From: Gammaproteobacteria bacterium
Lineage (GTDB): Bacteria; Pseudomonadota; Gammaproteobacteria; JAKEHO01
Length of the DNA: 64,000 bases
NCBI GenBank assembly: GCA_027296625.1
Contig: JAPUIX010000107.1
Coordinates: 1-64,000 of the forward strand
Direction: 5' to 3'
A model generated the notes under the pieces. That model saw nothing but the letters and a program-made list of their open reading frames with translations. It did not search any database and was not told the DNA's origin. Of the stretch, positions 1-64,000 are shown piece by piece. Made by a program: the position numbers and the translations under genes. The first letter of the stretch is position 1; each line of letters opens with the position of its first letter.

Positions 1-323
1 AATGCTACGCCCTGTAGGAATTCCTGACTACAAGACGCGTTAATAACACGCTTTAGGCGTCGCACCGAACCCTCGCTATGGGTCGGAAGCAGACGTTGGG
101 GCTTGTGGCTTACGCTGCGACGCCAGTTATTCGCACGGAGAGTAGCAGTCTAAGTGGGAACGCCATGAATCGACTATCATAGCCACCTTATCGTCATGCC
201 CAGCAGGCCGCGGAAATGGGCTCAAGGGAAATATACTATGGTTCGTAGCAAGCCCCGACCGTGTAGCTAACTGAGTAGCTAGAACCCAGCCGGTGATATA
301 GATATCAGTTATATCAAGCACTT
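1..323. other. Left-end non-coding stretch upstream of lolB
   Basis: No convincing gene lies here; the only longer reading frame (127-321, minus) has no recognisable domain. Two small symmetric elements are visible. TAGCTA occurs at 264-269 and again at 276-281. GATATA at 295-300 is mirrored by TATATC at 310-315, immediately before the lolB start. The second element sits where a ribosome binding site would be expected, and no clear Shine-Dalgarno sequence is seen. The stretch probably holds the lolB promoter, but no -35/-10 pair can be assigned with confidence. Confidence 0.5.
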
Positions 324-953
324 ATGCTCAGTCAACGTATTCAACCCGTGAGATGCTTTATCCTCTCAGCACTGGCTGTCTTGCTCACAGCCTGTGCTGG
401 GCTTTCTACGACCCCCTCTGGGGATACCGCGCTGCAGCGGGCCTGGCGCACCCACCAAGCCAAGCTTGCTACCCTTCAACATTGGTCATTGACGGGCCGT
501 GTCGCGATTCAAACGGAAAGCGAAGGGTGGAGCGCGACGTTGCGATGGACTCAGCACGAGGATGCGTACTCCATGCGCCTCATCTCCCCGTTTGGCCAAG
601 GGTCCTACGAGCTACAGGGAGGAGCCGATGGTGTTGTCATGCGCACCGCGGACAATCAGATCCTTGTCGCGGAGGACGCGGAGGTCCTGATGCTGCAAAG
701 CCTGGGTTGGAGTATCCCGGTAACGGGATTGCGTTATTGGGTGCGCGGGATCCCTGAACCAGGGCAACCAGTTGACAATATTGTGCTGAATGACGAGGGA
801 TACATGACGGATCTTCAGCAATCCGGATGGCGTGTCAGTGTACTGCGTTACGTTCAGGATGGTGATCTGACACTCCCTGAAAAGCTTTTCATGCACAATG
901 CCAAGTTTAAGGTGCGCTTGGTGGTGCAAAACTGGGACACGGGTGCGCTATGA
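324..953 (+). CDS. lolB: Outer membrane lipoprotein localisation factor LolB
   Basis: LolB receives lipoproteins from the periplasmic carrier LolA and inserts them into the inner leaflet of the outer membrane. The 209-residue product starts with a lipoprotein signal peptide whose lipobox LTAC places the lipidated cysteine at residue 24. The next residue is Ala, not Asp, which fits outer membrane sorting. The mature part contains the family-like stretch W-S-L-T-G-R-V-A-I followed by W-S-A-T-L-R-W. The length matches the family. It overlaps ispE by four bases (ATGA), the usual arrangement in gammaproteobacteria, so translation is probably coupled. No strong ribosome binding site precedes the ATG. 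Confidence 0.93.
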   Translation: MLSQRIQPVRCFILSALAVLLTACAGLSTTPSGDTALQRAWRTHQAKLATLQHWSLTGRVAIQTESEGWSATLRWTQHEDAYSMRLISPFGQGSYELQGGADGVVMRTADNQILVAEDAEVLMLQSLGWSIPVTGLRYWVRGIPEPGQPVDNIVLNDEGYMTDLQQSGWRVSVLRYVQDGDLTLPEKLFMHNAKFKVRLVVQNWDTGAL

Positions 954-1795
954 CGAGCAACGTTTGGCTGGCACCCGCTAAACTTAATCTCTTTCTACAC
1001 GTCATCGGCCAGCGAGCGGATGGGTATCATGTCTTGCAGACGGTTTTTCAATTCCTTGGGCGCTCGGACAGGATTCGTTTTACCGTGCGTCGCGACAGAG
1101 TTGTGCGGCGGACGAGCGACGTCAATGGCGTGGAGCCCAAGGATGACTTGGTAGTGCGTGCGGCCCGAAGCCTGCAGAGCGCAACAGGCACCTCACTCGG
1201 GGCGGATATTGACCTGGAGAAACGCTTGCCGGTGGGAGCGGGTCTCGGGGGAGGCAGTTCGGACGCCGCGACTACGTTGGTCGCACTAAATCAGCTTTGG
1301 GCGCTTGACCTATCGAGGCAGACGCTCGCTGAGATTGGTCTTTCGTTGGGTGCTGATGTGCCGGTGTTTATTTATGGCCGCTCGGCGTGGGCGGAGGGCG
1401 TCGGTGAGGAGTTGACTCCCCTGACACTCGACGAGCCCTGGTTTCTCGTCATCCAGCCACCCTGCACCGTTTCCACAGCCGAGGTGTTCAACGCACCGGA
1501 TTTGACACGCAATACGCCTCCGATCAAAATACGCGCCTTCCTTGCGGGCGGTGGGCGCAATGATTGCGAAGCAGTGGTGCGAGCCCGCTACCCGGAGGTA
1601 GCAGAGGTCCTAGATTGGCTAGCGAACCGGGTCGAAGCACGTATGACCGGGACAGGTGGCTGCGTGTTTGCAAAATTCGACTCCGAGCGAATGGCTAGAG
1701 ACATACTCATTGAAGTGCCGAACCGCTGGAAGGGCTTTGTGGCCAAAGGGATGAACCGTTCCCCCTTGCTCGATCGCGTGGATAACGAGGCCTAA
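950..1795 (+). CDS. ispE: 4-diphosphocytidyl-2-C-methyl-D-erythritol kinase
   Basis: IspE phosphorylates CDP-methylerythritol with ATP in the methylerythritol phosphate pathway that makes isopentenyl diphosphate. The 281-residue protein has the GHMP kinase layout: APAKLNLFL at residues 8-16 with the substrate-binding lysine, the glycine-rich ATP loop PVGAGLGGGSSDAA at about 94-107, and GADVPVF with the catalytic aspartate near residue 140. Its start overlaps the lolB stop. tRNA-Gln and prs follow on the same strand, a widely conserved gammaproteobacterial order. Confidence 0.96.
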   Translation: MTSNVWLAPAKLNLFLHVIGQRADGYHVLQTVFQFLGRSDRIRFTVRRDRVVRRTSDVNGVEPKDDLVVRAARSLQSATGTSLGADIDLEKRLPVGAGLGGGSSDAATTLVALNQLWALDLSRQTLAEIGLSLGADVPVFIYGRSAWAEGVGEELTPLTLDEPWFLVIQPPCTVSTAEVFNAPDLTRNTPPIKIRAFLAGGGRNDCEAVVRARYPEVAEVLDWLANRVEARMTGTGGCVFAKFDSERMARDILIEVPNRWKGFVAKGMNRSPLLDRVDNEA

Positions 1796-1839
1796 CTAGC
1801 CGGGTCAGTAGGTGCTGATATCGATATGACAGTTCGCAC

Positions 1840-1914
1840 TGGGGTGTCGCCAAGTGGTAAGGCACGGGGTTTTGATCCCCGCATTCCCAGGTTCGAATCC
1901 TGGCACCCCAGCCA
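1840..1914 (+). tRNA. glnU: tRNA-Gln (anticodon UUG)
   Basis: A cloverleaf can be read by eye. Acceptor strands TGGGGTG and CACCCCA pair at the ends. The anticodon stem CGGGG/CCCCG encloses the loop TTTTGAT with anticodon TTG. The T-arm contains GTTCGAATC. Discriminator G is followed by an encoded CCA at 1912-1914. Length is 75 nt. A tRNA-Gln between ispE and prs is the usual gammaproteobacterial arrangement. The gene symbol is by analogy only. Confidence 0.96.
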
Positions 1915-1943
1915 GTTCCTAATGGCGGGAGATTGAGGGCAGC

Positions 1944-2897
1944 ATGTCACTCGCAACAATGATGATCTTTACCGGCAACGCCAACCCGCGGTTGGCGGAA
2001 GCGATAGCCGGACATCTCAAAATCCCCTTAGGCAAGATCAACGTGGGGCGCTTTAGCGACGGTGAGGTGATGGTCGAGATCATGGACAACGTCCGGGCCC
2101 GCGATGTCTTCATCGTGCAGCCGATATGCCCGCCGACCAACGACAATCTGATGGAGCTACTGGTAATTACGGATGCGATTCGTCGGGCCTCGGCGGCACA
2201 AATCACGGCTGTAATACCGTATATGGGCTATGCGCGTCAGGACCGCCGGCCTCGCTCGGCACGGGTGCCCATCAGCGCAAAGGTCGTGGCTAACATGATC
2301 GCGAGTGTTGGAATAGACCGGGTATTAACGGTTGACCTCCATGCCGACCAAATCCAGGGTTTCTTTGATATGCCGCTTGACAATGTCTATGCATCGCCGG
2401 TTCTGCTCGGGGACATTTGGACACACAAGGATTCGGACCTCGTGGTGGTCTCACCTGATATTGGGGGCGTGGCACGGGCAAGGGCGTCGGCCAAGCGTCT
2501 CGACGATACGGAACTTGCAATCATCGACAAGCGCAGGCCCAACCCGAATGAAGCCCAGGTGATGCACATCATCGGTGACGTGAATAGTCGCACCTGTATC
2601 ATCATTGATGATGTCGTTGATACAGCTGGAACACTTTGCAAAGCGGCAAGCGCATTGAAAAACAATGGGGCAAAGAATGTGGTGGCGTACTGTACGCATC
2701 CGGTGCTCTCAGGGAATGCAGTTCAGAATATCGAATCGTCAGAGTTGGACGAGGTGGTGGTTACCGATACCATTCCGTTACGTGAAGACGCCGCCAATTC
2801 CAAGCGGATTCGCCAGCTCAGCGTGGCAGGGATGATGGCGGAGAGTGTGCGCCGCATCAGTGAAGGCGAATCGCTGAGCTCGATGTTTATAGACTGA
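1944..2897 (+). CDS. prs: Ribose-phosphate pyrophosphokinase (PRPP synthetase)
   Basis: Prs converts ribose 5-phosphate and ATP to PRPP, the precursor of purines, pyrimidines, histidine, tryptophan and NAD. The 317-residue length is standard for class I enzymes. Visible motifs are RFSDGEV at 36-42, [10 protein letters not shown] at 93-102, the cation-binding [11 protein letters not shown] at 131-141, and the PRPP loop [10 protein letters not shown] at 221-230. It lies between tRNA-Gln and rplY. The trp genes at 9-13 kb (trpD uses PRPP) are a functional consumer but not part of its operon. Confidence 0.97.
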
Positions 2898-2983
2898 TTC
2901 AGTTGACTCCAAGCCTGGTCGCGGGATTGGAGTCGATGGTCGCCGCCGAAAAGCGGCTTTGGCACCAGAAGAGGAGTGCGATA

Positions 2984-3685
2984 ATGAGCCAATTTGAACT
3001 CAATGCAGAGTTGCGAGAAATCGTAGGGAAAGGTGCGAGCCGCCGGCTACGTCGCGCCGGCAGGATCCCGGCGATAATTTACGGTGCGAGCGATGAACCC
3101 ATTCCGGTCGCTCTTTATCATGATCAGATTACCCAACAGCTTGCGCACGAAGCATTTTACTCGAGCATCATGACGCTCAAGATCGGGGATCGGGTTGAAC
3201 AGGTTGTCCTCAAGGATCTACAGCGTCATCCAAGTAAGCCTCAAATCCTACACATGGATCTGCAGCGCGTTCAGATGGACGAAAAATTGACGATGCGTGT
3301 ACCGTTGCATTTTGTCAATGAAAGCACCTCCCCCGGCGTTAAGGAGGAACGCGGGATTGTTACGCATCTAATGACGGATCTTGAAGTGATGTGTTTGCCA
3401 AAGGATCTGCCCGAGTATATGGATGTCGACTGCGGAGCGCTGCGCGTCGGCGATACAGTCACGCTTGGCGACATCAAAATCCCGGATGGTGTGGAGATTA
3501 TGGCGCTTTCCAAAGAGGGTGGGCACTCTCGACCTGTGGTGGCGGTCCAGCCGCCGCAAGTGATCGAGATAGAGGAAGAGGTGGCAGAAGAAGCGGAGGT
3601 CGCTGCCGCGGAGGAGGAAGCGGCTGTCGGTGAAGAGGCTAAGGAGCCCAAAGCTGCTGAGGAGCCAGAAGAGAAGCAGGAATAG
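2984..3685 (+). CDS. rplY: 50S ribosomal protein L25/general stress protein Ctc
   Basis: L25 binds 5S rRNA in the large ribosomal subunit. The ATG at 2984 is chosen because GAGGAG lies 7-8 bases upstream and the protein then begins with the family start M-S-x-F-E-L; an in-frame start at 2903 would add 27 unrelated residues. The 233-residue product is the long two-domain (Ctc/TL5) form: an N-terminal L25 domain to about residue 95, a C-terminal beta domain to about 195, and a tail very rich in Glu and Ala. It precedes pth, as in many gammaproteobacteria. Confidence 0.94.
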   Translation: MSQFELNAELREIVGKGASRRLRRAGRIPAIIYGASDEPIPVALYHDQITQQLAHEAFYSSIMTLKIGDRVEQVVLKDLQRHPSKPQILHMDLQRVQMDEKLTMRVPLHFVNESTSPGVKEERGIVTHLMTDLEVMCLPKDLPEYMDVDCGALRVGDTVTLGDIKIPDGVEIMALSKEGGHSRPVVAVQPPQVIEIEEEVAEEAEVAAAEEEAAVGEEAKEPKAAEEPEEKQE

Positions 3686-3700
3686 CACTGACCCAGAGCG

Positions 3701-4315
3701 TTGCTTTTGCCTTCACGGATTGATTTGATCGTGGGCTTGGGTAATCCTGGCCGTGAATACGCTGACACGCGGCACAATGCCGGGTTTTGGTTTGTTGATC
3801 AGCTCGCCCGTCAGCATGGCCTCGAGTTCCACACGGAAGCGAAGTTTTACGGCAGCGTGTGCCGCATCAGTGAAGACGACCACGATTGCTGGCTGTTAAA
3901 GCCCAATACGTTTATGAACGAGAGCGGACGGTCCGTCGCTGCACTCGCCCACTTTTATCGTATCCCGGCCGAACGTATCTTGATTGCCCATGATGAGATT
4001 GATCTGCCCCCGGGTTATGTGCGCCTCAAGGAACAGGGTGGGCACGGCGGTCACAATGGATTGAGGGATGTCATTAAGCACTTGAGTGAGGATGCATTCG
4101 TGAGGCTGCGGGTTGGCGTAGGGCACCCTGGTGATCGTGACTTGGTCACGCCCTATGTCCTTGGGCGTGCAACACAGGCCGAGCGCGACGCAATTCAGAC
4201 CGCAATAGATGATGCAATGGAAGTAATGCCGATGGTAATTGAAGGGGACCTGCAGCAAGCGATGAACACGCTGCACGCACAACCACCAGATGCACCCGCC
4301 GAGGATGTGGACTAA
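3701..4315 (+). CDS. pth: Peptidyl-tRNA hydrolase
   Basis: Pth cleaves peptidyl-tRNAs released from stalled ribosomes and recycles tRNA. The 204-residue protein has the conserved GLGNPG at 12-17, the catalytic histidine in TRHNAGFW (His25), and HDEIDLPPG, the loop with the conserved aspartate. The reading frame has no ATG before the GLGNPG motif; the likely start is TTG at 3701, or a second TTG at 3707. A TTG start suggests modest translation. It lies 15 bases after rplY, so the two are probably co-transcribed. Confidence 0.94.
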   Translation: MLLPSRIDLIVGLGNPGREYADTRHNAGFWFVDQLARQHGLEFHTEAKFYGSVCRISEDDHDCWLLKPNTFMNESGRSVAALAHFYRIPAERILIAHDEIDLPPGYVRLKEQGGHGGHNGLRDVIKHLSEDAFVRLRVGVGHPGDRDLVTPYVLGRATQAERDAIQTAIDDAMEVMPMVIEGDLQQAMNTLHAQPPDAPAEDVD

Positions 4316-4405
4316 CGTAGTAAAGGACACAAGCCGGCAGACTTTCTGTTGGTTCGGGAGCACGCCGAGCAACCATCAAAGCATTGATAAACTAAAGGCC
4401 GACTC

Positions 4406-5497
4406 ATGGGATTCAAATGCGGGATCATCGGTCTCCCGAATGCCGGTAAATCAACCCTCTTTAATGCCCTAACCGGCGCCGCAGTGGCGGCGGAAAACTA
4501 TCCATTTTGTACGATTGACCCACATGTTGGTGTTGTGGAGGTGCCGGACGGGCGGCTACAGCAGATCGCCGCGCTTATTAAGCCTCCGCGTGTGGTGCCT
4601 GCGCATATGGAGTTTGTTGATGTCGCCGGGCTTGTCGCGGGCGCCTCAAAAGGTGAGGGACTGGGTAACCGATTTCTTGCGCACGTTCGCGAAACTCAAG
4701 CAATTGCCCACGTCGTACGTTGTTTCGAGGATCCAAACGTTGTACACGTGCGTGGCGTGGTGCAACCAGTTTCTGACATCGACGTCGTGAATACGGAGCT
4801 TTGCTTGGCGGATCTGGAAACAGTCGAAAATGCACTTGTCAGGGAATCGAAGAAGATCAAGACGGGAAATAACAAAGCGCTACCGGTGCATGCGATCCTT
4901 GGGAAGGCACGGGATCACCTCGATGGTGGCTTGCCCGTTCGAACCATGGTGCTTGCGCATAAGGAACAACTTGTACTAGATGAGCTGCATCTTCTCACGT
5001 TAAAGCCGACCCTTTACATTGCCAACGTGGATGAGCACGGATTGTGCAATGACCCCGGGCTTTCTGAGCTACGTGAGTTAGCTGAAAGGGAAGGCGCGGT
5101 TGTTGTGCCCCTCTGTGCCGCGTTTGAGGCGGCGTTGAGTGGACTATCAGATGAGGAAAAGGAAGCGTTTTTGGCTGAGCTCAGCATCGATGAACCTGGA
5201 CTGAATCGCGTCATTCATGCAGGCTATTCCTTGTTAGGTCTGCAGACCTTTTTCTCCGCGCAACCAAATGAAGGACGTGCCTGGACCATTAAAGCGGGCG
5301 CTACTGCACTAGATGCCGCGGGGATGATCCATAGTGATTTCAAGCGTGGCTTTATTCGCGCAGAAGTCATTTCATTCGAAGATTTCATCGCCTGCGAGGG
5401 CGAACAGGGCGCAAAGGAAGCGGGGAAATTACGACTCGAAGGTAAGGACTACGTTGTTCAGGATGGCGATGTGATCTTTTTCCGGTTTAACGTGTAG
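4406..5497 (+). CDS. ychF: Redox-regulated ribosome-binding ATPase YchF
   Basis: YchF is an Obg-family P-loop protein that prefers ATP, binds ribosomes and is linked to oxidative stress responses. The 363-residue product has GLPNAGKST at residues 9-17, FVDVAGLV as the G3 region, and NVDE in place of the NKxD guanine-specificity motif, the known reason for ATP preference. A C-terminal TGS domain covers about residues 280-363. It follows pth on the same strand, as in other gammaproteobacteria. Confidence 0.96.
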
Positions 5498-5531
5498 TCT
5501 GTTTAAAGAAAACGTCAGGGATCAGTGAAAT

Positions 5532-5549
5532 GGCCAAGTGAATTTGGCC
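5532..5549 (+). terminator. Short inverted repeat after ychF
   Basis: GGCCAA at 5532-5537 pairs with TTGGCC at 5544-5549 around a six-base loop. No T-run follows, so it is at best a weak or Rho-assisted terminator, or simply an inverted repeat. Confidence 0.3.
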
Positions 5550-5615
5550 GGATTGCTGGCTTAAAGTACATAGCGAATTTGGTTAAGGTATAGGGGATTG
5601 GCGAGTGTGTCATCG

Positions 5616-6071
5616 ATGACGGAAGGGTCTAAGAGCTATTTGTTCGTTTATGGAACGCTCAGAAAAGTGCTCGAACACCCATTGCACGAGGTCCTTACGA
5701 TCTACGGGGAATTCGTGGGCGATGCTATTATGCCAGGTCGTCTCTATGACGCAGGGGATTATCCTGCGGCTGTTCCCGCACCTGATGGCACCGAGGTCAT
5801 ACATGGGGAGCTCTATTATCTGCGAGAACCGCAACGTATTTTGGACAAACTGGATCGGTACGAAGGATGCATTGCGCCTGAGGCTCGGCGAGCTGAATAT
5901 CGTAGAGAATACTTTGATGTGCGCCTCTATACGGGCGATCGTGTGAAGGCTTGGGTCTATCTATATAATTTACCGACCGAACAACTTACCCAAATCCCCT
6001 CAGGCGATTATCTGCAGTGGTTAGACAAAGGGAACGGGCGAAAACGCAAAGCCTCGATGGAATCTGACTAG
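5616..6071 (+). CDS. Gamma-glutamylcyclotransferase-like family protein (YtfP/AIG2 type)
   Basis: The protein belongs to the GGCT-like fold. It has the family opening F-V-Y-G-T-L-R, the central GRLYDAGDYPA, GELYYL and the LDRYEGC segment whose glutamate is the catalytic residue in characterised members. Activity on a gamma-glutamyl amine or peptide is inferred from the family and not proven. The ATG at 5616 gives 151 residues; in-frame GTG (5607) and TTG (5598) are alternatives, and the GTG has a better spaced AGGGG. It is followed 20 bases later by the class II aldolase gene. Confidence 0.82.
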   Translation: MTEGSKSYLFVYGTLRKVLEHPLHEVLTIYGEFVGDAIMPGRLYDAGDYPAAVPAPDGTEVIHGELYYLREPQRILDKLDRYEGCIAPEARRAEYRREYFDVRLYTGDRVKAWVYLYNLPTEQLTQIPSGDYLQWLDKGNGRKRKASMESD

Positions 6072-6090
6072 CTGGCTAGCACGGGCCAAC

Positions 6091-6735
6091 ATGAAACACC
6101 ACAAACTTCGCGTGGAGATCATCGGGTTTGCCCGGGCAATGAATCAGTGCGGGTTGAATCAAGGGACATCAGGAAACGTAAGCGCCCGCATTCAGGGTGG
6201 CTTTCTAATCACACCAACGGGGATTAGCTACGAGGTCATTGAAGCTAAGGACATTGTGGAGGTGGAGATCGATGGCCATGGCCCCCCCGGACAGCTTAAA
6301 CCGTCAAGTGAATGGTATTTCCACCGCGCAATTCTGGTTGCCCGTGATGATGCCAATGCTGTCATTCATGTGCATTCTCCTTATGCTACGGCTCTTGCCT
6401 GTACTGGCAGAGGCATTCCGGCGTTTCACTATATGGTGGCATTTGCTGGGGGCAACTCGATACGGTGTGCACCGTATGCGACCTTCGGAACGGAGGCGCT
6501 TTCTGTGAACGTGGTCCAGGCATTGAAGGGGTGTCAGGCTTGTTTACTCGCCAACCATGGCATGGTGGCTATTGGACCTAATCTGGAAACGGCTTACCGT
6601 TTAGCCAGGGAGATTGAGTATCTAGCCAAGCAATACTGTATTGCTTTGCAAATCGGCGGAGTGACCCTGCTTGATGAAGATGAAATGCAAAGGGTGCTTG
6701 AGAAGTTCCGGGATTACGGTAAGCAAGATGTCTGA
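6091..6735 (+). CDS. Class II aldolase/adducin family protein
   Basis: This is a zinc-dependent class II aldolase-fold protein of 214 residues, close in layout to L-fuculose-phosphate aldolase. Visible residues are the phosphate-binding GTSGNVS (25-31), TPTG (41-44), SSEW (72-75) with catalytic-type Glu74, and the three zinc histidines His93, His95 (in HVHS) and His156 (in ANHG). Substrate cannot be told from sequence; methylthioribulose-phosphate dehydratases and sugar-phosphate aldolases share these motifs. No sugar kinase or isomerase lies nearby to guide the choice. It probably shares a transcript with the preceding cyclotransferase-like gene. Confidence 0.85.
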   Translation: MKHHKLRVEIIGFARAMNQCGLNQGTSGNVSARIQGGFLITPTGISYEVIEAKDIVEVEIDGHGPPGQLKPSSEWYFHRAILVARDDANAVIHVHSPYATALACTGRGIPAFHYMVAFAGGNSIRCAPYATFGTEALSVNVVQALKGCQACLLANHGMVAIGPNLETAYRLAREIEYLAKQYCIALQIGGVTLLDEDEMQRVLEKFRDYGKQDV

Positions 6736-6883
6736 ACATTCCCGGCGATGTATACGGATTCCACAAAAGATCTTTGTTTTCTCCCATATGGGTGCACGTG
6801 GCGCAATGGGACGTCAGACGGTAAACTGAATGCATTCACGCCATGGGGAGAAATCATACGGCGTTACGTGGAGGTAGGACCAG

Positions 6884-7291
6884 ATGAACATGAAGCGATT
6901 CTTAATTGCCTGTGTGGTGGTTTTTATTTTTATATTTGCCTATGAGTGGCTATTCCATGGTGTCTTGCTCCGTGACCTGTACGCAGAGACACCAACACTT
7001 TGGCGTGGACAGGCAAACATGCAAGGATACCTTCATTGGTTGCATATCGGCCAACTTTGGTTTGCTGTGCTATTTTGTTTGATTTTCGTTAAGGGTTATG
7101 AGAATAAAGGGTTAGGTGAGGGGATCCGGTATGGGCTATTGATTGGATTATTGTTCATTGGTCCAAATCTCATTATCTATGCTGTGCAACCGCTACCAGC
7201 AATACTCGTTGTCGCTTGGTCAATCGGTGGCCTCATCGAGATGATCATTGCGGGTCTCATTGCTGCCGCGCTGTATCGTCCAGCGATCTGA
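6884..7291 (+). CDS. Small four-helix membrane protein of unknown function
   Basis: I do not recognise a named family with confidence. The 135-residue product has four hydrophobic segments at about 5-22, 52-70, 82-100 and 108-130, with little outside them. The N-terminal motif Y-E-W-L-F-H-G between helices 1 and 2 is a distinctive polar element. GGAGGT lies 10-14 bases before the ATG, so translation looks efficient. It precedes the YajG-like lipoprotein gene by about 70 bases on the same strand. Confidence 0.7.
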   Translation: MNMKRFLIACVVVFIFIFAYEWLFHGVLLRDLYAETPTLWRGQANMQGYLHWLHIGQLWFAVLFCLIFVKGYENKGLGEGIRYGLLIGLLFIGPNLIIYAVQPLPAILVVAWSIGGLIEMIIAGLIAAALYRPAI

Positions 7292-7358
7292 TGACGGGTT
7301 GCAGGATGGAGATGGCCTGACCAGACGTCGATACGACATCGTTCGGTTCGGAGGCTTT

Positions 7359-7940
7359 ATGCGAATTTCTTGCTACATGATCTTTGTATGCGTGCTTGCG
7401 ACATTGCCGGGGTGTGCCCTGAGCCCGCAGACAATCACCATCGACCCGGTCCTACAGGTGGAACGGGCTCAGGCTATTGGCCAGGGGAGAACTCTTGCAC
7501 TGGAGGTGGTGGATAGCAGGCCAAGCCCTATTATTGGCAAGCGCGGCGGGGTGTACCCCGAGACGTCATCCATCAGCACGACGGGTGACATTACGCCAAA
7601 TATATGGCGGGCTGTCAGTGCCGTGCTCAGTGATTATCAGTTTTCTGTGGTCGAAGGGGATGCTGACGGGTCACTGAAGATGAAAGTGGTGATTGAGTCG
7701 ATTGATTATGTGGCATCCGGTGGATCTCGCGTAACCGGGGTGACAACGAGTGCAGTCGTTGGAGTTGTATGCGTCAATGGGACACGGGAATTCACAGGCC
7801 GCTACAGAGGCAACACCTCAAGAGATATTTTCATTACACCCGACACAGAGGACAATCAAAAACTCATCAATGAGACCCTTGCTAAGGTGTTGGATCGCGT
7901 GGTCTCCGATGAAAAACTCTTGGAGTTTATTTCCCAATAA
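7359..7940 (+). CDS. yajG: YajG-family lipoprotein
   Basis: The product is a predicted lipoprotein of 193 residues with signal peptide and lipobox LPGC (Cys19). The mature region resembles the YajG family, including L-E-V-V-D-S-R and I-I-G-K-R-G-G, followed by an S/T-rich and basic/acidic C-terminal half. The function of YajG is not known. The ATG at 7359 is chosen because GGAGG lies a few bases upstream and the signal peptide then begins at once; the open frame runs back to 7248 but the extra residues are not signal-like. Confidence 0.8.
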   Translation: MRISCYMIFVCVLATLPGCALSPQTITIDPVLQVERAQAIGQGRTLALEVVDSRPSPIIGKRGGVYPETSSISTTGDITPNIWRAVSAVLSDYQFSVVEGDADGSLKMKVVIESIDYVASGGSRVTGVTTSAVVGVVCVNGTREFTGRYRGNTSRDIFITPDTEDNQKLINETLAKVLDRVVSDEKLLEFISQ

Positions 7941-8059
7941 GGTCAGTGCATCGTAAGCATTTGGAATCAGTTAAACTCAGAGTCTCACGTTGTTTCTGAG
8001 TAGGAAGCGCTGCGTTTTCCGGGCGGCTAAAATTTTGAACTGCGTCTAACGGTTGTGCC

Positions 8060-8953
8060 CTAGTCAGAATCGTGAGCTCTATAGGCGACGATCTTATCAT
8101 TCAGCATCATGGGGATTATGATGAGATCGCGCTCTCCAATATACTCGTGATCGGCTGCTCCTTTTGCCAGTGTAAGCAATACTTCTGCTTCTCCTGTGGG
8201 TTTGATGTGATAGAGCTTGCCAGCCACCCAATCGGTGACGTAATAGTCGCCATCCCTATCTGATTCGACGCCGTCGAGATTGCCAACAGGCATGCCGTTC
8301 CCGAGGCTGCTTATAGACTTGTCTTTATAAGCCACGACTTTGAGGTGCCCTGGGACCTTTGTATCGAAACCTTGTGTTCGAACTCCCCACGCAGCAACGA
8401 CGAGTCGATCCTGTTCGGCATGTAACCCGTTTGGAGACTCTAATTGGGGACTAATGAGCCAAACCTCAAAGGTGTTATCGCTTAACCGGTAGATAGTATC
8501 GGTCATCATGTCAGAGACATAGACATTGCCATGGTGATCCACCGTGACGTCGTTAAGGAACACAGCATCCGACGCCTCATAGCGGTTTATGATCTTGGCC
8601 TTAGCGATATCGATTTCCACGAGGGCGTCGACGTCGGACACATAGAGGGTGTCTTCGTGCAGCGCAAGCCCTTTTGGTGCATTGAGCGAGGTTACCCATT
8701 CAAGTTCAATGATTTCACCATCCATGGCGACCTTGGAAAGATATCCTTGGCCGTTTTTCTCGTCTGCTGGACCATTAACGTTGGAGACGTAGAGAATATC
8801 GCGTTTGCGATCGTGGATGACAGATTCAGGCTGCTTGAATACCGCAGGGGTTTCCCAGATCAGAACCAGATCCTCGCCATGTGCCGAAATATTGAGTGGC
8901 AGTATCAAGCCTAGCAGGCAAGTGAAGCAGGTAAGCGCGATTCGTTTTGCCAT
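8060..8953 (-). CDS. Exported SMP-30/gluconolactonase-like beta-propeller protein
   Basis: The 297-residue product has an N-terminal signal peptide ending near Ala24 and repeated propeller blades with L-Y-V-S-D/N motifs (for example DILYVSNVNG, TLYVSDVDA, NVYVSDMMTD, YYVTDWVAG). This fits the SMP-30/LRE-like six-bladed propeller group. Acidic and Asn residues at the loop positions (SNVNG, LNDVT, SPNG, NLDGVESD) resemble the metal site of that fold. It could be a lactonase or a binding protein. It starts 15 bases after trpC on the same strand, so it is likely the last gene of the trp transcript. Confidence 0.78.
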   Translation of the reverse strand: MAKRIALTCFTCLLGLILPLNISAHGEDLVLIWETPAVFKQPESVIHDRKRDILYVSNVNGPADEKNGQGYLSKVAMDGEIIELEWVTSLNAPKGLALHEDTLYVSDVDALVEIDIAKAKIINRYEASDAVFLNDVTVDHHGNVYVSDMMTDTIYRLSDNTFEVWLISPQLESPNGLHAEQDRLVVAAWGVRTQGFDTKVPGHLKVVAYKDKSISSLGNGMPVGNLDGVESDRDGDYYVTDWVAGKLYHIKPTGEAEVLLTLAKGAADHEYIGERDLIIIPMMLNDKIVAYRAHDSD

Positions 8954-8968
8954 CGTTGTCTCCTGTTT

Positions 8969-9784
8969 CTAGTTTGCGGCTGATAAATCACCGAATAGCT
9001 CTGTGAGTTTTGCGCCTGGGTCATCAGCTGACATAAGCGCCTCACCAATCAGGAATGCATTGACGCCCTGTTTTCGCATTAACGCCACATCCTCCCGGGT
9101 ATGGATTCCGCTTTCCGTAATCACGGTGCGGTCATGAAACACATCGACTAGTAGCCCGATGGTTGTTTCAATATCCGTCTCAAAGGTATGAAGGTCTCGA
9201 TTATTAATTCCAATCAATGGGACGCGTAACATGAGACCGCGTTCTAGTTCTTCCCGGTTATGAACTTCAACGAGCACCCCCATCCCAAGTTCTGCTGCAA
9301 GCTCTGAAATGTCTTGCATCTGCCGATCTGTGAGGATTGCTACTATTAATAGAATGCAGTCGGCACCGATCACTCGTGCTTCGTAGACTTGATACGGATC
9401 AACCGTGAAGTCTTTGCGCAACACGGGCAATGATGAGGCAGCGCGTACCTGCCGAAGGTGATCGTCAGCACCCTTGAAAAATGCGCCATCGGTAAGCACC
9501 GATAGACAAGTTGCGCCGGCCTTTTCGTAGGATACAGCGATCGCTGCAGGCTCATAGTTTTCCCGAATGATCCCTTTACTCGGTGAGGCCTTTTTAAGCT
9601 CCGCAACGACTGCGGCTTTCCCAGCTGTGAGTTGTTGTGTGATGGCGGCAACAAATCCTCGGGTAGGCGGTTGATCCGCAGCTCGCTGTTTCAGTGAATC
9701 TAACGGCGATCGTGCCTTCTGATCGTCAATATGCTCTTGTTTGCATCGAAGAATCTCTTTGAGGATATCTGGTGTGTCAGTCAT
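8969..9784 (-). CDS. trpC: Indole-3-glycerol phosphate synthase
   Basis: TrpC closes the ring of carboxyphenylamino-deoxyribulose phosphate to form indole-3-glycerol phosphate in tryptophan synthesis. The 271-residue TIM barrel shows AELKKASPSKG at 61-71 (catalytic lysine and phosphate site), LRKDFTVD with the second lysine, LLIVAIL, VLVEVHN, IGINNRDL and the C-terminal phosphate-binding ITESGI and IGEALM. It is monofunctional, with no TrpF domain. It follows trpD with a gap of about 60 bases. Confidence 0.97.
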   Translation of the reverse strand: MTDTPDILKEILRCKQEHIDDQKARSPLDSLKQRAADQPPTRGFVAAITQQLTAGKAAVVAELKKASPSKGIIRENYEPAAIAVSYEKAGATCLSVLTDGAFFKGADDHLRQVRAASSLPVLRKDFTVDPYQVYEARVIGADCILLIVAILTDRQMQDISELAAELGMGVLVEVHNREELERGLMLRVPLIGINNRDLHTFETDIETTIGLLVDVFHDRTVITESGIHTREDVALMRKQGVNAFLIGEALMSADDPGAKLTELFGDLSAAN

Positions 9785-9843
9785 AGGTAGAATGGAACCA
9801 GGAAATTCGTGTTAGTGTTGGTTGATCCTAGGAGACTACGTTG

Positions 9844-10860
9844 CTAGATGCTGTTCGTGAACTCAATTAGGGAATTGAGTTTTTTCCGAGCGGCACCCGT
9901 AGCGATCACCGATTGTGCTGTTTCGATTGCGCCTTTTAGATCCTCAGCTAATCCTGAGGTATAAATTGCGGCGCCGGCGTTCAAGGTGACGATATCCTGA
10001 GGGGGGCCCAGTTTGTTGTCAAGGACTGCGCGCATAACTGCTAGACTTGCATCCACACTGTCCACAGTGAGCACGTCTGCGCTGGCCCGTGTTAGGCCGA
10101 ATTGTTCTGGTGTTATGTCATAGGTTTCGATTGTGTTGTTTACTAGTTCCGCGACAGATGTCGGTGCCGATATGCTGAGCTCGTCCATCCCGTCTGCGGC
10201 GTAGACAACCATCACGTGTTTATTTCCGAGATCTTTAAGTACAAGGGCGAATGCTTCGACCCATTCCTTGCTGAAAACGCCGAGTACATGATTCGGTGCA
10301 CCAGCCGGATTGGTTAGGGGACCCAAAAGGTTAAATATCGTACGCATCCCCAATTCACGGCGTGGCCCAATGGCATATTTCATAGCGCTGTGATGCAAGG
10401 GTGCAAACATAAACCCGAGACCGATATTATTGATGCAACTTGCGGTTTGCTCGGGTGTGAGGTCGAGCTTCACACCAGCCGCTTCGAGGACGTCGGCACT
10501 TCCGCACCGGCTTGAAACGGCGCGGTTCCCGTGCTTCGCGACCCGGGCCCCCGCCGCAGCAGCGACAAAAGCGGCCGTTGTGGAAATATTAAAGGTACCC
10601 ACTCCATCACCGCCGGTTCCGCATGTGTCAACCAGGTGGTCTTTGGAGACAACTACTTTGGTTGAAAGTTGGCGCATCACCCGGGCCGCCGCTGCGATCT
10701 CGGTTACGGTCTCGCCCTTCATGCGCAGTCCAACGAGAAATGCACCAATTTGCGCAGGTGTTGCCTTGCCGCTCATGATGGTATGCATCACGGTGCTCAT
10801 CTCGTCGGACGTCAGATTGCGGTGTTCAGTTACGGCGCGAATGGCCGCTTGCATTTCCAC
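9844..10860 (-). CDS. trpD: Anthranilate phosphoribosyltransferase
   Basis: TrpD transfers the phosphoribosyl group of PRPP to anthranilate. Motifs seen are CGTGGDG and FNIST for PRPP binding, [18 protein letters not shown] for anthranilate and metal, and GLRMKGE near the N-terminus. The open frame extends to an ATG at 10962, but GTG at 10860 is preferred: AGGAG lies six bases before it and the resulting 339-residue protein matches the usual family length. The longer form would add 34 residues rich in Pro and polar residues with no family match. Confidence 0.94.
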
Positions 10861-10986
10861 TTGCGACTCCTGGCAGCTCTTCGGTGTGTTTAGGAGTGAA
10901 CGAAGATGCGCGTCAGCGAATTCTGGGGGCGGCGCCGGGTTGCGCGTCGTACCCAAGCTCATGTGCCCTCATCTCGGTCATCGCAC

Positions 10987-11568
10987 TCAATTTAGGGCTA
11001 AAAAGTTCGCCAGCAAATCATGCCCATGGCGCGTGAGGATAGACTCCGGATGAAACTGGACACCAATGACAGGATAATCTCGGTGCCGCACCCCCATAAT
11101 TTCGTCGATCTCACCGTCGGGCGTCTCAGTCCAAGCGGTTGTCTCCAGGCAGTCCGGGAGCGTATCTTTTTCCACGACAAGCGAGTGATAGCGCGTTGCG
11201 ACGAACGGATTCTCGAGCCCCGTAAAAACGTCACTGCCTTTGTGTTTAATTAATGAGGTTTTGCCATGCATGATCTCATTCGCGTGAACGATTCGGCCAC
11301 CAAAAGCTTGGCCGATGCTTTGATGACCAAGGCAGACGCCGAGCACGGGGGTTTCGCTACTAAAGCGCTTAATCACATCAATTGATATGCCGGCTTCGTT
11401 TGGTGTGCATGGGCCAGGAGAAATCACAATATGATTAGGCGCAAGTCCTTCAATTTCAGCCAAGGTGATCTGGTCGTTGCGGTAGACGCGAACGTCGGCT
11501 CCGAGCTCCCCGAAATATTGCACGAGGTTGTAGGTGAAGGAATCGTAGTTGTCTATCATCAGCAGCAT
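10987..11568 (-). CDS. trpG: Anthranilate synthase component II (glutamine amidotransferase)
   Basis: TrpG hydrolyses glutamine and passes ammonia to TrpE. The 193-residue class I amidotransferase has the nucleophile Cys79 in GVCLGHQ and the His-Glu pair in QFHPESIL near the C-terminus. It is a separate protein, not fused to TrpD or TrpE. It could also serve as the amidotransferase of aminodeoxychorismate synthase (PabA), as many single-copy TrpG proteins do; no pabB is in the window. Confidence 0.96.
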
Positions 11569-11617
11569 ACAATTACCTGCTCAGCTTAGATGCAACATGA
11601 TTACGTCATTGACGTGT

Positions 11618-13114
11618 CTATTGCCCGTTGAGTCCTTTTTCGGCCATCGATACGGCACGAAAGATAGCGCGTCCTTTATTCATCGTCTCGTCCCATTCCC
11701 GGCTGGGTATCGAATCGGCTACGATCCCAGCGCCAACCTGGATATGCAAGGTTTTATCCTTGATTAGTGCGGTGCGTATGGCAATGGCAGTGTCCATGTT
11801 ACCAGCCCAGGACAGGTAGCCCACAGCACCGGCATAGACTCCGCGTTTAACTGGTTCGAGTTCATCAATGATCTCCATAGCACGGATCTTGGGAGCGCCT
11901 GACACCGTTCCTGCCGGAAAGGTTGCCCGCAGCACATCAATTGCCGTCTTTCCAGGCTTCAATTTGCCCGTAACGTTAGACACGATATGCATCACGTGGG
12001 AGTAGTATTCAATGATCATCTGTTCCGTTACACGAACAGTTCCCATCTCGGCAACACGGCCAACATCATTTCGGCCAAGGTCGATTAACATCAGGTGTTC
12101 AGCGAGTTCTTTTGGATCACTCAGCAGGTCGCGCTCTAGTGTTTGGTCTTCTTCCTCATTTTGGCCACGGGGCCGGGTTCCCGCTATCGGCCGTACCGTC
12201 ACCAAACCGTCTTCCAGGCGTACTAAGATTTCCGGCGAGGAGCCGACGATATGGAAGTCATCCAAGTCCAAATAATAGAGGTAAGGGGACGGATTTAAAC
12301 AACGCAGGGCACGATAAAGATTGAGAGGTGGTGCTGCAAACGGGATAGATAATCGTTGTGATAGTACGGTCTGCATTACATCGCCCTCGACAATGTAGTG
12401 TTTAATCCGTTTAACTGCGTCCTCAAATTTTTCTCGGGTAAATCCTGAAACGAAATCTTCTTCCTTTACGGACCGAGGATCGGGCGTGTTCGGATCTGAT
12501 AGAGGCGCCTGCATCAATTGCTCTACAAGCGTGTCAAGACGGTGGTGGACCTGCTCAAAAGCAGAGCTATCTTCAGGATTAGCGTGCACAATAATGTAAA
12601 GTTTCCCGCTGAGATTATCGAAGACGACAACCTCGTCAGACACCATCAACAAAATGTCCGCACAGCCTAGCGGATCGTCTTGGCGCAGATTGGCAAGTCT
12701 AGGCTCGATGTAGCGGACCGTATCGTAGCCAAAATAGCCAACAAGTCCGCCGGTCACACGGGGAAGACCGGGGATAGGTGCAACACGAAATCGTCCGTGA
12801 AACGATTCGATCCACTCTAACGGATCGTCAGCTTCTGTGTGCTCGATAACGTTGCCGTCTTCCTCAACTTTGATTTCGTTGCCGGCGATACGCACGACGG
12901 TTTTGGCTGGCAGGCCAATTATGGAGTAACGACCCCATTTTTCGCCGCCGTGGACGGACTCGAACAAATAGGAGTATCGGCCTTTTGCGAGTTTCAGATA
13001 GGCGCTTAACGGCGTGTCCAGATCCGCCAAGACCTGGCGCATCACTGGGATTCGATTGTACCCCTGCGCGTTGTACGTCTCGAATTCTTGGTGAGTAACG
13101 GCCGAGGATTTCAT
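11618..13114 (-). CDS. trpE: Anthranilate synthase component I
   Basis: TrpE converts chorismate and ammonia to anthranilate. The 498-residue protein has the N-terminal domain with the [12 protein letters not shown] feedback-inhibition region (the LLES-type element) and the chorismate-binding C-terminal domain with [17 protein letters not shown], and [18 protein letters not shown]. The stop of gph lies three bases before its start codon, so no trp leader or attenuator fits directly upstream; transcription must start further up or inside gph. Confidence 0.97.
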
Positions 13115-13117
13115 CGC

Positions 13118-13786
13118 CTAGATCAACGACGGTAATTCAGCGAGCGAATCGACGGTTGCATCCGGCCCGGCGCCGTCGATGTTCCCCCCTTGGTTGTAGC
13201 CGTATGTTACGCACAAGATTTGAAAACCTGCTGCACGGGCAGCCTGGATATCATTCACCGTGTCGCCGACCATCAGAGCCTTTTCTGGCTCAACGCCGAA
13301 ATACTGTGCGGCATGCAGCAAGGGCATCGGATCTGGCTTCTTCTTGGGCAGTGTGTCACCACAGATAATGATGGCAAAGTCGTCATAAATGCCAAGTGTC
13401 TGGAGCATTGGCTGAGTGAACTGCGCAAGTTTGTTGGTTACGCAGCCTAATTGGTAGGCTGACTGCTGAAGGTAAGTCAGACCCTCACGTGCACCTGGAT
13501 ACAGCGTGCTGCGCTCGCAAGTGTTTTCCCCATAAAGCTCGAGCAATATGGCGAACGCACGATCGAACAACGCATTGTCTGGTTTCCCCTCAAAACCATC
13601 GACCAGCGCCCGTTTCACGAGGCGCTGCAGGCCGTTTCCCATCCACTGGCGAACCTTCTCAGTGCCGCGTGGCGGAAGGCCAAGGTGCTCAAGCATCCGG
13701 TCGATGCAATAGGCAAGATCCGGTACGCTGTCGACCAGCGTTCCGTCCAGATCGAGGAGCACCATTTCAGGTTTGCTGAGACACAT
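13118..13786 (-). CDS. gph: Phosphoglycolate phosphatase (HAD family)
   Basis: Gph removes phosphate from 2-phosphoglycolate, formed during repair of DNA ends and by carbon fixation side reactions. The 222-residue HAD hydrolase has DLDGTLVDSVPD near residues 12-23 with the nucleophilic aspartate, VTNKL as motif II, KKKPDPMPL as motif III and MVGDTVNDIQAA as motif IV. rpe-gph-trpE is a known gammaproteobacterial order, which supports the specific name over a general HAD call. It joins trpE with a three-base gap. Confidence 0.92.
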   Translation of the reverse strand: MCLSKPEMVLLDLDGTLVDSVPDLAYCIDRMLEHLGLPPRGTEKVRQWMGNGLQRLVKRALVDGFEGKPDNALFDRAFAILLELYGENTCERSTLYPGAREGLTYLQQSAYQLGCVTNKLAQFTQPMLQTLGIYDDFAIIICGDTLPKKKPDPMPLLHAAQYFGVEPEKALMVGDTVNDIQAARAAGFQILCVTYGYNQGGNIDGAGPDATVDSLAELPSLI

Positions 13787-13862
13787 TGGATTCTAGGAGT
13801 ACGGGACCTTAACAGATCGATTTACGTCATTTTGCAAGCGGTACTATCCGGTTGCCACACGA

Positions 13863-14537
13863 CTATCTCCCTAACTTCGCAAGCTCATGGCGCATGGCAT
13901 CAATCGTCGTTTTGTAATCATCACTTCCAAAGATTGCCGAACCCGCGACAAAGGTATCTGCACCGGCGCTAGCAATTTCTTGAATGTTCTCGACCCTTAC
14001 CCCGCCATCAATCTCAAGACGAATGCGATGACCACTTTCATTGATTATATGACGTGCCTCCTTTAACTTTGCGAGCACGCCCGGGATAAATTGCTGCCCG
14101 CCATATCCTGGATTAACGGACATAAGCAATATCATATCGACTTTATCTAATACGTACTTGAGGCAATCGAGCGGCGTTGCCGGGTTGAATACGAGCCCGG
14201 ACTTACAACCGGAATCGCGTATCAGTTGCAGTGTGCGATCAATATGTTCACTGGCTTCAGGGTGAAACGTAATGTAGGATGCCCCGACCTTCGCGAAATC
14301 CGGAATGATGCGGTCTACTGGTTTAATCATCAGATGTGTATCAATCGGGGCGGTGATCCCATAATTTCTGAGTGCCTCGCAGATCACGGGGCCAAACGTG
14401 AGATTGGGCACGTAGTGGTTATCCATCACATCGACATGAATAAAATCTGCGCCTGCGTTGAGAACACGACTCGCCTCGTCACCGATCCGCGCAAGATCAG
14501 CAGACAGGATTGAGGGGGCTATCAGATACTTAGGCAT
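13863..14537 (-). CDS. rpe: Ribulose-phosphate 3-epimerase
   Basis: Rpe interconverts ribulose 5-phosphate and xylulose 5-phosphate in the pentose phosphate pathway. The 224-residue TIM barrel has [12 protein letters not shown] at the start, [12 protein letters not shown] with metal ligands, [23 protein letters not shown] and EIDGGV. The ATG at 14537 is chosen because GGGAG lies seven bases upstream and the protein begins as the family does; an upstream start at 14561 adds eight unrelated residues. Rpe is probably the first gene of the rpe-gph-trp transcript. Confidence 0.96.
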
Positions 14538-14706
14538 GTTGCTCCCAGGAAAGCGTCTCATTGTCGAAAATTAAAGAGCGCAACTTTACCGTATTAGGCC
14601 ACCGATGGCCACTCAGCGTGACCCATAGCCTTGCACCGATCCCTTCGGTACGATGGTAACCCTTAACCAAAAAGCCTAGAAAGGAATCGTTGAAGAGGAT
14701 CCTGGC

Positions 14707-15162
14707 ATGGCAATCGCATTGGCTATTCATATTCTATCCGCAATCATATGGGTAGGTGGTATGTTCTTCGCCTACGTGTGTCTACGTCCTGTTGCAAGCT
14801 CGCTGTTAGAAACGCCGCAGCGTTTGCCGTTATTATCTGGAGTCCTGAAGCGATTTTTCCGATGGGTATGGGTTGCCATTATTCTTCTTCTGACAACGGG
14901 GTTTTGGATGGGCTTTGGTCTGTTCAAAGCCCTGTCGAACTGGCCACTGTACGTTCAATTAATGATGGGTCTCGGGATTTTCATGGCCCTACTTTTTGTC
15001 TATCTGTTCTTTGTACCCTATCAGCGACTCACGAAGGTACTGGCCAAGAACAATCTAAAGGAAGCTGGGTGTCAATTTGGTCGCATTCAGTTGATTGTCG
15101 CCATCAACCTCATACTGGGTTTTTTAGTGTCGATTATCGCGAGTGCAGGCAGATATCTGTGA
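14707..15162 (+). CDS. CopD-family integral membrane protein
   Basis: The 151-residue product has four hydrophobic segments (about 2-24, 47-72, 80-105 and 125-148). The N-terminal segment contains H-I-L-S-A-I-I-W-V-G-G-M-F-F, the H...W-V-G-x-M-F signature seen in CopD/YkgB-type haem or copper membrane proteins. His8 is a candidate ligand. A transport or electron-transfer role is possible, but the substrate is not visible. It is divergent from rpe with about 170 bases between them. Confidence 0.72.
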   Translation: MAIALAIHILSAIIWVGGMFFAYVCLRPVASSLLETPQRLPLLSGVLKRFFRWVWVAIILLLTTGFWMGFGLFKALSNWPLYVQLMMGLGIFMALLFVYLFFVPYQRLTKVLAKNNLKEAGCQFGRIQLIVAINLILGFLVSIIASAGRYL

Positions 15163-15291
15163 TGATTCATATAGCGAAAAAGTGGGGATAAGCAGTGTGG
15201 CGAAGATGTAGGCAACACACTCGATTGCCCTGATCCCCGTACGGCCAATTGAAACAAGAGGCACTTCCTATATAAAAGGTGCAAAAGATAG

Positions 15292-16065
15292 ATGGACTAT
15301 CTGATAGTGGCCCTGACATGTATGGGTGCCAGTGCCATGACCTTTTTCTCCGGGTTCGGGCTGGGCACGCTCATCTTACCGGTTTTTGCGATCTTCTTTA
15401 CGGTCGATGTCGCTGTAGCCTTAACGGCCGTGGTTCACTTTCTGAACAATCTGTTTAAGCTCTTCCTAGTGGGCAAATATGTGGACAAAAGGATCGTATT
15501 GCGTTTCGGGTTCCCTGCAATCGGTGCCGCCTTTCTTGGTGCTTGGCTACTTGTTTGGCTAATCGACATTCCTCCCCTTTATGAGTACGAAATATCGAAC
15601 CACACATTTTACGTCACGCCAATCAAATTGACGGTCGCGGTCCTGATCTTTGTTTTCGCTATATACGATGTGATGTCAGAAGTACCGTCAGCCTCATTCA
15701 ATCAGCGATACCTTCCGCTTGGTGGGCTAGCAAGTGGATTTTTTGGTGGACTTTCCGGATACCAAGGCGCGCTTCGCAGCGCGTTTCTGGTCGGTTGTAA
15801 TCTTTCAACGGCAACGTTTATTGGCACCAGCGCAGTGATCGCCTGCCTGGTCGATGTTGCACGCATCGCTGTATATGGATCTCACTATACTGCTCAAGGA
15901 CTCAATAATTCGATTACCCTGGTAGCCACGGCGGCCCTAGCGGCTTTTATTGGAACATTTATTGGTTCAAGGTTCATCAAAGCAGTAAGCATCACGAGGG
16001 TGAGAGATCTTGTTGGGGGGCTCCTATTAATTTTTGCCCTCATTCTTGGCATTGGCCTGATTTGA
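15292..16065 (+). CDS. TauE/SafE-family (UPF0721) membrane transporter
   Basis: This 257-residue polytopic protein has about eight hydrophobic segments in two repeats. The first repeat shows G-F-G-L-G-T-L-I-L-P and the second G-F-F-G-G-L-S-G-Y-Q-G-A, the duplicated glycine-rich elements of TauE/SafE anion exporters. Known members move sulfite, sulfoacetate or related organic anions; the substrate here is unknown. It stands alone between the CopD-like gene and queG, with which it converges. Confidence 0.82.
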   Translation: MDYLIVALTCMGASAMTFFSGFGLGTLILPVFAIFFTVDVAVALTAVVHFLNNLFKLFLVGKYVDKRIVLRFGFPAIGAAFLGAWLLVWLIDIPPLYEYEISNHTFYVTPIKLTVAVLIFVFAIYDVMSEVPSASFNQRYLPLGGLASGFFGGLSGYQGALRSAFLVGCNLSTATFIGTSAVIACLVDVARIAVYGSHYTAQGLNNSITLVATAALAAFIGTFIGSRFIKAVSITRVRDLVGGLLLIFALILGIGLI

Positions 16066-16189
16066 TGAGCCCCGGTCTTGAACGCGAAACATGGTCTTGA
16101 TGCACAGTGCAATGGGTCCTGCTTTAACAAAACGGAGATCGCGTATTATCCGTCTCGTGAGGGCTTTAGCGTTTGAGGGCCTCTAATGC

Positions 16190-17284
16190 TTATACGTTAC
16201 GGCCATGCTGGCGTAATGCCCAGGCAACGTGCTCTTGTACTAGCGCCGATGGGTACGATTGTTTTTCCTCGAGTGCGGCGATTACCTTCTGTGACGTGGG
16301 CGTGTTACCCAGGGCAACTGCGATATTTCGAAGCCACATTTCATAGTTAATGCGTCGTATCGCGGAGCCCTCTGTACGCGCAAGGAACTCGCTTTTGGTC
16401 CATGAAAATAGGTCAATAAGCGCCGGCGCGTCTAATCCGCTGCGCGCCCTAAAATCATTTTCTTCTGTATTCTGTGCAAAGCGGTTCCAGGGGCACACCA
16501 GCTGGCAGTCATCGCAACCATAAATGCGATTGCCAATCAGAGGACGAAATTCCTCGGGTATTGTCCCCCGAAGTTCAATTGTGAGATACGAAATGCAACG
16601 ACGTGCATCAAGCTGATAGGGGCCGAGAATTGCTTTGGTTGGACATATGTCGATGCAGGCCGTACAAGTTCCGCAATGGTTGCCGTCGCTTTCCGGGTCT
16701 GTGGGCAAGGGAAGATCGGTATAGAGTTCTCCTAAGAAAAACCAAGATCCAACGTTGCGATTAATTAGGTTGGTATGTTTGCCGATCCAGCCAAGGCCTG
16801 CCTTTTGTGCCAGCGCCTTTTCAAGCACTGGGGCACTGTCGACGAAGGCGCGGTATCCGAACGACCCGGTTACGGCCTCAATTTTGTCAGCAAGTACCTT
16901 TAGGCGTTTTTTCATCACTTTGTGGTAGTCCCGCCCCAAGGCATATCGGGAGACATAGGCGAGTGTTGGGTCGTGGAGCACGGTTTGCGGGTGTTTCGCG
17001 TCGGGGGGAAGGTAGTCCATACGAACAGAAATAACGCGAATTGTGCCAGGCACAAGATCGATCGGGCGACTCCGTCGCATACCGTGGTATGACATATAGT
17101 CCATCGCGCCATGCATCCCTTTGGCGAGCCAGTTGAGCAGGTGGACTTCATCGTTATTCAGGTTGGTATCAGTGATACCGACCTGCTGAAAGCCAAGCTG
17201 ATTACCCCATTGCTTGATCTGCTGTGCAAGGGTTACGTAGTCGGCGGCCGAATGCTTTCTTGTCGTTAGCATCGCTGTGTTCAC
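16190..17284 (-). CDS. queG: Epoxyqueuosine reductase
   Basis: QueG performs the last step of queuosine synthesis in tRNA, reducing epoxyqueuosine with cobalamin and two 4Fe-4S clusters. The 364-residue protein has the Asp-containing VDSAPVLEK segment, GWIGKHTNL, then CGTCTACIDICP and CDDCQLVCPWN for the clusters, and a C-terminal HEAT-like region ending in WALRQHG. Fe-S supply by the suf operon at 32-39 kb would serve this enzyme among others. It converges with the TauE-like gene. Confidence 0.95.
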   Translation of the reverse strand: MNTAMLTTRKHSAADYVTLAQQIKQWGNQLGFQQVGITDTNLNNDEVHLLNWLAKGMHGAMDYMSYHGMRRSRPIDLVPGTIRVISVRMDYLPPDAKHPQTVLHDPTLAYVSRYALGRDYHKVMKKRLKVLADKIEAVTGSFGYRAFVDSAPVLEKALAQKAGLGWIGKHTNLINRNVGSWFFLGELYTDLPLPTDPESDGNHCGTCTACIDICPTKAILGPYQLDARRCISYLTIELRGTIPEEFRPLIGNRIYGCDDCQLVCPWNRFAQNTEENDFRARSGLDAPALIDLFSWTKSEFLARTEGSAIRRINYEMWLRNIAVALGNTPTSQKVIAALEEKQSYPSALVQEHVAWALRQHGRNV

Positions 17285-17528
17285 ATCTAGGAATCGGTTA
17301 GAGGCTCCTTATAGATAAGTGTAAGCTTTTTTCATCACGGACAAAAAGCCAATGTATTTGATCAACGCATCATACTGCTCGATAGTCTCGCTCGGCGGCT
17401 GGGCTCACCGGGAACGAACTTTAATCCTCATCTTGCAGGGGCTATGATGTATCGATATAAAGGGTCCACGTCATGATTCTTCCAAGGTTAAAAAGTGGCA
17501 GAGCTGAGCTACATGGTTGACTTTTTAG

Positions 17529-18632
17529 ATGATTGAGTACCTAAAGAGCTGGTATCACCGGTACTTTTCTGATCCACAGGCAGCACTGCTTGCCATCCTT
17601 TTGGTGCTGAGCTTTGCTGTCATCATGACAATGGGGGAGATGCTCGCCCCGTTACTCGCCGCCGTCATCATTGCGTATCTTCTTGAGGGGTCCGTCTATC
17701 AGATGGAAAAGCGCGGGATTGTGCGTATTCTTGCAGTAACCTCTGTGTTCCTCGTGTTTTTGGCATTTATTGTTTTTCTCGTACTAGGACTCTTTCCGCT
17801 TCTGTCTCGCCAGCTGACTGAGTTTTTCCAAGAGCTACCTAAAATGATTGGGAGCGGGCAGGAGTTGCTGTTGAGACTACCGGAGAAGTACCCACAACTC
17901 ATATCTGCAGAGCAGGTTGCCGAAGTCATTGCGGGAATAAAAGCTGGCATCAGTGGCTTAGGTCAAAATGTGGTGTCTTATTCATTGGCTTCCATTCCAG
18001 CCATTATTACTGTCCTGGTGTATCTGATCCTTGTGCCTCTGCTGGTGTTCTTTTTCCTCAAAGACAAGTCCGAGATTACCGCTTGGCTAGGTGGGTTTTT
18101 GCCTCGTGAGCGCCGTTTGGTAAAGGAAGTGTGGAAGGAAATGGATGCACAGATCGGAAATTATGTTCGAGGTAAGTTCTACGAGATCATCATCGTTGGG
18201 GCGGTAACTTATATTGTTTTTAACCTGATGGATCTGTCTTATGCACCATTGCTTGCGGTGATCGTGGGTCTCTCGGTGCTCATACCTTATATAGGTGCTG
18301 CTGTGGTGACCTTGCCGGTGGCGCTGGTAGGGTATTTTCAATGGGGCTTGAGTTCCGAATTCGCTTGGCTGCTTGTATGGTACGCCGGGATCCAATTTCT
18401 TGATGGTAATGTCCTTGTCCCAATCTTGTTCTCTGAAGCCCTTAACCTTCATCCTGTTGCCATCATCGGTGCGATTTTGGTATTTGGTGGTTTGTGGGGG
18501 TTTTGGGGTGTTTTCTTCGCTATCCCGCTTGCGACCTTGGTAAAAGCACTAATCAATGTTTGGCCACGATCGGGGCACGAACCCGGTTCAGTTGCGGCAC
18601 CTGATAAGCCCAAAGCCGACGAGGCAGCCTAG
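17529..18632 (+). CDS. AI-2E family transporter (PerM/YdiK type)
   Basis: The 367-residue product has about eight hydrophobic segments and the family elements V-P-L-L-V-F-F-F-L-K-D (about 175-185), then the G-K-F-Y-E-I-I-I-V-G helix, the central L-I-P-Y-I-G-A and the C-terminal L-N-L-H-P-V-A-I-I segment. Family members have been linked to autoinducer-2 export or to sodium/proton exchange, so the substrate is open. The C-terminal 25 residues are polar and rich in Pro and Ala. It converges with the PhoH gene; no terminator is evident in the 62-base gap. Confidence 0.85.
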   Translation: MIEYLKSWYHRYFSDPQAALLAILLVLSFAVIMTMGEMLAPLLAAVIIAYLLEGSVYQMEKRGIVRILAVTSVFLVFLAFIVFLVLGLFPLLSRQLTEFFQELPKMIGSGQELLLRLPEKYPQLISAEQVAEVIAGIKAGISGLGQNVVSYSLASIPAIITVLVYLILVPLLVFFFLKDKSEITAWLGGFLPRERRLVKEVWKEMDAQIGNYVRGKFYEIIIVGAVTYIVFNLMDLSYAPLLAVIVGLSVLIPYIGAAVVTLPVALVGYFQWGLSSEFAWLLVWYAGIQFLDGNVLVPILFSEALNLHPVAIIGAILVFGGLWGFWGVFFAIPLATLVKALINVWPRSGHEPGSVAAPDKPKADEAA

Positions 18633-18694
18633 TCAAGTTTTCGATTGGTGGCTGTGCGTCGTACTCAATACAGAAGTTGCGAGTGAACGTATCG

Positions 18695-20107
18695 TTAAAG
18701 CGCTTCGGTAGCGAAATCCGCGAGTCGTGATCGCTCTCCACGACGCAAAGTAATATGTCCGCTGTGCGCCCAGTTTCTGAAGCGGTCGACAACATATGTC
18801 AGTCCTGATGTTGTTTCCGTCAGATACGGTGTATCAATCTGCTCGATGTTCCCCAGGCACACAACTTTAGTGCCGGGGCCTGCACGTGTGATGAGAGTTT
18901 TCATCTGCTTGGAAGTCAGGTTCTGCGCTTCATCAATAATGATGTATCGATTAAGAAAAGTGCGTCCACGCATCAAGTTGAGTGAACGCAACTTAATGCG
19001 GTTTTTTAGTAAATGTGCAGTTGCTGCACGTTCCCAGTCGCCACCTATGTCCGTATTGGTAAGGACCTCCAGATTATCCAGTAGCGCGCCCATCCAAGGG
19101 GTCATCTTCTCTTCCTCGGTCCCGGGGAGAAAGCCGATATCTTCCCCGACTGGAATGGTCACGCGAGTCATGACGATTTCCCGATAACGCTTGTGTTCCA
19201 GCGTCTGAACGAGGCCGGCGGCTAGCGCCAGCAACGTCTTGCCGGTCCCTGCTGCACCTAGCAGCGTCACAAAATCAACATCCTCTGCCATCAAGAGGTT
19301 GAGGGCAAAGTTTTGCTCTCGGTTGCGGGCATTAATGCCCCAGATGGTGTTTCCCGTACTGCGGTAGTCAATGACACGCTCAATGATCGCCTCTTCTTTA
19401 TTGACATGGCGGACGATCGCTTCAAACGCGTCGTTGGAATCCGAGAATAGGCACTGGTACGGATAAAATCCGCCGCCGGTCGGATTAGGGAGGGCGTAGC
19501 TTGAATGTATACCTTTTTGTGCGGATACTTCGTTTATTTCTGGCCTTTCTATGAAATCCTCTCCGAGTTTCCCCATGCCTGTGTAAAGTAGGCTCACGTC
19601 ATCCAAGACCTTATCGTTGTAATAATCTTCAGCTGGAATCCCAAGGACATGTGCCTTGATACGTAAATTGATGTCTTTTGATACGAGTGTGACGGTTCTT
19701 TGTTTGTGTAACTTTTGTAGCGCCAAGGCAGCGCCAAGTATTGAGTTATCTGGAATGCTGCCCGGTAAGTGCGCCGGCAAGTCTTCCATCAGCGTGCGAG
19801 TCTGCAGGAAAAGGCGACCATGTGGTATTGGGTTACCGTTTTGATGTTGGATGGCTGGCAACGCCAGTCCCTGCTCGATCGTGTTTTTATGCGTGTTCCC
19901 GATCAAGTCATCCAAAATTCGGCTGACCCGGCGAACGTTGCGCGCAACCTCTGATGACCCTTTTTTGGCAGCGTCTAGTTCTTCTAGTACCACCATCGGA
20001 ACGTATACATCATGTTCTTTAAACCGAAAGAGTGCCCCGGGATCGTGCATTAACACGTTGGTGTCTATTATGAAAAGCTGGCGCTGTTTTGTCTTGGCCA
20101 TGGTCAT
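18695..20107 (-). CDS. PIN-PhoH fusion protein (PhoH2 family)
   Basis: The 470-residue protein joins a PIN ribonuclease domain to a PhoH ATPase domain. The PIN part has IIDTNVLMHDP (Asp15), L-E-E-L-D (Glu42/43), D-N-S-I-L (Asp120) and S-K-D-I-N (Asp145), a full acidic set. The PhoH part has GAAGTGKT at 284-291 and IIDEAQNLT as Walker B. Related PhoH2 proteins are ATP-dependent RNA unwinding and cleaving enzymes. No small antitoxin-like gene lies next to it, so it is likely a housekeeping RNA enzyme here. Confidence 0.9.
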   Translation of the reverse strand: MTMAKTKQRQLFIIDTNVLMHDPGALFRFKEHDVYVPMVVLEELDAAKKGSSEVARNVRRVSRILDDLIGNTHKNTIEQGLALPAIQHQNGNPIPHGRLFLQTRTLMEDLPAHLPGSIPDNSILGAALALQKLHKQRTVTLVSKDINLRIKAHVLGIPAEDYYNDKVLDDVSLLYTGMGKLGEDFIERPEINEVSAQKGIHSSYALPNPTGGGFYPYQCLFSDSNDAFEAIVRHVNKEEAIIERVIDYRSTGNTIWGINARNREQNFALNLLMAEDVDFVTLLGAAGTGKTLLALAAGLVQTLEHKRYREIVMTRVTIPVGEDIGFLPGTEEEKMTPWMGALLDNLEVLTNTDIGGDWERAATAHLLKNRIKLRSLNLMRGRTFLNRYIIIDEAQNLTSKQMKTLITRAGPGTKVVCLGNIEQIDTPYLTETTSGLTYVVDRFRNWAHSGHITLRRGERSRLADFATEAL

Positions 20108-20126
20108 GAGGCAGGGGTAGTACGAA

Positions 20127-20594
20127 TCAGGTAGATCTTATGGCGTCTAACACCTCGCTGATGTGGCCAGCTACTTTAACTTTTCGCCATTCCTTACGTA
20201 GGATACCGTTTTCATCTATCAAGAAGGTACTTCGCTCTACGCCCATGACCTTCCTGCCGAACATGGTTTTTTCTTTGATTACGTCATACTGGCTACATAG
20301 TATCTCATCCGCGTCGGATAGTAGATCGAAGGGTAACTGCAGCTTGCTCTTGAACTCTTCGTGGGATCGGATGCTGTCCCTTGAGACGCCCAAAATCACG
20401 GCATTATGGGTGGCGAATTCGGCAATGTGATCGCTGAATTCTTGGCCCTCGCGGGTACAACCTGGGGTATTGTCCTTGGGATAGAAATAAAGGATCACTT
20501 TTTTCCCTCTAAGACCAGAAAGGCGCACAGTCTTTGCGCCGGTCGCGGGCAGTTCAAAGTTAGGAACAGACTTTCCGAGTGTAGCTCGGCTCAT
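20127..20594 (-). CDS. bcp: Thioredoxin-dependent peroxiredoxin (BCP/PrxQ type)
   Basis: Bcp reduces hydrogen peroxide and organic peroxides. The 155-residue protein has F-Y-P-K-D-N-T-P-G-C-T with peroxidatic Cys46. The resolving cysteine normally five residues later is absent (the sequence reads C-T-R-E-G-Q-E-F). The only other cysteine is Cys100 in E-I-L-C-S. The enzyme therefore works as a 1-Cys type, or Cys100 or a partner resolves it. The gcvR-bcp neighbourhood is as in Escherichia coli. Confidence 0.93.
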   Translation of the reverse strand: MSRATLGKSVPNFELPATGAKTVRLSGLRGKKVILYFYPKDNTPGCTREGQEFSDHIAEFATHNAVILGVSRDSIRSHEEFKSKLQLPFDLLSDADEILCSQYDVIKEKTMFGRKVMGVERSTFLIDENGILRKEWRKVKVAGHISEVLDAIRST

Positions 20595-20636
20595 AATGGG
20601 AGTTACGCCTTCGTGAATAACATTATTACGGGTTTG

Positions 20637-21164
20637 TCACTTTACGGGTTCGATGATCGCATCGAGGTTAAGATGATCACAAAAATCCATGAACTCCCCG
20701 CGCAAGGCAGCGATGGAAAGGCGACTTGGTATATTTATTGTCATGTGCAGCGAGAACATGGGAGTGCCGGTATGGTCGGCATGGTAGCTATTTGTGTACA
20801 TATCTTGGATGTTTATATCTCGGGTCGCAAAAAAGTGGGCTATGTCGTTAACAATGCCCAGACGATCTAGGGACACAACGTCTACGGCATATGGCACAAA
20901 CGTCGCTGCTGGCTTCGGAGAGTCAGTACGCTTCGCGGTGATACTTAAATCAAGTCTTTCCTCAAGACGTGGCAACATGTCTTCAATCTTTGCGATGGCA
21001 TTCCAGGTGCCAGATACCATAAGAATCATTGCGATTTCGCCCCCCAGTACAGTCATTCGGCTATCCACGATATTGCAGCCACTGTCCTTGATGGCTTTGG
21101 AAAATTGGTCGACTATCCCGGGCTGGTTCTGTCCGAGTGAGACAATAACGAGGTGGTTTTGCAT
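20637..21164 (-). CDS. gcvR: Glycine cleavage system regulator GcvR-like, two ACT domains
   Basis: The 175-residue protein has two ACT domains, about residues 1-85 and 90-175, with typical starts H-L-V-I-V-S-L-G-Q-N-Q-P-G-I-V and V-V-S-L-D-R-L-G-I-V-N-D-I. GcvR binds GcvA and represses the glycine cleavage genes in enterobacteria. No gcvA is in the window, so the exact partner here is unknown. Its place between bcp and the divergent dapA-bamC pair matches the gammaproteobacterial gcvR locus and supports the name. Confidence 0.88.
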   Translation of the reverse strand: MQNHLVIVSLGQNQPGIVDQFSKAIKDSGCNIVDSRMTVLGGEIAMILMVSGTWNAIAKIEDMLPRLEERLDLSITAKRTDSPKPAATFVPYAVDVVSLDRLGIVNDIAHFFATRDINIQDMYTNSYHADHTGTPMFSLHMTINIPSRLSIAALRGEFMDFCDHLNLDAIIEPVK

Positions 21165-21304
21165 AGGAAATCGCTACAAGTTGGGGGCGCGCCTCGTGAG
21201 CATGTGAATCATTGTGCATTGATTGCGGCACGACCCGCAAGGGCGTTTACAGGTCACGGTATTGACGTGGGGGAACCATGAGTCGTGTTTGTTTGGACGC
21301 TTGT

Positions 21305-21343
21305 CTGGCCTGCTCTATTGTTGTCATGTCGATGCCAGGCCAG
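21305..21343 (+). repeat. Inverted repeat in the dapA leader
   Basis: CTGGCCTG at 21305-21312 pairs with CAGGCCAG at 21336-21343 around a 23-base loop. It lies about 40 bases before the dapA start. No T-run follows. It may form a leader hairpin or be an operator; no known riboswitch core was recognised. Confidence 0.45.
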
Positions 21344-21383
21344 TAGTATGAAATGTTTGAATTCAATATGTTAGGCTGATTCG

Positions 21384-22274
21384 ATGCTTCAAGGCAGTAT
21401 GGTTGCGATTGTTACGCCCATGAAGGGGGGCGTAACGCATGATTCGCCTGTTGATTACAAACGCCTGAGGGACCTTCTGGAGTTTCACATTGAAAATGGG
21501 ACAGATGGCATAGTTGCTGTCGGAACCACGGGCGAATCGGCAACGCTAGACGAACAGGAACATTGCGAGGTCATACGAGTCGTTGTTAAGCAGGTTGCGG
21601 GCCGGGTGCCCGTGATAGCGGGTACCGGGGCGAATTCCACGACGGAGGCTATTAGACTGACCCAGTGTGCCAAAGAAGCGGGTGCTGATGCCTGTCTCTT
21701 AGTTACCCCGTACTATAACAAACCCACCCAGGGGGGCCTCTATTTGCACCATAAAGCTGTGGCGGAGGCCGTCGTGATCCCTCAAATCTTGTATAACATT
21801 CCCGGGAGGACCGCGTGTGACATGCTGCCCGAAACGGTCGGGCGCTTGGCAAAGGTTGCCAACATTATCGGGATTAAAGAAGCAACGGCTGACCTTGTCA
21901 GGGTTGCGAAACTGAGGGAACTTTGTGGGAAGGATTTTCTCCTATTGAGTGGAGACGACGCTACGGCAATGGATTTCATGCTATTAGGCGGCAATGGTGT
22001 GATTTCTGTGACGGCCAATGTGGCACCAAGGGCGATGCACGAGATTTCTGCGGCCGCCATTGCCGGTGACCGGGCAGTGTCTGCGATAAACGACAAACTG
22101 GACGGGTTACACAAGGCTTTATTCGTCCAGTCAAATCCTATCCCGGTCAAGTGGAGCTTGTACCGCATGGGACTGATCGATGAAGCGATCCGCTTGCCTT
22201 TGACGTGGTTGGCGGAAGAGTTCCATGATGAGTTGAGGATGGCGATGGTACAGGCTGAGGTTTCCGTACTTTAG
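21384..22274 (+). CDS. dapA: 4-hydroxy-tetrahydrodipicolinate synthase
   Basis: DapA condenses pyruvate with aspartate semialdehyde in lysine and diaminopimelate synthesis. The 296-residue TIM barrel has GTTGESATL (Thr48, Thr49), PYYNKPTQ (Tyr111), YNIPGRT (Tyr137, Arg142) and GIKEAT with the Schiff-base Lys165. These give the full catalytic set. It forms a tight pair with bamC, as in E. coli, with a gap of about 10 bases. Confidence 0.97.
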   Translation: MLQGSMVAIVTPMKGGVTHDSPVDYKRLRDLLEFHIENGTDGIVAVGTTGESATLDEQEHCEVIRVVVKQVAGRVPVIAGTGANSTTEAIRLTQCAKEAGADACLLVTPYYNKPTQGGLYLHHKAVAEAVVIPQILYNIPGRTACDMLPETVGRLAKVANIIGIKEATADLVRVAKLRELCGKDFLLLSGDDATAMDFMLLGGNGVISVTANVAPRAMHEISAAAIAGDRAVSAINDKLDGLHKALFVQSNPIPVKWSLYRMGLIDEAIRLPLTWLAEEFHDELRMAMVQAEVSVL

Positions 22275-22286
22275 GTTCAGAGTGTG

Positions 22287-23456
22287 ATGTCACGTAAATT
22301 GAATGGAGTGGTGCTGCTCCTGGCGATCACGCTTGTGGGTTGTCAATACTTTCCGACCCTCGATACTGTGGCGCCGGATCGACGGAAGGAGTACCGAAAG
22401 GCGCAGACGCTGGACGATCTCGAGATCCCGCCGGACCTTACTGCCGACTCGATTCAGGACACCATGGCTATTCCAGGAGGGCTTCCGGAAGGGGTAACTA
22501 CACTGTCGGCTTATGCGGAGGAGAAGGAGTCGAGGTCTCGTGCCAAGCGGGAAGGTACAGCGGGTTCGACGGCCACCGGCGGCGCGGGTGTCATTGCCCT
22601 TGAATCGCTCCCCGACGAGCAGTGGCTCATTGTCAAGGGGAAACAATCTGACGTCTGGCCGCGGCTTCGCGAATTCTGGGCGAAGAAAAATTACGTTCTG
22701 GATTTAGACGACGAGGAGTTAGGTGTCCTGGAAACGGATTGGGTGGAGACGCGTACGAGTTCCGGGACGGTGCTGCGGGATAAATATAAGGTCTTTACGG
22801 AACCCGGTGCTCAGCCCGGCACCACGGCGCTCTTTGTCTCGCACGTGGGTGAAGTGCAGGTGCTCAATGAAGGAACCTTGGCATGGCAGGCGCGGAGCGA
22901 TGGTGTCGAACTGGAACAACAGGCCGTTGCCCAGTTAAAAGCCTACTTTGGCGGTGGTACGACGGCGCCGGGTGCGGTGGCTGTGGCCGCGACTTCGGCG
23001 GCGTTATCGTACGATGGCCAGCCGGTCGGTGCGCCCGCACCTGCCAAACTTGCGGAGCTAGTGAGTGTCGGTGACGGGAAGGTCTATCTCACAGTGCTTG
23101 AAGAGTTCTCTAACGCGTGGCCACATACTGCAATGGCGCTTGACGAAGCGGGGCTCATGATCGACGACAAGGATCGCATACGGGGTGTCTATTATGTCCG
23201 TTATAGCGAAGATATGCAGCCGCCGGCGGCGGCTTCGGAAGATAAAGAAGGCTTATTATCAAAGCTGGCCTTTTGGAAGGGCGACAAAGATCAGTCGCCT
23301 GCTGGCGAGCAGTATGTGCTCAGTCTGACGAGTGTGGGGGACAATACGGAAATGGTGATCCTGGATGAAGATGGTGAATGGGATAGCAGTGTAGGAGCCG
23401 GGCACATCTTGAGTCTGCTCGAAGAGCAGTTTAATCAAGGTTCTTTCATTCCATAA
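22287..23456 (+). CDS. bamC: Outer membrane assembly factor BamC
   Basis: BamC is a lipoprotein of the BAM complex that folds outer membrane beta-barrels. The signal peptide ends in the lipobox LVGC with Cys19. It is followed by the conserved unstructured segment that binds BamD (A-P-D-R-R-K-E-Y then L-D-D-L-E-I-P-P-D-L) and two helix-grip domains at about 100-210 and 240-385. At 389 residues it is somewhat longer than the 344-residue E. coli protein, mainly through Ala/Gly-rich linkers. ATG 22287 is preferred to GTG 22284. BamB is encoded nearby. Confidence 0.9.
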   Translation: MSRKLNGVVLLLAITLVGCQYFPTLDTVAPDRRKEYRKAQTLDDLEIPPDLTADSIQDTMAIPGGLPEGVTTLSAYAEEKESRSRAKREGTAGSTATGGAGVIALESLPDEQWLIVKGKQSDVWPRLREFWAKKNYVLDLDDEELGVLETDWVETRTSSGTVLRDKYKVFTEPGAQPGTTALFVSHVGEVQVLNEGTLAWQARSDGVELEQQAVAQLKAYFGGGTTAPGAVAVAATSAALSYDGQPVGAPAPAKLAELVSVGDGKVYLTVLEEFSNAWPHTAMALDEAGLMIDDKDRIRGVYYVRYSEDMQPPAAASEDKEGLLSKLAFWKGDKDQSPAGEQYVLSLTSVGDNTEMVILDEDGEWDSSVGAGHILSLLEEQFNQGSFIP

Positions 23457-23467
23457 TGCGCCATTTG

Positions 23468-24811
23468 TTATGCTTGACTGCGATTAAATGGATTTTCTCC
23501 ACGTCTAAACTCCACCCGCACAGGAGTTCCCTCAAGCCTTAGCGCCTTGCGCAGCGTGTTTTCCAGATAGCGGCGGTAGGGCTCCGGAACATGCTCGGTC
23601 TGGTTGCCGTGGATGACGACACGCAACGGATTATGCCCTCCTAGATGAGCGTACCGCAGTTTTATGCGTCGGCCGCGCACCACCGGCGGCGGCTGAGACT
23701 CGACGGCCGCATGAAGCAGACGTGTTAGCCTCGATGTTGGAATCTTCGTGAAGGTGGCTCTACCTACGCGATCAATCGCGTTGAAGAGTTTGCCGATTCC
23801 GGTGCCATAGAGAGCTGAAATATAGTATACGGGGGCGAAGTCGATGAAGTGCAGCTTGCGCTCGATTTGATTAGTTTTTTCGGCTTTTTGAGACACATTT
23901 AAGCGGTCCCATTTGTTGACGGCGAGTACGAGACCTTTGCCGCTGTCCAACACAAGCCCGAGTAACTTCGTATCCTGGCCTGTTACTCCTTCATTGGCAT
24001 CTAATACCATGATAACGACGTGGGTCGTGTCTACGGCCTGTAATGTTTTTATGATACTAAACTTCTCGACAGCGTCTTTAACCCGAGCGCGCCGGCGTAC
24101 GCCAGCTGTATCGATAAACGTGTAGTCTTCGCCGTTGCGCGTAAAGGGGATGACGATACTATCTCGGGTGGTGCCGGGCTGTTCATCAGTGAGTACGCGT
24201 TCCTCCCCGAGGATTCGGTTGACCAGGGTGGATTTTCCCACATTGGGGCGGCCAATGACGGTGATTCTGAGCGTATCTTCCGAATAGTCTTCCTCAGCCT
24301 CGCAAGCGCTCTCCGGCAGCGTAGAGAGAATAGCATCCATCATGCGATTGATCCGATGGCCGTACCTAGCCGAGATCGCATGAGGCGGTTGGAATCCAAG
24401 GGCGTGAAATTCGGCGCTTGCAACATCCGTGTCAAGCCCTTCGGTTTTGTTGATAACGAGGTATACGGGTTTACCGAGGACACGCAATTGGCCAGCAATG
24501 CCTTCGTCTGCAACAGTTAGGCCCGTACGCCCATCAACTAGCATCAATGTGAGGTCAGCCTCGCGGACTGCCTGAAGCGATTGGCGCGCGATCAATCCCG
24601 CCATGGACGCGCTGGCTTTTTCTCCGTCCCCGAGCCCTCCAGTATCGACAACGAGGTAGGACCATTGACTGTGTTGCCCTCGGCCAAACTGACGGTCCCG
24701 CGTCAGGCCAGGCTCGGCTGTGACAAGGGCATCGCGACTTCTGGTGAGCCTATTAAAGAGCGTGGACTTGCCTACGTTGGGGCGCCCAACTATGGCGATT
24801 ACCGGTTTCAT
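23468..24811 (-). CDS. der: Ribosome assembly GTPase Der (EngA)
   Basis: Der has two tandem GTPase domains and assists 50S subunit maturation. The 447-residue product shows GRPNVGKSTLFNRL at about 9-22 and a second GRPNVGKSTLVNRI near 181-194, each with its own DTAG/DTGG and NKxD/NKTE motifs. The C-terminal KH-like domain (about 355-440) ends in a basic stretch. It follows bamB at 21 bases on the same strand, a conserved neighbourhood. Confidence 0.97.
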   Translation of the reverse strand: MKPVIAIVGRPNVGKSTLFNRLTRSRDALVTAEPGLTRDRQFGRGQHSQWSYLVVDTGGLGDGEKASASMAGLIARQSLQAVREADLTLMLVDGRTGLTVADEGIAGQLRVLGKPVYLVINKTEGLDTDVASAEFHALGFQPPHAISARYGHRINRMMDAILSTLPESACEAEEDYSEDTLRITVIGRPNVGKSTLVNRILGEERVLTDEQPGTTRDSIVIPFTRNGEDYTFIDTAGVRRRARVKDAVEKFSIIKTLQAVDTTHVVIMVLDANEGVTGQDTKLLGLVLDSGKGLVLAVNKWDRLNVSQKAEKTNQIERKLHFIDFAPVYYISALYGTGIGKLFNAIDRVGRATFTKIPTSRLTRLLHAAVESQPPPVVRGRRIKLRYAHLGGHNPLRVVIHGNQTEHVPEPYRRYLENTLRKALRLEGTPVRVEFRRGENPFNRSQA

Positions 24812-24832
24812 CGTTGAAGCTCTGTGTGAATT

Positions 24833-25996
24833 TTACTGGTAACGATAGGCGCCTAGCGTGCCGCCCGTCGTGTAGGCGAATAAGATGTTATTGATGACTA
24901 TGGGTGGTGCGATAATGCTGTCATCGCTTACATGGTTCCGAGCGACAAACCGGCCATCGTTTTTATGCATCCAATGTAAATAGCCCTCAAGATCTCCGAC
25001 CACGACGAAGTCCCCAAAGCTAGCCGGGGCGGTGGCGGCGCGGGCATGAAGCTTTTCCTGCTTCCAGAGTGATGTTCCGGTGAAGCGGTCTAAAGCCCAG
25101 ACGTGACTTTGATCATCAGTAACATAGAGATTGTGTTCGTCTACGCCAATACCTGCGTATGAGGAAATCTCTCGGTTCCAAATCATGCGCCCGGTTTGTT
25201 GATCGATCGCTGCGATGCGGCCTTGAAAGGTCGCGACGTAAACGGTTCCATCGATGACGTACGGCTCACTGTCGATGTCAACAATTCTTTCGAGTTCCGT
25301 TCGTCCTGAGGGTATTGCGATCGGCGTCTCCCAGATGGGTCTTCCAGAATTCAGTTCAAGCGCAACCAATCGGCCACTGGCGAAGCCCCCGATCACCATG
25401 TTATCGGTTATCGCTGGGGTGCCGGTGCCACGCAACGTTAAGGCCGGTACGGTGCGCTCGTAAACCCACAGGCGCTCACCGCCTCCGGCATCAAGGCCAA
25501 AGACCTTCCCATCCACGGTACGAATGACAGCGACGTTATTTGCGATCCGAGGCGAGGCGAGGACCTCGCTGGAAACATGTGATTGCCATTGCAATGCTTT
25601 TTCCTGCTCCGCCACAGCGAGAACCTGTCCCTCGATTGTGCCGACCACCACGAGCCCGTCACCGATACCCGGGCCACCTGAAATTGGCGCATCCGTATCC
25701 AACTGCCATACGAGTTGTCCGTTGGTTGCGTCAAATGCACGGATCTCTCCACGTGGATCCGCGACGAAAACGTGGTCATAAGTCGCGGCGGGTGTTAGTT
25801 TGAGATATTGTTTACCAGCGCCCTTACCGGCGCTTTTGGTCCAAAGCGTTACGATCTCAATTTCAGCATCGAACTCTTCGAGTGGCGCCGGGGGATCCGC
25901 ATTATCTTCCCCGCCCAAGAAGGTTGTGATGTAGTCGCCGACACCACAGCCGCTTAATTGGATGATGCCGGCGATCAGGCACAGTCTTAGGATCAT
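24833..25996 (-). CDS. bamB: Outer membrane assembly factor BamB
   Basis: BamB is the eight-bladed propeller lipoprotein of the BAM complex. The 387-residue precursor has the lipobox L-S-G-C with Cys17. Repeats with A-x-D-x-x-T/N-G-x-x-x-W (for example AFDATNGQLVW, ALDRFTGTSLW) mark the PQQ-type blades. Its start overlaps the yfgM stop by four bases. bamB and bamC in one window match the known scattered but adjacent arrangement in gammaproteobacteria. Confidence 0.95.
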   Translation of the reverse strand: MILRLCLIAGIIQLSGCGVGDYITTFLGGEDNADPPAPLEEFDAEIEIVTLWTKSAGKGAGKQYLKLTPAATYDHVFVADPRGEIRAFDATNGQLVWQLDTDAPISGGPGIGDGLVVVGTIEGQVLAVAEQEKALQWQSHVSSEVLASPRIANNVAVIRTVDGKVFGLDAGGGERLWVYERTVPALTLRGTGTPAITDNMVIGGFASGRLVALELNSGRPIWETPIAIPSGRTELERIVDIDSEPYVIDGTVYVATFQGRIAAIDQQTGRMIWNREISSYAGIGVDEHNLYVTDDQSHVWALDRFTGTSLWKQEKLHARAATAPASFGDFVVVGDLEGYLHWMHKNDGRFVARNHVSDDSIIAPPIVINNILFAYTTGGTLGAYRYQ

Positions 25997-26649
25997 TGCT
26001 CGTCAGCTTCTGGGGCGGCCAATTGTCCCAAGTCATCAAGTTTCAATTGCAATATGGAACGGTCACTGGCGGTGGCGTCGGTGCTCGCGAGCGCCTGTAA
26101 GTAGGCAGCACGGGCCTGGTAAGGTTTACCTTGCGCAACAAGGATGTCACCTCTTAGCTCTTGGTAAGTGCCGAGAAATTGCCCTACATCGACCCCGCCG
26201 ATCATTGCCTCCGCGTCGGCGCTGTCCCCCTCAGCAAGTAACAGCCGTGCAAGGCGTAATCTGGCGATGTGTTGGAATTCACTCTGATTCGATTGCTCGA
26301 GAATCGACATTAGGTATCCTTTTGCATCCGTGATCCGATCGTCTTCTGTTGCCATTCTTGCCAGACTGAACGCTGCAAGTGTCGCGTAAGCGCTACCCTC
26401 AAATTGATCGATAATTGACTCGCCGAGCTCGTGAGCAGCCTTACTTTGCCCTTGCTTGGCCTGAATCGCCATTTCCTGGAACTGTCGAGAGGCTTTTTGA
26501 GCTTCTTCGGTAACGTGTGCTTGCCATTCGCGCCAGCCGAATATCGCCCCAAAACCAATGACACATCCGGTAATGACAGCTTTACCGTTTTCTCGCCACC
26601 ATTTCTTTAGGGCTTCGACTTGCTCCTCTTCGGTGGTATAAATCTCCAC
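25993..26649 (-). CDS. yfgM: YfgM-like inner membrane protein with periplasmic TPR domain
   Basis: The 218-residue protein has an N-terminal membrane helix at about 22-42 (I-T-G-C-V-I-G-F-G-A-I-F-G) and a helical repeat region that fits the TPR_21/YfgM family. YfgM is an ancillary SecYEG translocon and periplasmic chaperone network protein. AAGGAGGG lies six bases before the ATG. It overlaps bamB by ATGA and lies 147 bases downstream of hisS. Confidence 0.9.
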   Translation of the reverse strand: MEIYTTEEEQVEALKKWWRENGKAVITGCVIGFGAIFGWREWQAHVTEEAQKASRQFQEMAIQAKQGQSKAAHELGESIIDQFEGSAYATLAAFSLARMATEDDRITDAKGYLMSILEQSNQSEFQHIARLRLARLLLAEGDSADAEAMIGGVDVGQFLGTYQELRGDILVAQGKPYQARAAYLQALASTDATASDRSILQLKLDDLGQLAAPEADEQ

Positions 26650-26724
26650 GACACCCTCCTTGGGGTTACGTAATTTACTGGTGCTGCGATTTTACCCGGC
26701 ACGCTCGGCAATAGTAGCTAAGCT

Positions 26725-26730
26725 ATTATA
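26725..26730 (-). promoter_or_regulatory. Candidate -10 element for yfgM-bamB-der
   Basis: The minus strand reads TATAAT here, about 75 bases before the yfgM start, in the 147-base gap behind hisS. No well-spaced -35 is visible; a TTGCAG lies 21 bases upstream, which is too far for standard spacing. The call rests on the perfect -10 hexamer alone. Confidence 0.3.
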
Positions 26731-26795
26731 ACGCGCCTTCCCCTGGTTTCGCTGCAAGAGGCCGATGCTCAATGTGCACCTTATAATGGCGAATT

Positions 26796-28142
26796 CTAGG
26801 GAAGGTTCTTTTTGTCGACAAATCGCCTGATGTAGTTAACGAGCTCACTCTGTGGCAAGGTGATTTGTGGCTTCTTCTCGCGAAGGTGCTTGATGCTCAC
26901 AGTGTCGTTAGCGATTTCGTCTTCGCCAAGTACTAGTGCTATCAGGGCATTCGATCTGTCGGCTCGTCTGAATTGGCTTTTGAAACTGCCGCCAACGCAG
27001 TCAGTGAGCAGCCTAACGCTCGGCAATGTATCGCGTAATGATTCTGCTAGTTGAAGACCGGGATTGTTGGCATCGTTACCAACGGAGATAATGTACGCGT
27101 GAGGTGGCTGGCTGGGCGATTGGTCTGGACTCGCGTCATCCATCAAGGCCACCAATCGTTCTACACCTATGGCAAAGCCAATTGCCGGTGTTGCCTTGCC
27201 ACCAAAATGTTCTACCAACCCATCATAACGCCCACCGGCACAGACCGTGCCCTGTGCCCCGAGACTTTTCGTTATCCATTCAAATACCGTCTTGCCATAG
27301 TAGTCTAATCCCCGCACCATCCGCGGGTTGACCTTATAGGCGATTCCCGCCTCATCCAGCATTAAACGCAGCCCTTCAAAATGCACGGACGATTCATCAT
27401 CCAGATAATCCTGGATACTCGGGGCTTCCGCGATCATATCTTGCATCTTTGGGTTCTTGCTATCGAGGATTCTGAGTGGATTGCTCTTGAGGCGTCGTTT
27501 GCTGTCTTCATCGAGCTCTGACAAGCGTTTTGAAAAATACGCGATCAGTTTTTCCCGATATGATGCACGCGATCGCGTAGTACCTAGCGAGTTTATTTCA
27601 AGACGCACGTCAGCCAATTCGAGCGCCTGCCATATGCGTGCTGTCATTAGAATCAATTCAGCGTCGATGTCGGGACCGGGCATGCCGAAGGCCTCAACTC
27701 CGACCTGGTGGAACTGTCGATATCGTCCTTTTTGTGGACGCTCATGTCTGAACATGGGCCCCACATACCATAGGCGTCGAGGTTGCTTGTAGAATAAACC
27801 GGATTGCAGGCCAGCACGGACGCAGCTTGCAGTACCGTCCGGTCGCAACGTGATACTGTCGCCGTTTCGATCGACAAATGTATACATTTCTTTTTGGACA
27901 ATATCTGTTAGCTCGCCAATGGACCGTGCGAAAAGGGCTGTCTTCTCGAGCAAGGGCAAGCGGATTTCCTCATAGCCGTAGCTTTCCACGATTGTGCGTA
28001 CAATCTGTTCGAGTCGCTGCCAGATTGGCGTCTTATCCGGAAGAATGTCATTCATCCCGCGAATGGGATCAATTACATCAGGCAAGGGAAGCTCCTCGTA
28101 GGTAGCTACGTTTATGGGTTGGTACTGAGGCATTAATCGCAA
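26796..28142 (-). CDS. hisS: Histidyl-tRNA synthetase
   Basis: HisS charges tRNA-His. The 448-residue class II synthetase has R-G-M-N-D-I-L-P as its opening, motif 2 [16 protein letters not shown], the histidine-specific motifs [10 protein letters not shown] and GGRYDGL, and GIGVERL-like GFAIGVERL as motif 3. The frame extends about 20 residues ahead of the usual start; ATG at 28142 or 28133 are both possible. It is separated from rodZ by about 160 bases, where ispG would normally lie. Confidence 0.96.
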
Positions 28143-28303
28143 AGAGTAGCCGTTCGGCGCTGTCTATCATGGTAGATCCGCAAAGACCGATCGGGTCAAG
28201 TTCCTATGGGCTGAATATTGCCAGAGGTCGTTCGTACGTTGCAGGAGACGCCCCACGTGGCAATGCTGTGTCCGGCATGCAGCGTATTCGAAGATCGGCA
28301 AAC

Positions 28304-29311
28304 CTATTCTTCGACGGCGTATTCCCCTAGAGTAAAGCGAGCCACGCCTGCTCGCGAATACGGTGTGGTGTCGAAGAGTTTGCCGTTGTACTCGACCGCA
28401 ACGCCAGGTGCATATCCAAGTAAGACGCTAAATGGTGATGTCCCTTGTAAAAATATTGTGTCACCCTCTCTTGCCAATTGGTAGTAAAGCGGCGTGCCAG
28501 TCGCATCAATCACTTCGATCCAGGAATCCCACAGGAGATCCATCGATAGGGAATCGGGCGCAGAATGAATAACGGCGCCTTGCGAACTCGGTGACTCAAG
28601 TAATGGTTCGGAGGGTGCCGAGAGGGCTACAGTTTGTATCATATCTGACGTATCGACGGTGTCAGCTACGGAGCTTTGATCCGGGTCGTTGGAGGGTGCT
28701 TCCTCCGTCGTCACTGGCACCTCTAGCTCATCTGCGTCAAATTCTCCGGTTCCGAGTGCAATCGTGCTGGGATGGATGACCACATGGATCGGATAGGATA
28801 GCCGGCCGTCAGGCACGACCATTGACGATTCTTCTTCCTGTTCCAGAGGTTCATCATCAGCTGGGATCTCAAGGTCTTCGGAGGGCATGGTCCGTACATA
28901 ATGACTCTGCCACCAGGCGAGCAGCAGGATGACGAGCGCCAAGCTTATAAAGTACGTTACGGCTTTGACAGATGTGTCGCTGCTCCGCGCCTGTTCGGGT
29001 CGGTTAGCATCCGGGCGAAGTACTGGCGGGGCCGGCGCGAAATGGTTGTATGCCGTTATGATCGCCTCCGCGGGTACTGACAGGATGCGCGCATAACTGC
29101 GCAAATAGCCGCGTACATAGGTTGCAGACGGTAGATGATCGTAATCATCGGCCTCGATGGCTGCGATCGCACCCAGGTCTAAGTGGAGCCGATCCGCAAT
29201 GTCTTGGCGGGTCAGCTTTTGCGCTTGTCTTGCCCTGCGGAGCTGCTCGCCGGGGCTCGTGTCGTCTTCCTGGCCGGAACTCGCTTGCGCCATTTCTTCC
29301 TGCATGTTCAT
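28304..29311 (-). CDS. rodZ: Cytoskeleton protein RodZ
   Basis: RodZ links the MreB cytoskeleton to the cell wall machinery. The 335-residue protein has a cytoplasmic helix-turn-helix domain (about 21-88, with R-Q-D-I-A-D-R-L-H-L), a linker, one membrane helix at about 117-137, an acidic Ser/Pro-rich periplasmic linker, and a C-terminal beta domain (DUF4115) from about 262. The RodZ-type H-T-H is not used for DNA in E. coli. It overlaps pilF by four bases. Confidence 0.93.
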   Translation of the reverse strand: MNMQEEMAQASSGQEDDTSPGEQLRRARQAQKLTRQDIADRLHLDLGAIAAIEADDYDHLPSATYVRGYLRSYARILSVPAEAIITAYNHFAPAPPVLRPDANRPEQARSSDTSVKAVTYFISLALVILLLAWWQSHYVRTMPSEDLEIPADDEPLEQEEESSMVVPDGRLSYPIHVVIHPSTIALGTGEFDADELEVPVTTEEAPSNDPDQSSVADTVDTSDMIQTVALSAPSEPLLESPSSQGAVIHSAPDSLSMDLLWDSWIEVIDATGTPLYYQLAREGDTIFLQGTSPFSVLLGYAPGVAVEYNGKLFDTTPYSRAGVARFTLGEYAVEE

Positions 29312-30066
29312 TTTCTTTCTGACTCAAGCAGTAGCTGCGCTTCGTCCGAGTCCGGGTAGTTGGCCCTCAGTGCCAGTGAGTAGCTTGCAACCGCGTCCTT
29401 GTCGCCCAGCTCTCGTTCGATGCGTATGCCAAGCCACAGAACCTCAGGGGAGTGATCAGACACTTCAAAATAACGCTGAAGATACCCGCGTGCTGATAGG
29501 TAACGCTGTTTCTCGTAGCTGATCCTTGTCATTTGAAAAAGTGCCAACGTGACATTGGGATTGAATTGCAACGCCTTACGAAAATATTCTTCAGCTTTGA
29601 CTGAATCGCCCTCTCGCAGCGCGCAGATGCCTGCATTGGTGTAAGCGACCTCCGGCGCCCCGTATAGGGGGTTTTCGGCGGCCTTCAGGAGATATTTTTC
29701 TGCCTCGGTTATTTTGCCTGTTTGGCATAGGTACTGGCCATAGCTATTCAATGCCCGAGGGTTGTCAGGTTCCAACCTGAGCGCCTGTTTGTAATATTTC
29801 TCTGCCTGGTCCAATTTGCCGAGACGCTGATACAAAAGGCCTGTCGCGATGTGCGCGGGGACGTAATCAGGGTCTGCTTTGAGAGCTTTCTCAAACTTCT
29901 GTAGGGCCACGTCATTCTCGTTTTCTTGCATGTAGGCAAGCCCGAGCTCGACATTGGCGGCAGCGATCCGCTCCGGGCTGTGCTGCGAACCGGTCTCTCT
30001 GATGGTTTCACAGCCGCTGAGCAGCACACCAAAAATGACTACTCCCAAGAGGACATGTGGGTTCAT
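29308..30066 (-). CDS. pilF: Type IV pilus biogenesis/stability lipoprotein PilF (PilW)
   Basis: PilF is an outer membrane lipoprotein that helps the PilQ secretin assemble. The 252-residue precursor has lipobox L-S-G-C (Cys19) and about six TPR motifs, including A-L-K-A-D-P-D-Y and [11 protein letters not shown]. The location between rlmN and rodZ is the standard pilF locus in gammaproteobacteria. It implies type IV pili or a relic of them, though no other pil gene is in the window. It overlaps rlmN by four bases. Confidence 0.93.
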
Positions 30067-31169
30067 ACTCCGACGTCTGAGGCGGTTCTGTGCATCAGGT
30101 GTTGTCTTCCTCGCGGTTCTACGCGACCGACGAGTTGACCGCAGGCTGCGTCGATATCGTCTCCACGCGTCCTGCGGGTGATCGTCATGAGTCCGGCATC
30201 TAATAGTATATCGCGGAATCGATCAATCATTTCCGGGCGGGAACGTTTGTAAGTCGTTTTCGGAAATGTGTTGAAGGGGATCAGGTTGATCTTCGCTGCA
30301 CATCCCTTAAGAAGATTCGCGAGTTCGCGCGCATGCGCCGGTTTGTCGTTGACGTCTGCGAGCATGACATACTCGAAGGTCACTACGTCGCGAGATTGCC
30401 CTTCAGCATAACGCCAGCAAGCTGCGAGCAAATCTCGGATTGGGTATTTCCTGTTGAGCGGAACGAGCTCGTTGCGCAAGCGATCGTTCGGAGCGTGCAA
30501 GGAGATCGCAAGGTTTACCGAGCACGCTTCCCTTAATCGGTTAATGGCAGGGATGACACCCGCTGTGCTCAAGGTCACGCGGCGTTTAGATAGTCCATAA
30601 GCCAGATCATCCATCATGAGGCGTATCGCTTTAACCACATTTTCAAAGTTGAGCAGTGGCTCCCCCATTCCCATTATGACGATATTAGTGATGATACGCT
30701 GTTCTTTATTGAAGTGTGTAAAGTTCCCGAGCGCGTGGTTGGCGAGCCAAAGCTGGCCGATGATTTCGGCGACGCTGAGATTTCGATTGAAACCCTGTTT
30801 CCCGGTTGAGCAGAAGCTGCAATCAAGAGCGCAACCGACCTGTGACGATACACACAGGGTGCCCCGATCATCTTCTGGAATGAAGACTGTCTCGATGCAG
30901 TTTCCCCCTTCTAGGCTTAACATCCATTTGCGTGTTCCGTCGTTCGCGATTCGTTCTGTCACAATCTGAGGCGCCTTAACATAGGCGCTGCCAGTGAGCT
31001 GTTGCCGCAACGACTTGCTAAGGTTGGTCATTCCGTTAAAGTTATCCAAACCGGCTTGGTGAACCCACTTGAGTACTTGTGAGGTGCGAAACGATTTTTC
31101 ACCTATGGCGGTGAAGAAGGCCTCCATGGATGTTCGATCAAGGTCGAGGAAATTGGTAGGAGTACTCAC
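30063..31169 (-). CDS. rlmN: Dual-specificity 23S rRNA/tRNA adenine-C2 methyltransferase RlmN
   Basis: RlmN is a radical SAM enzyme that methylates C2 of A2503 in 23S rRNA and A37 in some tRNAs. The 368-residue protein has the cluster motif C-A-L-D-C-S-F-C (Cys113, 117, 120), MGMGEPLLN, and the C-terminal catalytic cysteine Cys343 in D-A-A-C-G-Q-L. The resistance-linked Cfr variant is not indicated; context and N-terminus fit RlmN. It starts three bases after ndk. Confidence 0.96.
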
Positions 31170-31171
31170 AA

Positions 31172-31618
31172 TTAGCGTGTCCTGGGTGATATCTCGTCAG
31201 GCTTAAAGAAGAAGTTTATCTCGGTTATGGCGGTTTCGGGACTATCCGAGCCATGAACAGCGTTTTCATGGACCCCGTTTTCGTCACTGGTGTGAGCAAA
31301 ATCAGCGCGGATTGTTCCCGGTGCTGCATATTTCGGAATTGTCGCACCCATCAACTGCCGATTTTTTGCAATCGCATTTTCACCTTCTAGGACCTGTACC
31401 ATAACAGGTCCAGAAGTGAGAAACTCGACAAGTTCTTTGTAAAAGGGCCGTTCATGATGGACGGCATAGAGCTTTTCTGCCTCCTCGCGGGTGAGATGCA
31501 GCATTTTTGCGGCCACGATCCGCAGACCGTTTTTTTCGAATCGGGAGTAGATATCGCCAATATGATCGCGCGCGACAGCATCTGGCTTAATGATGGAAAG
31601 CGTACGTTCAATCGCCAT
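31172..31618 (-). CDS. ndk: Nucleoside diphosphate kinase
   Basis: Ndk balances nucleoside triphosphates by a phospho-histidine relay. The 148-residue protein has [11 protein letters not shown] at the start and the active His122 in N-A-V-H-G-S-D-S. The segment before this histidine (S-D-E-N-G-V-H-E) is about four residues longer than the E. coli form, as in several bacterial lineages. ndk-rlmN-pilF-rodZ is a conserved order. Confidence 0.97.
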
Positions 31619-31707
31619 TAAGGGGTCCCTGGACGCCAGAAAAGATTAGAGATTGATATAAACGCTGAATTATATGTGCGAATTCGATAGGGTGAAAGAA
31701 GTGAAAC

Positions 31708-31726
31708 GACGCCGTCGGGAGGCGTC
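31708..31726 (-). terminator. Possible terminator of the suf operon
   Basis: GACGCC at 31708-31713 pairs with GGCGTC at 31721-31726 around a seven-base loop. It lies about 165 bases past the last suf-operon gene. On the minus strand it is followed by GTTTC, a poor U-run, so the call is weak. Confidence 0.3.
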
Positions 31727-31889
31727 TTGTTCGAAGTTGGCGCTTGAATGCTGCCTGGGTCGGGTAGGATTTTCTGTCGAGGCCGGGGTGAGCGGAGCTC
31801 GGCTCAGATTATCAATGTCCGAATCGAGCAACCTTGGGTCGCGACACACAGCGCCGGTACGGGCTTCGTTCTGTTCCGGAGGCCGCTGG

Positions 31890-32210
31890 TCAGTCCCATC
31901 GATCGTCCTTAACTTGAATCATTCCGTTTTTAACCCTGACTGGAAACGTGGTGACCGGCTCGTAAGCCGGCGGCGTCAGGGCTTCGCCGGTTTTGATGGC
32001 GAACCGGGCACCGTGCCGGGGACAGATAATCTGATCGCCTTCAACTTTGCCTCCGGTTAGTTCCGCACCATCATGGGTACAGATGTCCTCAATGGCGTAA
32101 TAATCGCCGTTGATGTTAAATACAGCAATCATGACGTCGTTAACGTCGACGACATGCGACTCGCTGGGCCCGAGGTGCTCTATGCTGGCGACATTAACCC
32201 AATCTGACAT
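31890..32210 (-). CDS. Rieske-type ferredoxin, last gene of the suf operon
   Basis: The 106-residue protein is a small Rieske [2Fe-2S] ferredoxin of the non-haem oxygenase type. Ligands are visible as C-T-H (in D-I-C-T-H-D-G) and C-P-R-H (in I-I-C-P-R-H-G). The spacing is that of NirD/biphenyl-dioxygenase ferredoxins. No oxygenase is encoded near it, so its partner may be the Fe-S assembly system itself or a distant enzyme. It follows sufT by about 10 bases. The second methionine (32210) is taken as start. Confidence 0.88.
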   Translation of the reverse strand: MSDWVNVASIEHLGPSESHVVDVNDVMIAVFNINGDYYAIEDICTHDGAELTGGKVEGDQIICPRHGARFAIKTGEALTPPAYEPVTTFPVRVKNGMIQVKDDRWD

Positions 32211-32222
32211 CACTCGCGTTCT

Positions 32223-32774
32223 TCAATAGAGTCCTGTTTCCAACTTTGCCGCCTCCGACATCATGCCCTGATGCCAAGGTGGATCGAACACGAGTTCTGC
32301 GTTCACCTCCGTGACGTTCGGTATCGTTGCGATCTTGCTTTGCACATCCTCAAGCAGAATCTGGCCCATGCCACACCCGGGGGCTGTCAAAGTCATCTTA
32401 ATATCAACTCGGTTGCCAACGTCTGGAAGGGGTGTGACTCTGCAATCGTAAATCAGGCCGAGGTCAACGATATTGATTGGAATTTCGGGGTCATAACATG
32501 TCTTTAGCCGCTCCCATATAAGAGATTCATCCACAGTGCCGTTTTGGCTTTCCGGACTCTGCGCTGACTTTTCGACAACCGGCTCTAAGCCCAGTGCATC
32601 GGCATCCTTGCCCTCAACGCGCGCAAGGTTACCTTCAATGCTGACAGTATAGGTATCGCCTAGGGCTTGGGTAATGAATACGATAGAGCCCTGCTTAAGG
32701 GTGACGGGTGTGCCCGACGGGATTAGAGTGGCATCACAATCGCGGTTGACGGTAATGGGATCGTGGTCGTGCAT
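32223..32774 (-). CDS. sufT: Fe-S assembly accessory protein SufT
   Basis: The 183-residue protein is the long SufT form. Its C-terminal half (about 88-175) is a MIP18/DUF59 domain with D-P-E-I-P-I-N-I-V-D-L-G-L-I-Y and the conserved cysteine in A-P-G-C-G-M. The N-terminal 80 residues form the extra domain of this subfamily, with V-T-L-K-Q-G-S. SufT helps mature Fe-S proteins under high demand. It lies between sufU and the Rieske gene, about 75 bases after sufU. Confidence 0.92.
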   Translation of the reverse strand: MHDHDPITVNRDCDATLIPSGTPVTLKQGSIVFITQALGDTYTVSIEGNLARVEGKDADALGLEPVVEKSAQSPESQNGTVDESLIWERLKTCYDPEIPINIVDLGLIYDCRVTPLPDVGNRVDIKMTLTAPGCGMGQILLEDVQSKIATIPNVTEVNAELVFDPPWHQGMMSEAAKLETGLY

Positions 32775-32849
32775 CGCTATGTGTTGGTCTTTCCGGCAGC
32801 GCCCTGACTGTTCGAGACGGCTTACGCCCGGGTCAGTCTAAGCCAAGTT

Positions 32850-33299
32850 TTATTCCGTAGATACGATCGTTTCTTTCCCATTTAAGGCCGAGTGCAACGT
32901 GTGCCAACACAACGTTGCGCATTTGACTCGTACCGGATATTCCTTCACACCAGCGAGCGCCGAGAGTTTCCCTAGCATCTCGGCCTCGGGCTGTTCGTTA
33001 TCTCTTGTTAATAGCGTGTGAAAGTTTTGGAAGATTTCCTCGGCTTCTGCTTTCGTTTTACTTTTTAGGTGGTCGGTCATCAACGAAGCGGAGGCGACTG
33101 AAATGGCGCATCCAGTACCTTCAAAGCGAATATCCTTGATTATGTTGGCGTCCAGGTTGAGGTAAACTGTCAATCGATCGCCACATAGGGGATTATAACC
33201 TTCAGCGACTCGTGTTGCATGCTCGAGCTTTCCAAAGTTGCGCGGGCTACGGTTGTGATCGATGATGATGTCTTGGTACAGATCTTTGATATCCAACAT
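32850..33299 (-). CDS. sufU: SufU-type sulfur-transfer/scaffold protein
   Basis: The 149-residue protein has Cys39 and Asp41 (N-P-L-C-G-D), Cys64 (G-T-G-C-A-I-S) and Cys127 (V-K-C-A-T-L-C), the ligand set of SufU. Between the second and third cysteines it has the roughly 20-residue insert that separates SufU from IscU. In Bacillus, SufU is a zinc protein that takes sulfur from SufS. The start base is shared with the sufS stop. No SufE is seen, so SufU is the probable SufS partner. Confidence 0.93.
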   Translation of the reverse strand: MLDIKDLYQDIIIDHNRSPRNFGKLEHATRVAEGYNPLCGDRLTVYLNLDANIIKDIRFEGTGCAISVASASLMTDHLKSKTKAEAEEIFQNFHTLLTRDNEQPEAEMLGKLSALAGVKEYPVRVKCATLCWHTLHSALNGKETIVSTE

Positions 33300-34567
33300 T
33301 ACATAAGCACCTTGTGGGCCTCTTTTAGTCCATTGATGAGGTCATCAATATCTTCAAGCGTGTTGTACATTGCGATCGATGCGCGTGCCGTAGCCGGCAC
33401 GCCGAAATGTTCCATTACGGGCATGGCACAGTGATGCCCCGTTCGAATCGCTATTCCTTCGTGGTCCAATATTGTCCCAAGGTCATGTGGGTGTATACCT
33501 TCCATCACAAATGAAAGAATGCTAGTTTTTTCGCTAGCCGTTCCAATTAGTCTGAGCCCCGGAATTTCCCTTGCCGCCTCGGTGGCATAGCTTAAGAGGG
33601 AATGCTCGTGCGCGACGATGCTATCTAGGCCAACCCTACTCACATAATCAATGGCCGTGCCGAGTGCAATGACTCCCGCAATGTGGGGCGTGCCAGCTTC
33701 GAACTTATACGGCAAGTCGTTGTAAAGCGTCTTTTCAAATGTGACCATCTTGATCATGTCACCGCCGCCATGATACGGCGGCATGGCATCGAGCAGGGCT
33801 TCCTTGCCGTAGAGCACGCCGACTCCTGTTGGGCCAAACAATTTGTGTCCGGAAAAGGCGTAGAAGTCGCAGTCGAGATCCTGCACATCCACCTTCAAAT
33901 GGGGAGCTCCTTGGGCGCCGTCGACCAGCACCGGTACGTCATGGGCGTGAGCCATATCGATGATGGATTTGATCGGGTTAATCGTCCCAAGTGAATTAGA
34001 AACGTGGGCGATGCTGACTATTTTGGTGCGAGCATTGAGGAGGTCCTTGTAATCGTCCAACTTCAGCTCACCTGAATCGTTGATGGGAATCACCTTGAGT
34101 GTGGCGCCTGTCTGCCCGCACAGAAGTTGCCAAGGGACGATGTTGGAATGATGTTCCATCTCAGTAATGATAATTTCGTCACCCACCTTAAGCTTAGGAC
34201 GCCCGTAGCTTTGTGCCACGAGGTTGATGGCTTCTGTTGTCCCGCGTACGAATATAATTTCTTTAAACGAATCTGCGTTAATGAAGTGCTGTACCTTAGT
34301 GCGCGCTTCTTCATAGTTTTGCGTTGCTCTTTGGCTCAAGGTATGTACACCACGGTGAATATTGGCGTTCATCTCGCTGTAGTAGCAGCGGAACATGTCA
34401 ATGACAGATTGCGGCTTCTGCGTCGTTGCTGCGTTATCCAGATAGACTAACGGTTTACCGTGAATTTTCTGCTTGAGGATTGGGAAGTCAGCGCGCAGCT
34501 GTCCAACGTCCAGCGCTTGTTGGGGCTGCCGGAGGAGTTTAGCGGTGGCGTCCATTGCGCGACTCAT
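33299..34567 (-). CDS. sufS: Cysteine desulfurase SufS
   Basis: SufS is a group II PLP enzyme that removes sulfur from cysteine and forms a persulfide. The 422-residue protein has the PLP lysine Lys242 in F-S-G-H-K-L-F-G-P, T-E-M-E-H-H-S-N-I-V-P-W, and the active Cys380 in R-T-G-H-H-C-A-M-P. It overlaps sufD by four bases. A group II desulfurase matches the SufU partner encoded next to it. Confidence 0.96.
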   Translation of the reverse strand: MSRAMDATAKLLRQPQQALDVGQLRADFPILKQKIHGKPLVYLDNAATTQKPQSVIDMFRCYYSEMNANIHRGVHTLSQRATQNYEEARTKVQHFINADSFKEIIFVRGTTEAINLVAQSYGRPKLKVGDEIIITEMEHHSNIVPWQLLCGQTGATLKVIPINDSGELKLDDYKDLLNARTKIVSIAHVSNSLGTINPIKSIIDMAHAHDVPVLVDGAQGAPHLKVDVQDLDCDFYAFSGHKLFGPTGVGVLYGKEALLDAMPPYHGGGDMIKMVTFEKTLYNDLPYKFEAGTPHIAGVIALGTAIDYVSRVGLDSIVAHEHSLLSYATEAAREIPGLRLIGTASEKTSILSFVMEGIHPHDLGTILDHEGIAIRTGHHCAMPVMEHFGVPATARASIAMYNTLEDIDDLINGLKEAHKVLM

Positions 34568-35907
34568 AGGAATTGGCGGATGCGGTCCATGTTCGGTAAC
34601 CGTCCTATCACCACCTTCTCCAGTCGCGCACGGATCGGCGCATACTTGATATGGTTGATGACGTCGTCGGCAAACGCGTAGGTCAAAAGACTAGTAGCGG
34701 CATCTTCATCGATCCCACGTGTACGGAGATAATAGAGTGCATCTTTGTCCAAGTGGCCCACAGTGGCGCCGTGGCTGCATTTGACATCGTCCGCATAGAT
34801 CTCGAGTTGGGGCTTGGTATCCACTTCAGCCGTGTTAGATAGCAGAAGATTTTTGTTAGATTGTTGCGCATCGGTCTTTGCAGCACCTTCATGGACGACC
34901 ACTTTGCCGTTAAATACGCCTCGTGCGTGCCCGTCCAGCACGCCTTTATAAACTTCGTTGCTCCGTGTGTGTGGGCTCGCATGATCGATTCGGGTATGGT
35001 TGTCTATATGTTGCCGCCCGCTCGCCATATAAAGGCCATTTAGATTCACTTCAGCCCCTTCAGCAGTGAGGGCTGTATTGATATCGTTTCTCACGATCGC
35101 CCCGCCTAGGGAGATAGAGTGGGAATACATCCGGCTATCCGCGGACTGGCGTATATGTAAACTGCCGATGTGAAAGCTCGTGAGGCTTTCCTGCTGGAGT
35201 TTGTAGTGTTCCAGCACGGAGCCGCTGCCGAGGGCAACTTCCGTTACTGTGTTTGTTAGGTTCCTGGCTCCTTCAAGTCCGACGTAACTCTCAATTATCG
35301 TTACCTTGGCATTTGCCCCAACGACGATCAGGTTACGCAAGTAATTAATGAGTGCGTTATCGTGCGTTGTCGATAAAAACAGAAGATGGATAGGCTTCTG
35401 CACGTAGGTTCCGGCTGGCAGATTGATGTATGCACCATCGGTCATAAAAGCAGTATTGAGGGCCGCGAAACCGTTTGCTTTGTCGTCCGCATATTGTCCG
35501 AGGTGTTCAAGATGTGAGCCACCCTGATGCTGAAGGACTGAAGCGAGGCTGTCTACGATCGTGCCTTGGGGTAAGGTGTGCGCGTGCGAGAGTGTCTCGG
35601 AAAAGTGGCCATTGACGAACACGAGTTCTTGACATTCGACCGCCTCGAAGCGGACAGCGTCAATGTGTTCGCGGGCGAACCCGTTCTGTGACGGCTCGGC
35701 AATTTTAAACGTGCGCTTTTCAATAGCACGCACATCGGTATACTTCCAGTCTTCATTGCGGCGTGTTGGGAACCCCGATTCTGCAAACCGTGCTAAGGCC
35801 GTCTTGCGCGCCTTACGCAAACGCGGATCAGTAGCGCCCGCAAGTGTCATCTCCACACGGGCAAAGTCCGCTAGATAGCGTTCAACGGGTCCTGCAGCCG
35901 CATTCAT
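34564..35907 (-). CDS. sufD: SufD subunit of the SufBCD scaffold
   Basis: SufD pairs with SufB and SufC in the Fe-S scaffold complex. The 447-residue protein has the N-terminal helical part (F-P-T-R-R-N-E-D-W-K-Y-T) and the right-handed beta-helix core, with the C-terminal K-C-S-H-G-A-T-V-G and Y-Y-L-R-T-R-G-I segments. The histidine in that stretch is near the SufB interface in known structures. It overlaps sufC and sufS by four bases on each side, so the set is translationally coupled. Confidence 0.95.
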   Translation of the reverse strand: MNAAAGPVERYLADFARVEMTLAGATDPRLRKARKTALARFAESGFPTRRNEDWKYTDVRAIEKRTFKIAEPSQNGFAREHIDAVRFEAVECQELVFVNGHFSETLSHAHTLPQGTIVDSLASVLQHQGGSHLEHLGQYADDKANGFAALNTAFMTDGAYINLPAGTYVQKPIHLLFLSTTHDNALINYLRNLIVVGANAKVTIIESYVGLEGARNLTNTVTEVALGSGSVLEHYKLQQESLTSFHIGSLHIRQSADSRMYSHSISLGGAIVRNDINTALTAEGAEVNLNGLYMASGRQHIDNHTRIDHASPHTRSNEVYKGVLDGHARGVFNGKVVVHEGAAKTDAQQSNKNLLLSNTAEVDTKPQLEIYADDVKCSHGATVGHLDKDALYYLRTRGIDEDAATSLLTYAFADDVINHIKYAPIRARLEKVVIGRLPNMDRIRQFL

Positions 35908-36659
35908 GCGTTGGCGACCTCCTGCTTAATCCAGTCATAACCGCGCTCTTCTAGCTCCAACGCCAGATTGTGGTCGCCGGAGTGTACGATTCGCCCGTCC
36001 GAAAGAACATGCACATAATCAGGTACTACATAATTCAATAGGCGTTGATAGTGAGTTACCAACAAAATAGCGCGATCCCGGCTTCGCAGTTTATTGATCC
36101 CCTCGGCAACGATCTGTAAGGCGTCAATATCGAGGCCGGAATCGGTTTCATCGAGGATTGCAAGCTTTGGTTGGAGAACCACGGCTTGGAAGATCTCGTT
36201 GCGTTTTTTCTCGCCGCCGGAGAACCCCTCGTTCACCGATCGCTTAAGGAGATCGTCACTTATCTGGAGAAGCCCCATCTTTTCGTTAACGAGGCTTAAG
36301 AACTCCACGGCATCTAATTCTGTTTGGCCGCGATGTTTACGGATAGCGTTCAACGCCGCTTTGAGTAAATAAACATTGTTTACACCGGGGATCTCTACTG
36401 GATATTGAAAGGCAAGAAACACGCCCTCGCGGGCCCGCTCTTCGGGTGCCATGGCGAGTAAGTTCTTGCCTTGGTAGCGTACGCTGCCATCCGTTACCTC
36501 GTAGGTGTCCCGTCCAGCCAGCACTTGTGCAAGGGTACTCTTGCCTGATGCGTTGGGACCCATGATGGCATGTACCTCCCCAGCGTTAATCTGGAGGTTG
36601 ATGCCGCGCAAGATCATCTTGCCGTCGACCTTTACATGTAGGTTTTTAATACTAAGCAT
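35904..36659 (-). CDS. sufC: SufC ATPase of the SufBCD complex
   Basis: SufC is an ABC-type ATPase that drives the SufBCD scaffold. The 251-residue form has Walker A GPNASGKST at 34-42, the signature F-S-G-G-E-K-K-R-N-E, and Walker B L-A-I-L-D-E-T-D-S-G-L-D. ATG at 36659 is chosen because the protein then starts as the family does; an upstream TTG at 36701 adds 14 unrelated residues. It overlaps sufD by four bases. Confidence 0.96.
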   Translation of the reverse strand: MLSIKNLHVKVDGKMILRGINLQINAGEVHAIMGPNASGKSTLAQVLAGRDTYEVTDGSVRYQGKNLLAMAPEERAREGVFLAFQYPVEIPGVNNVYLLKAALNAIRKHRGQTELDAVEFLSLVNEKMGLLQISDDLLKRSVNEGFSGGEKKRNEIFQAVVLQPKLAILDETDSGLDIDALQIVAEGINKLRSRDRAILLVTHYQRLLNYVVPDYVHVLSDGRIVHSGDHNLALELEERGYDWIKQEVANA

Positions 36660-36732
36660 AAGTGACTTTCGTTCTGTTCTTTCGGTTAACTCGATTTCCA
36701 AATCTATCCGGTTTGATGGTCCAGTGGCCCAT

Positions 36733-38181
36733 TTATCCGATAGCTCCCTCCAAACTGACGCCCAGAAGCTTTTGTGCCTCTACTGCAAACTCCATAGGCA
36801 ATTGCTTGAAAACTTTCTTTGCGAACCCATTTACGATCATGTTAATCGCATCCTCTTCGGAAATTCCGCGCTGCATGCAATAGAAAAGCTGATCTTCACC
36901 AATCCTAGAGGTCGATGCCTCATGCTCAACCTGGGCACTCGAGTTTTTCACTTCCATATAAGGGAAGGTGTGTGCGCCACATCTCTCGCCCATGAGTAAT
37001 GAGTCACACTGGGTATAGTTGCGGGCGCCATCTGCACTCTTTAACACCTTTACGAGTCCACGATAGGCATTTTGACTGCGACCGGCGGCGACAGCTTTCG
37101 AGATGATGGTACTGCGGGTATTCTTGCCGATATGGATCATTTTGCTTCCGGTATCGGCTTGTTGGTAGTTGTTGGTTACGGCGAGGGAGTAAAACTCACC
37201 TACCGAGTTATCACCTGTTAGCACGCAACCCGGATATTTCCAGGTAATGGCCGAACCTGTTTCAATTTGGGTCCAGGAAATCTTTGAATTCTTGCCCCGG
37301 CATTCGCCACGCTTCGTGACAAAGTTGTAGATGCCTCCCTTGCCTTGTTCGTCTCCGGGATACCAGTTCTGGACTGTCGAGTATTTGATCTCTGCATGAT
37401 CAAGTGCAATGAGCTCCACTACTGCTGCATGCAACTGATTTTCATCCCGCATGGGTGCAGTGCAGCCCTCAAGGTAACTGACATAACTTTTCTCCTCAGC
37501 GATGATGAGGGTGCGTTCGAATTGCCCTGTATTGGCAGCGTTAATGCGGAAATAAGTCGAAAGTTCCAGTGGAGAACGAACGCTCTTTGGGATGTAGCAA
37601 AACGAGCCGTCTGTAAATACGGCTGAGTTAAGGGCGGCAAAAAAGTTGTCGTTAGGCGGCACGACCGAACCGAGATATGCTTTCACCAGCTCTGGATGTT
37701 CCCGAACTGCTTCTGAGAAAGGGCAGAAAATGATACCCACTTCCGCGAGCTTTTCTTTAAACGTTGTTGCCACCGATACGCTGTCGAATACGGCATCCAC
37801 GGCGACGCCCGCCAGCATTTCTTGTTCCCGCAACGGGATCCCCAGTTTCTCGTAGGTTTCGAGTAACTTCGGGTCTATCTCATCCAGGCTTTTCGGGCGA
37901 TCTTTGTCTGATTTAGGCGCTGAATAATAGGAGATAGCCTGGTAGTCAATCGGGGCGTGATGGACATGTGCCCATTTTGGCTCCGTCATCGTTAACCAGT
38001 GGCGAAAGGCATTCAGGCGCCATTCAAGTAACCATTCCGGTTCGTTCTTCTTCTTTGAGATTAGCCGAATCGTGTCTTCGTTAAGGCCTGGAGGAGCCGT
38101 GTCCGTTTCAACGTCGGTGTAGAAACCGTGGTCATATTGCTTTTTTATCAGCGCCTCAACTTCTTTTGGCTGCGTACCCAT
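36733..38181 (-). CDS. sufB: SufB subunit of the SufBCD scaffold
   Basis: SufB carries the nascent Fe-S cluster in the SufBCD complex. The 482-residue length is typical. Family segments seen include [36 protein letters not shown] (a conserved cysteine), and C-D-S-L-L-M-G near residue 395. ACAGGAG precedes the ATG. It is the first of the sufBCDSU genes and follows iscA by about 60 bases. Confidence 0.96.
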
Positions 38182-38241
38182 TCACGTCACTCCTGTCATA
38201 TGTTTGTATTGCCTCGCCCAATTCCGCGATGCGCTTTGTCG

Positions 38242-38565
38242 CTACACGTTAAAGCTCTCGCCGCAACCACAGGTCGTCTGGACATTGGGGTTGTGGAATC
38301 TAAATCCCTCGTTAATTCCGTCTCGGGTATAGTCGAGCTCGGTACCAGCGAGGAGGTTGAAACTTTCAGGATCGACAATCACCTTTATTCCATTTGACTC
38401 GAACACATGATCTTGCTCCTTAATCTCATCAGCCGCTTCAATGACATACATATAGCCTGAGCATCCCGTCGATTTCACAGCAACCCGAAATGCTACCTTG
38501 CTACCGTGTTCGGTTAGATAACGTTTTATGTGGCGAGCTGCGCTCTCGGTTAACGTGATGCCCAT
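38242..38565 (-). CDS. iscA: IscA-type A-carrier for Fe-S clusters
   Basis: The 107-residue protein has the A-type carrier cysteines Cys35 (S-T-G-C-S-G) and Cys99, Cys101 (T-C-G-C-G-E-S-F) and ends in E-S-F-N-V. Length and cysteine positions match IscA more closely than SufA. ATG 38565 begins M-G-I-T-L-T-E-S-A-A as the family does; the longer frame from 38658 adds 31 unrelated residues and would overlap iscR. It lies between iscR and sufB, so it acts as the A-type carrier of this mixed operon. Confidence 0.92.
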   Translation of the reverse strand: MGITLTESAARHIKRYLTEHGSKVAFRVAVKSTGCSGYMYVIEAADEIKEQDHVFESNGIKVIVDPESFNLLAGTELDYTRDGINEGFRFHNPNVQTTCGCGESFNV

Positions 38566-38617
38566 GTCTGATTTCTTCAACTTAAATTGTGTGAACTTTG
38601 GCGATCCTTCAATCGCG

Positions 38618-39094
38618 TCATGATGTGCCGACGTTTTGTTGTAGGCGCATATGAACAATTGCTTGATCCTGGCGTCGGGATACTTCCCGGACCCTGCGAC
38701 GCTGCACGAGCAGTCCCAAAGTCGTGCGGTCTAAGAAACGATAGATCTCCTGACTCAGGTCGTCCCACAGATCATGTGTCAGACAACGTTGATCGTCCTG
38801 GCAATTTTGCGTGCCCCCGCATCGGGTGGCATCGACTGGCTCATCCACCGCATTGATGATGTGGGCTACCGAGAGCTCATCTACCGAGCGGCCAAGGCGA
38901 TAGCCCCCTCCCGGTCCCCGGGCGCTTGCCACCAATCCATGTTTTCGAAGACGCGAAAACAACTGTTCGAGATAGGACAAGGAGATGCCCTGGCGAAATG
39001 AGATGTCTGCAAGGGATATCGGCCCCTCGTCGTCATGCAGCGCCAGATCCAGCATCGCTGTGACCGCATAGCGGCCCTTGGTCGTGAGTCTCAT
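38618..39094 (-). CDS. iscR: Fe-S-sensing regulator IscR (Rrf2 family)
   Basis: IscR is a [2Fe-2S] repressor/activator that senses cellular Fe-S status. The 158-residue protein has the Rrf2 winged helix at the N-terminus ([13 protein letters not shown]) and cluster ligands Cys92, Cys98, Cys104 and His107, the same numbers as in E. coli IscR. AGGAAAAG lies a few bases before the ATG. It heads the iscA-suf operon and has a matching operator upstream at 39148-39172, so autorepression is likely. Confidence 0.95.
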
Positions 39095-39147
39095 GGTCTT
39101 TTCCTGCCGGTTTGGTTGCCTCAGGGAATAGGGCCAGCCAGCATCCC

Positions 39148-39172
39148 ATATCTGAGTATTTTAGTCAACTAT
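39148..39172 (-). promoter_or_regulatory. IscR type 1 operator in the iscR promoter
   Basis: Read on the minus strand, this 25-base element starts ATAGTTGACTAAAAT and ends CTCAGATAT. It matches the published E. coli type 1 IscR consensus, recalled from the literature, at 23 of 25 positions. TTGACT inside it can serve as a -35 hexamer. It lies 54 bases before the iscR start. This is the pattern expected for an operon repressed by cluster-bound IscR. Confidence 0.8.
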
Positions 39173-39199
39173 TGCCTTGGGAAGTTCCGGCCAACACGG

Positions 39200-39221
39200 C
39201 GGCCCCTATTTTTAGGGGCCG
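39200..39221 (-). terminator. Hairpin between cysE and iscR
   Basis: CGGCCCCT at 39200-39207 pairs with AGGGGCCG at 39214-39221 around a six-base A/T loop. It is a strong 8-bp G/C stem about 95 bases past the cysE stop and just upstream of the IscR operator. No U-run follows on the minus strand, so it may be a Rho-assisted or barrier hairpin that separates cysE from the iscR transcript. Confidence 0.45.
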
Positions 39222-39313
39222 TGCTCCGTGCAGTGCAGCGGACAGGGGTGTTTGAAGACGGTTAGAACGCGCCAGAATACGGACTCTCGCCTGAGGCAGG
39301 GTACGAGGTCACC

Positions 39314-40108
39314 TCAGGGTTTCTCTTTCTTGGCACCGGGGATTCGCTCCGTTTCTACTGATTCTGGGGCGGTTTTATCGGCGCCGGCCGGCTCCAGATC
39401 GGCGACGTCGATCCCAAGGGCTTCCATCCGCGTGAGTAGGGCCTGCAGCTGTCTATCCACCAGGTGCATGTGATCCAAGATGGCATCGATGGCATTCGCC
39501 ATCGGATCAGGCATATCGCGGGTTTGCCCGTAGGCATCGAAGCCCATTTTCTTCGCCATGGCGATGCGTTCTTTGGTCTTGCCGGTTTTGCGGGTCACGA
39601 TGTGGCCCGGCACGCCCACAACGGTCGCCCCGGCGCGCACGTCCATGACGACCACGGCATTGGAGCCAATGCGGGCATTCTCACCAATGGTGACCGGTCC
39701 CAATATCTTGGCCCCTGCCCCGACCACCACACTGTTGCACAACGTGGGGTGGCGCTTGCCCTTCTGCCAGGTTGTGCCACCTAGCGTGACACCATGGTAC
39801 AAGCTGCAATCGTCGGCGATTTCCGATGTCTCGCCAATAACGACGCCCATCCCGTGGTCGATAAAGAAACGCCGCCCAATCTTCGCGCCGGGGTGGATCT
39901 CAACGCCGGTTAGCCAGCGCGCGAGGGTGGAGAGGAAGCGTGCCAGCCATTTCAAACCCAGATTGCTGAGGCCGTGGCTGACCCTGTGCAACCAGATAGC
40001 ATGCAGGCCCGGCGAGGTGGTCAGCACCTCGAACGTGGTGCGGGCTGCCGGGTCGCGCTCAAATACGCAGGCGATATCTTCTCGTAACCGCGAAAACATG
40101 GTCGTCAT
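39314..40108 (-). CDS. cysE: Serine O-acetyltransferase
   Basis: CysE acetylates serine with acetyl-CoA in the first step of cysteine synthesis. The 264-residue protein has the N-terminal helical region, the left-handed beta-helix hexapeptide repeats, [17 protein letters not shown] and G-A-G-A-K-I-L-G. The C-terminal tail beyond residue 180 is longer than needed for catalysis and carries an acidic/Pro-rich end. It lies upstream of iscR, and cysteine is the sulfur source of SufS, so the pairing is logical. Confidence 0.94.
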
Positions 40109-40165
40109 TATCAGGTCGAAGCCTGCTGGATCCCAACGATAAACGCCTGTTCGTCCGCGAGCAAG

Positions 40166-40191
40166 CTTGTCCTGATTGCCATAAGGACAAG
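40166..40191 (-). repeat. Inverted repeat between valS and cysE
   Basis: CTTGTCC at 40166-40172 pairs with GGACAAG at 40185-40191 around a 12-base loop, about 20 bases past the valS stop. No U-run follows. It may act as a weak valS terminator or protect the transcript end. Confidence 0.4.
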
Positions 40192-40213
40192 GTGAACCGC
40201 GTGACCGTTTGTT

Positions 40214-43117
40214 CTAGAGTGCCTCGATCCGCGCACGTTGTGCCTCGAGTTTCGTGATCGCTGCGCCTAGCTCATTGAAACGGCTGCGCTCTTTTTGGAC
40301 GATGTCAGCCGGTGCCCTCTTGAGGTAGGCGTTGTTCTTGAGCTTCTCTTCAGAGCGCGCAAGGTCTTTTTGCAACTTCGCGATCTCCCGGCTGAGCCGG
40401 TTGCGCTCGGCGTTGCGATCAATTAGATCCTTTAGCGGGATCAGAAGTGTCATCTCGCCTGCGAGCGCGGTAGCCACGTCACCAGAGCTTTCACCGTTTG
40501 ATGGCGTGATCGAATCGATCTTGGCAAGGGCATGTACATAGTGGCGGTTGCTGTCCAGCCAGGTCCGCTCCTTAGATGTTCCGTCCTTGATTAGGACCGG
40601 CAAGTGCTTGCTGGGGGGGATGTTCAGTTCAGCGCGGATTTGGCGCACACCGAGGATAAACGCCTTTATCCAGTTCATCTCAGTCAACGCATCCTGATCG
40701 AGGCGATCCAGGTCGGGGGCCGGGTAAGGCCGCAGCATGATGGTGTCGTCCTGGATGCCCACAAGGGGCGCGATACGCTGCCAAATGTCTTCGGTAATAA
40801 ACGGCATAAAGGGATGAGATAGCCTCAAAAGGTGCTCCAATACTTCCACTAGCGTATTCCATGTCCCACGCTTACTGGCATCGCTGCTCTCTTGGTCATT
40901 TAGGATCGTTTTGGATAATTCCAAGTACCAGTCGCAATATTCATCCCAGGTAAATTCATGGATTGCTTGGGCGGCGAGATCGAAGCGATAAGATTCGATT
41001 GCGTCAATGACTTGTTTGGTTGTCTGTTGTAGATGAGAGCTGATCCAGCGCTCTGCGAGCCCAAACTCGTTATCCCCGCCCATATCGATCATTTGGCCGT
41101 CACGGCTCAATAGCACATAACGTGCTGCGTTCCATAGCTTGTTACAGAAGTTGCGATAACCCTCAATGCGGCCGAGGTCAAAGCGGATATCGCGCCCCTG
41201 GGTCGCAAGGGACGCAAAGGTGAAACGCAAGGCATCCGTGCCGTAAGCGGGGATGCCATTGGGGAACTGGGCTCGGGTGATCTTCTCGATACGGGGTGCG
41301 TCAGCAGGCCGCATTAAGCTGGTGGTGCGCTTAGTAACCAGCGACTCCAGGTCGACGCCGTCGATGAGATCTAATGGGTCGAGAATGTTACCTTTTGACT
41401 TGGACATCTTCTGAGCATCCGCATCTCGGATAAGGCCGTGGATGTAGACTTCCCTGAAAGGTACTTGGCCGGTGAACTTGAGTCCCATCATCATCATTCG
41501 AGCGACCCAGAAGAAGATGATGTCGAACCCCGTGACAAGCACGCTTGTTGGGTAAAATGTCGCCAGATCCGGCGTGTCGTTTGGCCAACCGAGTGTCGAA
41601 AAGGGCCATAGCGCTGATGAAAACCACGTGTCCAGCACGTCGGGGTCGCGTCTGAGCTCTACGTCATCTGGGATTTGCCCCTTTTCTCTGACCTCCTTTT
41701 CTGAATGCCCGACATACACTTGCCCTTTTGCATCGTACCAAGCGGGTATGCGGTGTCCCCACCAGATCTGTCGGCTAATGCACCAGTCCTCAATATGACG
41801 CATCCATTCAAAGTAGGTTTTGGCCCAACTCTCCGGGACAAACCGGATGTTGCCCTTTTCGACCGCTTCAATCGCTGGTTTTGCCAGCGGGCCCACCTGG
41901 ACGAACCATTGATCCGTGAGGTAGGGCTCGATCACAGCGTGGGAGCGATCACCGCGGGGCACCATCAGACGATGTGTTTCAACGCGTTCCAATAACCCTT
42001 GCGCCTTCAGGTCCTCAATGATCTGCCTACGCGCATCGTATCGATCCATGCCGCGATACTCTTTTGGGATGAGTTCGTACGTGGCTACCGCCGATAAGCC
42101 TCCGCTGTCCGTCGACGCCCCCTCTTCAACAAATCCTGCGCGCTGGGCAAAGGAAATGTCGTCGGACGCCGCATCTTTCAGCCGTGCATCGATTTTGAAG
42201 ATGTTAACGAGCCCCTCTAGGGGTTGATTGGCCAACGCCTTCTTGTGGCGAATCCACATTTGATAGTCGTTGTGGTCGTGTGCTGGCGTGACCTTGACGC
42301 AGCCGGTCCCGAACTTCGGGTCCACATGATCATCCGCTATCACCGGGATTGTGCGCCCCGTTAGCGGCAGCGAGACTTCTTTCCCGATCATGTTTCGGTA
42401 ACGTCCGTCTTCGGGGTGTACTGCCACCGCGACATCCCCCAGCATTGTCTCGGGGCGTGTGGTGGCAACTGTCAGGTTGGCCTCCCCATCTGCCAATGGA
42501 TAATGGATGTACCAAAGAGATCCGTCTTCTTCCGTGGAAATGACCTCAAGATCTGAGACGGCCGTGTGCAACACAGGATCCCAATTCACCAGCCGTTTTC
42601 CACGGTAGATAAGGCCCTCGTCATAGAGGCGTACGAACACCTCTCGTACCGCCCTTGACAACTGGCCTTCGTCGCCGGATTGCTCTTTGTCAAGGGTGAA
42701 TCGTTCCCGCGACCAATCCATGGAGGATCCCATGCGCCGTAACTGCTGGGTGATATTGCCACCAGCCGCCTCTTTCCACTGCCAAACGGCTTCGATGAAA
42801 TCCTCCCGGCCAAGGCTGTGACGGGTTTCACCTTTTTCCGCCAGCTGCCGTTCCACCACCATTTGCGTCGCAATTCCGGCATGATCTGTCCCGGACTGCC
42901 ACAAGGTCTTGTCGCCTTTCATGCGGTGGTAGCGGATGAGTACGTCCATTAGCGTGTCCTGAAACGCGTGACCCATGTGCAGGCTGCCGGTAACGTTAGG
43001 TGGCGGTAGCATGATGCAGTAAGCGGGGCCATCGCCGCGCGGTGCGAAGTAGCCGCGTTGCTCCCACTCGACATACCAGCGCTGTTCAATGGCATGCGGG
43101 TTATAGGTCTTTTCCAT
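40214..43117 (-). CDS. valS: Valyl-tRNA synthetase
   Basis: ValS charges tRNA-Val. The 967-residue class I enzyme has the HIGH-type motif H-M-G-H at 47-50 (in T-G-S-L-H-M-G-H), K-M-S-K-S near residue 568, the editing domain with [10 protein letters not shown], and the C-terminal coiled coil (Glu/Lys/Arg-rich, last 70 residues). The pepA-holC-(small gene)-valS order is common in gammaproteobacteria; here about 150 bases separate valS from the small gene. Confidence 0.97.
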
Positions 43118-43264
43118 TATGCGTTTTAGCGGTTGGCTTGCGAAAAATCGGGGCCGCGCGGTATCCGAGAATCGCTCAAGTCGATCATGTCAACGCGTAT
43201 TCTGGCTTTGATGGCACAGGCTTGCAAAAGACCGCGGCTTTGCAACCGGGCAACTCAGAAACTT

Positions 43265-43828
43265 TCAGGAGCTTTGGAAGTCGTCTTTACCCACCCTTTT
43301 GGCCGTGGGGGTTTCCGTGTCCTGGGCAGATGGCGATGGCCCATGGGATTGTTTAGGGGGTTCTCTGCGACGGCCAGCGAGGACCTCGGCAAGCCGTGTT
43401 TCCAGATGCGCCTTAATCTCGCCCATCATGGTTGCTTTGGCATCGGCCATCAACTCGCCAAGCCTCATTTCAAGGATATCCTCGACTTCCTTGATGAGGC
43501 TTTGGTATGGGGTGGCTTGGTCTCGATCCAGCATATGGTGAGCGTGCGACCCTGAGATACTGTTGTCACCGAATGCTGCCTTGGAATCTTCTCCAAATTC
43601 TCCCGGTGCGATGAGATCGTCGAGCAATGGAATCTCAGGAACGTCTGGCGCATCCATCACCCCATTCGCATCATCATCGGCCAGCATCTCGCCCTTCCTT
43701 GGGGGCACACTTGCGTGGGGGCCTCCGTGCAGCAGATCTTCAAGTTCATTAACCAAGCCATCGAGGGCGCGCTCGGTGGCATTATCGTGGTGGGGGTTGT
43801 GATTGTCCGATGAGCCTGGATTACTCAT
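43265..43828 (-). CDS. Acidic protein of unknown function between holC and valS
   Basis: No catalytic motif is seen in the 187 residues. The N-terminal half is acidic and His/Asp-rich (S-D-N-H-N-P-H-H-D-N) with E-L-E-D-L-L-H-G-G; a central helix has I-K-E-V-E-D-I-L-E-M-R-L and the following stretch repeats amphipathic E-I-K-A-H-L-E-T-R-L. Such small genes next to holC occur in other gammaproteobacteria, often left as hypothetical. The ATG at 43828 overlaps the holC stop by eight bases, which favours it over an upstream start at 43960 that would lie inside holC. Confidence 0.7.
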   Translation of the reverse strand: MSNPGSSDNHNPHHDNATERALDGLVNELEDLLHGGPHASVPPRKGEMLADDDANGVMDAPDVPEIPLLDDLIAPGEFGEDSKAAFGDNSISGSHAHHMLDRDQATPYQSLIKEVEDILEMRLGELMADAKATMMGEIKAHLETRLAEVLAGRRREPPKQSHGPSPSAQDTETPTAKRVGKDDFQSS

Positions 43829-44261
43829 GGCCTGAGTCGATGGTGTGGTTATGCAATGTATGTCCTTGCTCCCGGTAAAAGCGGTAGCGGTCTCGGGCGC
43901 GTTCGCGGGCCGCGCCGTGTTCATCCACCAGCTCGATGATCCTTGAGAATCGACTGACAAATGCCGGCACAGGATGCGACAGGTTGATCATTAAATCGGG
44001 TGCTTCCGGGGCATGCTCCCCGCAGCCTACTAGAATGGGCACGTCTTGCTCCTCATGACCCCGGACCAATTCATGCGGAAGAAAGGCGATATCCTTAAAT
44101 GTCCATAGTAACTGGTCCATCGCCTCGGCTTCTGCAAGCGAACTGGCGTGTATGTAAACACGGTGCCCTTCGTGCCACGCTTTTTCTGCCAATGTGCAGG
44201 CGTAGCGATTTCTGTCTTCAGCGGTGGTATGAGCGAGCACGTAGAAATCCACACGGGCCAT
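43821..44261 (-). CDS. holC: DNA polymerase III chi subunit
   Basis: HolC connects the clamp loader to single-strand binding protein. The 146-residue protein has the family opening V-D-F-Y-V-L, the internal C-T-L-A-E-K-A-W, L-L-W-T-F-K-D-I-A-F-L-P-H and the D-L-M-I-N-L-S segment. It lies 30 bases after pepA, the usual neighbour in E. coli (pepA-holC-valS), which supports the call for this weakly conserved subunit. Confidence 0.92.
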   Translation of the reverse strand: MARVDFYVLAHTTAEDRNRYACTLAEKAWHEGHRVYIHASSLAEAEAMDQLLWTFKDIAFLPHELVRGHEEQDVPILVGCGEHAPEAPDLMINLSHPVPAFVSRFSRIIELVDEHGAARERARDRYRFYREQGHTLHNHTIDSGHE

Positions 44262-44292
44262 GGCTAATTATGGCATGGACCCTAACATAATT

Positions 44293-45783
44293 TCAGTTGC
44301 AACGGTCAAGGAGGTACTGCGCAAGGAGGGGGACTGGTCTGCCAGTTGCTCCTTTTTCTTTTCCACCAGTCCAGGCAGTCCCAGCAATATCCAGGTGGCT
44401 CCAATGAAACTGTTTGGTAAATCGTGACAAGAAACTAGCAGCGGTAATCGTGCCCGCTTCCCGTCCACCGACGTTGGCTATGTCGGCAAAGGGACTATCG
44501 AGTTGTTGATGATAATCCTCCCATAGCGGTAGTTGCCAGGCTCGGTCATTACTTGTTTTTCCGGCATTTAGTAGGTCATTGGCGAGCGGGCTATGATTAC
44601 TTAAAAGGCCAGTTGCGTATTTACCTAGCGCGATAACGCAAGCACCTGTTAGCGTGGCGATGTCGATAACTACGTCTGGATTAAAACGCTCACAGTAGGT
44701 CAGTGCATCACAGAGAATTAAACGTCCTTCTGCGTCAGTGTTCAGGATTTCAATCGTCTGACCGGACAGGCTGGTGACGATATCGCCGGGTTTTGTGGCA
44801 TTGCCGTTTGGCATGTTTTCTGTCGCCGGAATGACGCCGACGACGTTGATTGGCAGGTTAAGTTCTGCTGTAGTAGCGAGTGTTCCAAGCACGCTCGCTG
44901 CGCCACACATATCGAACTTCATCTCGTCCATTTGTGCCGCGGGTTTGATCGAAATCCCTCCAGAATCGAAAGTGACGCCCTTCCCGACGAGGACAACTGG
45001 CTTTGTATCTTTCGATGTACCGCGGTATTCCAGTGTGATGAGTTTGGCAGGCTCGTGACTACCGCGAGATACTGCGAGCAATGCCCCCATGCCAAGCTGC
45101 TCCATTTCCGCCTCATCCAATACCTTAATCTTGATTGACTTGTGAACTTTTTGTAGTTCTTTAGCCTGCTTGGCCAAGAATGTTGGGGTACAGATATTGC
45201 CCGGTAAGTTGGCGAGGTCTTTCGTGAGTTTAACGCCGTTCGCAATAGCCTGTCCTTCGGCAACCGCCTTATCGCCTATGGGAAGGGCACGCCGAGTCGG
45301 AACGCTCAGAATAATCTTTCGCAAAGGTCGTCGAGTGGAATTCTTCTTGCTTTTTAGTTCGTCAAACCGATATAGGGCATTTCGAGACACTTCAACCGAT
45401 TGTCTTACCTTCCAGTAGATATCGTGGCCTTTTATGTTAAGCTCCGTTAGATAACTGACTGCTTCCATGGAACCCGTTTCATTCAGCTGAGCGGCCGTTT
45501 TGGATGTTATGTCGCGAAACTGGTTATTGCCGAGATCGCGCTCATGCCCACAACCTACCAGCAAAACCCTATCAGCAAGCGTCCCCGGCACGTTATGCAA
45601 CAGGAGAGTCTGCCCAAGTCTACCTTCGATATCGCCTCGCCTTATAAGGTTTGATAAGAAGCCCTTGCTGGCAGTGTCAATTGCTTTCGCGGCTTGCGAT
45701 AGGCGTCTGGGTTCAAACACACCCGCAACAACACATGCGGTGCGCTGCTTTTCTGGACTTCCACTTTTGACGGTGAATTCCAT
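44293..45783 (-). CDS. pepA: Leucyl aminopeptidase (M17), PepA
   Basis: PepA is a hexameric two-metal aminopeptidase that also binds DNA in E. coli. The 496-residue protein has [11 protein letters not shown] (metal ligands), K-F-D-M-C-G-A and the M17 signature N-T-D-A-E-G-R-L near residue 348. All metal ligands appear present. It is divergent from lptF across a 170-base gap, as in E. coli. Confidence 0.96.
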
Positions 45784-45955
45784 AGTAGCTTCAGCAGTCT
45801 AATTGGAGACAATCGTTGTATAAATCAGCAACATCTAACCGGTGGCAATGAATTTTGCCCGATTTGGGTACTTCTGTCATTTTTCTGTCAAGTGTATTCA
45901 TTTACAGCGTAGGACGCAAAGCACGTCCTTGAGAGCGAGCAAGGGGTAGATCCAG

Positions 45956-47062
45956 TTGCTTATTCGAAGTTATATCTATCGCGAGATTTTCCGGTGGATG
46001 TTTACGATTACTATGCTGCTCGTCGTCATGTACGGCGGCATCCTATTCGCTAAGTATCTGGCAGACGTTGCGATGGGCGCGCTAGCAACTGCTCTCATTT
46101 ATAAGATGCTCGCCTTTAAATTGATAGAAAAGCTTACCGTGCTGCTTCCCGTGTCGCTGTATGTTGCAGTCCTGATCGCCTTATCGTGTATGCGGCGCGA
46201 TAGTGAGCTAATGGCGATTTTCGCCTCTGGACTCGGTCCGTCCTTTATTCTCGGGGCGGTGCTCCGCTTCGCCTTGGCATTTGCACTGGTTGTCGGGTTG
46301 ATTTCATTCTACGCGGGCCCATGGGCAAGGTCGGAGTCCCTGCAACTTCGCGCACAGGCAATAAAGGAGTCTGATATCACGGGGATAGCCGCGGGGCGCT
46401 TCAAGGAATTTAGCAAGGGCAATGGCGTCGTTTATGTGGATCAGGTGTCCTCGGATGGCCGAGTCATGAGGGATGTGTTTTTGCAGGTACGTGAACGCGA
46501 CAAGCTAGGGATTCTCACGGCTAAACAAGCGCAGCTGGAGACGGACGAGAGCAGCGGGGGTCGCTTTGTGGTATTTGAAGAGGGGCGCCACTACGAAAGG
46601 ACGCCAGGACAACTCGATTATAAGGTGACTGATTATAAACGCTATGCAATGCTCATTGAGAGTGCAAGCGATGTAAGTACGGCTGTCAGCACTCGTGCGA
46701 TACCAACGAGCGTGCTTTGGCACTATGATCAAGCCAAATATGCCGCTGAACTGCAATCGCGTGCCGCAAAAGTACTGGCCTGTATTTTATTGCCCCTGCT
46801 GGCTGCGTTGCTATCTCGTATGACACTCGGTCGTCGCCAGCACGCCGTTTTCATAATTGCAATCCTAATCTATGTTCTTTATATCAATCTGCTGGAGATA
46901 TCCATTCATATGCTAAAGCGAGGGGAGCTGCCTACCTATATTGGTCTCTGGTGGGCACACGGGGCATTAGTTATCGTGATTGCGATCCTATACTACTTTC
47001 CTGTATTAAGGCGCTGGTGGAAAGGCGTTGGCGCGCGGCGGGTTTTCGCCTCAAAAGCATGA
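45956..47062 (+). CDS. lptF: LPS export ABC transporter permease LptF
   Basis: LptF and LptG form the inner membrane permease that extracts lipopolysaccharide for the LptB2FG exporter. The 368-residue protein has three N-terminal and three C-terminal membrane segments around a periplasmic beta-jellyroll domain (about 130-265). The start codon appears to be TTG at 45956, with AAGGGG 10-15 bases upstream; the first in-frame ATG lies inside the first membrane helix. Its stop overlaps the lptG start. Confidence 0.94.
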   Translation: MLIRSYIYREIFRWMFTITMLLVVMYGGILFAKYLADVAMGALATALIYKMLAFKLIEKLTVLLPVSLYVAVLIALSCMRRDSELMAIFASGLGPSFILGAVLRFALAFALVVGLISFYAGPWARSESLQLRAQAIKESDITGIAAGRFKEFSKGNGVVYVDQVSSDGRVMRDVFLQVRERDKLGILTAKQAQLETDESSGGRFVVFEEGRHYERTPGQLDYKVTDYKRYAMLIESASDVSTAVSTRAIPTSVLWHYDQAKYAAELQSRAAKVLACILLPLLAALLSRMTLGRRQHAVFIIAILIYVLYINLLEISIHMLKRGELPTYIGLWWAHGALVIVIAILYYFPVLRRWWKGVGARRVFASKA

Positions 47063-48120
47063 AGATCCTGGATCGCTATATTGGCCTGGCCGTGGTCCAG
47101 TCCACGCTTGTCATTCTAGCAGGGTTGCTTGCGTTATCTGCCTTCTTTCTATTGATCGATGAATTGAGACGAGCGGGCCAGGCAAACTACAGTGTTTTGC
47201 AGGCCGTTGAATTTACCCTCTTGAGTGTGCCCCAACATACCTATGAGCTGTTTCCGATTGCAGCCGTCGTTGGGAGTATGGTTGCGCTCAGCATTCTCGC
47301 AAGGAATGGCGAGCTTACTATAGTCCGAGGGGCCGGCGTGTCAGTTGCAGGTGTTCTTGTGTCGGTGATGAAGGCTGGATTGGTGTTGGCTGCACTGGTG
47401 ATTGTTTTGGGCGAGTTCATCGCACCACCTGCTGCACAATATGCGCGTCATCTTCGTTCAGTGGCGTTGACCGAACAAATCTCATTGAAAGGAAAGCACG
47501 GCTATTGGACGCGCGATGGCCAAAGTTTTATTAATGTTAAGACAATCTTGCCAGGAGATAGGCTCAGGGGGATCTATATATATGAATTTGATGATGCGAA
47601 CCGACTACGGGCAACCACAATTGCCAAGAGTGCGTACTACTCGGATGGACAATGGTTTCTCGAGGATTTGGAACAGACGTCCATTGGTGACGATGGCGTC
47701 AGCAAAAATAAAATAGATCGTGCTAAGTGGGAATCAGTGCTTACCCCCGATATGATCAATATGGTTATTCTTAAACCTAAACACCTTTCGGGGTGGGAAC
47801 TGTTTGACTACATCCGCTACCTAAAAACAAACGCACAAGAGAGCGTTCGTTACGAGCAAGCGCTGTGGGGCAAAATAACGCATCCTATTGGCATTGGCGC
47901 GATGGTCCTGATTGCGGTTCCCATTGTGCTCGCCTCCTTGCAGGGGTTTGGGATGGCCCAGCGCGTATTTATCGCATCTCTAATCGGCATCGCCTTTTAC
48001 ATTGCCAATCAGTTGAGCGCACACCTCGGGGTTATATACAACGTTAACCTCGGGATCAGTGTGGCTATCCCGACGTTGATCATTATTGCTGTCACTTTAG
48101 TGCTGATGCGACGGGCGTAG
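47059..48120 (+). CDS. lptG: LPS export ABC transporter permease LptG
   Basis: This is the partner permease of LptF. The 353-residue protein begins M-K-I-L-D-R-Y-I-G and has the same six-helix layout with a periplasmic domain between. ATG 47059 overlaps the lptF stop by four bases, which fixes the start; an upstream frame to 46951 lies wholly inside lptF. The gene pair divergent from pepA is a conserved gammaproteobacterial arrangement. Confidence 0.95.
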   Translation: MKILDRYIGLAVVQSTLVILAGLLALSAFFLLIDELRRAGQANYSVLQAVEFTLLSVPQHTYELFPIAAVVGSMVALSILARNGELTIVRGAGVSVAGVLVSVMKAGLVLAALVIVLGEFIAPPAAQYARHLRSVALTEQISLKGKHGYWTRDGQSFINVKTILPGDRLRGIYIYEFDDANRLRATTIAKSAYYSDGQWFLEDLEQTSIGDDGVSKNKIDRAKWESVLTPDMINMVILKPKHLSGWELFDYIRYLKTNAQESVRYEQALWGKITHPIGIGAMVLIAVPIVLASLQGFGMAQRVFIASLIGIAFYIANQLSAHLGVIYNVNLGISVAIPTLIIIAVTLVLMRRA

Positions 48121-48147
48121 GTCATTTTTTTTTCAAAGATAAAATAT

Positions 48148-48600
48148 TCACTTATGACGACCAGCGTCAGTTGGCTCAGCACTGACCAGGACCGTGCCAG
48201 AAAGGCGATCGTGCCAGGCGAGCTTGTCGCGATCCCACACAGACCAGAGAAATCCTAAGCCGAGAAGCAGACAGGACCCGATTGCGCAGAGGAAGCGTAA
48301 TGCTGCGCGCCGCCAGGATACTTTCTGACCGTCTTCCTGCTTAATGCGAATTCGCCACGTACGCATACCGAGTGTCTGTCCGTCCCGGGTCCAATGCCAT
48401 CCGTAGTACAGGAAGCTAATGAGCAGCAGATACGCTGCATAGAACGCACTTCCGGGAGGAATTGCTTCACCATCGGTAAAGCGCAGTAAGGGGAGCGTTG
48501 CGACAAATAAAACGGAGAATAACAGCAAGGCGTCGTAAGAAATCGCCGCTAGGCGCCGCGCCAGCCCGACATACTGGTTAGATGATGTATTCGATTGCAT
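48148..48600 (-). CDS. RDD-family membrane protein
   Basis: The product is a small RDD protein with about four hydrophobic segments. It begins near A-R-R-L-A-A-I-S-Y-D (the R-x-x-A-x-x-x-D pattern of the family), then a second helix pair, and a conserved W-R-I-R-I-K-Q-E-D-G. Function is unknown; some RDD proteins act in sodium/proton exchange. The start is uncertain: 48600 gives 151 residues, 48654 and 48792 are alternatives, and none has a good ribosome binding site. It converges with lptG. Confidence 0.72.
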   Translation of the reverse strand: MQSNTSSNQYVGLARRLAAISYDALLLFSVLFVATLPLLRFTDGEAIPPGSAFYAAYLLLISFLYYGWHWTRDGQTLGMRTWRIRIKQEDGQKVSWRRAALRFLCAIGSCLLLGLGFLWSVWDRDKLAWHDRLSGTVLVSAEPTDAGRHK

Positions 48601-49296
48601 CGAGGTGGTGAAGGTTGGCACTGGTGGGCGTATTAAACGCGCGTTGCCTCGCATAGACAATGTGGTCACCGAGAATTGGGCTTTGCTTTTGGCTACCGAG
48701 CGTTTGTAGCCTACGTGCATCCCCATCTGGCGCTGGCTGGGGTTGCAATGGGGGGTATCTGGGCTATCATTATGTTGCAGCGCAACAATCACGATCGCGG
48801 AAGGTATCGGCGCATTGTTGAACGGTCTCAGGATGGCCTAGGCAAGGCAAATATAACTACCTGAAAATTATGGTAAAATAATTGAAGTCCCTGCTACGAT
48901 GGGTGAGGGGGGCTCGATCGCCCTGCGCGGATGCTTAGGATACGTTATACTCAACCTCAATTTAATCATTGTTGTTATTGATCTTAATAGAGTTAGCCAT
49001 ATGTACTATGGAGACAGCGCCGAACCCCACCAGGGAGATTCGTTGTCAGCCGTTTATCGGCCGAGATGCACCCTTTGTCCGGTTTCGGCTGACAGGCCCC
49101 AATCAAGCTGCTAGAGGTTACAAAGTGGGCAAAATATCGGGTTCATTCGTTATATAGGTCGTGCGCCCATGGTTTAACGGGTTAATAAGGAGGCGCCGGA
49201 GCGGCAGAGTGCCGTTGGTACCGTTAAGGAGTTTGCCCTGGGATCCCCGGCTATGCAGGAAAGCGGATGGATCGCATCAGATCAAGTAGTGTGTGA
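48601..49296. other. Long non-coding gap before the hydrolase gene
   Basis: About 700 bases without a supported gene. Short frames occur but lack family matches or ribosome sites. TGTCAGCCG at 49044-49052 is mirrored by CGGCTGACA at 49086-49094. A second small hairpin (CGGCA/TGCCG) lies at 49202-49214. TATACT at about 48946 could be a -10 element. The first repeat could form a hairpin or bind a dimeric regulator; nothing more can be read. Confidence 0.5.
49044..49094 (+). repeat. Nine-base inverted repeat in the gap before the hydrolase
   Basis: TGTCAGCCG and CGGCTGACA are perfect complements separated by 33 bases. The repeat lies about 200 bases before the hydrolase start. A structured RNA or an operator is possible. 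Confidence 0.45.
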
Positions 49297-50331
49297 ATGA
49301 TGAATACGAGCCACAGGCACATGCAAGACATTTTCGAGCTTCCCTACCGTTTGGGACAGGGTTTGGTATGCCTTGTGGCGGTGCTGATTGCCACGCTGCC
49401 GCTCGCCGTCGGGGCGACGGATGAAGCGGGCTTCGATTGGACGAACCCCCCTGGACAACGCGTGAGCGTCGGATCCCATAAACTCCATATCCTCTGCAAG
49501 GGCCACGGGCGGCAGACGGTGGTGATTGACTCCGGTGTTGGTGGGTTCTCGCTGGAATGGACGCGTATCCAGAACGCGTTGGCGAAACACTATCAGGTCT
49601 GCACCTATGATCGCGCCGGTTACGGTTGGAGCGATCCTGGGCCGCTACCTCGCACGACCAAACAGATTGCAACGGAACTGTACACGCTATTGAAGAATGC
49701 CAATATCCGCGGTCCGTATATATTGGTTGGCCATTCCTTTGGCGGTTACAACATCCGCTATTTTGCGAGTAAACACCCGGCGGATGTTCAAGGCCTAGTC
49801 CTGATTGATTCGTCGCATCCCGACCAGGATGCACGATTGCCGAGCAGGAAGACGAAAAAAGTCGGGCCACCGCCCCGCATCGTAAAGGTATACGATTCCT
49901 ATGCGCCTTACACTACACGCGTCTGGATATCGAGACCCGTGATGCCAGACAATTACCCCCATGAGGTGCGCCTGCAGGCGTTTGCGCTCATGTCTACCCG
50001 CAAGGCCGGGATCACTCAGCGTCTGGAACTTGAGAGCTTTAAAATCAGTGCGTCTCAAGTGGCCAGCGCTGGCCCGTTGCCGAATGTCCCTCTCATGGTT
50101 TTGACGCGGGGTAAACGAGTCTGGCCGACTAATTATTATGGCGATCTTATGGAAAAAGTATGGACGGAACTTCAAGATGAGCTGGCTACATTAGCGCCAC
50201 GCTCAGTGCATTTGGTTGCCGAACATAGCGGGCATTCCATTCACCTGGATGAACCCGGCTTAGTTATCAATGCCGTTTCGACTATCGTGGACTCGACTTC
50301 GGTTGAGTACTTCGCACAAAATGGGCCCTGA
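49297..50331 (+). CDS. Exported alpha/beta hydrolase
   Basis: The 344-residue protein has an N-terminal hydrophobic segment (about 22-40, ending A-V-G-A) that looks like a signal peptide, and the alpha/beta hydrolase core. Nucleophile serine lies in G-H-S-F-G-G, the oxyanion region is in V-V-I-D-S-G-V-G-G, and the catalytic histidine in E-H-S-G-H-S-I-H. Substrate is unknown; an esterase or peptidase role is possible. It stands alone between long gaps. ATG 49297, 49300 and 49321 are possible starts. Confidence 0.83.
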   Translation: MMNTSHRHMQDIFELPYRLGQGLVCLVAVLIATLPLAVGATDEAGFDWTNPPGQRVSVGSHKLHILCKGHGRQTVVIDSGVGGFSLEWTRIQNALAKHYQVCTYDRAGYGWSDPGPLPRTTKQIATELYTLLKNANIRGPYILVGHSFGGYNIRYFASKHPADVQGLVLIDSSHPDQDARLPSRKTKKVGPPPRIVKVYDSYAPYTTRVWISRPVMPDNYPHEVRLQAFALMSTRKAGITQRLELESFKISASQVASAGPLPNVPLMVLTRGKRVWPTNYYGDLMEKVWTELQDELATLAPRSVHLVAEHSGHSIHLDEPGLVINAVSTIVDSTSVEYFAQNGP

Positions 50332-50694
50332 GAGGCTGCATCGGTAATTTAAGATCCGCATCGCCTTTTCACGGCGAACGAAAACGTTAATCGCCGACGC
50401 ACTGTTTCTTTCTTCCGTGCTCATCCCTCGAGAGCGTCATCCATCGTGTCGTAATAGCTATGCCTGGCCTGCGTAGGCAGAAGTGCGCTTGGTCTATCCT
50501 ATGATTAATTTGGCGATTGGGATTTTTGGCTCGTTTTTGTTTCAGTTATGCCGTACGGGCACCTCGGATACTCGTCTTGCCATAGCCTACCAATTCCCCC
50601 AGTCTGGCCGAGTGATTGGGCGATATGCTCAGCTGCCCATTTAGGACAATGACAGCCGTTTGCGCCGGCAAAGAGACAGGCTTAGGAGGATGAA
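50332..50694. other. Non-coding gap between the hydrolase and SYLF genes
   Basis: No gene, tRNA or clear terminator is seen. The stretch is not obviously repetitive. A strong ribosome binding site (AGGAGG, about 50685-50690) belongs to the following gene; a promoter for it should lie here, but none was assigned. Confidence 0.5.
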
Positions 50695-51381
50695 ATGAAG
50701 CACATTCGATTCCGTAGGGTGACTTATATTATGGCCGCTGTATTTTTGAATGTTTCCGTGGCAGCAGCTGAGGAGGAAATCGCGAGGCCCGAGCAGCTTG
50801 TTACCCTGTCGCAGGCAACACTTGAGCACTTCATTGCGGATCCAAATATGAGCTGGTTTCGTAATAATGTAAGTTCCGCAAAGGCAATATTTATCGTGCC
50901 GGAACTCTTGAAAGCGGGTTTTTGGTTTGGGGGCTCCGGTGGCAGCGGTGCGCTACTGGCACGGGATTCGAAGACTGGCAACTGGAGTTATCCGGCCTTC
51001 TACACCATGGGGAATATTACCTTTGGCTTGCAGATTGGTGCTGAATTATCTGAGGTAGTACTCATGGTAATGACGGAGAAGGGACTGGACTCGATGCTTT
51101 CTACCTCTGTTAATCTCGGTGCAGATGCCAGCGTCGCGGCGGGACCGGTCGGCGCCGGTGCCAAAGTGGCGACCGCTGATATCCTGGCCTTCTCCCGGTC
51201 TAAAGGGATCTTTGCGGGACTGACGGTTGAAGGAGCGGCGATTGCAGTTCGGGATAAATGGAATCACGCTTATTACGGTAAGGCCGTAACACCAGTCGAT
51301 ATTCTTGTGCGTCGTAGTGTCAGCAACGAGCAGGCGGATGCGCTCCGATCCTTGGTGGGCAAAGCTGCAGGGGATGGTTAG
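50695..51381 (+). CDS. Exported SYLF-domain (YSC84-like) lipid-binding protein
   Basis: The 228-residue precursor has a signal peptide ending near A-A-A-E and a SYLF (DUF500) domain. Features are A-K-A-I-F-I-V-P, G-F-W-F-G-G-S-G-G-S-G and the C-terminal S-R-S-K-G-I-F-A-G-L-T-V-E-G. SYLF proteins bind phosphoinositides in eukaryotes; bacterial ones are linked to lipid or envelope roles. AGGAGG is a strong ribosome site. No partner gene is adjacent; tRNA-Glu follows on the other strand. Confidence 0.88.
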   Translation: MKHIRFRRVTYIMAAVFLNVSVAAAEEEIARPEQLVTLSQATLEHFIADPNMSWFRNNVSSAKAIFIVPELLKAGFWFGGSGGSGALLARDSKTGNWSYPAFYTMGNITFGLQIGAELSEVVLMVMTEKGLDSMLSTSVNLGADASVAAGPVGAGAKVATADILAFSRSKGIFAGLTVEGAAIAVRDKWNHAYYGKAVTPVDILVRRSVSNEQADALRSLVGKAAGDG

Positions 51382-51460
51382 GTTGAGACGTACGGATAGT
51401 TTGCGGCATCTTAGGTCGTCTGATTGGAATCTGTGCGACGAGGCATCGCGTCACATGATG

Positions 51461-51536
51461 TGGCGCTCCCTAGGGGACTCGAACCCCTGTTTTCGCCGTG
51501 AGAGGGCGACGTCCTAGGCCGCTAGACGAAGGGAGC
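51461..51536 (-). tRNA. tRNA-Glu (anticodon CUC)
   Basis: On the minus strand a complete cloverleaf reads: acceptor GCTCCCT pairing with AGGGAGC, anticodon stem TCGCC/GGCGA with loop CTCTCAC and anticodon CTC, T-arm with GTTCGAGTC, discriminator G and encoded CCA (51461-51463). Length 76 nt. CTC is not the usual UUC isoacceptor, so a second tRNA-Glu(UUC) is expected elsewhere in the genome. Confidence 0.95.
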
Positions 51537-51661
51537 GGGCGATGTGATCAGCACGATAAGAAAACGATGCTATTATACGGGCGCGCCTGTACTGCTCAAA
51601 TTCATCCCGGCGACCTTAGAAGAGTGGTTTCTATAGACTGTTGCGCGGGTCAAATGCGTTT

Positions 51662-52990
51662 ATGAAAAAGCTAACGAGCCAAAGCAATATTGCAAGGCTC
51701 CCGATCGAGCCACATATCGTTCCTAGAGCAGAGCACGTCATCTCACGTGCCAATATCAGCGAAAATGCCCTAAAGGTACTGTATCGCCTTAAGAATGCAG
51801 GATATAAGGCCTATCTGGTGGGTGGTGGGGTGCGCGATCTATTGCTGGGTCGCGAGCCGAAGGATTTCGACGTCGTGACCGACGCCCGGCCCCAGCAGGT
51901 CAGGGAACTCTTTCGCAACTGCTACCTAATCGGGCGCCGGTTTCGTCTCGCACACGTACGATTTGGACGGGAGATTGTTGAGGTATCCACCTTTCGCGCG
52001 CCTCATGACGCCGAGCCTGAAGGTGACGGGCGCGTTGTAGGTGGGCGCATTGTCCGCGATAACGTCTATGGTGATATTGATGATGATGTTTGGCGAAGGG
52101 ATTTCACAGTTAACGCGCTGTATTACAACATCGCAGATTTTACCGTTGTAGATTACGTTGGAGGTATGGGCGATATTAGAGCGGGACAGTTGCGTCTCAT
52201 TGGTAATCCAGCTAGGCGATATCGTGAAGATCCCGTGCGTATGCTTCGAGCCATTCGTTTCGCGGTGCAGCTGGGCTTCAAGATCCATCCGGATACGGAA
52301 ACCCCCATAGACGAGCTGGGTTATCTTCTCGCGGAAATTCCACCTTCGCGGTTGTGCGATGAAGTGATGAAGCTGTTTCTCGGTGGCTACGCGCTACAGA
52401 CGTTCGAACGGCTTCGTCACCACTCATTATTCGTATACCTTTTCCCTCAGACGGAGCGCTGCCTGAGCGAGGAGGAAGGGCGCTTCCCGCATATGCTTTT
52501 GGTGCGCGCGCTTGCAAATACGGACGCTCGCGTTGCGGAAAACAAACCCGTTATACCTGCTTTCTTGTTTGCGGCCCTGTTATGGGACCCAATGCGCCGG
52601 CTCGCTAATGAATATCGAGCCAACGGGCTAAATGAAATGGAGGCCACGCAATTGGCTAGTGACGCGGTCATATCGAGGCAAGTGAGGCGAATGGCCATGC
52701 CGCGTGTCATGACACGGATGGCTCGCGAGATCTGGGCGCTGCAAGCTAGGATTGGAAACCTGAGCGGCAATCGCCCGGTTCGTCTGCTGCGGCATCCGCG
52801 TTTTCGTGCGGCTTATGACTTTTTGTTGTTGCGCGCTGAAGCCGGCGAAGATGTCAAGGCCGCCGCCGAGTGGTGGACAGCTTTCCAGGAAGCCAATGAG
52901 TCCGAACGCCGAGCGATGCTTGACGAATTGCCGGCAGGTCGCGGGCGGAGAAAACGTCGGCGGCGGCACAGGATCAAAGCTGATCACTGA
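51662..52990 (+). CDS. pcnB: Poly(A) polymerase I
   Basis: PcnB adds poly(A) tails to RNA and promotes decay. The 442-residue protein has the nucleotidyltransferase motif L-V-G-G-G-V-R-D-L-L-L-G followed by K-D-F-D-V-V-T-D and the R-R-D-F-T-V-N-A-L-Y segment. The C-terminus ends in a long basic tail (G-R-G-R-R-K-R-R-R-R), typical of PcnB and not of CCA-adding enzymes. ATG 51662 is preferred to TTG 51641. It precedes folK, as in other gammaproteobacteria. Confidence 0.94.
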   Translation: MKKLTSQSNIARLPIEPHIVPRAEHVISRANISENALKVLYRLKNAGYKAYLVGGGVRDLLLGREPKDFDVVTDARPQQVRELFRNCYLIGRRFRLAHVRFGREIVEVSTFRAPHDAEPEGDGRVVGGRIVRDNVYGDIDDDVWRRDFTVNALYYNIADFTVVDYVGGMGDIRAGQLRLIGNPARRYREDPVRMLRAIRFAVQLGFKIHPDTETPIDELGYLLAEIPPSRLCDEVMKLFLGGYALQTFERLRHHSLFVYLFPQTERCLSEEEGRFPHMLLVRALANTDARVAENKPVIPAFLFAALLWDPMRRLANEYRANGLNEMEATQLASDAVISRQVRRMAMPRVMTRMAREIWALQARIGNLSGNRPVRLLRHPRFRAAYDFLLLRAEAGEDVKAAAEWWTAFQEANESERRAMLDELPAGRGRRKRRRRHRIKADH

Positions 52991-53013
52991 TGCGACCATG
53001 AGAGTGCGTACCC

Positions 53014-53505
53014 ATGACACGTGCCTATATTGGGCTGGGAAGTAATCTCGACGATCCAGAGAAACAAATTCACATGGCATTGCACGCCCTGTCGGCGTTG
53101 CCCGGGACGACGTTGCTGAGAGACTCTTCTCTGTATCACGCCGAGCCGATGGGTCCTCAGGATCAACCTGACTATATCAACGCAGTGGCCGTGCTGGATA
53201 CAGAGTTGCCAGCGCACGAGTTGCTGTATTACCTGCAGGACATTGAACAACGCCAGGGAAGATTACGTGCCGGCAAGCGTTGGGGGCCTCGAACGCTGGA
53301 TCTCGATCTGTTGGTTTATGGTGAAGAGCGGTTGTCGGGCAGTGAACTGACCGTGCCACATCCCGGGATCGCGCGACGCGCTTTTGTCCTATATCCCCTG
53401 AGCGAGGTAGCGCCTAATTTAAATATACCGGGTTTTGGGCCTTTGCCTGAGTTACTAAAAGCCTGTCCATCGAAAGGGCTTCGCAGATTGCAGGGTGATG
53501 ACTAA
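53014..53505 (+). CDS. folK: 6-hydroxymethyl-7,8-dihydropterin pyrophosphokinase
   Basis: FolK activates the pterin for folate synthesis. The 163-residue protein has I-G-L-G-S-N-L (residues 6-12), P-Q-D-Q-P-D-Y-I-N-A-V and the signature W-G-P-R-T-L-D-L-D-L-L with its conserved acidic residues. Its stop overlaps the start of the kinase gene by about eight bases. It lies between pcnB and the pan genes, a known order. Confidence 0.95.
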   Translation: MTRAYIGLGSNLDDPEKQIHMALHALSALPGTTLLRDSSLYHAEPMGPQDQPDYINAVAVLDTELPAHELLYYLQDIEQRQGRLRAGKRWGPRTLDLDLLVYGEERLSGSELTVPHPGIARRAFVLYPLSEVAPNLNIPGFGPLPELLKACPSKGLRRLQGDD

Positions 53506-54142
53506 AGGTTACCCGGACTATATCGCGATTGAGGGGCCAATTGGTGTCGGTAAGACAACACTCGCGCGTCGCCTTGCGGATAGCTTCGGCACCGATCTGA
53601 TGCTGGAAGGCGCGGAGGACAATCCCTTCTTGCCCCGTTTCTATGAAGACCCCGTGTCTGGGGCCTTACCGACTCAGCTGTTCTTCCTTTTTAACCGGGC
53701 ACGGCAGATCCAGTCGCTGCGGCAGGCTGATATGTTCAGGCGGGTTGGAGTGGCCGATTTTCTGATGGAAAAGGATCGACTGTTTGCTCAGCTCACCCTG
53801 AGCGACGATGAGTTAGCCTTGTATAATCAAGTTTACGAGAAATTGACGCTCGACGCGCCCGTACCGGATTTGGTGATTTACCTTCAAGCGCCAGTCGAGG
53901 TTCTGCTCAAACGCATTTCGGAGCGCGGAGTACCCTACGAGCGCAATATTCAAGAACCCTATTTGCAACGCGTTGCCGATGCGTATGTGAATTTCTTTTA
54001 CAATTTTAACATTGCTCCACTGCTTATCGTAAATGCTGCCGAGATCGACGTCGTTCACGAAAACCACCACTATGAGTTGCTGCTGCGCCATATTCGCAAC
54101 CTTCCACCAGGTCGTCGCTATTTCAACCCAGCAGAACTATGA
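53498..54142 (+). CDS. Deoxynucleoside kinase family protein
   Basis: The 214-residue protein has the P-loop G-P-I-G-V-G-K-T-T (14-22) and the deoxynucleoside kinase pattern: E-D-N-P-F-L, D-F-L-M-E-K-D-R (the ERS/DRx-type element), and R-G-V-P-Y-E-R-N-I (lid). This fits dAK/dCK-type enzymes that salvage deoxynucleosides. Base specificity cannot be read. It sits between folK and panB with overlaps on both sides, so it is probably co-transcribed with them. ATG 53498 is chosen over GTG 53495. Confidence 0.86.
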   Translation: MTKGYPDYIAIEGPIGVGKTTLARRLADSFGTDLMLEGAEDNPFLPRFYEDPVSGALPTQLFFLFNRARQIQSLRQADMFRRVGVADFLMEKDRLFAQLTLSDDELALYNQVYEKLTLDAPVPDLVIYLQAPVEVLLKRISERGVPYERNIQEPYLQRVADAYVNFFYNFNIAPLLIVNAAEIDVVHENHHYELLLRHIRNLPPGRRYFNPAEL

Positions 54143-54936
54143 GTGAAAAGGTAACACTCAACAGCTTGCGCACAATGAAGCGGGCTGGGGAAAAGATTGC
54201 TTGTCTTACCGCCTATGATGCAAGTTTTGCCGCGCAACTTGATAGCGCGGGTGTCGACATATTGTTAGTTGGTGATTCATTAGGCATGGTTCTGCAGGGT
54301 GAGGACACGACACTTAAGGTGACCTTACGCGACATGATTTATCACTCACGTCACGTTTGCCGGGGTGCGGAGCGCGCGATGGTAGTGGTGGACATGCCGT
54401 TTATGAGCTACGTCAACACCGCTCAGGCGGTAGGTAACGCAGCGCGGTTGGTCAGCGAAGGCGGAGCGGAGGTCGTTAAGATGGAAGGCGGTGCATGGTT
54501 GGCTGATACCGTGCAGCAACTCGATGCACGGGGGATCCCAGTGTGTGCACATCTGGGCGTGTTACCACAATCGGTACACAAATTGAGCGGTTATCCTGTT
54601 CAGGGGCGCAATCAGCGCACCGCAGATGCGATCAGAAAGGACGCCATCGTGTTACAAGATGCGGGGGCGGCGCTGCTTGTTCTCGAATGTGTGACGCGCA
54701 GTGTGGCAAAGGAGATTGCGCGCACGCTAGAGATTCCCGTTATTGGCATCGGTGCGGGTAACAACTGCGATGGACAGGTGCTGGTGCTTTATGACGTTCT
54801 GGGGATTAGCGGTCGGCAACCGAGATTTTCGCGAAACTTTCTGGCGTCTAACGCAACAATACAGGCGGCTGTTGAGGATTATGTTCGGTCCGTCAAGTCC
54901 GGGGAATTTCCCGCGCCAGAACATGGTTTTGACTAA
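54139..54936 (+). CDS. panB: 3-methyl-2-oxobutanoate hydroxymethyltransferase
   Basis: PanB makes ketopantoate from alpha-ketoisovalerate and methylene-tetrahydrofolate. The 265-residue TIM barrel has L-T-A-Y-D, V-G-D-S-L-G-M-V and G-Y-P-V-Q-G-R, and G-I-G-A-G-N-N-C-D-G-Q-V-L at the C-terminal end. Its start overlaps the kinase stop (ATGA) and its stop overlaps the panC start. Confidence 0.96.
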   Translation: MSEKVTLNSLRTMKRAGEKIACLTAYDASFAAQLDSAGVDILLVGDSLGMVLQGEDTTLKVTLRDMIYHSRHVCRGAERAMVVVDMPFMSYVNTAQAVGNAARLVSEGGAEVVKMEGGAWLADTVQQLDARGIPVCAHLGVLPQSVHKLSGYPVQGRNQRTADAIRKDAIVLQDAGAALLVLECVTRSVAKEIARTLEIPVIGIGAGNNCDGQVLVLYDVLGISGRQPRFSRNFLASNATIQAAVEDYVRSVKSGEFPAPEHGFD

Positions 54937-55790
54937 TGCAAACCGTGCAGCAAATCGCGGCATTGCAAGATATTGTGAGCCAATGGCGTGTTGCGGGTGA
55001 GCGCATTGCCTTGGTTCCGACGATGGGTGGCTTCCACGCCGGGCATTTCGCCCTAGTCACGAAAGCGCGAACGATCGCCGATCACACAGTCGCGACCATT
55101 TTTGTCAACCCGATGCAATTTGTTGCGGGGGAGGATTTTGAGGCCTATCCCCGCCCATTCGATGAGGACACCCGAAAATTGGCGGAATCAGGCGTGGATC
55201 TCTTGTTTGCTCCAAACGTGCATGAGCTTTTCCCGGAGGGATGGGCGGATCAGACACGCGTCTTTGTCCCATCCCTCGACAATATGCTCTGTGGTGCATT
55301 CCGCCCCGGGCACTTTACAGGCGTTGCCACCGTAGTCGCCAAGCTTCTTAACATCGTGCAACCGCAGGTCGCTGTGTTCGGTGAGAAGGATTACCAGCAG
55401 TGGTTATTGATAAAAAGGATGACAAAGGACCTTTGCATGTCAGTGGATATTGTTGCCGTTCCCACGGTACGTGAGGATGATGGTTTGGCGCTAAGTTCGC
55501 GCAATCACTATTTGACTGATGCTGAGCGCCGGATCGCACCGAAATTATTTGAGTTCCTGAAAAACGCGGCCGCACGGATCAAACAGGGGAACACCGACTA
55601 CGCAAGGATAGAGGCTATAGGCTTGCAGGAGCTTGCTGAAGCCGGCTTTAGGCCAGAATACTTTAGAGTTGCCAATGCCGAGGATCTCAATGACCCGGGG
55701 GACGGGGATTCGAATCTGATTATTCTTGCCGCCGCTTGGCTCGGCGCGGCGCGGCTTATTGATAACATTGCAGTGCGAAACTATCGTTGA
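54936..55790 (+). CDS. panC: Pantothenate synthetase
   Basis: PanC joins pantoate and beta-alanine with ATP. The 284-residue protein has the HIGH-like region P-T-M-G-G-F-H-A-G-H with F-H-A-G-H where most enzymes have L-H-E-G-H, the A-V-F-G-E-K-D-Y-Q-Q segment, and a K-M-S-K-S-like L-S-S-R-N-H-Y-L. Its first base overlaps the panB stop (TAATG). It forms the panB-panC-panD set. Confidence 0.95.
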   Translation: MQTVQQIAALQDIVSQWRVAGERIALVPTMGGFHAGHFALVTKARTIADHTVATIFVNPMQFVAGEDFEAYPRPFDEDTRKLAESGVDLLFAPNVHELFPEGWADQTRVFVPSLDNMLCGAFRPGHFTGVATVVAKLLNIVQPQVAVFGEKDYQQWLLIKRMTKDLCMSVDIVAVPTVREDDGLALSSRNHYLTDAERRIAPKLFEFLKNAAARIKQGNTDYARIEAIGLQELAEAGFRPEYFRVANAEDLNDPGDGDSNLIILAAAWLGAARLIDNIAVRNYR

Positions 55791-55846
55791 ACCCTCGGCT
55801 GTGTTGAGCCATAATCTGAATCCCTGCCGAGATCTGGTGTAACCGC

Positions 55847-56227
55847 ATGAAAATCACGCTCCTTAAATCAAAAGTTCATCGGGCTTGCGTAACGCACGCA
55901 GAGCGGGAGTATGAAGGATCTTGTGCAATCGACGGCAGGGTGCTGGATCTTGCGGGCATTCATCAGTATGAGCAAATCCAGGTCTACAATATCAATAATG
56001 GCGAACGCTTTACCACCTATGCCATTCGCGCCGAAGAGGGCTCTGGTATCGTATCTGTGAATGGGGCGGCCGCACATAAAGCGAACCCTGGCGATCGCGT
56101 GATCATCTGTGCCTATGTAACCATTGAGCAGAGTGAGGCGCCCAACTTTAACCCCAAGCTGGTCTATCTGGACGAGCGAAATCAGCCCACTGAAACTCGC
56201 CAAGATATCCCTGTCCAAGTGGCCTAA
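55847..56227 (+). CDS. panD: Aspartate 1-decarboxylase proenzyme
   Basis: PanD decarboxylates aspartate to beta-alanine for PanC. The 126-residue proenzyme has the self-cleavage site Gly24-Ser25 (in E-G-S-C-A-I-D), which yields the pyruvoyl group. Lys9 and Thr57-type residues appear in place. No PanZ-like gene is seen nearby. The window thus holds a complete beta-alanine/pantoate branch. Confidence 0.96.
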
Positions 56228-56560
56228 ATCGCTGTCGCTGTATCGAGTGGTCTTTGGGTCTTTGAATTGCTGGAGCGAATGATCACGAGTGGGCGTCCGA
56301 GGCATTCGATACCTGTTGCATCAAAATTGCGCATTGAACATCCGTTACGTTCAACCTTTCTCAAAACCAACGAGTAGACGCGACTGTCCACTACGTAGGT
56401 GTAGTCGATATATCACAGCCAATTTGTGCCGTTGTGTTTTGCCAATAATCTGTTTTGGTTTTATTAAACTTTGGCACGACGCCGAGGTCTTATGGAAATG
56501 GCGTTTTGATACAGCGAATGCTTGGCTGATTTGCAATTCGCTAATGGACATGGTGCTGGA
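56228..56560. other. Non-coding gap after panD
   Basis: No supported gene. TTGAAC at 56334-56339 pairs with GTTCAA at 56349-56354; it is A/T-rich and followed by CCTTTC, a weak terminator at best. The right part is A/T-rich and may carry a promoter for the small zinc-motif gene. Confidence 0.45.
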
Positions 56561-56803
56561 ATGACGACAAAGATATGTACAAGGTGCGGTGGCCGTGGCA
56601 CGCGGGGAGATGTTCGGCAGGTGGTCGTCTCAATTGATGCACTTGAGGAATGTGCCTATTGTGGCGGCAGGGGAGAGGTTGAAGAACTGATCGATCCTCG
56701 CCCTTGGAGTGACACAATGATCAGAACGTTATCTCGAAGCCTCTATAAGAGGCCAACGTTTACGCCGCGAATAATCAGTAGTAATAGGGGCGAGAGTATC
56801 TGA
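56561..56803 (+). CDS. Small protein with two CxxCxGxG motifs
   Basis: The 80-residue product carries C-T-R-C-G-G-R-G near residue 6 and C-A-Y-C-G-G-R-G near residue 33, the paired zinc motif of DnaJ/BSD2-type proteins. Between them is a short beta-like segment. The C-terminal third is basic. It may be a zinc-binding chaperone-like or RNA-binding mini-protein. No J-domain is attached. No homolog is recognised by name. The upstream start at 56522 (TTG) is less likely. Confidence 0.6.
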   Translation: MTTKICTRCGGRGTRGDVRQVVVSIDALEECAYCGGRGEVEELIDPRPWSDTMIRTLSRSLYKRPTFTPRIISSNRGESI

Positions 56804-56964
56804 ACCTCATCACCCGGTGACAGGTGTCATCTCCTGTTTCGTCTTGATTCAATTTGCTGAGGTGGTTAACCGGCGTGATCCGGGTAAAGCCATCCGGTGC
56901 CGTTACACGTTTCTCGACCTATCGTCTATCATGGCGACACCCAAATATTCGTCCTTCGCAACTG

Positions 56965-57726
56965 ATGGAAACGCTTCATAAGAGAGTTACCGCGTGCGTG
57001 ATTATCATCGGTAATGAGATCCTGTCGGGTAGGACAAGCGACGCCAACCTGGCGTATCTTGGCCAGCGACTCGGGGAGCTTGGTATCCATCTGGATGAGG
57101 CGCGGGTGATACCTGACACCGAAGATGCCATTATTAATACGGTGAATCAATGCCGCCGGATCTACGATTATGTGTTTACGACGGGTGGCATTGGTCCGAC
57201 GCACGATGACATAACCTCTCAATCGATTGCAAAAGCATTTGGTACACCGATTAAGCGGGATGCAGAAGCGGTTGCGCGATTGAAGACGTATTACGGGCCG
57301 GATGATCTGAACGAAGAGAGGCTCAGAATGGCGAATGTTCCAAAGGGTGCTCGATTAATTGACAATCCGGTGAGCGCGGCACCAGGTTTCGAGATCGAGA
57401 ACGTATGGGTGCTCGCTGGCGTGCCCGCGATCATGCGTGTCATGTTTGAAGGAATTACTCACCGACTTACCGGGGGTGCGCCCATTCTCTCGCGCACAGT
57501 GTCGACGAATCTTTCAGAAGGGCAGATTGTAAATGGTCTAAAGGTGATTCAGGCACATTATCCGGATGTAATCGTCGGGAGCTATCCGTTTTTCCGTAGG
57601 CAACGCTTCGGAGTCAGTATCGTGTTACGCGGTATAGATGTAGGCACACTGGACGGTGCTGCTGCTGATGTGCATGCCTTGGTAACAGAATTGGGCGGCG
57701 CATTACTTGCCGAGAGCAAGGTCTAG
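56965..57726 (+). CDS. CinA N-terminal (MoCF) domain protein
   Basis: The 253-residue protein has the molybdopterin-binding-like fold of CinA: I-I-G-N-E-I-L-S-G near residue 15, T-T-G-G-I-G-P-T-H-D-D near residue 70, and a C-terminal extension with G-S-Y-P-F-F. It lacks the C-terminal nicotinamide-nucleotide deamidase (PncC) domain of full CinA. The N-domain acts as a pyrophosphatase on ADP-ribose/NAD metabolites in characterised CinA proteins. ATG 56965 is preferred since the family begins here; the frame runs back to 56854. Confidence 0.84.
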   Translation: METLHKRVTACVIIIGNEILSGRTSDANLAYLGQRLGELGIHLDEARVIPDTEDAIINTVNQCRRIYDYVFTTGGIGPTHDDITSQSIAKAFGTPIKRDAEAVARLKTYYGPDDLNEERLRMANVPKGARLIDNPVSAAPGFEIENVWVLAGVPAIMRVMFEGITHRLTGGAPILSRTVSTNLSEGQIVNGLKVIQAHYPDVIVGSYPFFRRQRFGVSIVLRGIDVGTLDGAAADVHALVTELGGALLAESKV

Positions 57727-57847
57727 TTCAATTTCGTAAATTCAATTCTCAGCAGATGACGCATTTGCGATCGGTTCACAGTGTTTGTTGGGGCAGAAGG
57801 TAGTTGGACCATCTTTTGTCTGCCTGGCTTTTCCGAGGGCGATTGTC

Positions 57848-58729
57848 TCAGTTACGAATGACCCCTAACATCGCTGCCATGACCCGCACCTTCTCGCGTA
57901 ATGATTGGCGGGGTGGATCAGCTGCGTTGTGATGTAACACCAAGAGCGTTTGATCGTCCTCTGCCGGGCGCCCAGACCGGTAAGCTGTCACACTCTCAAG
58001 TACCATGTGGCTGATCTTATCCGGCTCGGCCACATTCAATTCGCTAACCAACGCGAGTAATCCCTGTTCGCCGAGCGGCTGGCCATTCAGATTGGTCGCA
58101 TCCGTTAGCGCATCGGTGTATATCAGCACGAGATCACCCTTATCCAATTTCACCGCAAATTGCACATAATCGGTGGGCTCAATCACACCCAGTGGCAGGT
58201 TGACCGTGGTTTCGGGCTCTTGTAGCACAGCGTGGTCCAACAGCTCCCAACTTTGGGAACGGGCGCGGTACCATAGCGGCCGTGGATGGCCGGCATTGCA
58301 GATAATGAGGTGATCGGTGGGGGCAAAATACGTGGTTAGTAGGACCGTGGCAAAAGCGCCGGCTTTGCTGAGCTTGGAAAACTCTTGATTAAGCGCTTGA
58401 GCAAATCGGGTTTGGTCGAGCGTATTGATGTGCTTTCGCATGAGTTTGCGAAGTCGCAAAGCAAGCGCCCCAACGCCCGCGCCGTGACCAGCGATGTCGG
58501 CGACAGCAAAACGGGAGATCTTACCCGCCCCGCACATGGATATGTAATGGAGATCGCCGCCTTCGAGGTTCCCCTCAAACGGCTCCGCGAAGATCCAGGC
58601 ATCGATCCCCGGTACCGAAAAGGCGTTATTGATCCGTTGGTTGCCGCCCCAGACCTCCATGCACTGAAGGGAATGTACGGTGGGGCCTTGGTGTGTGACA
58701 GATCGCATTAGCGAATGAGGGGAACGCAT
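57848..58729 (-). CDS. SpoIIE/RsbU-type protein phosphatase
   Basis: The 293-residue protein is a PP2C-like phosphatase with an N-terminal M-E-V-W-G-G-N segment and the SpoIIE core. Metal-binding motifs are seen: G-G-D-L-H-Y near 57, V-A-D-I-A-G-H-G near 78, N-A-G-H-P-R-P-L-W near 144 and Y-T-D-A-L-T-D-A near 220. It has no fused receiver or PAS domain, so a partner must supply the input. No anti-sigma factor or anti-anti-sigma gene lies beside it. It is divergent from the FAD oxidoreductase gene. Confidence 0.87.
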   Translation of the reverse strand: MRSPHSLMRSVTHQGPTVHSLQCMEVWGGNQRINNAFSVPGIDAWIFAEPFEGNLEGGDLHYISMCGAGKISRFAVADIAGHGAGVGALALRLRKLMRKHINTLDQTRFAQALNQEFSKLSKAGAFATVLLTTYFAPTDHLIICNAGHPRPLWYRARSQSWELLDHAVLQEPETTVNLPLGVIEPTDYVQFAVKLDKGDLVLIYTDALTDATNLNGQPLGEQGLLALVSELNVAEPDKISHMVLESVTAYRSGRPAEDDQTLLVLHHNAADPPRQSLREKVRVMAAMLGVIRN

Positions 58730-58915
58730 GATGTATTTTGCTGCACTTTTAACGAGACTAGGAGATTTTCAACCGATGAGCAAGACGAGCCACCGACGCC
58801 GATTTGGAGAGCCCGGCGTTTCTTGTCATTCACGGTGCCTAGCCGGTGTTTGAAAAACAGGGTGCGCACGATCTAGTCTGTAGGTATAAAAAGCACGCCA
58901 TCCTCAGGAGGGGCC

Positions 58916-60295
58916 ATGGCAGAAAGATACGATGCGATTATCATCGGTGCCGGTCAGTCTGGGCCGTCGCTGGCCGCCAGATTAACACAGGAGGGGCTGA
59001 AGGCGGCTATCATTGAACGCAAGCTTTTCGGTGGTACCTGCGTAAATGTCGGTTGTATCCCCACCAAGACCTTGGTAGCAAGTGCCCGTGCCGCTTATGT
59101 CGCGCGCCGTGGCGCGGATTTTGGCGTCATAATCAACGGGGCAATCGAAGTTGACATGAAACGAGTCAAGACGCGCAAGGATGGGGTGGTACGGGAGTCC
59201 AATGAGGGCGTCGCAACGTGGCTGAAGACCATGACTAACCTCACGGTGTACGAGGGTCATGCACGATTTGAAAGTCCCAACACGGTCCGGGTCAATGGAC
59301 AATTGCTCGAGGCTGAATGGATATTCATCAACGTTGGGGCAAGGGCTTTTATTCCAGACATGCCGGGACTGAATGAAATTGATTATCTGACCAACTCGAG
59401 CATGATGGAAGTCGATTTTATACCGGAGCATTTGCTCGTTATTGGCGGGAGTTATATTGGGTTGGAGTTTGCCCAAATGTATCGCCGCTTCGGCAGTCGG
59501 GTTACGGTCGTGGAAAAGAGAGAGCATCTGATTGCACGTGACGACGAGGACATATCCGAAGCGGTTAAGGAGATCCTAGAACACGAAGGCATCGATATCC
59601 GCCTTAATGCGGACTGTATCAGGGTAGAAAAACGCGGCGATGGGGTGGCAGTTGGGCTCTCTAGAGAAGGGCGCTCAGAAGCAATCGTCGGATCCCACCT
59701 CCTGCTAGCGGTCGGTCGCCGCCCCAATACCGATGACTTGGGTCTTAAGGAGGCGGGTATTGAGACAGACGAACGGGGGTTTATCGTGGTGGATGACTAT
59801 CTAAAGACTAACATACCTGCTGTTTGGGTAACGGGTGATGCAAACGGTCGCGGCGCGTTTACCCATACTTCGTACAATGACTACGAAACTCTCGCTGCCA
59901 ATCTCTTCGATAATGATCACCGACGGGTGAGCGACCGCATTACCGCCTACGCGCTCTACATCGACCCGCCCCTTGGGCGCGCCGGCATGACAGAACGTGA
60001 AGTACGAGTATCGGGACGCAAGGCGGTTATTGGCAAGATGATGATGAACCGCGTCGGTCGCGCTAAAGAGCGCAGTGAAACCCAGGGATTTATGAAGATA
60101 TTGATCGATGCGGAGACTGAGAGAATCCTTGGAGCAGCGATTCTAGGCATCGGCGGTGACGAGATCATCCATTCCGTGCTGGATGTGATGTACGCCGACG
60201 CGCCTTATACAGTAATTCAACGTGCGATGCACATCCATCCCACCGTGACGGAACTGATTCCGACTATGCTGGGTGATCTTAAGCCCTTGCAGTAA
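58916..60295 (+). CDS. Flavin-dependent pyridine nucleotide-disulfide oxidoreductase
   Basis: The 459-residue protein has the FAD motif G-A-G-Q-S-G at the N-terminus, the redox pair C-V-N-V-G-C (near 41-46), an NAD(P) fold with G-G-S-Y-I-G-L-E, the T-G-D-A-N-G segment, and the C-terminal H-I-H-P-T-V-T-E-L active site. It resembles MerA-like class I enzymes but lacks the C-terminal vicinal cysteines and any heavy-metal domain, so mercuric reductase is unlikely. The substrate is unknown. CAGGAGGGG is a strong ribosome site. Confidence 0.88.
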   Translation: MAERYDAIIIGAGQSGPSLAARLTQEGLKAAIIERKLFGGTCVNVGCIPTKTLVASARAAYVARRGADFGVIINGAIEVDMKRVKTRKDGVVRESNEGVATWLKTMTNLTVYEGHARFESPNTVRVNGQLLEAEWIFINVGARAFIPDMPGLNEIDYLTNSSMMEVDFIPEHLLVIGGSYIGLEFAQMYRRFGSRVTVVEKREHLIARDDEDISEAVKEILEHEGIDIRLNADCIRVEKRGDGVAVGLSREGRSEAIVGSHLLLAVGRRPNTDDLGLKEAGIETDERGFIVVDDYLKTNIPAVWVTGDANGRGAFTHTSYNDYETLAANLFDNDHRRVSDRITAYALYIDPPLGRAGMTEREVRVSGRKAVIGKMMMNRVGRAKERSETQGFMKILIDAETERILGAAILGIGGDEIIHSVLDVMYADAPYTVIQRAMHIHPTVTELIPTMLGDLKPLQ

Positions 60296-60308
60296 GGGGA
60301 GCTTTTTT
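60281..60308 (+). terminator. Terminator overlapping the stop codon of the oxidoreductase gene
   Basis: AAGC-CCTT at 60281-60288 can pair with AAGG(GGA)GCTT at 60294-60304, with a small bulge, and is followed by TTTTTT. The stem begins before the TAA stop at 60293-60295. The U-run and position support a Rho-independent terminator. Confidence 0.55.
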
Positions 60309-60397
60309 GTTTCACGCATTTGTATCGGCAGTTCGAATGGCTCTCGTGCAGAAGGCACTCAATGGTCTCGGTAAGTGACACAGGATATGACACAACG

Positions 60398-60979
60398 ATG
60401 AAACGAATCTGTGTTTTCCTGGGCTCAAATCCCGGCATCCGAGCTGCGTACGTTGATGCGGCGCGGGATCTCGGCCGTGAGCTTGCGCGCCGGGAACTCA
60501 CGCTCGTTTACGGTGGTGGGAGTGTCGGCCTCATGGGCGAGTTAGCCACTGCCGTCCTTGCGGAAGGAGGTGACGTGATAGGCATTATCCCGGAGGCACT
60601 GATAGAGAAGGAGGGCAGCCAAATAGGGATTCACGATCTGCGGGTGGTGGCTTCCATGCATGATCGTAAGGCGCAGATGTCAGAACTGGCCGATGGCTTC
60701 GTCGTTCTCCCTGGTGGGATCGGGACGCTCGAAGAATTTTTTGAAATCCTAACCTGGGCGCAGCTCGGTTTTCATAGGAAACCTTGCGGTGTGCTTAATA
60801 CTTGTAACTTCTACGAGGGCCTGATCCAATTTCTTGACCATGTTGTCACGCAAGGTTTTCTTAACGAGGAGCATCGGTCAATGTTGCTCGTTGGGGAAAC
60901 AGCGACGGAGCTTCTTACCAAATTCATGTCATACCAATCGCCACCGGTGAAAAGGTGGATTAGCCGGCAGCAGATCTAA
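60398..60979 (+). CDS. LOG-family (TIGR00730) phosphoribohydrolase-like protein
   Basis: The 193-residue Rossmann protein has the LOG motifs G-G-G-S-V-G-L-M-G near 41-49 and P-G-G-I-G-T-L-E-E near 106-114. Characterised members release free cytokinin bases from riboside 5'-monophosphates, and bacterial ones also cleave AMP to adenine and ribose 5-phosphate. The ATG at 60398 begins M-K-R-I-C-V-F as family members do; the upstream frame to 60320 is not conserved-looking. It follows the oxidoreductase terminator by about 90 bases. Confidence 0.9.
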   Translation: MKRICVFLGSNPGIRAAYVDAARDLGRELARRELTLVYGGGSVGLMGELATAVLAEGGDVIGIIPEALIEKEGSQIGIHDLRVVASMHDRKAQMSELADGFVVLPGGIGTLEEFFEILTWAQLGFHRKPCGVLNTCNFYEGLIQFLDHVVTQGFLNEEHRSMLLVGETATELLTKFMSYQSPPVKRWISRQQI

Positions 60980-61112
60980 CGGTGCTTTGCGCGATCGCTC
61001 TTGTGGGCCGTGGCACAAAGGGACAAAGGCACAATGCGTGTTCATCACATTCCGTGAACACGATCGCGGTCTATTGCGTTCTTAATATTTTCTCGTTCCT
61101 AACGCTTGGCCA

Positions 61113-61706
61113 ATGATGAGGAAGAATGCGTACCTTTTGATATTGTTGCTTATCGCAGCAGCAAATAGCGCCACGGCCGACTATGATGCTGGCCTGAACG
61201 CCTATAGGGCTGGTAACTATGACGTCGCCTTGGCGGAATTCAGAGGGTTAGCTGAAGCCGGTGATCCAAAGGCTCAGTATGCGCTTGGCCTAATGTATGC
61301 AAAAGGCCAGGGGGTCAGCCAGGACTACGGTGAGACTCTAAGCTGGTATCTGAAGTCTGCCCGGCAAGGTTATAGTGCAGCTCAGAACAACCTTGGCCTC
61401 ATGCACGCAAAAGGTCACGGTGTTCCGAAGGACTATCAGGAGGCAATAAGGTGGTATTTAAGAGCCGCCCGTCAAGGGTACAGCAAAGCCCAGAATAGCC
61501 TTGCTCTGTTGTACGTCAACGGCCAAGGTGTTGATCAGGACTATATACAAGCCTATGCGTGGTTCAATGTGGCTGCGAAACATGGGCATGCCATCGCGAA
61601 AAGGAATCGCGACGCGCTGGGAAAGAAAATGACTGCGTCGCAGCGTCGCGAGGCTAGGAAGCTCTCTAAAGGAATCTTGGCGAAATATGAAAATAACTCA
61701 GATTAG
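61113..61706 (+). CDS. Exported Sel1-repeat protein
   Basis: The 197-residue precursor has a signal peptide ending near T-A-D and about four Sel1/TPR-like repeats, for example A-Q-Y-A-L-G-L-M-Y-A-K-G-Q-G-V and A-Q-N-N-L-G-L-M-H-A-K-G-H-G-V. Sel1 repeats are protein-binding scaffolds. The C-terminal region is basic, with A-S-Q-R-R-E-A-R-K-L. No partner is apparent. It stands alone, and no terminator was assigned in the gap before the next gene. Confidence 0.87.
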   Translation: MMRKNAYLLILLLIAAANSATADYDAGLNAYRAGNYDVALAEFRGLAEAGDPKAQYALGLMYAKGQGVSQDYGETLSWYLKSARQGYSAAQNNLGLMHAKGHGVPKDYQEAIRWYLRAARQGYSKAQNSLALLYVNGQGVDQDYIQAYAWFNVAAKHGHAIAKRNRDALGKKMTASQRREARKLSKGILAKYENNSD

Positions 61707-61824
61707 AATCGTTACAGTGACGTCCAGTGTCGTCAAACATACCTTTTCCCGACAGGTGAAGGTGCGCGGAGTACCGTAGATCCGCTACACCAACCTACTT
61801 CTGAAACTGTGCTTGTATTTATTG

Positions 61825-62214
61825 CTACTGTTCATGGCGAGTACGTTGATCTTTTTCGCCCCATACAAATTGAAGGCGTGGACCGAGATCAATACGAATG
61901 TGCCCTGAGATGAACCGTGCAGGGAACAGATCAGTACCGACCATATATACGAGAATCATAGCAAAACACATGCCCACGTAGACGAATACGAGGGGGAACA
62001 AATACCACGTTCCTAGTCTCGCCATGTCCAGCAATAAGGCCAAGCTGCTATAGACGCCTAGTAATATCACGAGATAGGCCGGAACCTTCCAAAGCCACTG
62101 GATCAGACTGCTACTTTTCGCGGCTGACTTTGCACCCGTTGAATGAACCCACAGTTTAATTAAGTAACTTGCGGCCACCAGCGCAGAGATATATATCCAA
62201 GTTTGTAAGAACAC
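61825..62214 (-). CDS. Small membrane protein of unknown function
   Basis: The 129-residue protein has about three hydrophobic segments, near 5-24, 42-63 and 69-94, and a hydrophilic C-terminal tail. No family is recognised. It is divergent from the GGDEF gene. The ATG at 62214 has no strong ribosome site. Confidence 0.55.
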   Translation of the reverse strand: MFLQTWIYISALVAASYLIKLWVHSTGAKSAAKSSSLIQWLWKVPAYLVILLGVYSSLALLLDMARLGTWYLFPLVFVYVGMCFAMILVYMVGTDLFPARFISGHIRIDLGPRLQFVWGEKDQRTRHEQ

Positions 62215-62600
62215 GGTTTAGCCCCCCAAGATCAAGTGAAGATATCTGTTTAAGCATAGTCGCTAAACCAGTGCGTTGCTATAACCGTGGCGCACAAGCA
62301 GGGCTCTTTAAGCTCATGTGAGATCGGTGAAATGGATGGTCGACGTAAGATGTGCTATCTCGCATCGTACGGAGACAACTTTATAATTTTCCATCAGGGA
62401 GACATTATGAGCAGTTTCGGATCTCAGACTGCATTGAAAACTGATCTATCCTGTCTAATACTTAACTTTAGCTTCTTGGAGTCGCGAGACCTTGGAACTA
62501 ATCGAGGCTGGTATCTATAAAAATATAATCTAAGGAAGGTACCCGGCAACTGCCAGCTTGAATCGTTTTGGCTACATACGTTGGATGATATATCTGGAGT
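62215..62600. other. Non-coding gap upstream of the Rossmann-GGDEF gene
   Basis: The gap between two divergent genes is A/T-rich in places. TATAAT occurs at 62524-62529, but no -35 at standard spacing is seen. A small frame at 62407-62520 (37 codons) has a GGGAG five bases ahead but no homology is recognisable; it is not called as a gene. Confidence 0.45.
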
Positions 62601-62603
62601 GTG

Positions 62604-63671
62604 ATGAAGAGAAATCCGTACAAGATGAGTCGGAAGTCGATTACTCAAGACGCGGTTAAGGTTGGGATCATTGGCGCCGGCAGGGGAGGATACGGATTGC
62701 TGCGGGTCCTAAAAGATATCCCCGAAGTCGTGGTCGTTGGGATTTGCGATGTTAACCCTGCTGCGCCCGGTTTCACTGAAGCAAAACAGTTATCCATCCC
62801 TACATATTTAGATCTTGAAGTGATGTTGCGCGAGCAGCCTATGCACTGGTTGATTAATGTTACGCATAAGTCCCTCACCCAACGCCATATTTTGAGCCAG
62901 GCGCTTAACGATGTGACGGTAATCGATGGACATATTGCTGAATTGATTTGGCTTATTCTTTCGACCATCTACAATCAGATCCATCTTGACGAAGCGAACA
63001 AGCGGTCCTCGCAAAAACATATAAAGGTCCTGTACATGTTGGCGTGGGATATTATTCGGCAGGTTGTTAATGTTGGACAACCACTCCAAACTGAGTTGGC
63101 AAATATCGCTTTCCAAGATCCGCTGACTGGTCTGTATAGTCGGCGTATCTTTATACAATTTTTAAATCGAGAAATCAGTGGTGCGATCCGTCATGGGCAG
63201 CCGCTCGCTTTGGCGATTATTGATATTGATTATTTCAAGTCTGTCAACGACCGATTCGGACATGATTCAGGGGATCAAGTATTGAGAGAATTTGCGGAAC
63301 TTCTTGACGACTCGCATCGAAGGAGCGACTTAGTGGCGCGCTACGGAGGAGAAGAGTTTATCGCCGTACTTCCAAACACCAATATTGAAGCGGCATGCAT
63401 CTGGGCAGAACAGTTCCGGAAACGGATTGAGACAAGGTTACGGACGCCAGAAGGGTCACCTATAACAGTGAGCATTGGTGTTGCGACTTATGATCCGGAC
63501 TCTGATCCAGCGAGTGCGCAGAAAGTTGAGGGTACCGCGATCCCGGATATTAAAAAAGCGCTGTTGGGGAACGCTGATCAGGCTCTGTACGAAGCCAAGG
63601 GGAGCGGGAGGAATCGAATTACGGCTTTTTCACCTGCAACAGGGAGGACAGGCCGAAGTCTCAAGAATTAG
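62604..63671 (+). CDS. Rossmann-domain diguanylate cyclase (GGDEF) fusion
   Basis: The 355-residue protein joins two domains. The N-terminal part (about 18-128) is a NAD(P)-binding-like Rossmann fold: V-G-I-I-G-A-G-R-G-G-Y-G is the glycine-rich turn, and an Asp follows the second strand (G-I-C-D-V-N-P), suggesting preference for NAD over NADP. A helical linker (about 130-165) leads to a GGDEF domain with D-P-L-T-G-L-Y-S-R-R, I-D-I-D-Y-F-K, the active motif G-G-E-E-F at about 248-252 and an RxxD I-site (R-R-S-D) exactly five residues ahead. The catalytic and product-inhibition sites are thus intact. No membrane helix is seen, so it is cytoplasmic. GTG 62601 is an alternative start. Confidence 0.85.
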   Translation: MKRNPYKMSRKSITQDAVKVGIIGAGRGGYGLLRVLKDIPEVVVVGICDVNPAAPGFTEAKQLSIPTYLDLEVMLREQPMHWLINVTHKSLTQRHILSQALNDVTVIDGHIAELIWLILSTIYNQIHLDEANKRSSQKHIKVLYMLAWDIIRQVVNVGQPLQTELANIAFQDPLTGLYSRRIFIQFLNREISGAIRHGQPLALAIIDIDYFKSVNDRFGHDSGDQVLREFAELLDDSHRRSDLVARYGGEEFIAVLPNTNIEAACIWAEQFRKRIETRLRTPEGSPITVSIGVATYDPDSDPASAQKVEGTAIPDIKKALLGNADQALYEAKGSGRNRITAFSPATGRTGRSLKN

Positions 63672-63761
63672 ATGAGACGATTAGGATCGCTCGCCTGCTG
63701 CAATGTTGACCCTCTCAAGGAGTGGGCCCCATGTATTGGCTAGGGTCCATGCGGTTAGCGA

Positions 63762-63848
63762 TGGTGCCGAGAGAGAGACTCGAACTCTCACGGGGTTACC
63801 CCCACCAGATTTTGAGTCTGGCGCGTCTACCAGTTCCGCCATCTCGGC
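63762..63848 (-). tRNA. tRNA-Leu (anticodon CAA)
   Basis: On the minus strand an 87-nt class II tRNA is seen: acceptor GCCGAGA with TCTCGGC, anticodon stem CCAGA/TCTGG around loop CTCAAAA with anticodon CAA, a long variable arm, T-arm GTTCGAGTC, discriminator A and encoded CCA. The long variable arm fits leucine. No att-site duplication was noted beside it. Confidence 0.96.
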
Positions 63849-64000
63849 ACGATGCGGTGTGTCTGATGAAGCGGTAAGTATAGGGAATCACGGTCGCTCG
63901 TAAAACTAAAGGCTTACTGCGCCGTAGAGGTTGACGAGCGGACGTGGCGATTGGCACGCTTTATCCGCGTCTTGTGGATTCGGCTGAGTTCTTTGTTAAT

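Follow-up and report, generated by a model that had tools for sequence, protein, structure and literature searches.

What signal could reach a diguanylate cyclase through an N-terminal domain that looks like the NAD-binding part of an oxidoreductase? This question is raised by an open reading frame at 62601-63671 (+ strand, stop codon included) of the window, which is the whole 64,000-nucleotide stretch of gammaproteobacterial DNA analyzed here, and the frame was found exactly as the initial annotation had described it. A GGAG sequence at 62596-62599 lies 4 nt ahead of an in-frame ATG at 62604, and the ortholog in L002, the single other genome that we found for this genus, starts at the equivalent Met. 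Because of this spacing and the start of the ortholog, the GTG at 62601 is unlikely to be the true start and translation probably begins at ATG 62604, giving a protein of about 355 aa.

Domain organization and the cyclase domain

The protein consists of a Rossmann domain, a linker and a GGDEF domain. Judged by its hydropathy the protein is soluble, since the highest Kyte-Doolittle mean over 19 residues was 1.60, in a stretch that includes D, H and E, and no transmembrane segment was evident in such 19-residue windows. The linker covers residues about 107-169 (62919-63107, +) and would be helical, with helices at 110-133 and 138-158 seen in low-confidence models only.

The GGDEF domain occupies residues 170-339 (63108-63617, +) and matched PF00990 (E = 5.2e-43) over its full length, profile positions 1-161 of 161, as well as the NCBIfam model TIGR00254 (1.9e-47), which together with PleD and SiaD was among the best NCBIfam models for this part. 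Both functional sites lie within 63318-63359 (+). The active-site loop GGEEF (residues 249-253) fits the GG[DE]EF pattern, and RRSD (residues 240-243), five residues ahead of the GGDEF motif, corresponds to the RxxD inhibitory site. Thus, the initial annotation was right to describe an intact GGDEF domain with both sites complete and a protein free of membrane segments, and the gene product is predicted to be a c-di-GMP-making enzyme. The source genome contains 8 GGDEF, 4 EAL and 5 PilZ matches, and therefore a c-di-GMP network is present for this protein to feed. The complete domain, the GGEEF loop and the RxxD site are shared with soluble cyclases of the PleD and SiaD type, whereas the input is a Rossmann domain here instead of a REC, PAS, GAF or membrane sensor.

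The N-terminal Rossmann domain and its likely ligand

The N-terminal domain covers residues about 19-110 (62655-62930, +) according to the Pfam match (residues 19-98) and the family alignment. The glycine-rich turn and the acidic residue after strand 2, both pointed out in the initial annotation, are indeed present: the GxGxxG turn is GAGRGG at residues 25-30 (62673-62690, +), and Asp50 ends strand 2 within CDVNPAAPG (62745-62771, +). Pfam placed the domain in GFO_IDH_MocA (PF01408) with 24.2-25.7 bits (24.2 in the full protein), which is marginal against the cut-off of 24 bits; the orthologs in L002 and in L063, a genome of another family, scored 27.3 and 29.0 bits, respectively. The match to the Gfo/Idh/MocA oxidoreductases is, however, limited to profile residues 1-79, their C-terminal substrate-binding domain was absent from the Pfam results, with residue 110 running into the linker and GGDEF domain, and the EKP motif after strand 5 is absent from the window protein. 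Single-sequence AlphaFold2 models had low confidence (pLDDT 46 and 41); their order of alternating strands and helices is consistent with a Rossmann domain, and Foldseek found no significant fold match from them. Pantothenate synthetase and HDAC, which Foldseek listed, were rejected as noise arising from these poor models.

Conservation was determined in an alignment of 29 diverse N-terminal domains taken from different genomes, where G25, L34, D50 and A61 were invariant and G27 (28/29), G29, G30 and A55 (each 27/29) nearly so. The strand-4 motif INVTH (62853-62867, +), which reads DVTG in most relatives, includes T88, a position occupied by Thr in 25 and by Ser in 3 of the 29. The combination of GxGxxG with an Asp that never varies after strand 2 is the classical signature of NAD rather than NADP binding, while Rossmann domains can also bind other nucleotides, or nothing. 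Since this signature is kept and a catalytic domain is absent, NAD(H) is the probable ligand.

Pfam and NCBIfam, which group the C-terminal domain with active diguanylate cyclases, group the N-terminal one with NAD-binding families, and comparison with solved structures is likewise compatible with this assignment. When the family profile was searched against the PDB, the best matches were the NAD domains of acylating acetaldehyde dehydrogenases (E 1e-7), followed more weakly by an NAD-dependent dehydrogenase and by the NADH-sensing repressor Rex (E 0.003). The DmpF-type acylating acetaldehyde dehydrogenases (1nvm_B, 4lrs) are the closest solved sequences and share the motif region around strand 2, but in the present family the N-terminal domain passes into a linker to signaling outputs and is not followed by a catalytic or CoA-binding domain. 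Rex offers a functional analogy, as a non-catalytic Rossmann domain that controls an output domain; its output is DNA binding, however, the sequence relation is weak, and no Rex-type winged helix appeared in the Pfam results for the window protein.

An unlikely alternative is that the sensor recognizes a different ligand, which could be NADP(H), a CoA ester, a metabolite or a nucleotide acting as second messenger. The acylating dehydrogenases, among which the nearest solved relatives are found, also handle CoA, and the family is distinct: the window domain is about 20-35% identical to most relatives, and the members have motifs of their own (NPxAPG after Asp50, DVTG and DG..A.LLW) that as a set are not common to any single NAD enzyme family. 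This reading has to accommodate the invariant strand-2 Asp with GxGxxG, that is, the classical NAD signature. The domain might also be a degenerate scaffold for dimerization or protein-protein contact that is free of ligand control; the missing catalytic part, the linker helices, which could serve as a dimer stalk, and the altered glycine motifs of two members (GGSGGG in L083 and GGGAEG in L084) would suit such a role. We regard it as quite improbable, because a role as pure scaffold does not call for G25, D50, G27 and G30 to be almost constant in 29 diverse proteins with several outputs. A ligand-binding Rossmann domain, most likely for NAD(H), is therefore the reading pursued below.

Recurrence of the domain and its fusions

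The Pfam score is marginal and the oxidoreductase domain only partial, as might be expected if a fragment of an oxidoreductase had been joined to a cyclase by chance or recently and had no functional meaning. This explanation is very hard to reconcile with the distribution of the protein. A protein with the same domains and 79% identity is kept in the sister genome L002, and the same short architecture occurs in L063 and L075, genomes of other families, with 44-49% identity in the N-terminal domain; the four proteins form one clade with support of 100/99. Homologs with the same domain order thus exist, and because both the domain and the fusion recur in many genomes, the fusion of Rossmann and GGDEF domains is real and goes beyond chance.

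At E ≤ 1e-7, the family profile had matches in 108 of the 399 genomes sampled from the phylum; the weakest matches may be ordinary dehydrogenases. The domain is joined directly to GGDEF in the window, L002, L063, L075, L073 and L086. In other proteins, further domains intervene: GAF-GGDEF follows in L003, PAS-GGDEF in L088 (by Pfam) and L090 (by sequence), and a middle region that has no Pfam match precedes GGDEF in L004, which L036, L064 and L072 resemble in length and sequence. Other outputs are found as well, namely three PAS domains with a histidine kinase (L057), GAF-HisKA-HATPase-REC-REC-GGDEF (L082) and the MCP signaling domain (L083 by Pfam, L084 by sequence). In the tree, considering the fully read rows, the short GGDEF fusion appears in two separate places, the type of the window and that of L073 and L086; the label 'GAF-GGDEF' was the default for rows lacking a full protein reading, so that counts for this group are unreliable. 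Many genomes of family f207 carry 2-4 copies of the Rossmann domain.

The two MCP-type proteins (L083:858-1511, − and L084:677-1324, −) are soluble, about 215 aa long, and consist of the Rossmann domain and a truncated MCP signaling domain; they are possibly cytoplasmic chemotaxis-type sensors. Stand-alone relatives of about 110-180 aa, which have no catalytic domain, were also found (L038:1450-1917, −; L040:1447-1983, −; L042:1522-1899, +; L047:1459-1926, −), and the gene in L038 adjoins those of a FixJ-type response regulator and a histidine kinase.

Pfam assigned the members variously to GFO_IDH_MocA, NAD_binding_3, DapB_N and others, and did not detect the N-terminal domains of L004, L057, L075 and L088 at E ≤ 0.01. 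From these inconsistent assignments and the four undetected domains, we conclude that the Pfam copy used holds no dedicated model for the family, and none was found in NCBIfam either. Scans of genome contigs with a single protein or a four-row alignment gave no relatives, the PHROGs scan with the N-terminal domain was empty, viral contigs gave GGDEF matches only and no relative of the N-terminal domain, a plasmid search with the N-terminal domain of a relative gave no match, and the sole match of the DNA search covered 6% of the gene, within the GGDEF part.

The recurrence bears on what the initial annotation had proposed, an NAD-binding-like Rossmann domain as the input of a diguanylate cyclase. 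The domain calls uphold this part, but its wider reading has to be revised: the module recurs on several output types and is no one-off fusion to c-di-GMP synthesis. The N-terminal domain is read as a ligand sensor because it lacks a substrate or catalytic domain and its outputs vary, and its repeated fusion to GGDEF, GAF-GGDEF, PAS-GGDEF, PAS-histidine kinase, GAF-histidine kinase-REC-REC-GGDEF and MCP signaling domains fits a sensor.

Candidate function and genomic context

Given the GxGxxG and Asp signature, we favor, with some reserve, a diguanylate cyclase of the cytosolic, one-component kind that receives its input from a Rossmann domain reduced to its cofactor-binding part, the signal most likely being NAD(H) or a nucleotide related to it. 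The mechanism that we infer, in ligand identity, dimerization and direction of control alike, would start with binding of this ligand to the Rossmann domain. Binding would alter the geometry of the dimer or linker, acting through the helical linker, and this change would turn the GGDEF dimer on or off, while the c-di-GMP product would inhibit the cyclase at the RxxD site. The same Rossmann module also serves as the input of histidine kinases and of MCP-type proteins.

A match of the N-terminal domain to a GGDEF input family of described function would have counted against the initial annotation, but Pfam, NCBIfam and the literature open to searching yielded no such family; in open-access literature, no description of a Rossmann or Gfo/Idh/MocA input to GGDEF was found. 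Redox is known to reach c-di-GMP networks indirectly, through sensors based on flavin-PAS domains, haem or disulfides (PMC8846402, PMC12540587), and the main text of these two reviews does not mention a Rossmann input. The flavin-PAS redox proteins AxDGC2 and RmcA, a DGC/PDE group (PMC12540587, PMC8846402), would likewise tie c-di-GMP to reducing power, with FAD in a PAS domain in their case and a Rossmann domain here. The nearest topic found was BdcA, reported as an NADPH-binding SDR in biofilm dispersal (PMC4171110).

What emerges is a seemingly widespread and undescribed sensor, which may monitor the NAD or redox state of the cell. More specifically, but tentatively, the Rossmann inputs could form a family, so far without a name and spread through the phylum, that senses NAD(H) on c-di-GMP cyclases, histidine kinases and MCP-type proteins, so that bacteria could read their NAD redox state directly in several signaling pathways. 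Such an input would provide a direct and different route from the NAD(H) level to the decision between sessile and motile life. Because the module is also found on histidine kinases and MCP-type proteins, one ligand assignment would annotate many sensors across the phylum.

The neighborhood of the gene was compared using gene names assigned by eye from sequence. Outside the genus, no conserved partner gene was found when the neighborhood in L063 was compared, the genes around the fusion there being different from those of the window. Within the genus, the order is kept in the sister genome: queA, tgt, the Rossmann-GGDEF gene, a divergent gene for a 129-aa membrane protein, a LOG-family protein, a disulfide oxidoreductase and a SpoIIE-like phosphatase, with a few additional genes separating queA from the ortholog in L002. 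The divergent neighbor (61825-62214, −) encodes a hydrophobic protein and stays beside the ortholog. The SpoIIE-like phosphatase-type protein is encoded at 57848-58729 (−), near the disulfide oxidoreductase gene (58916-60295), and both are kept in the sister genome.
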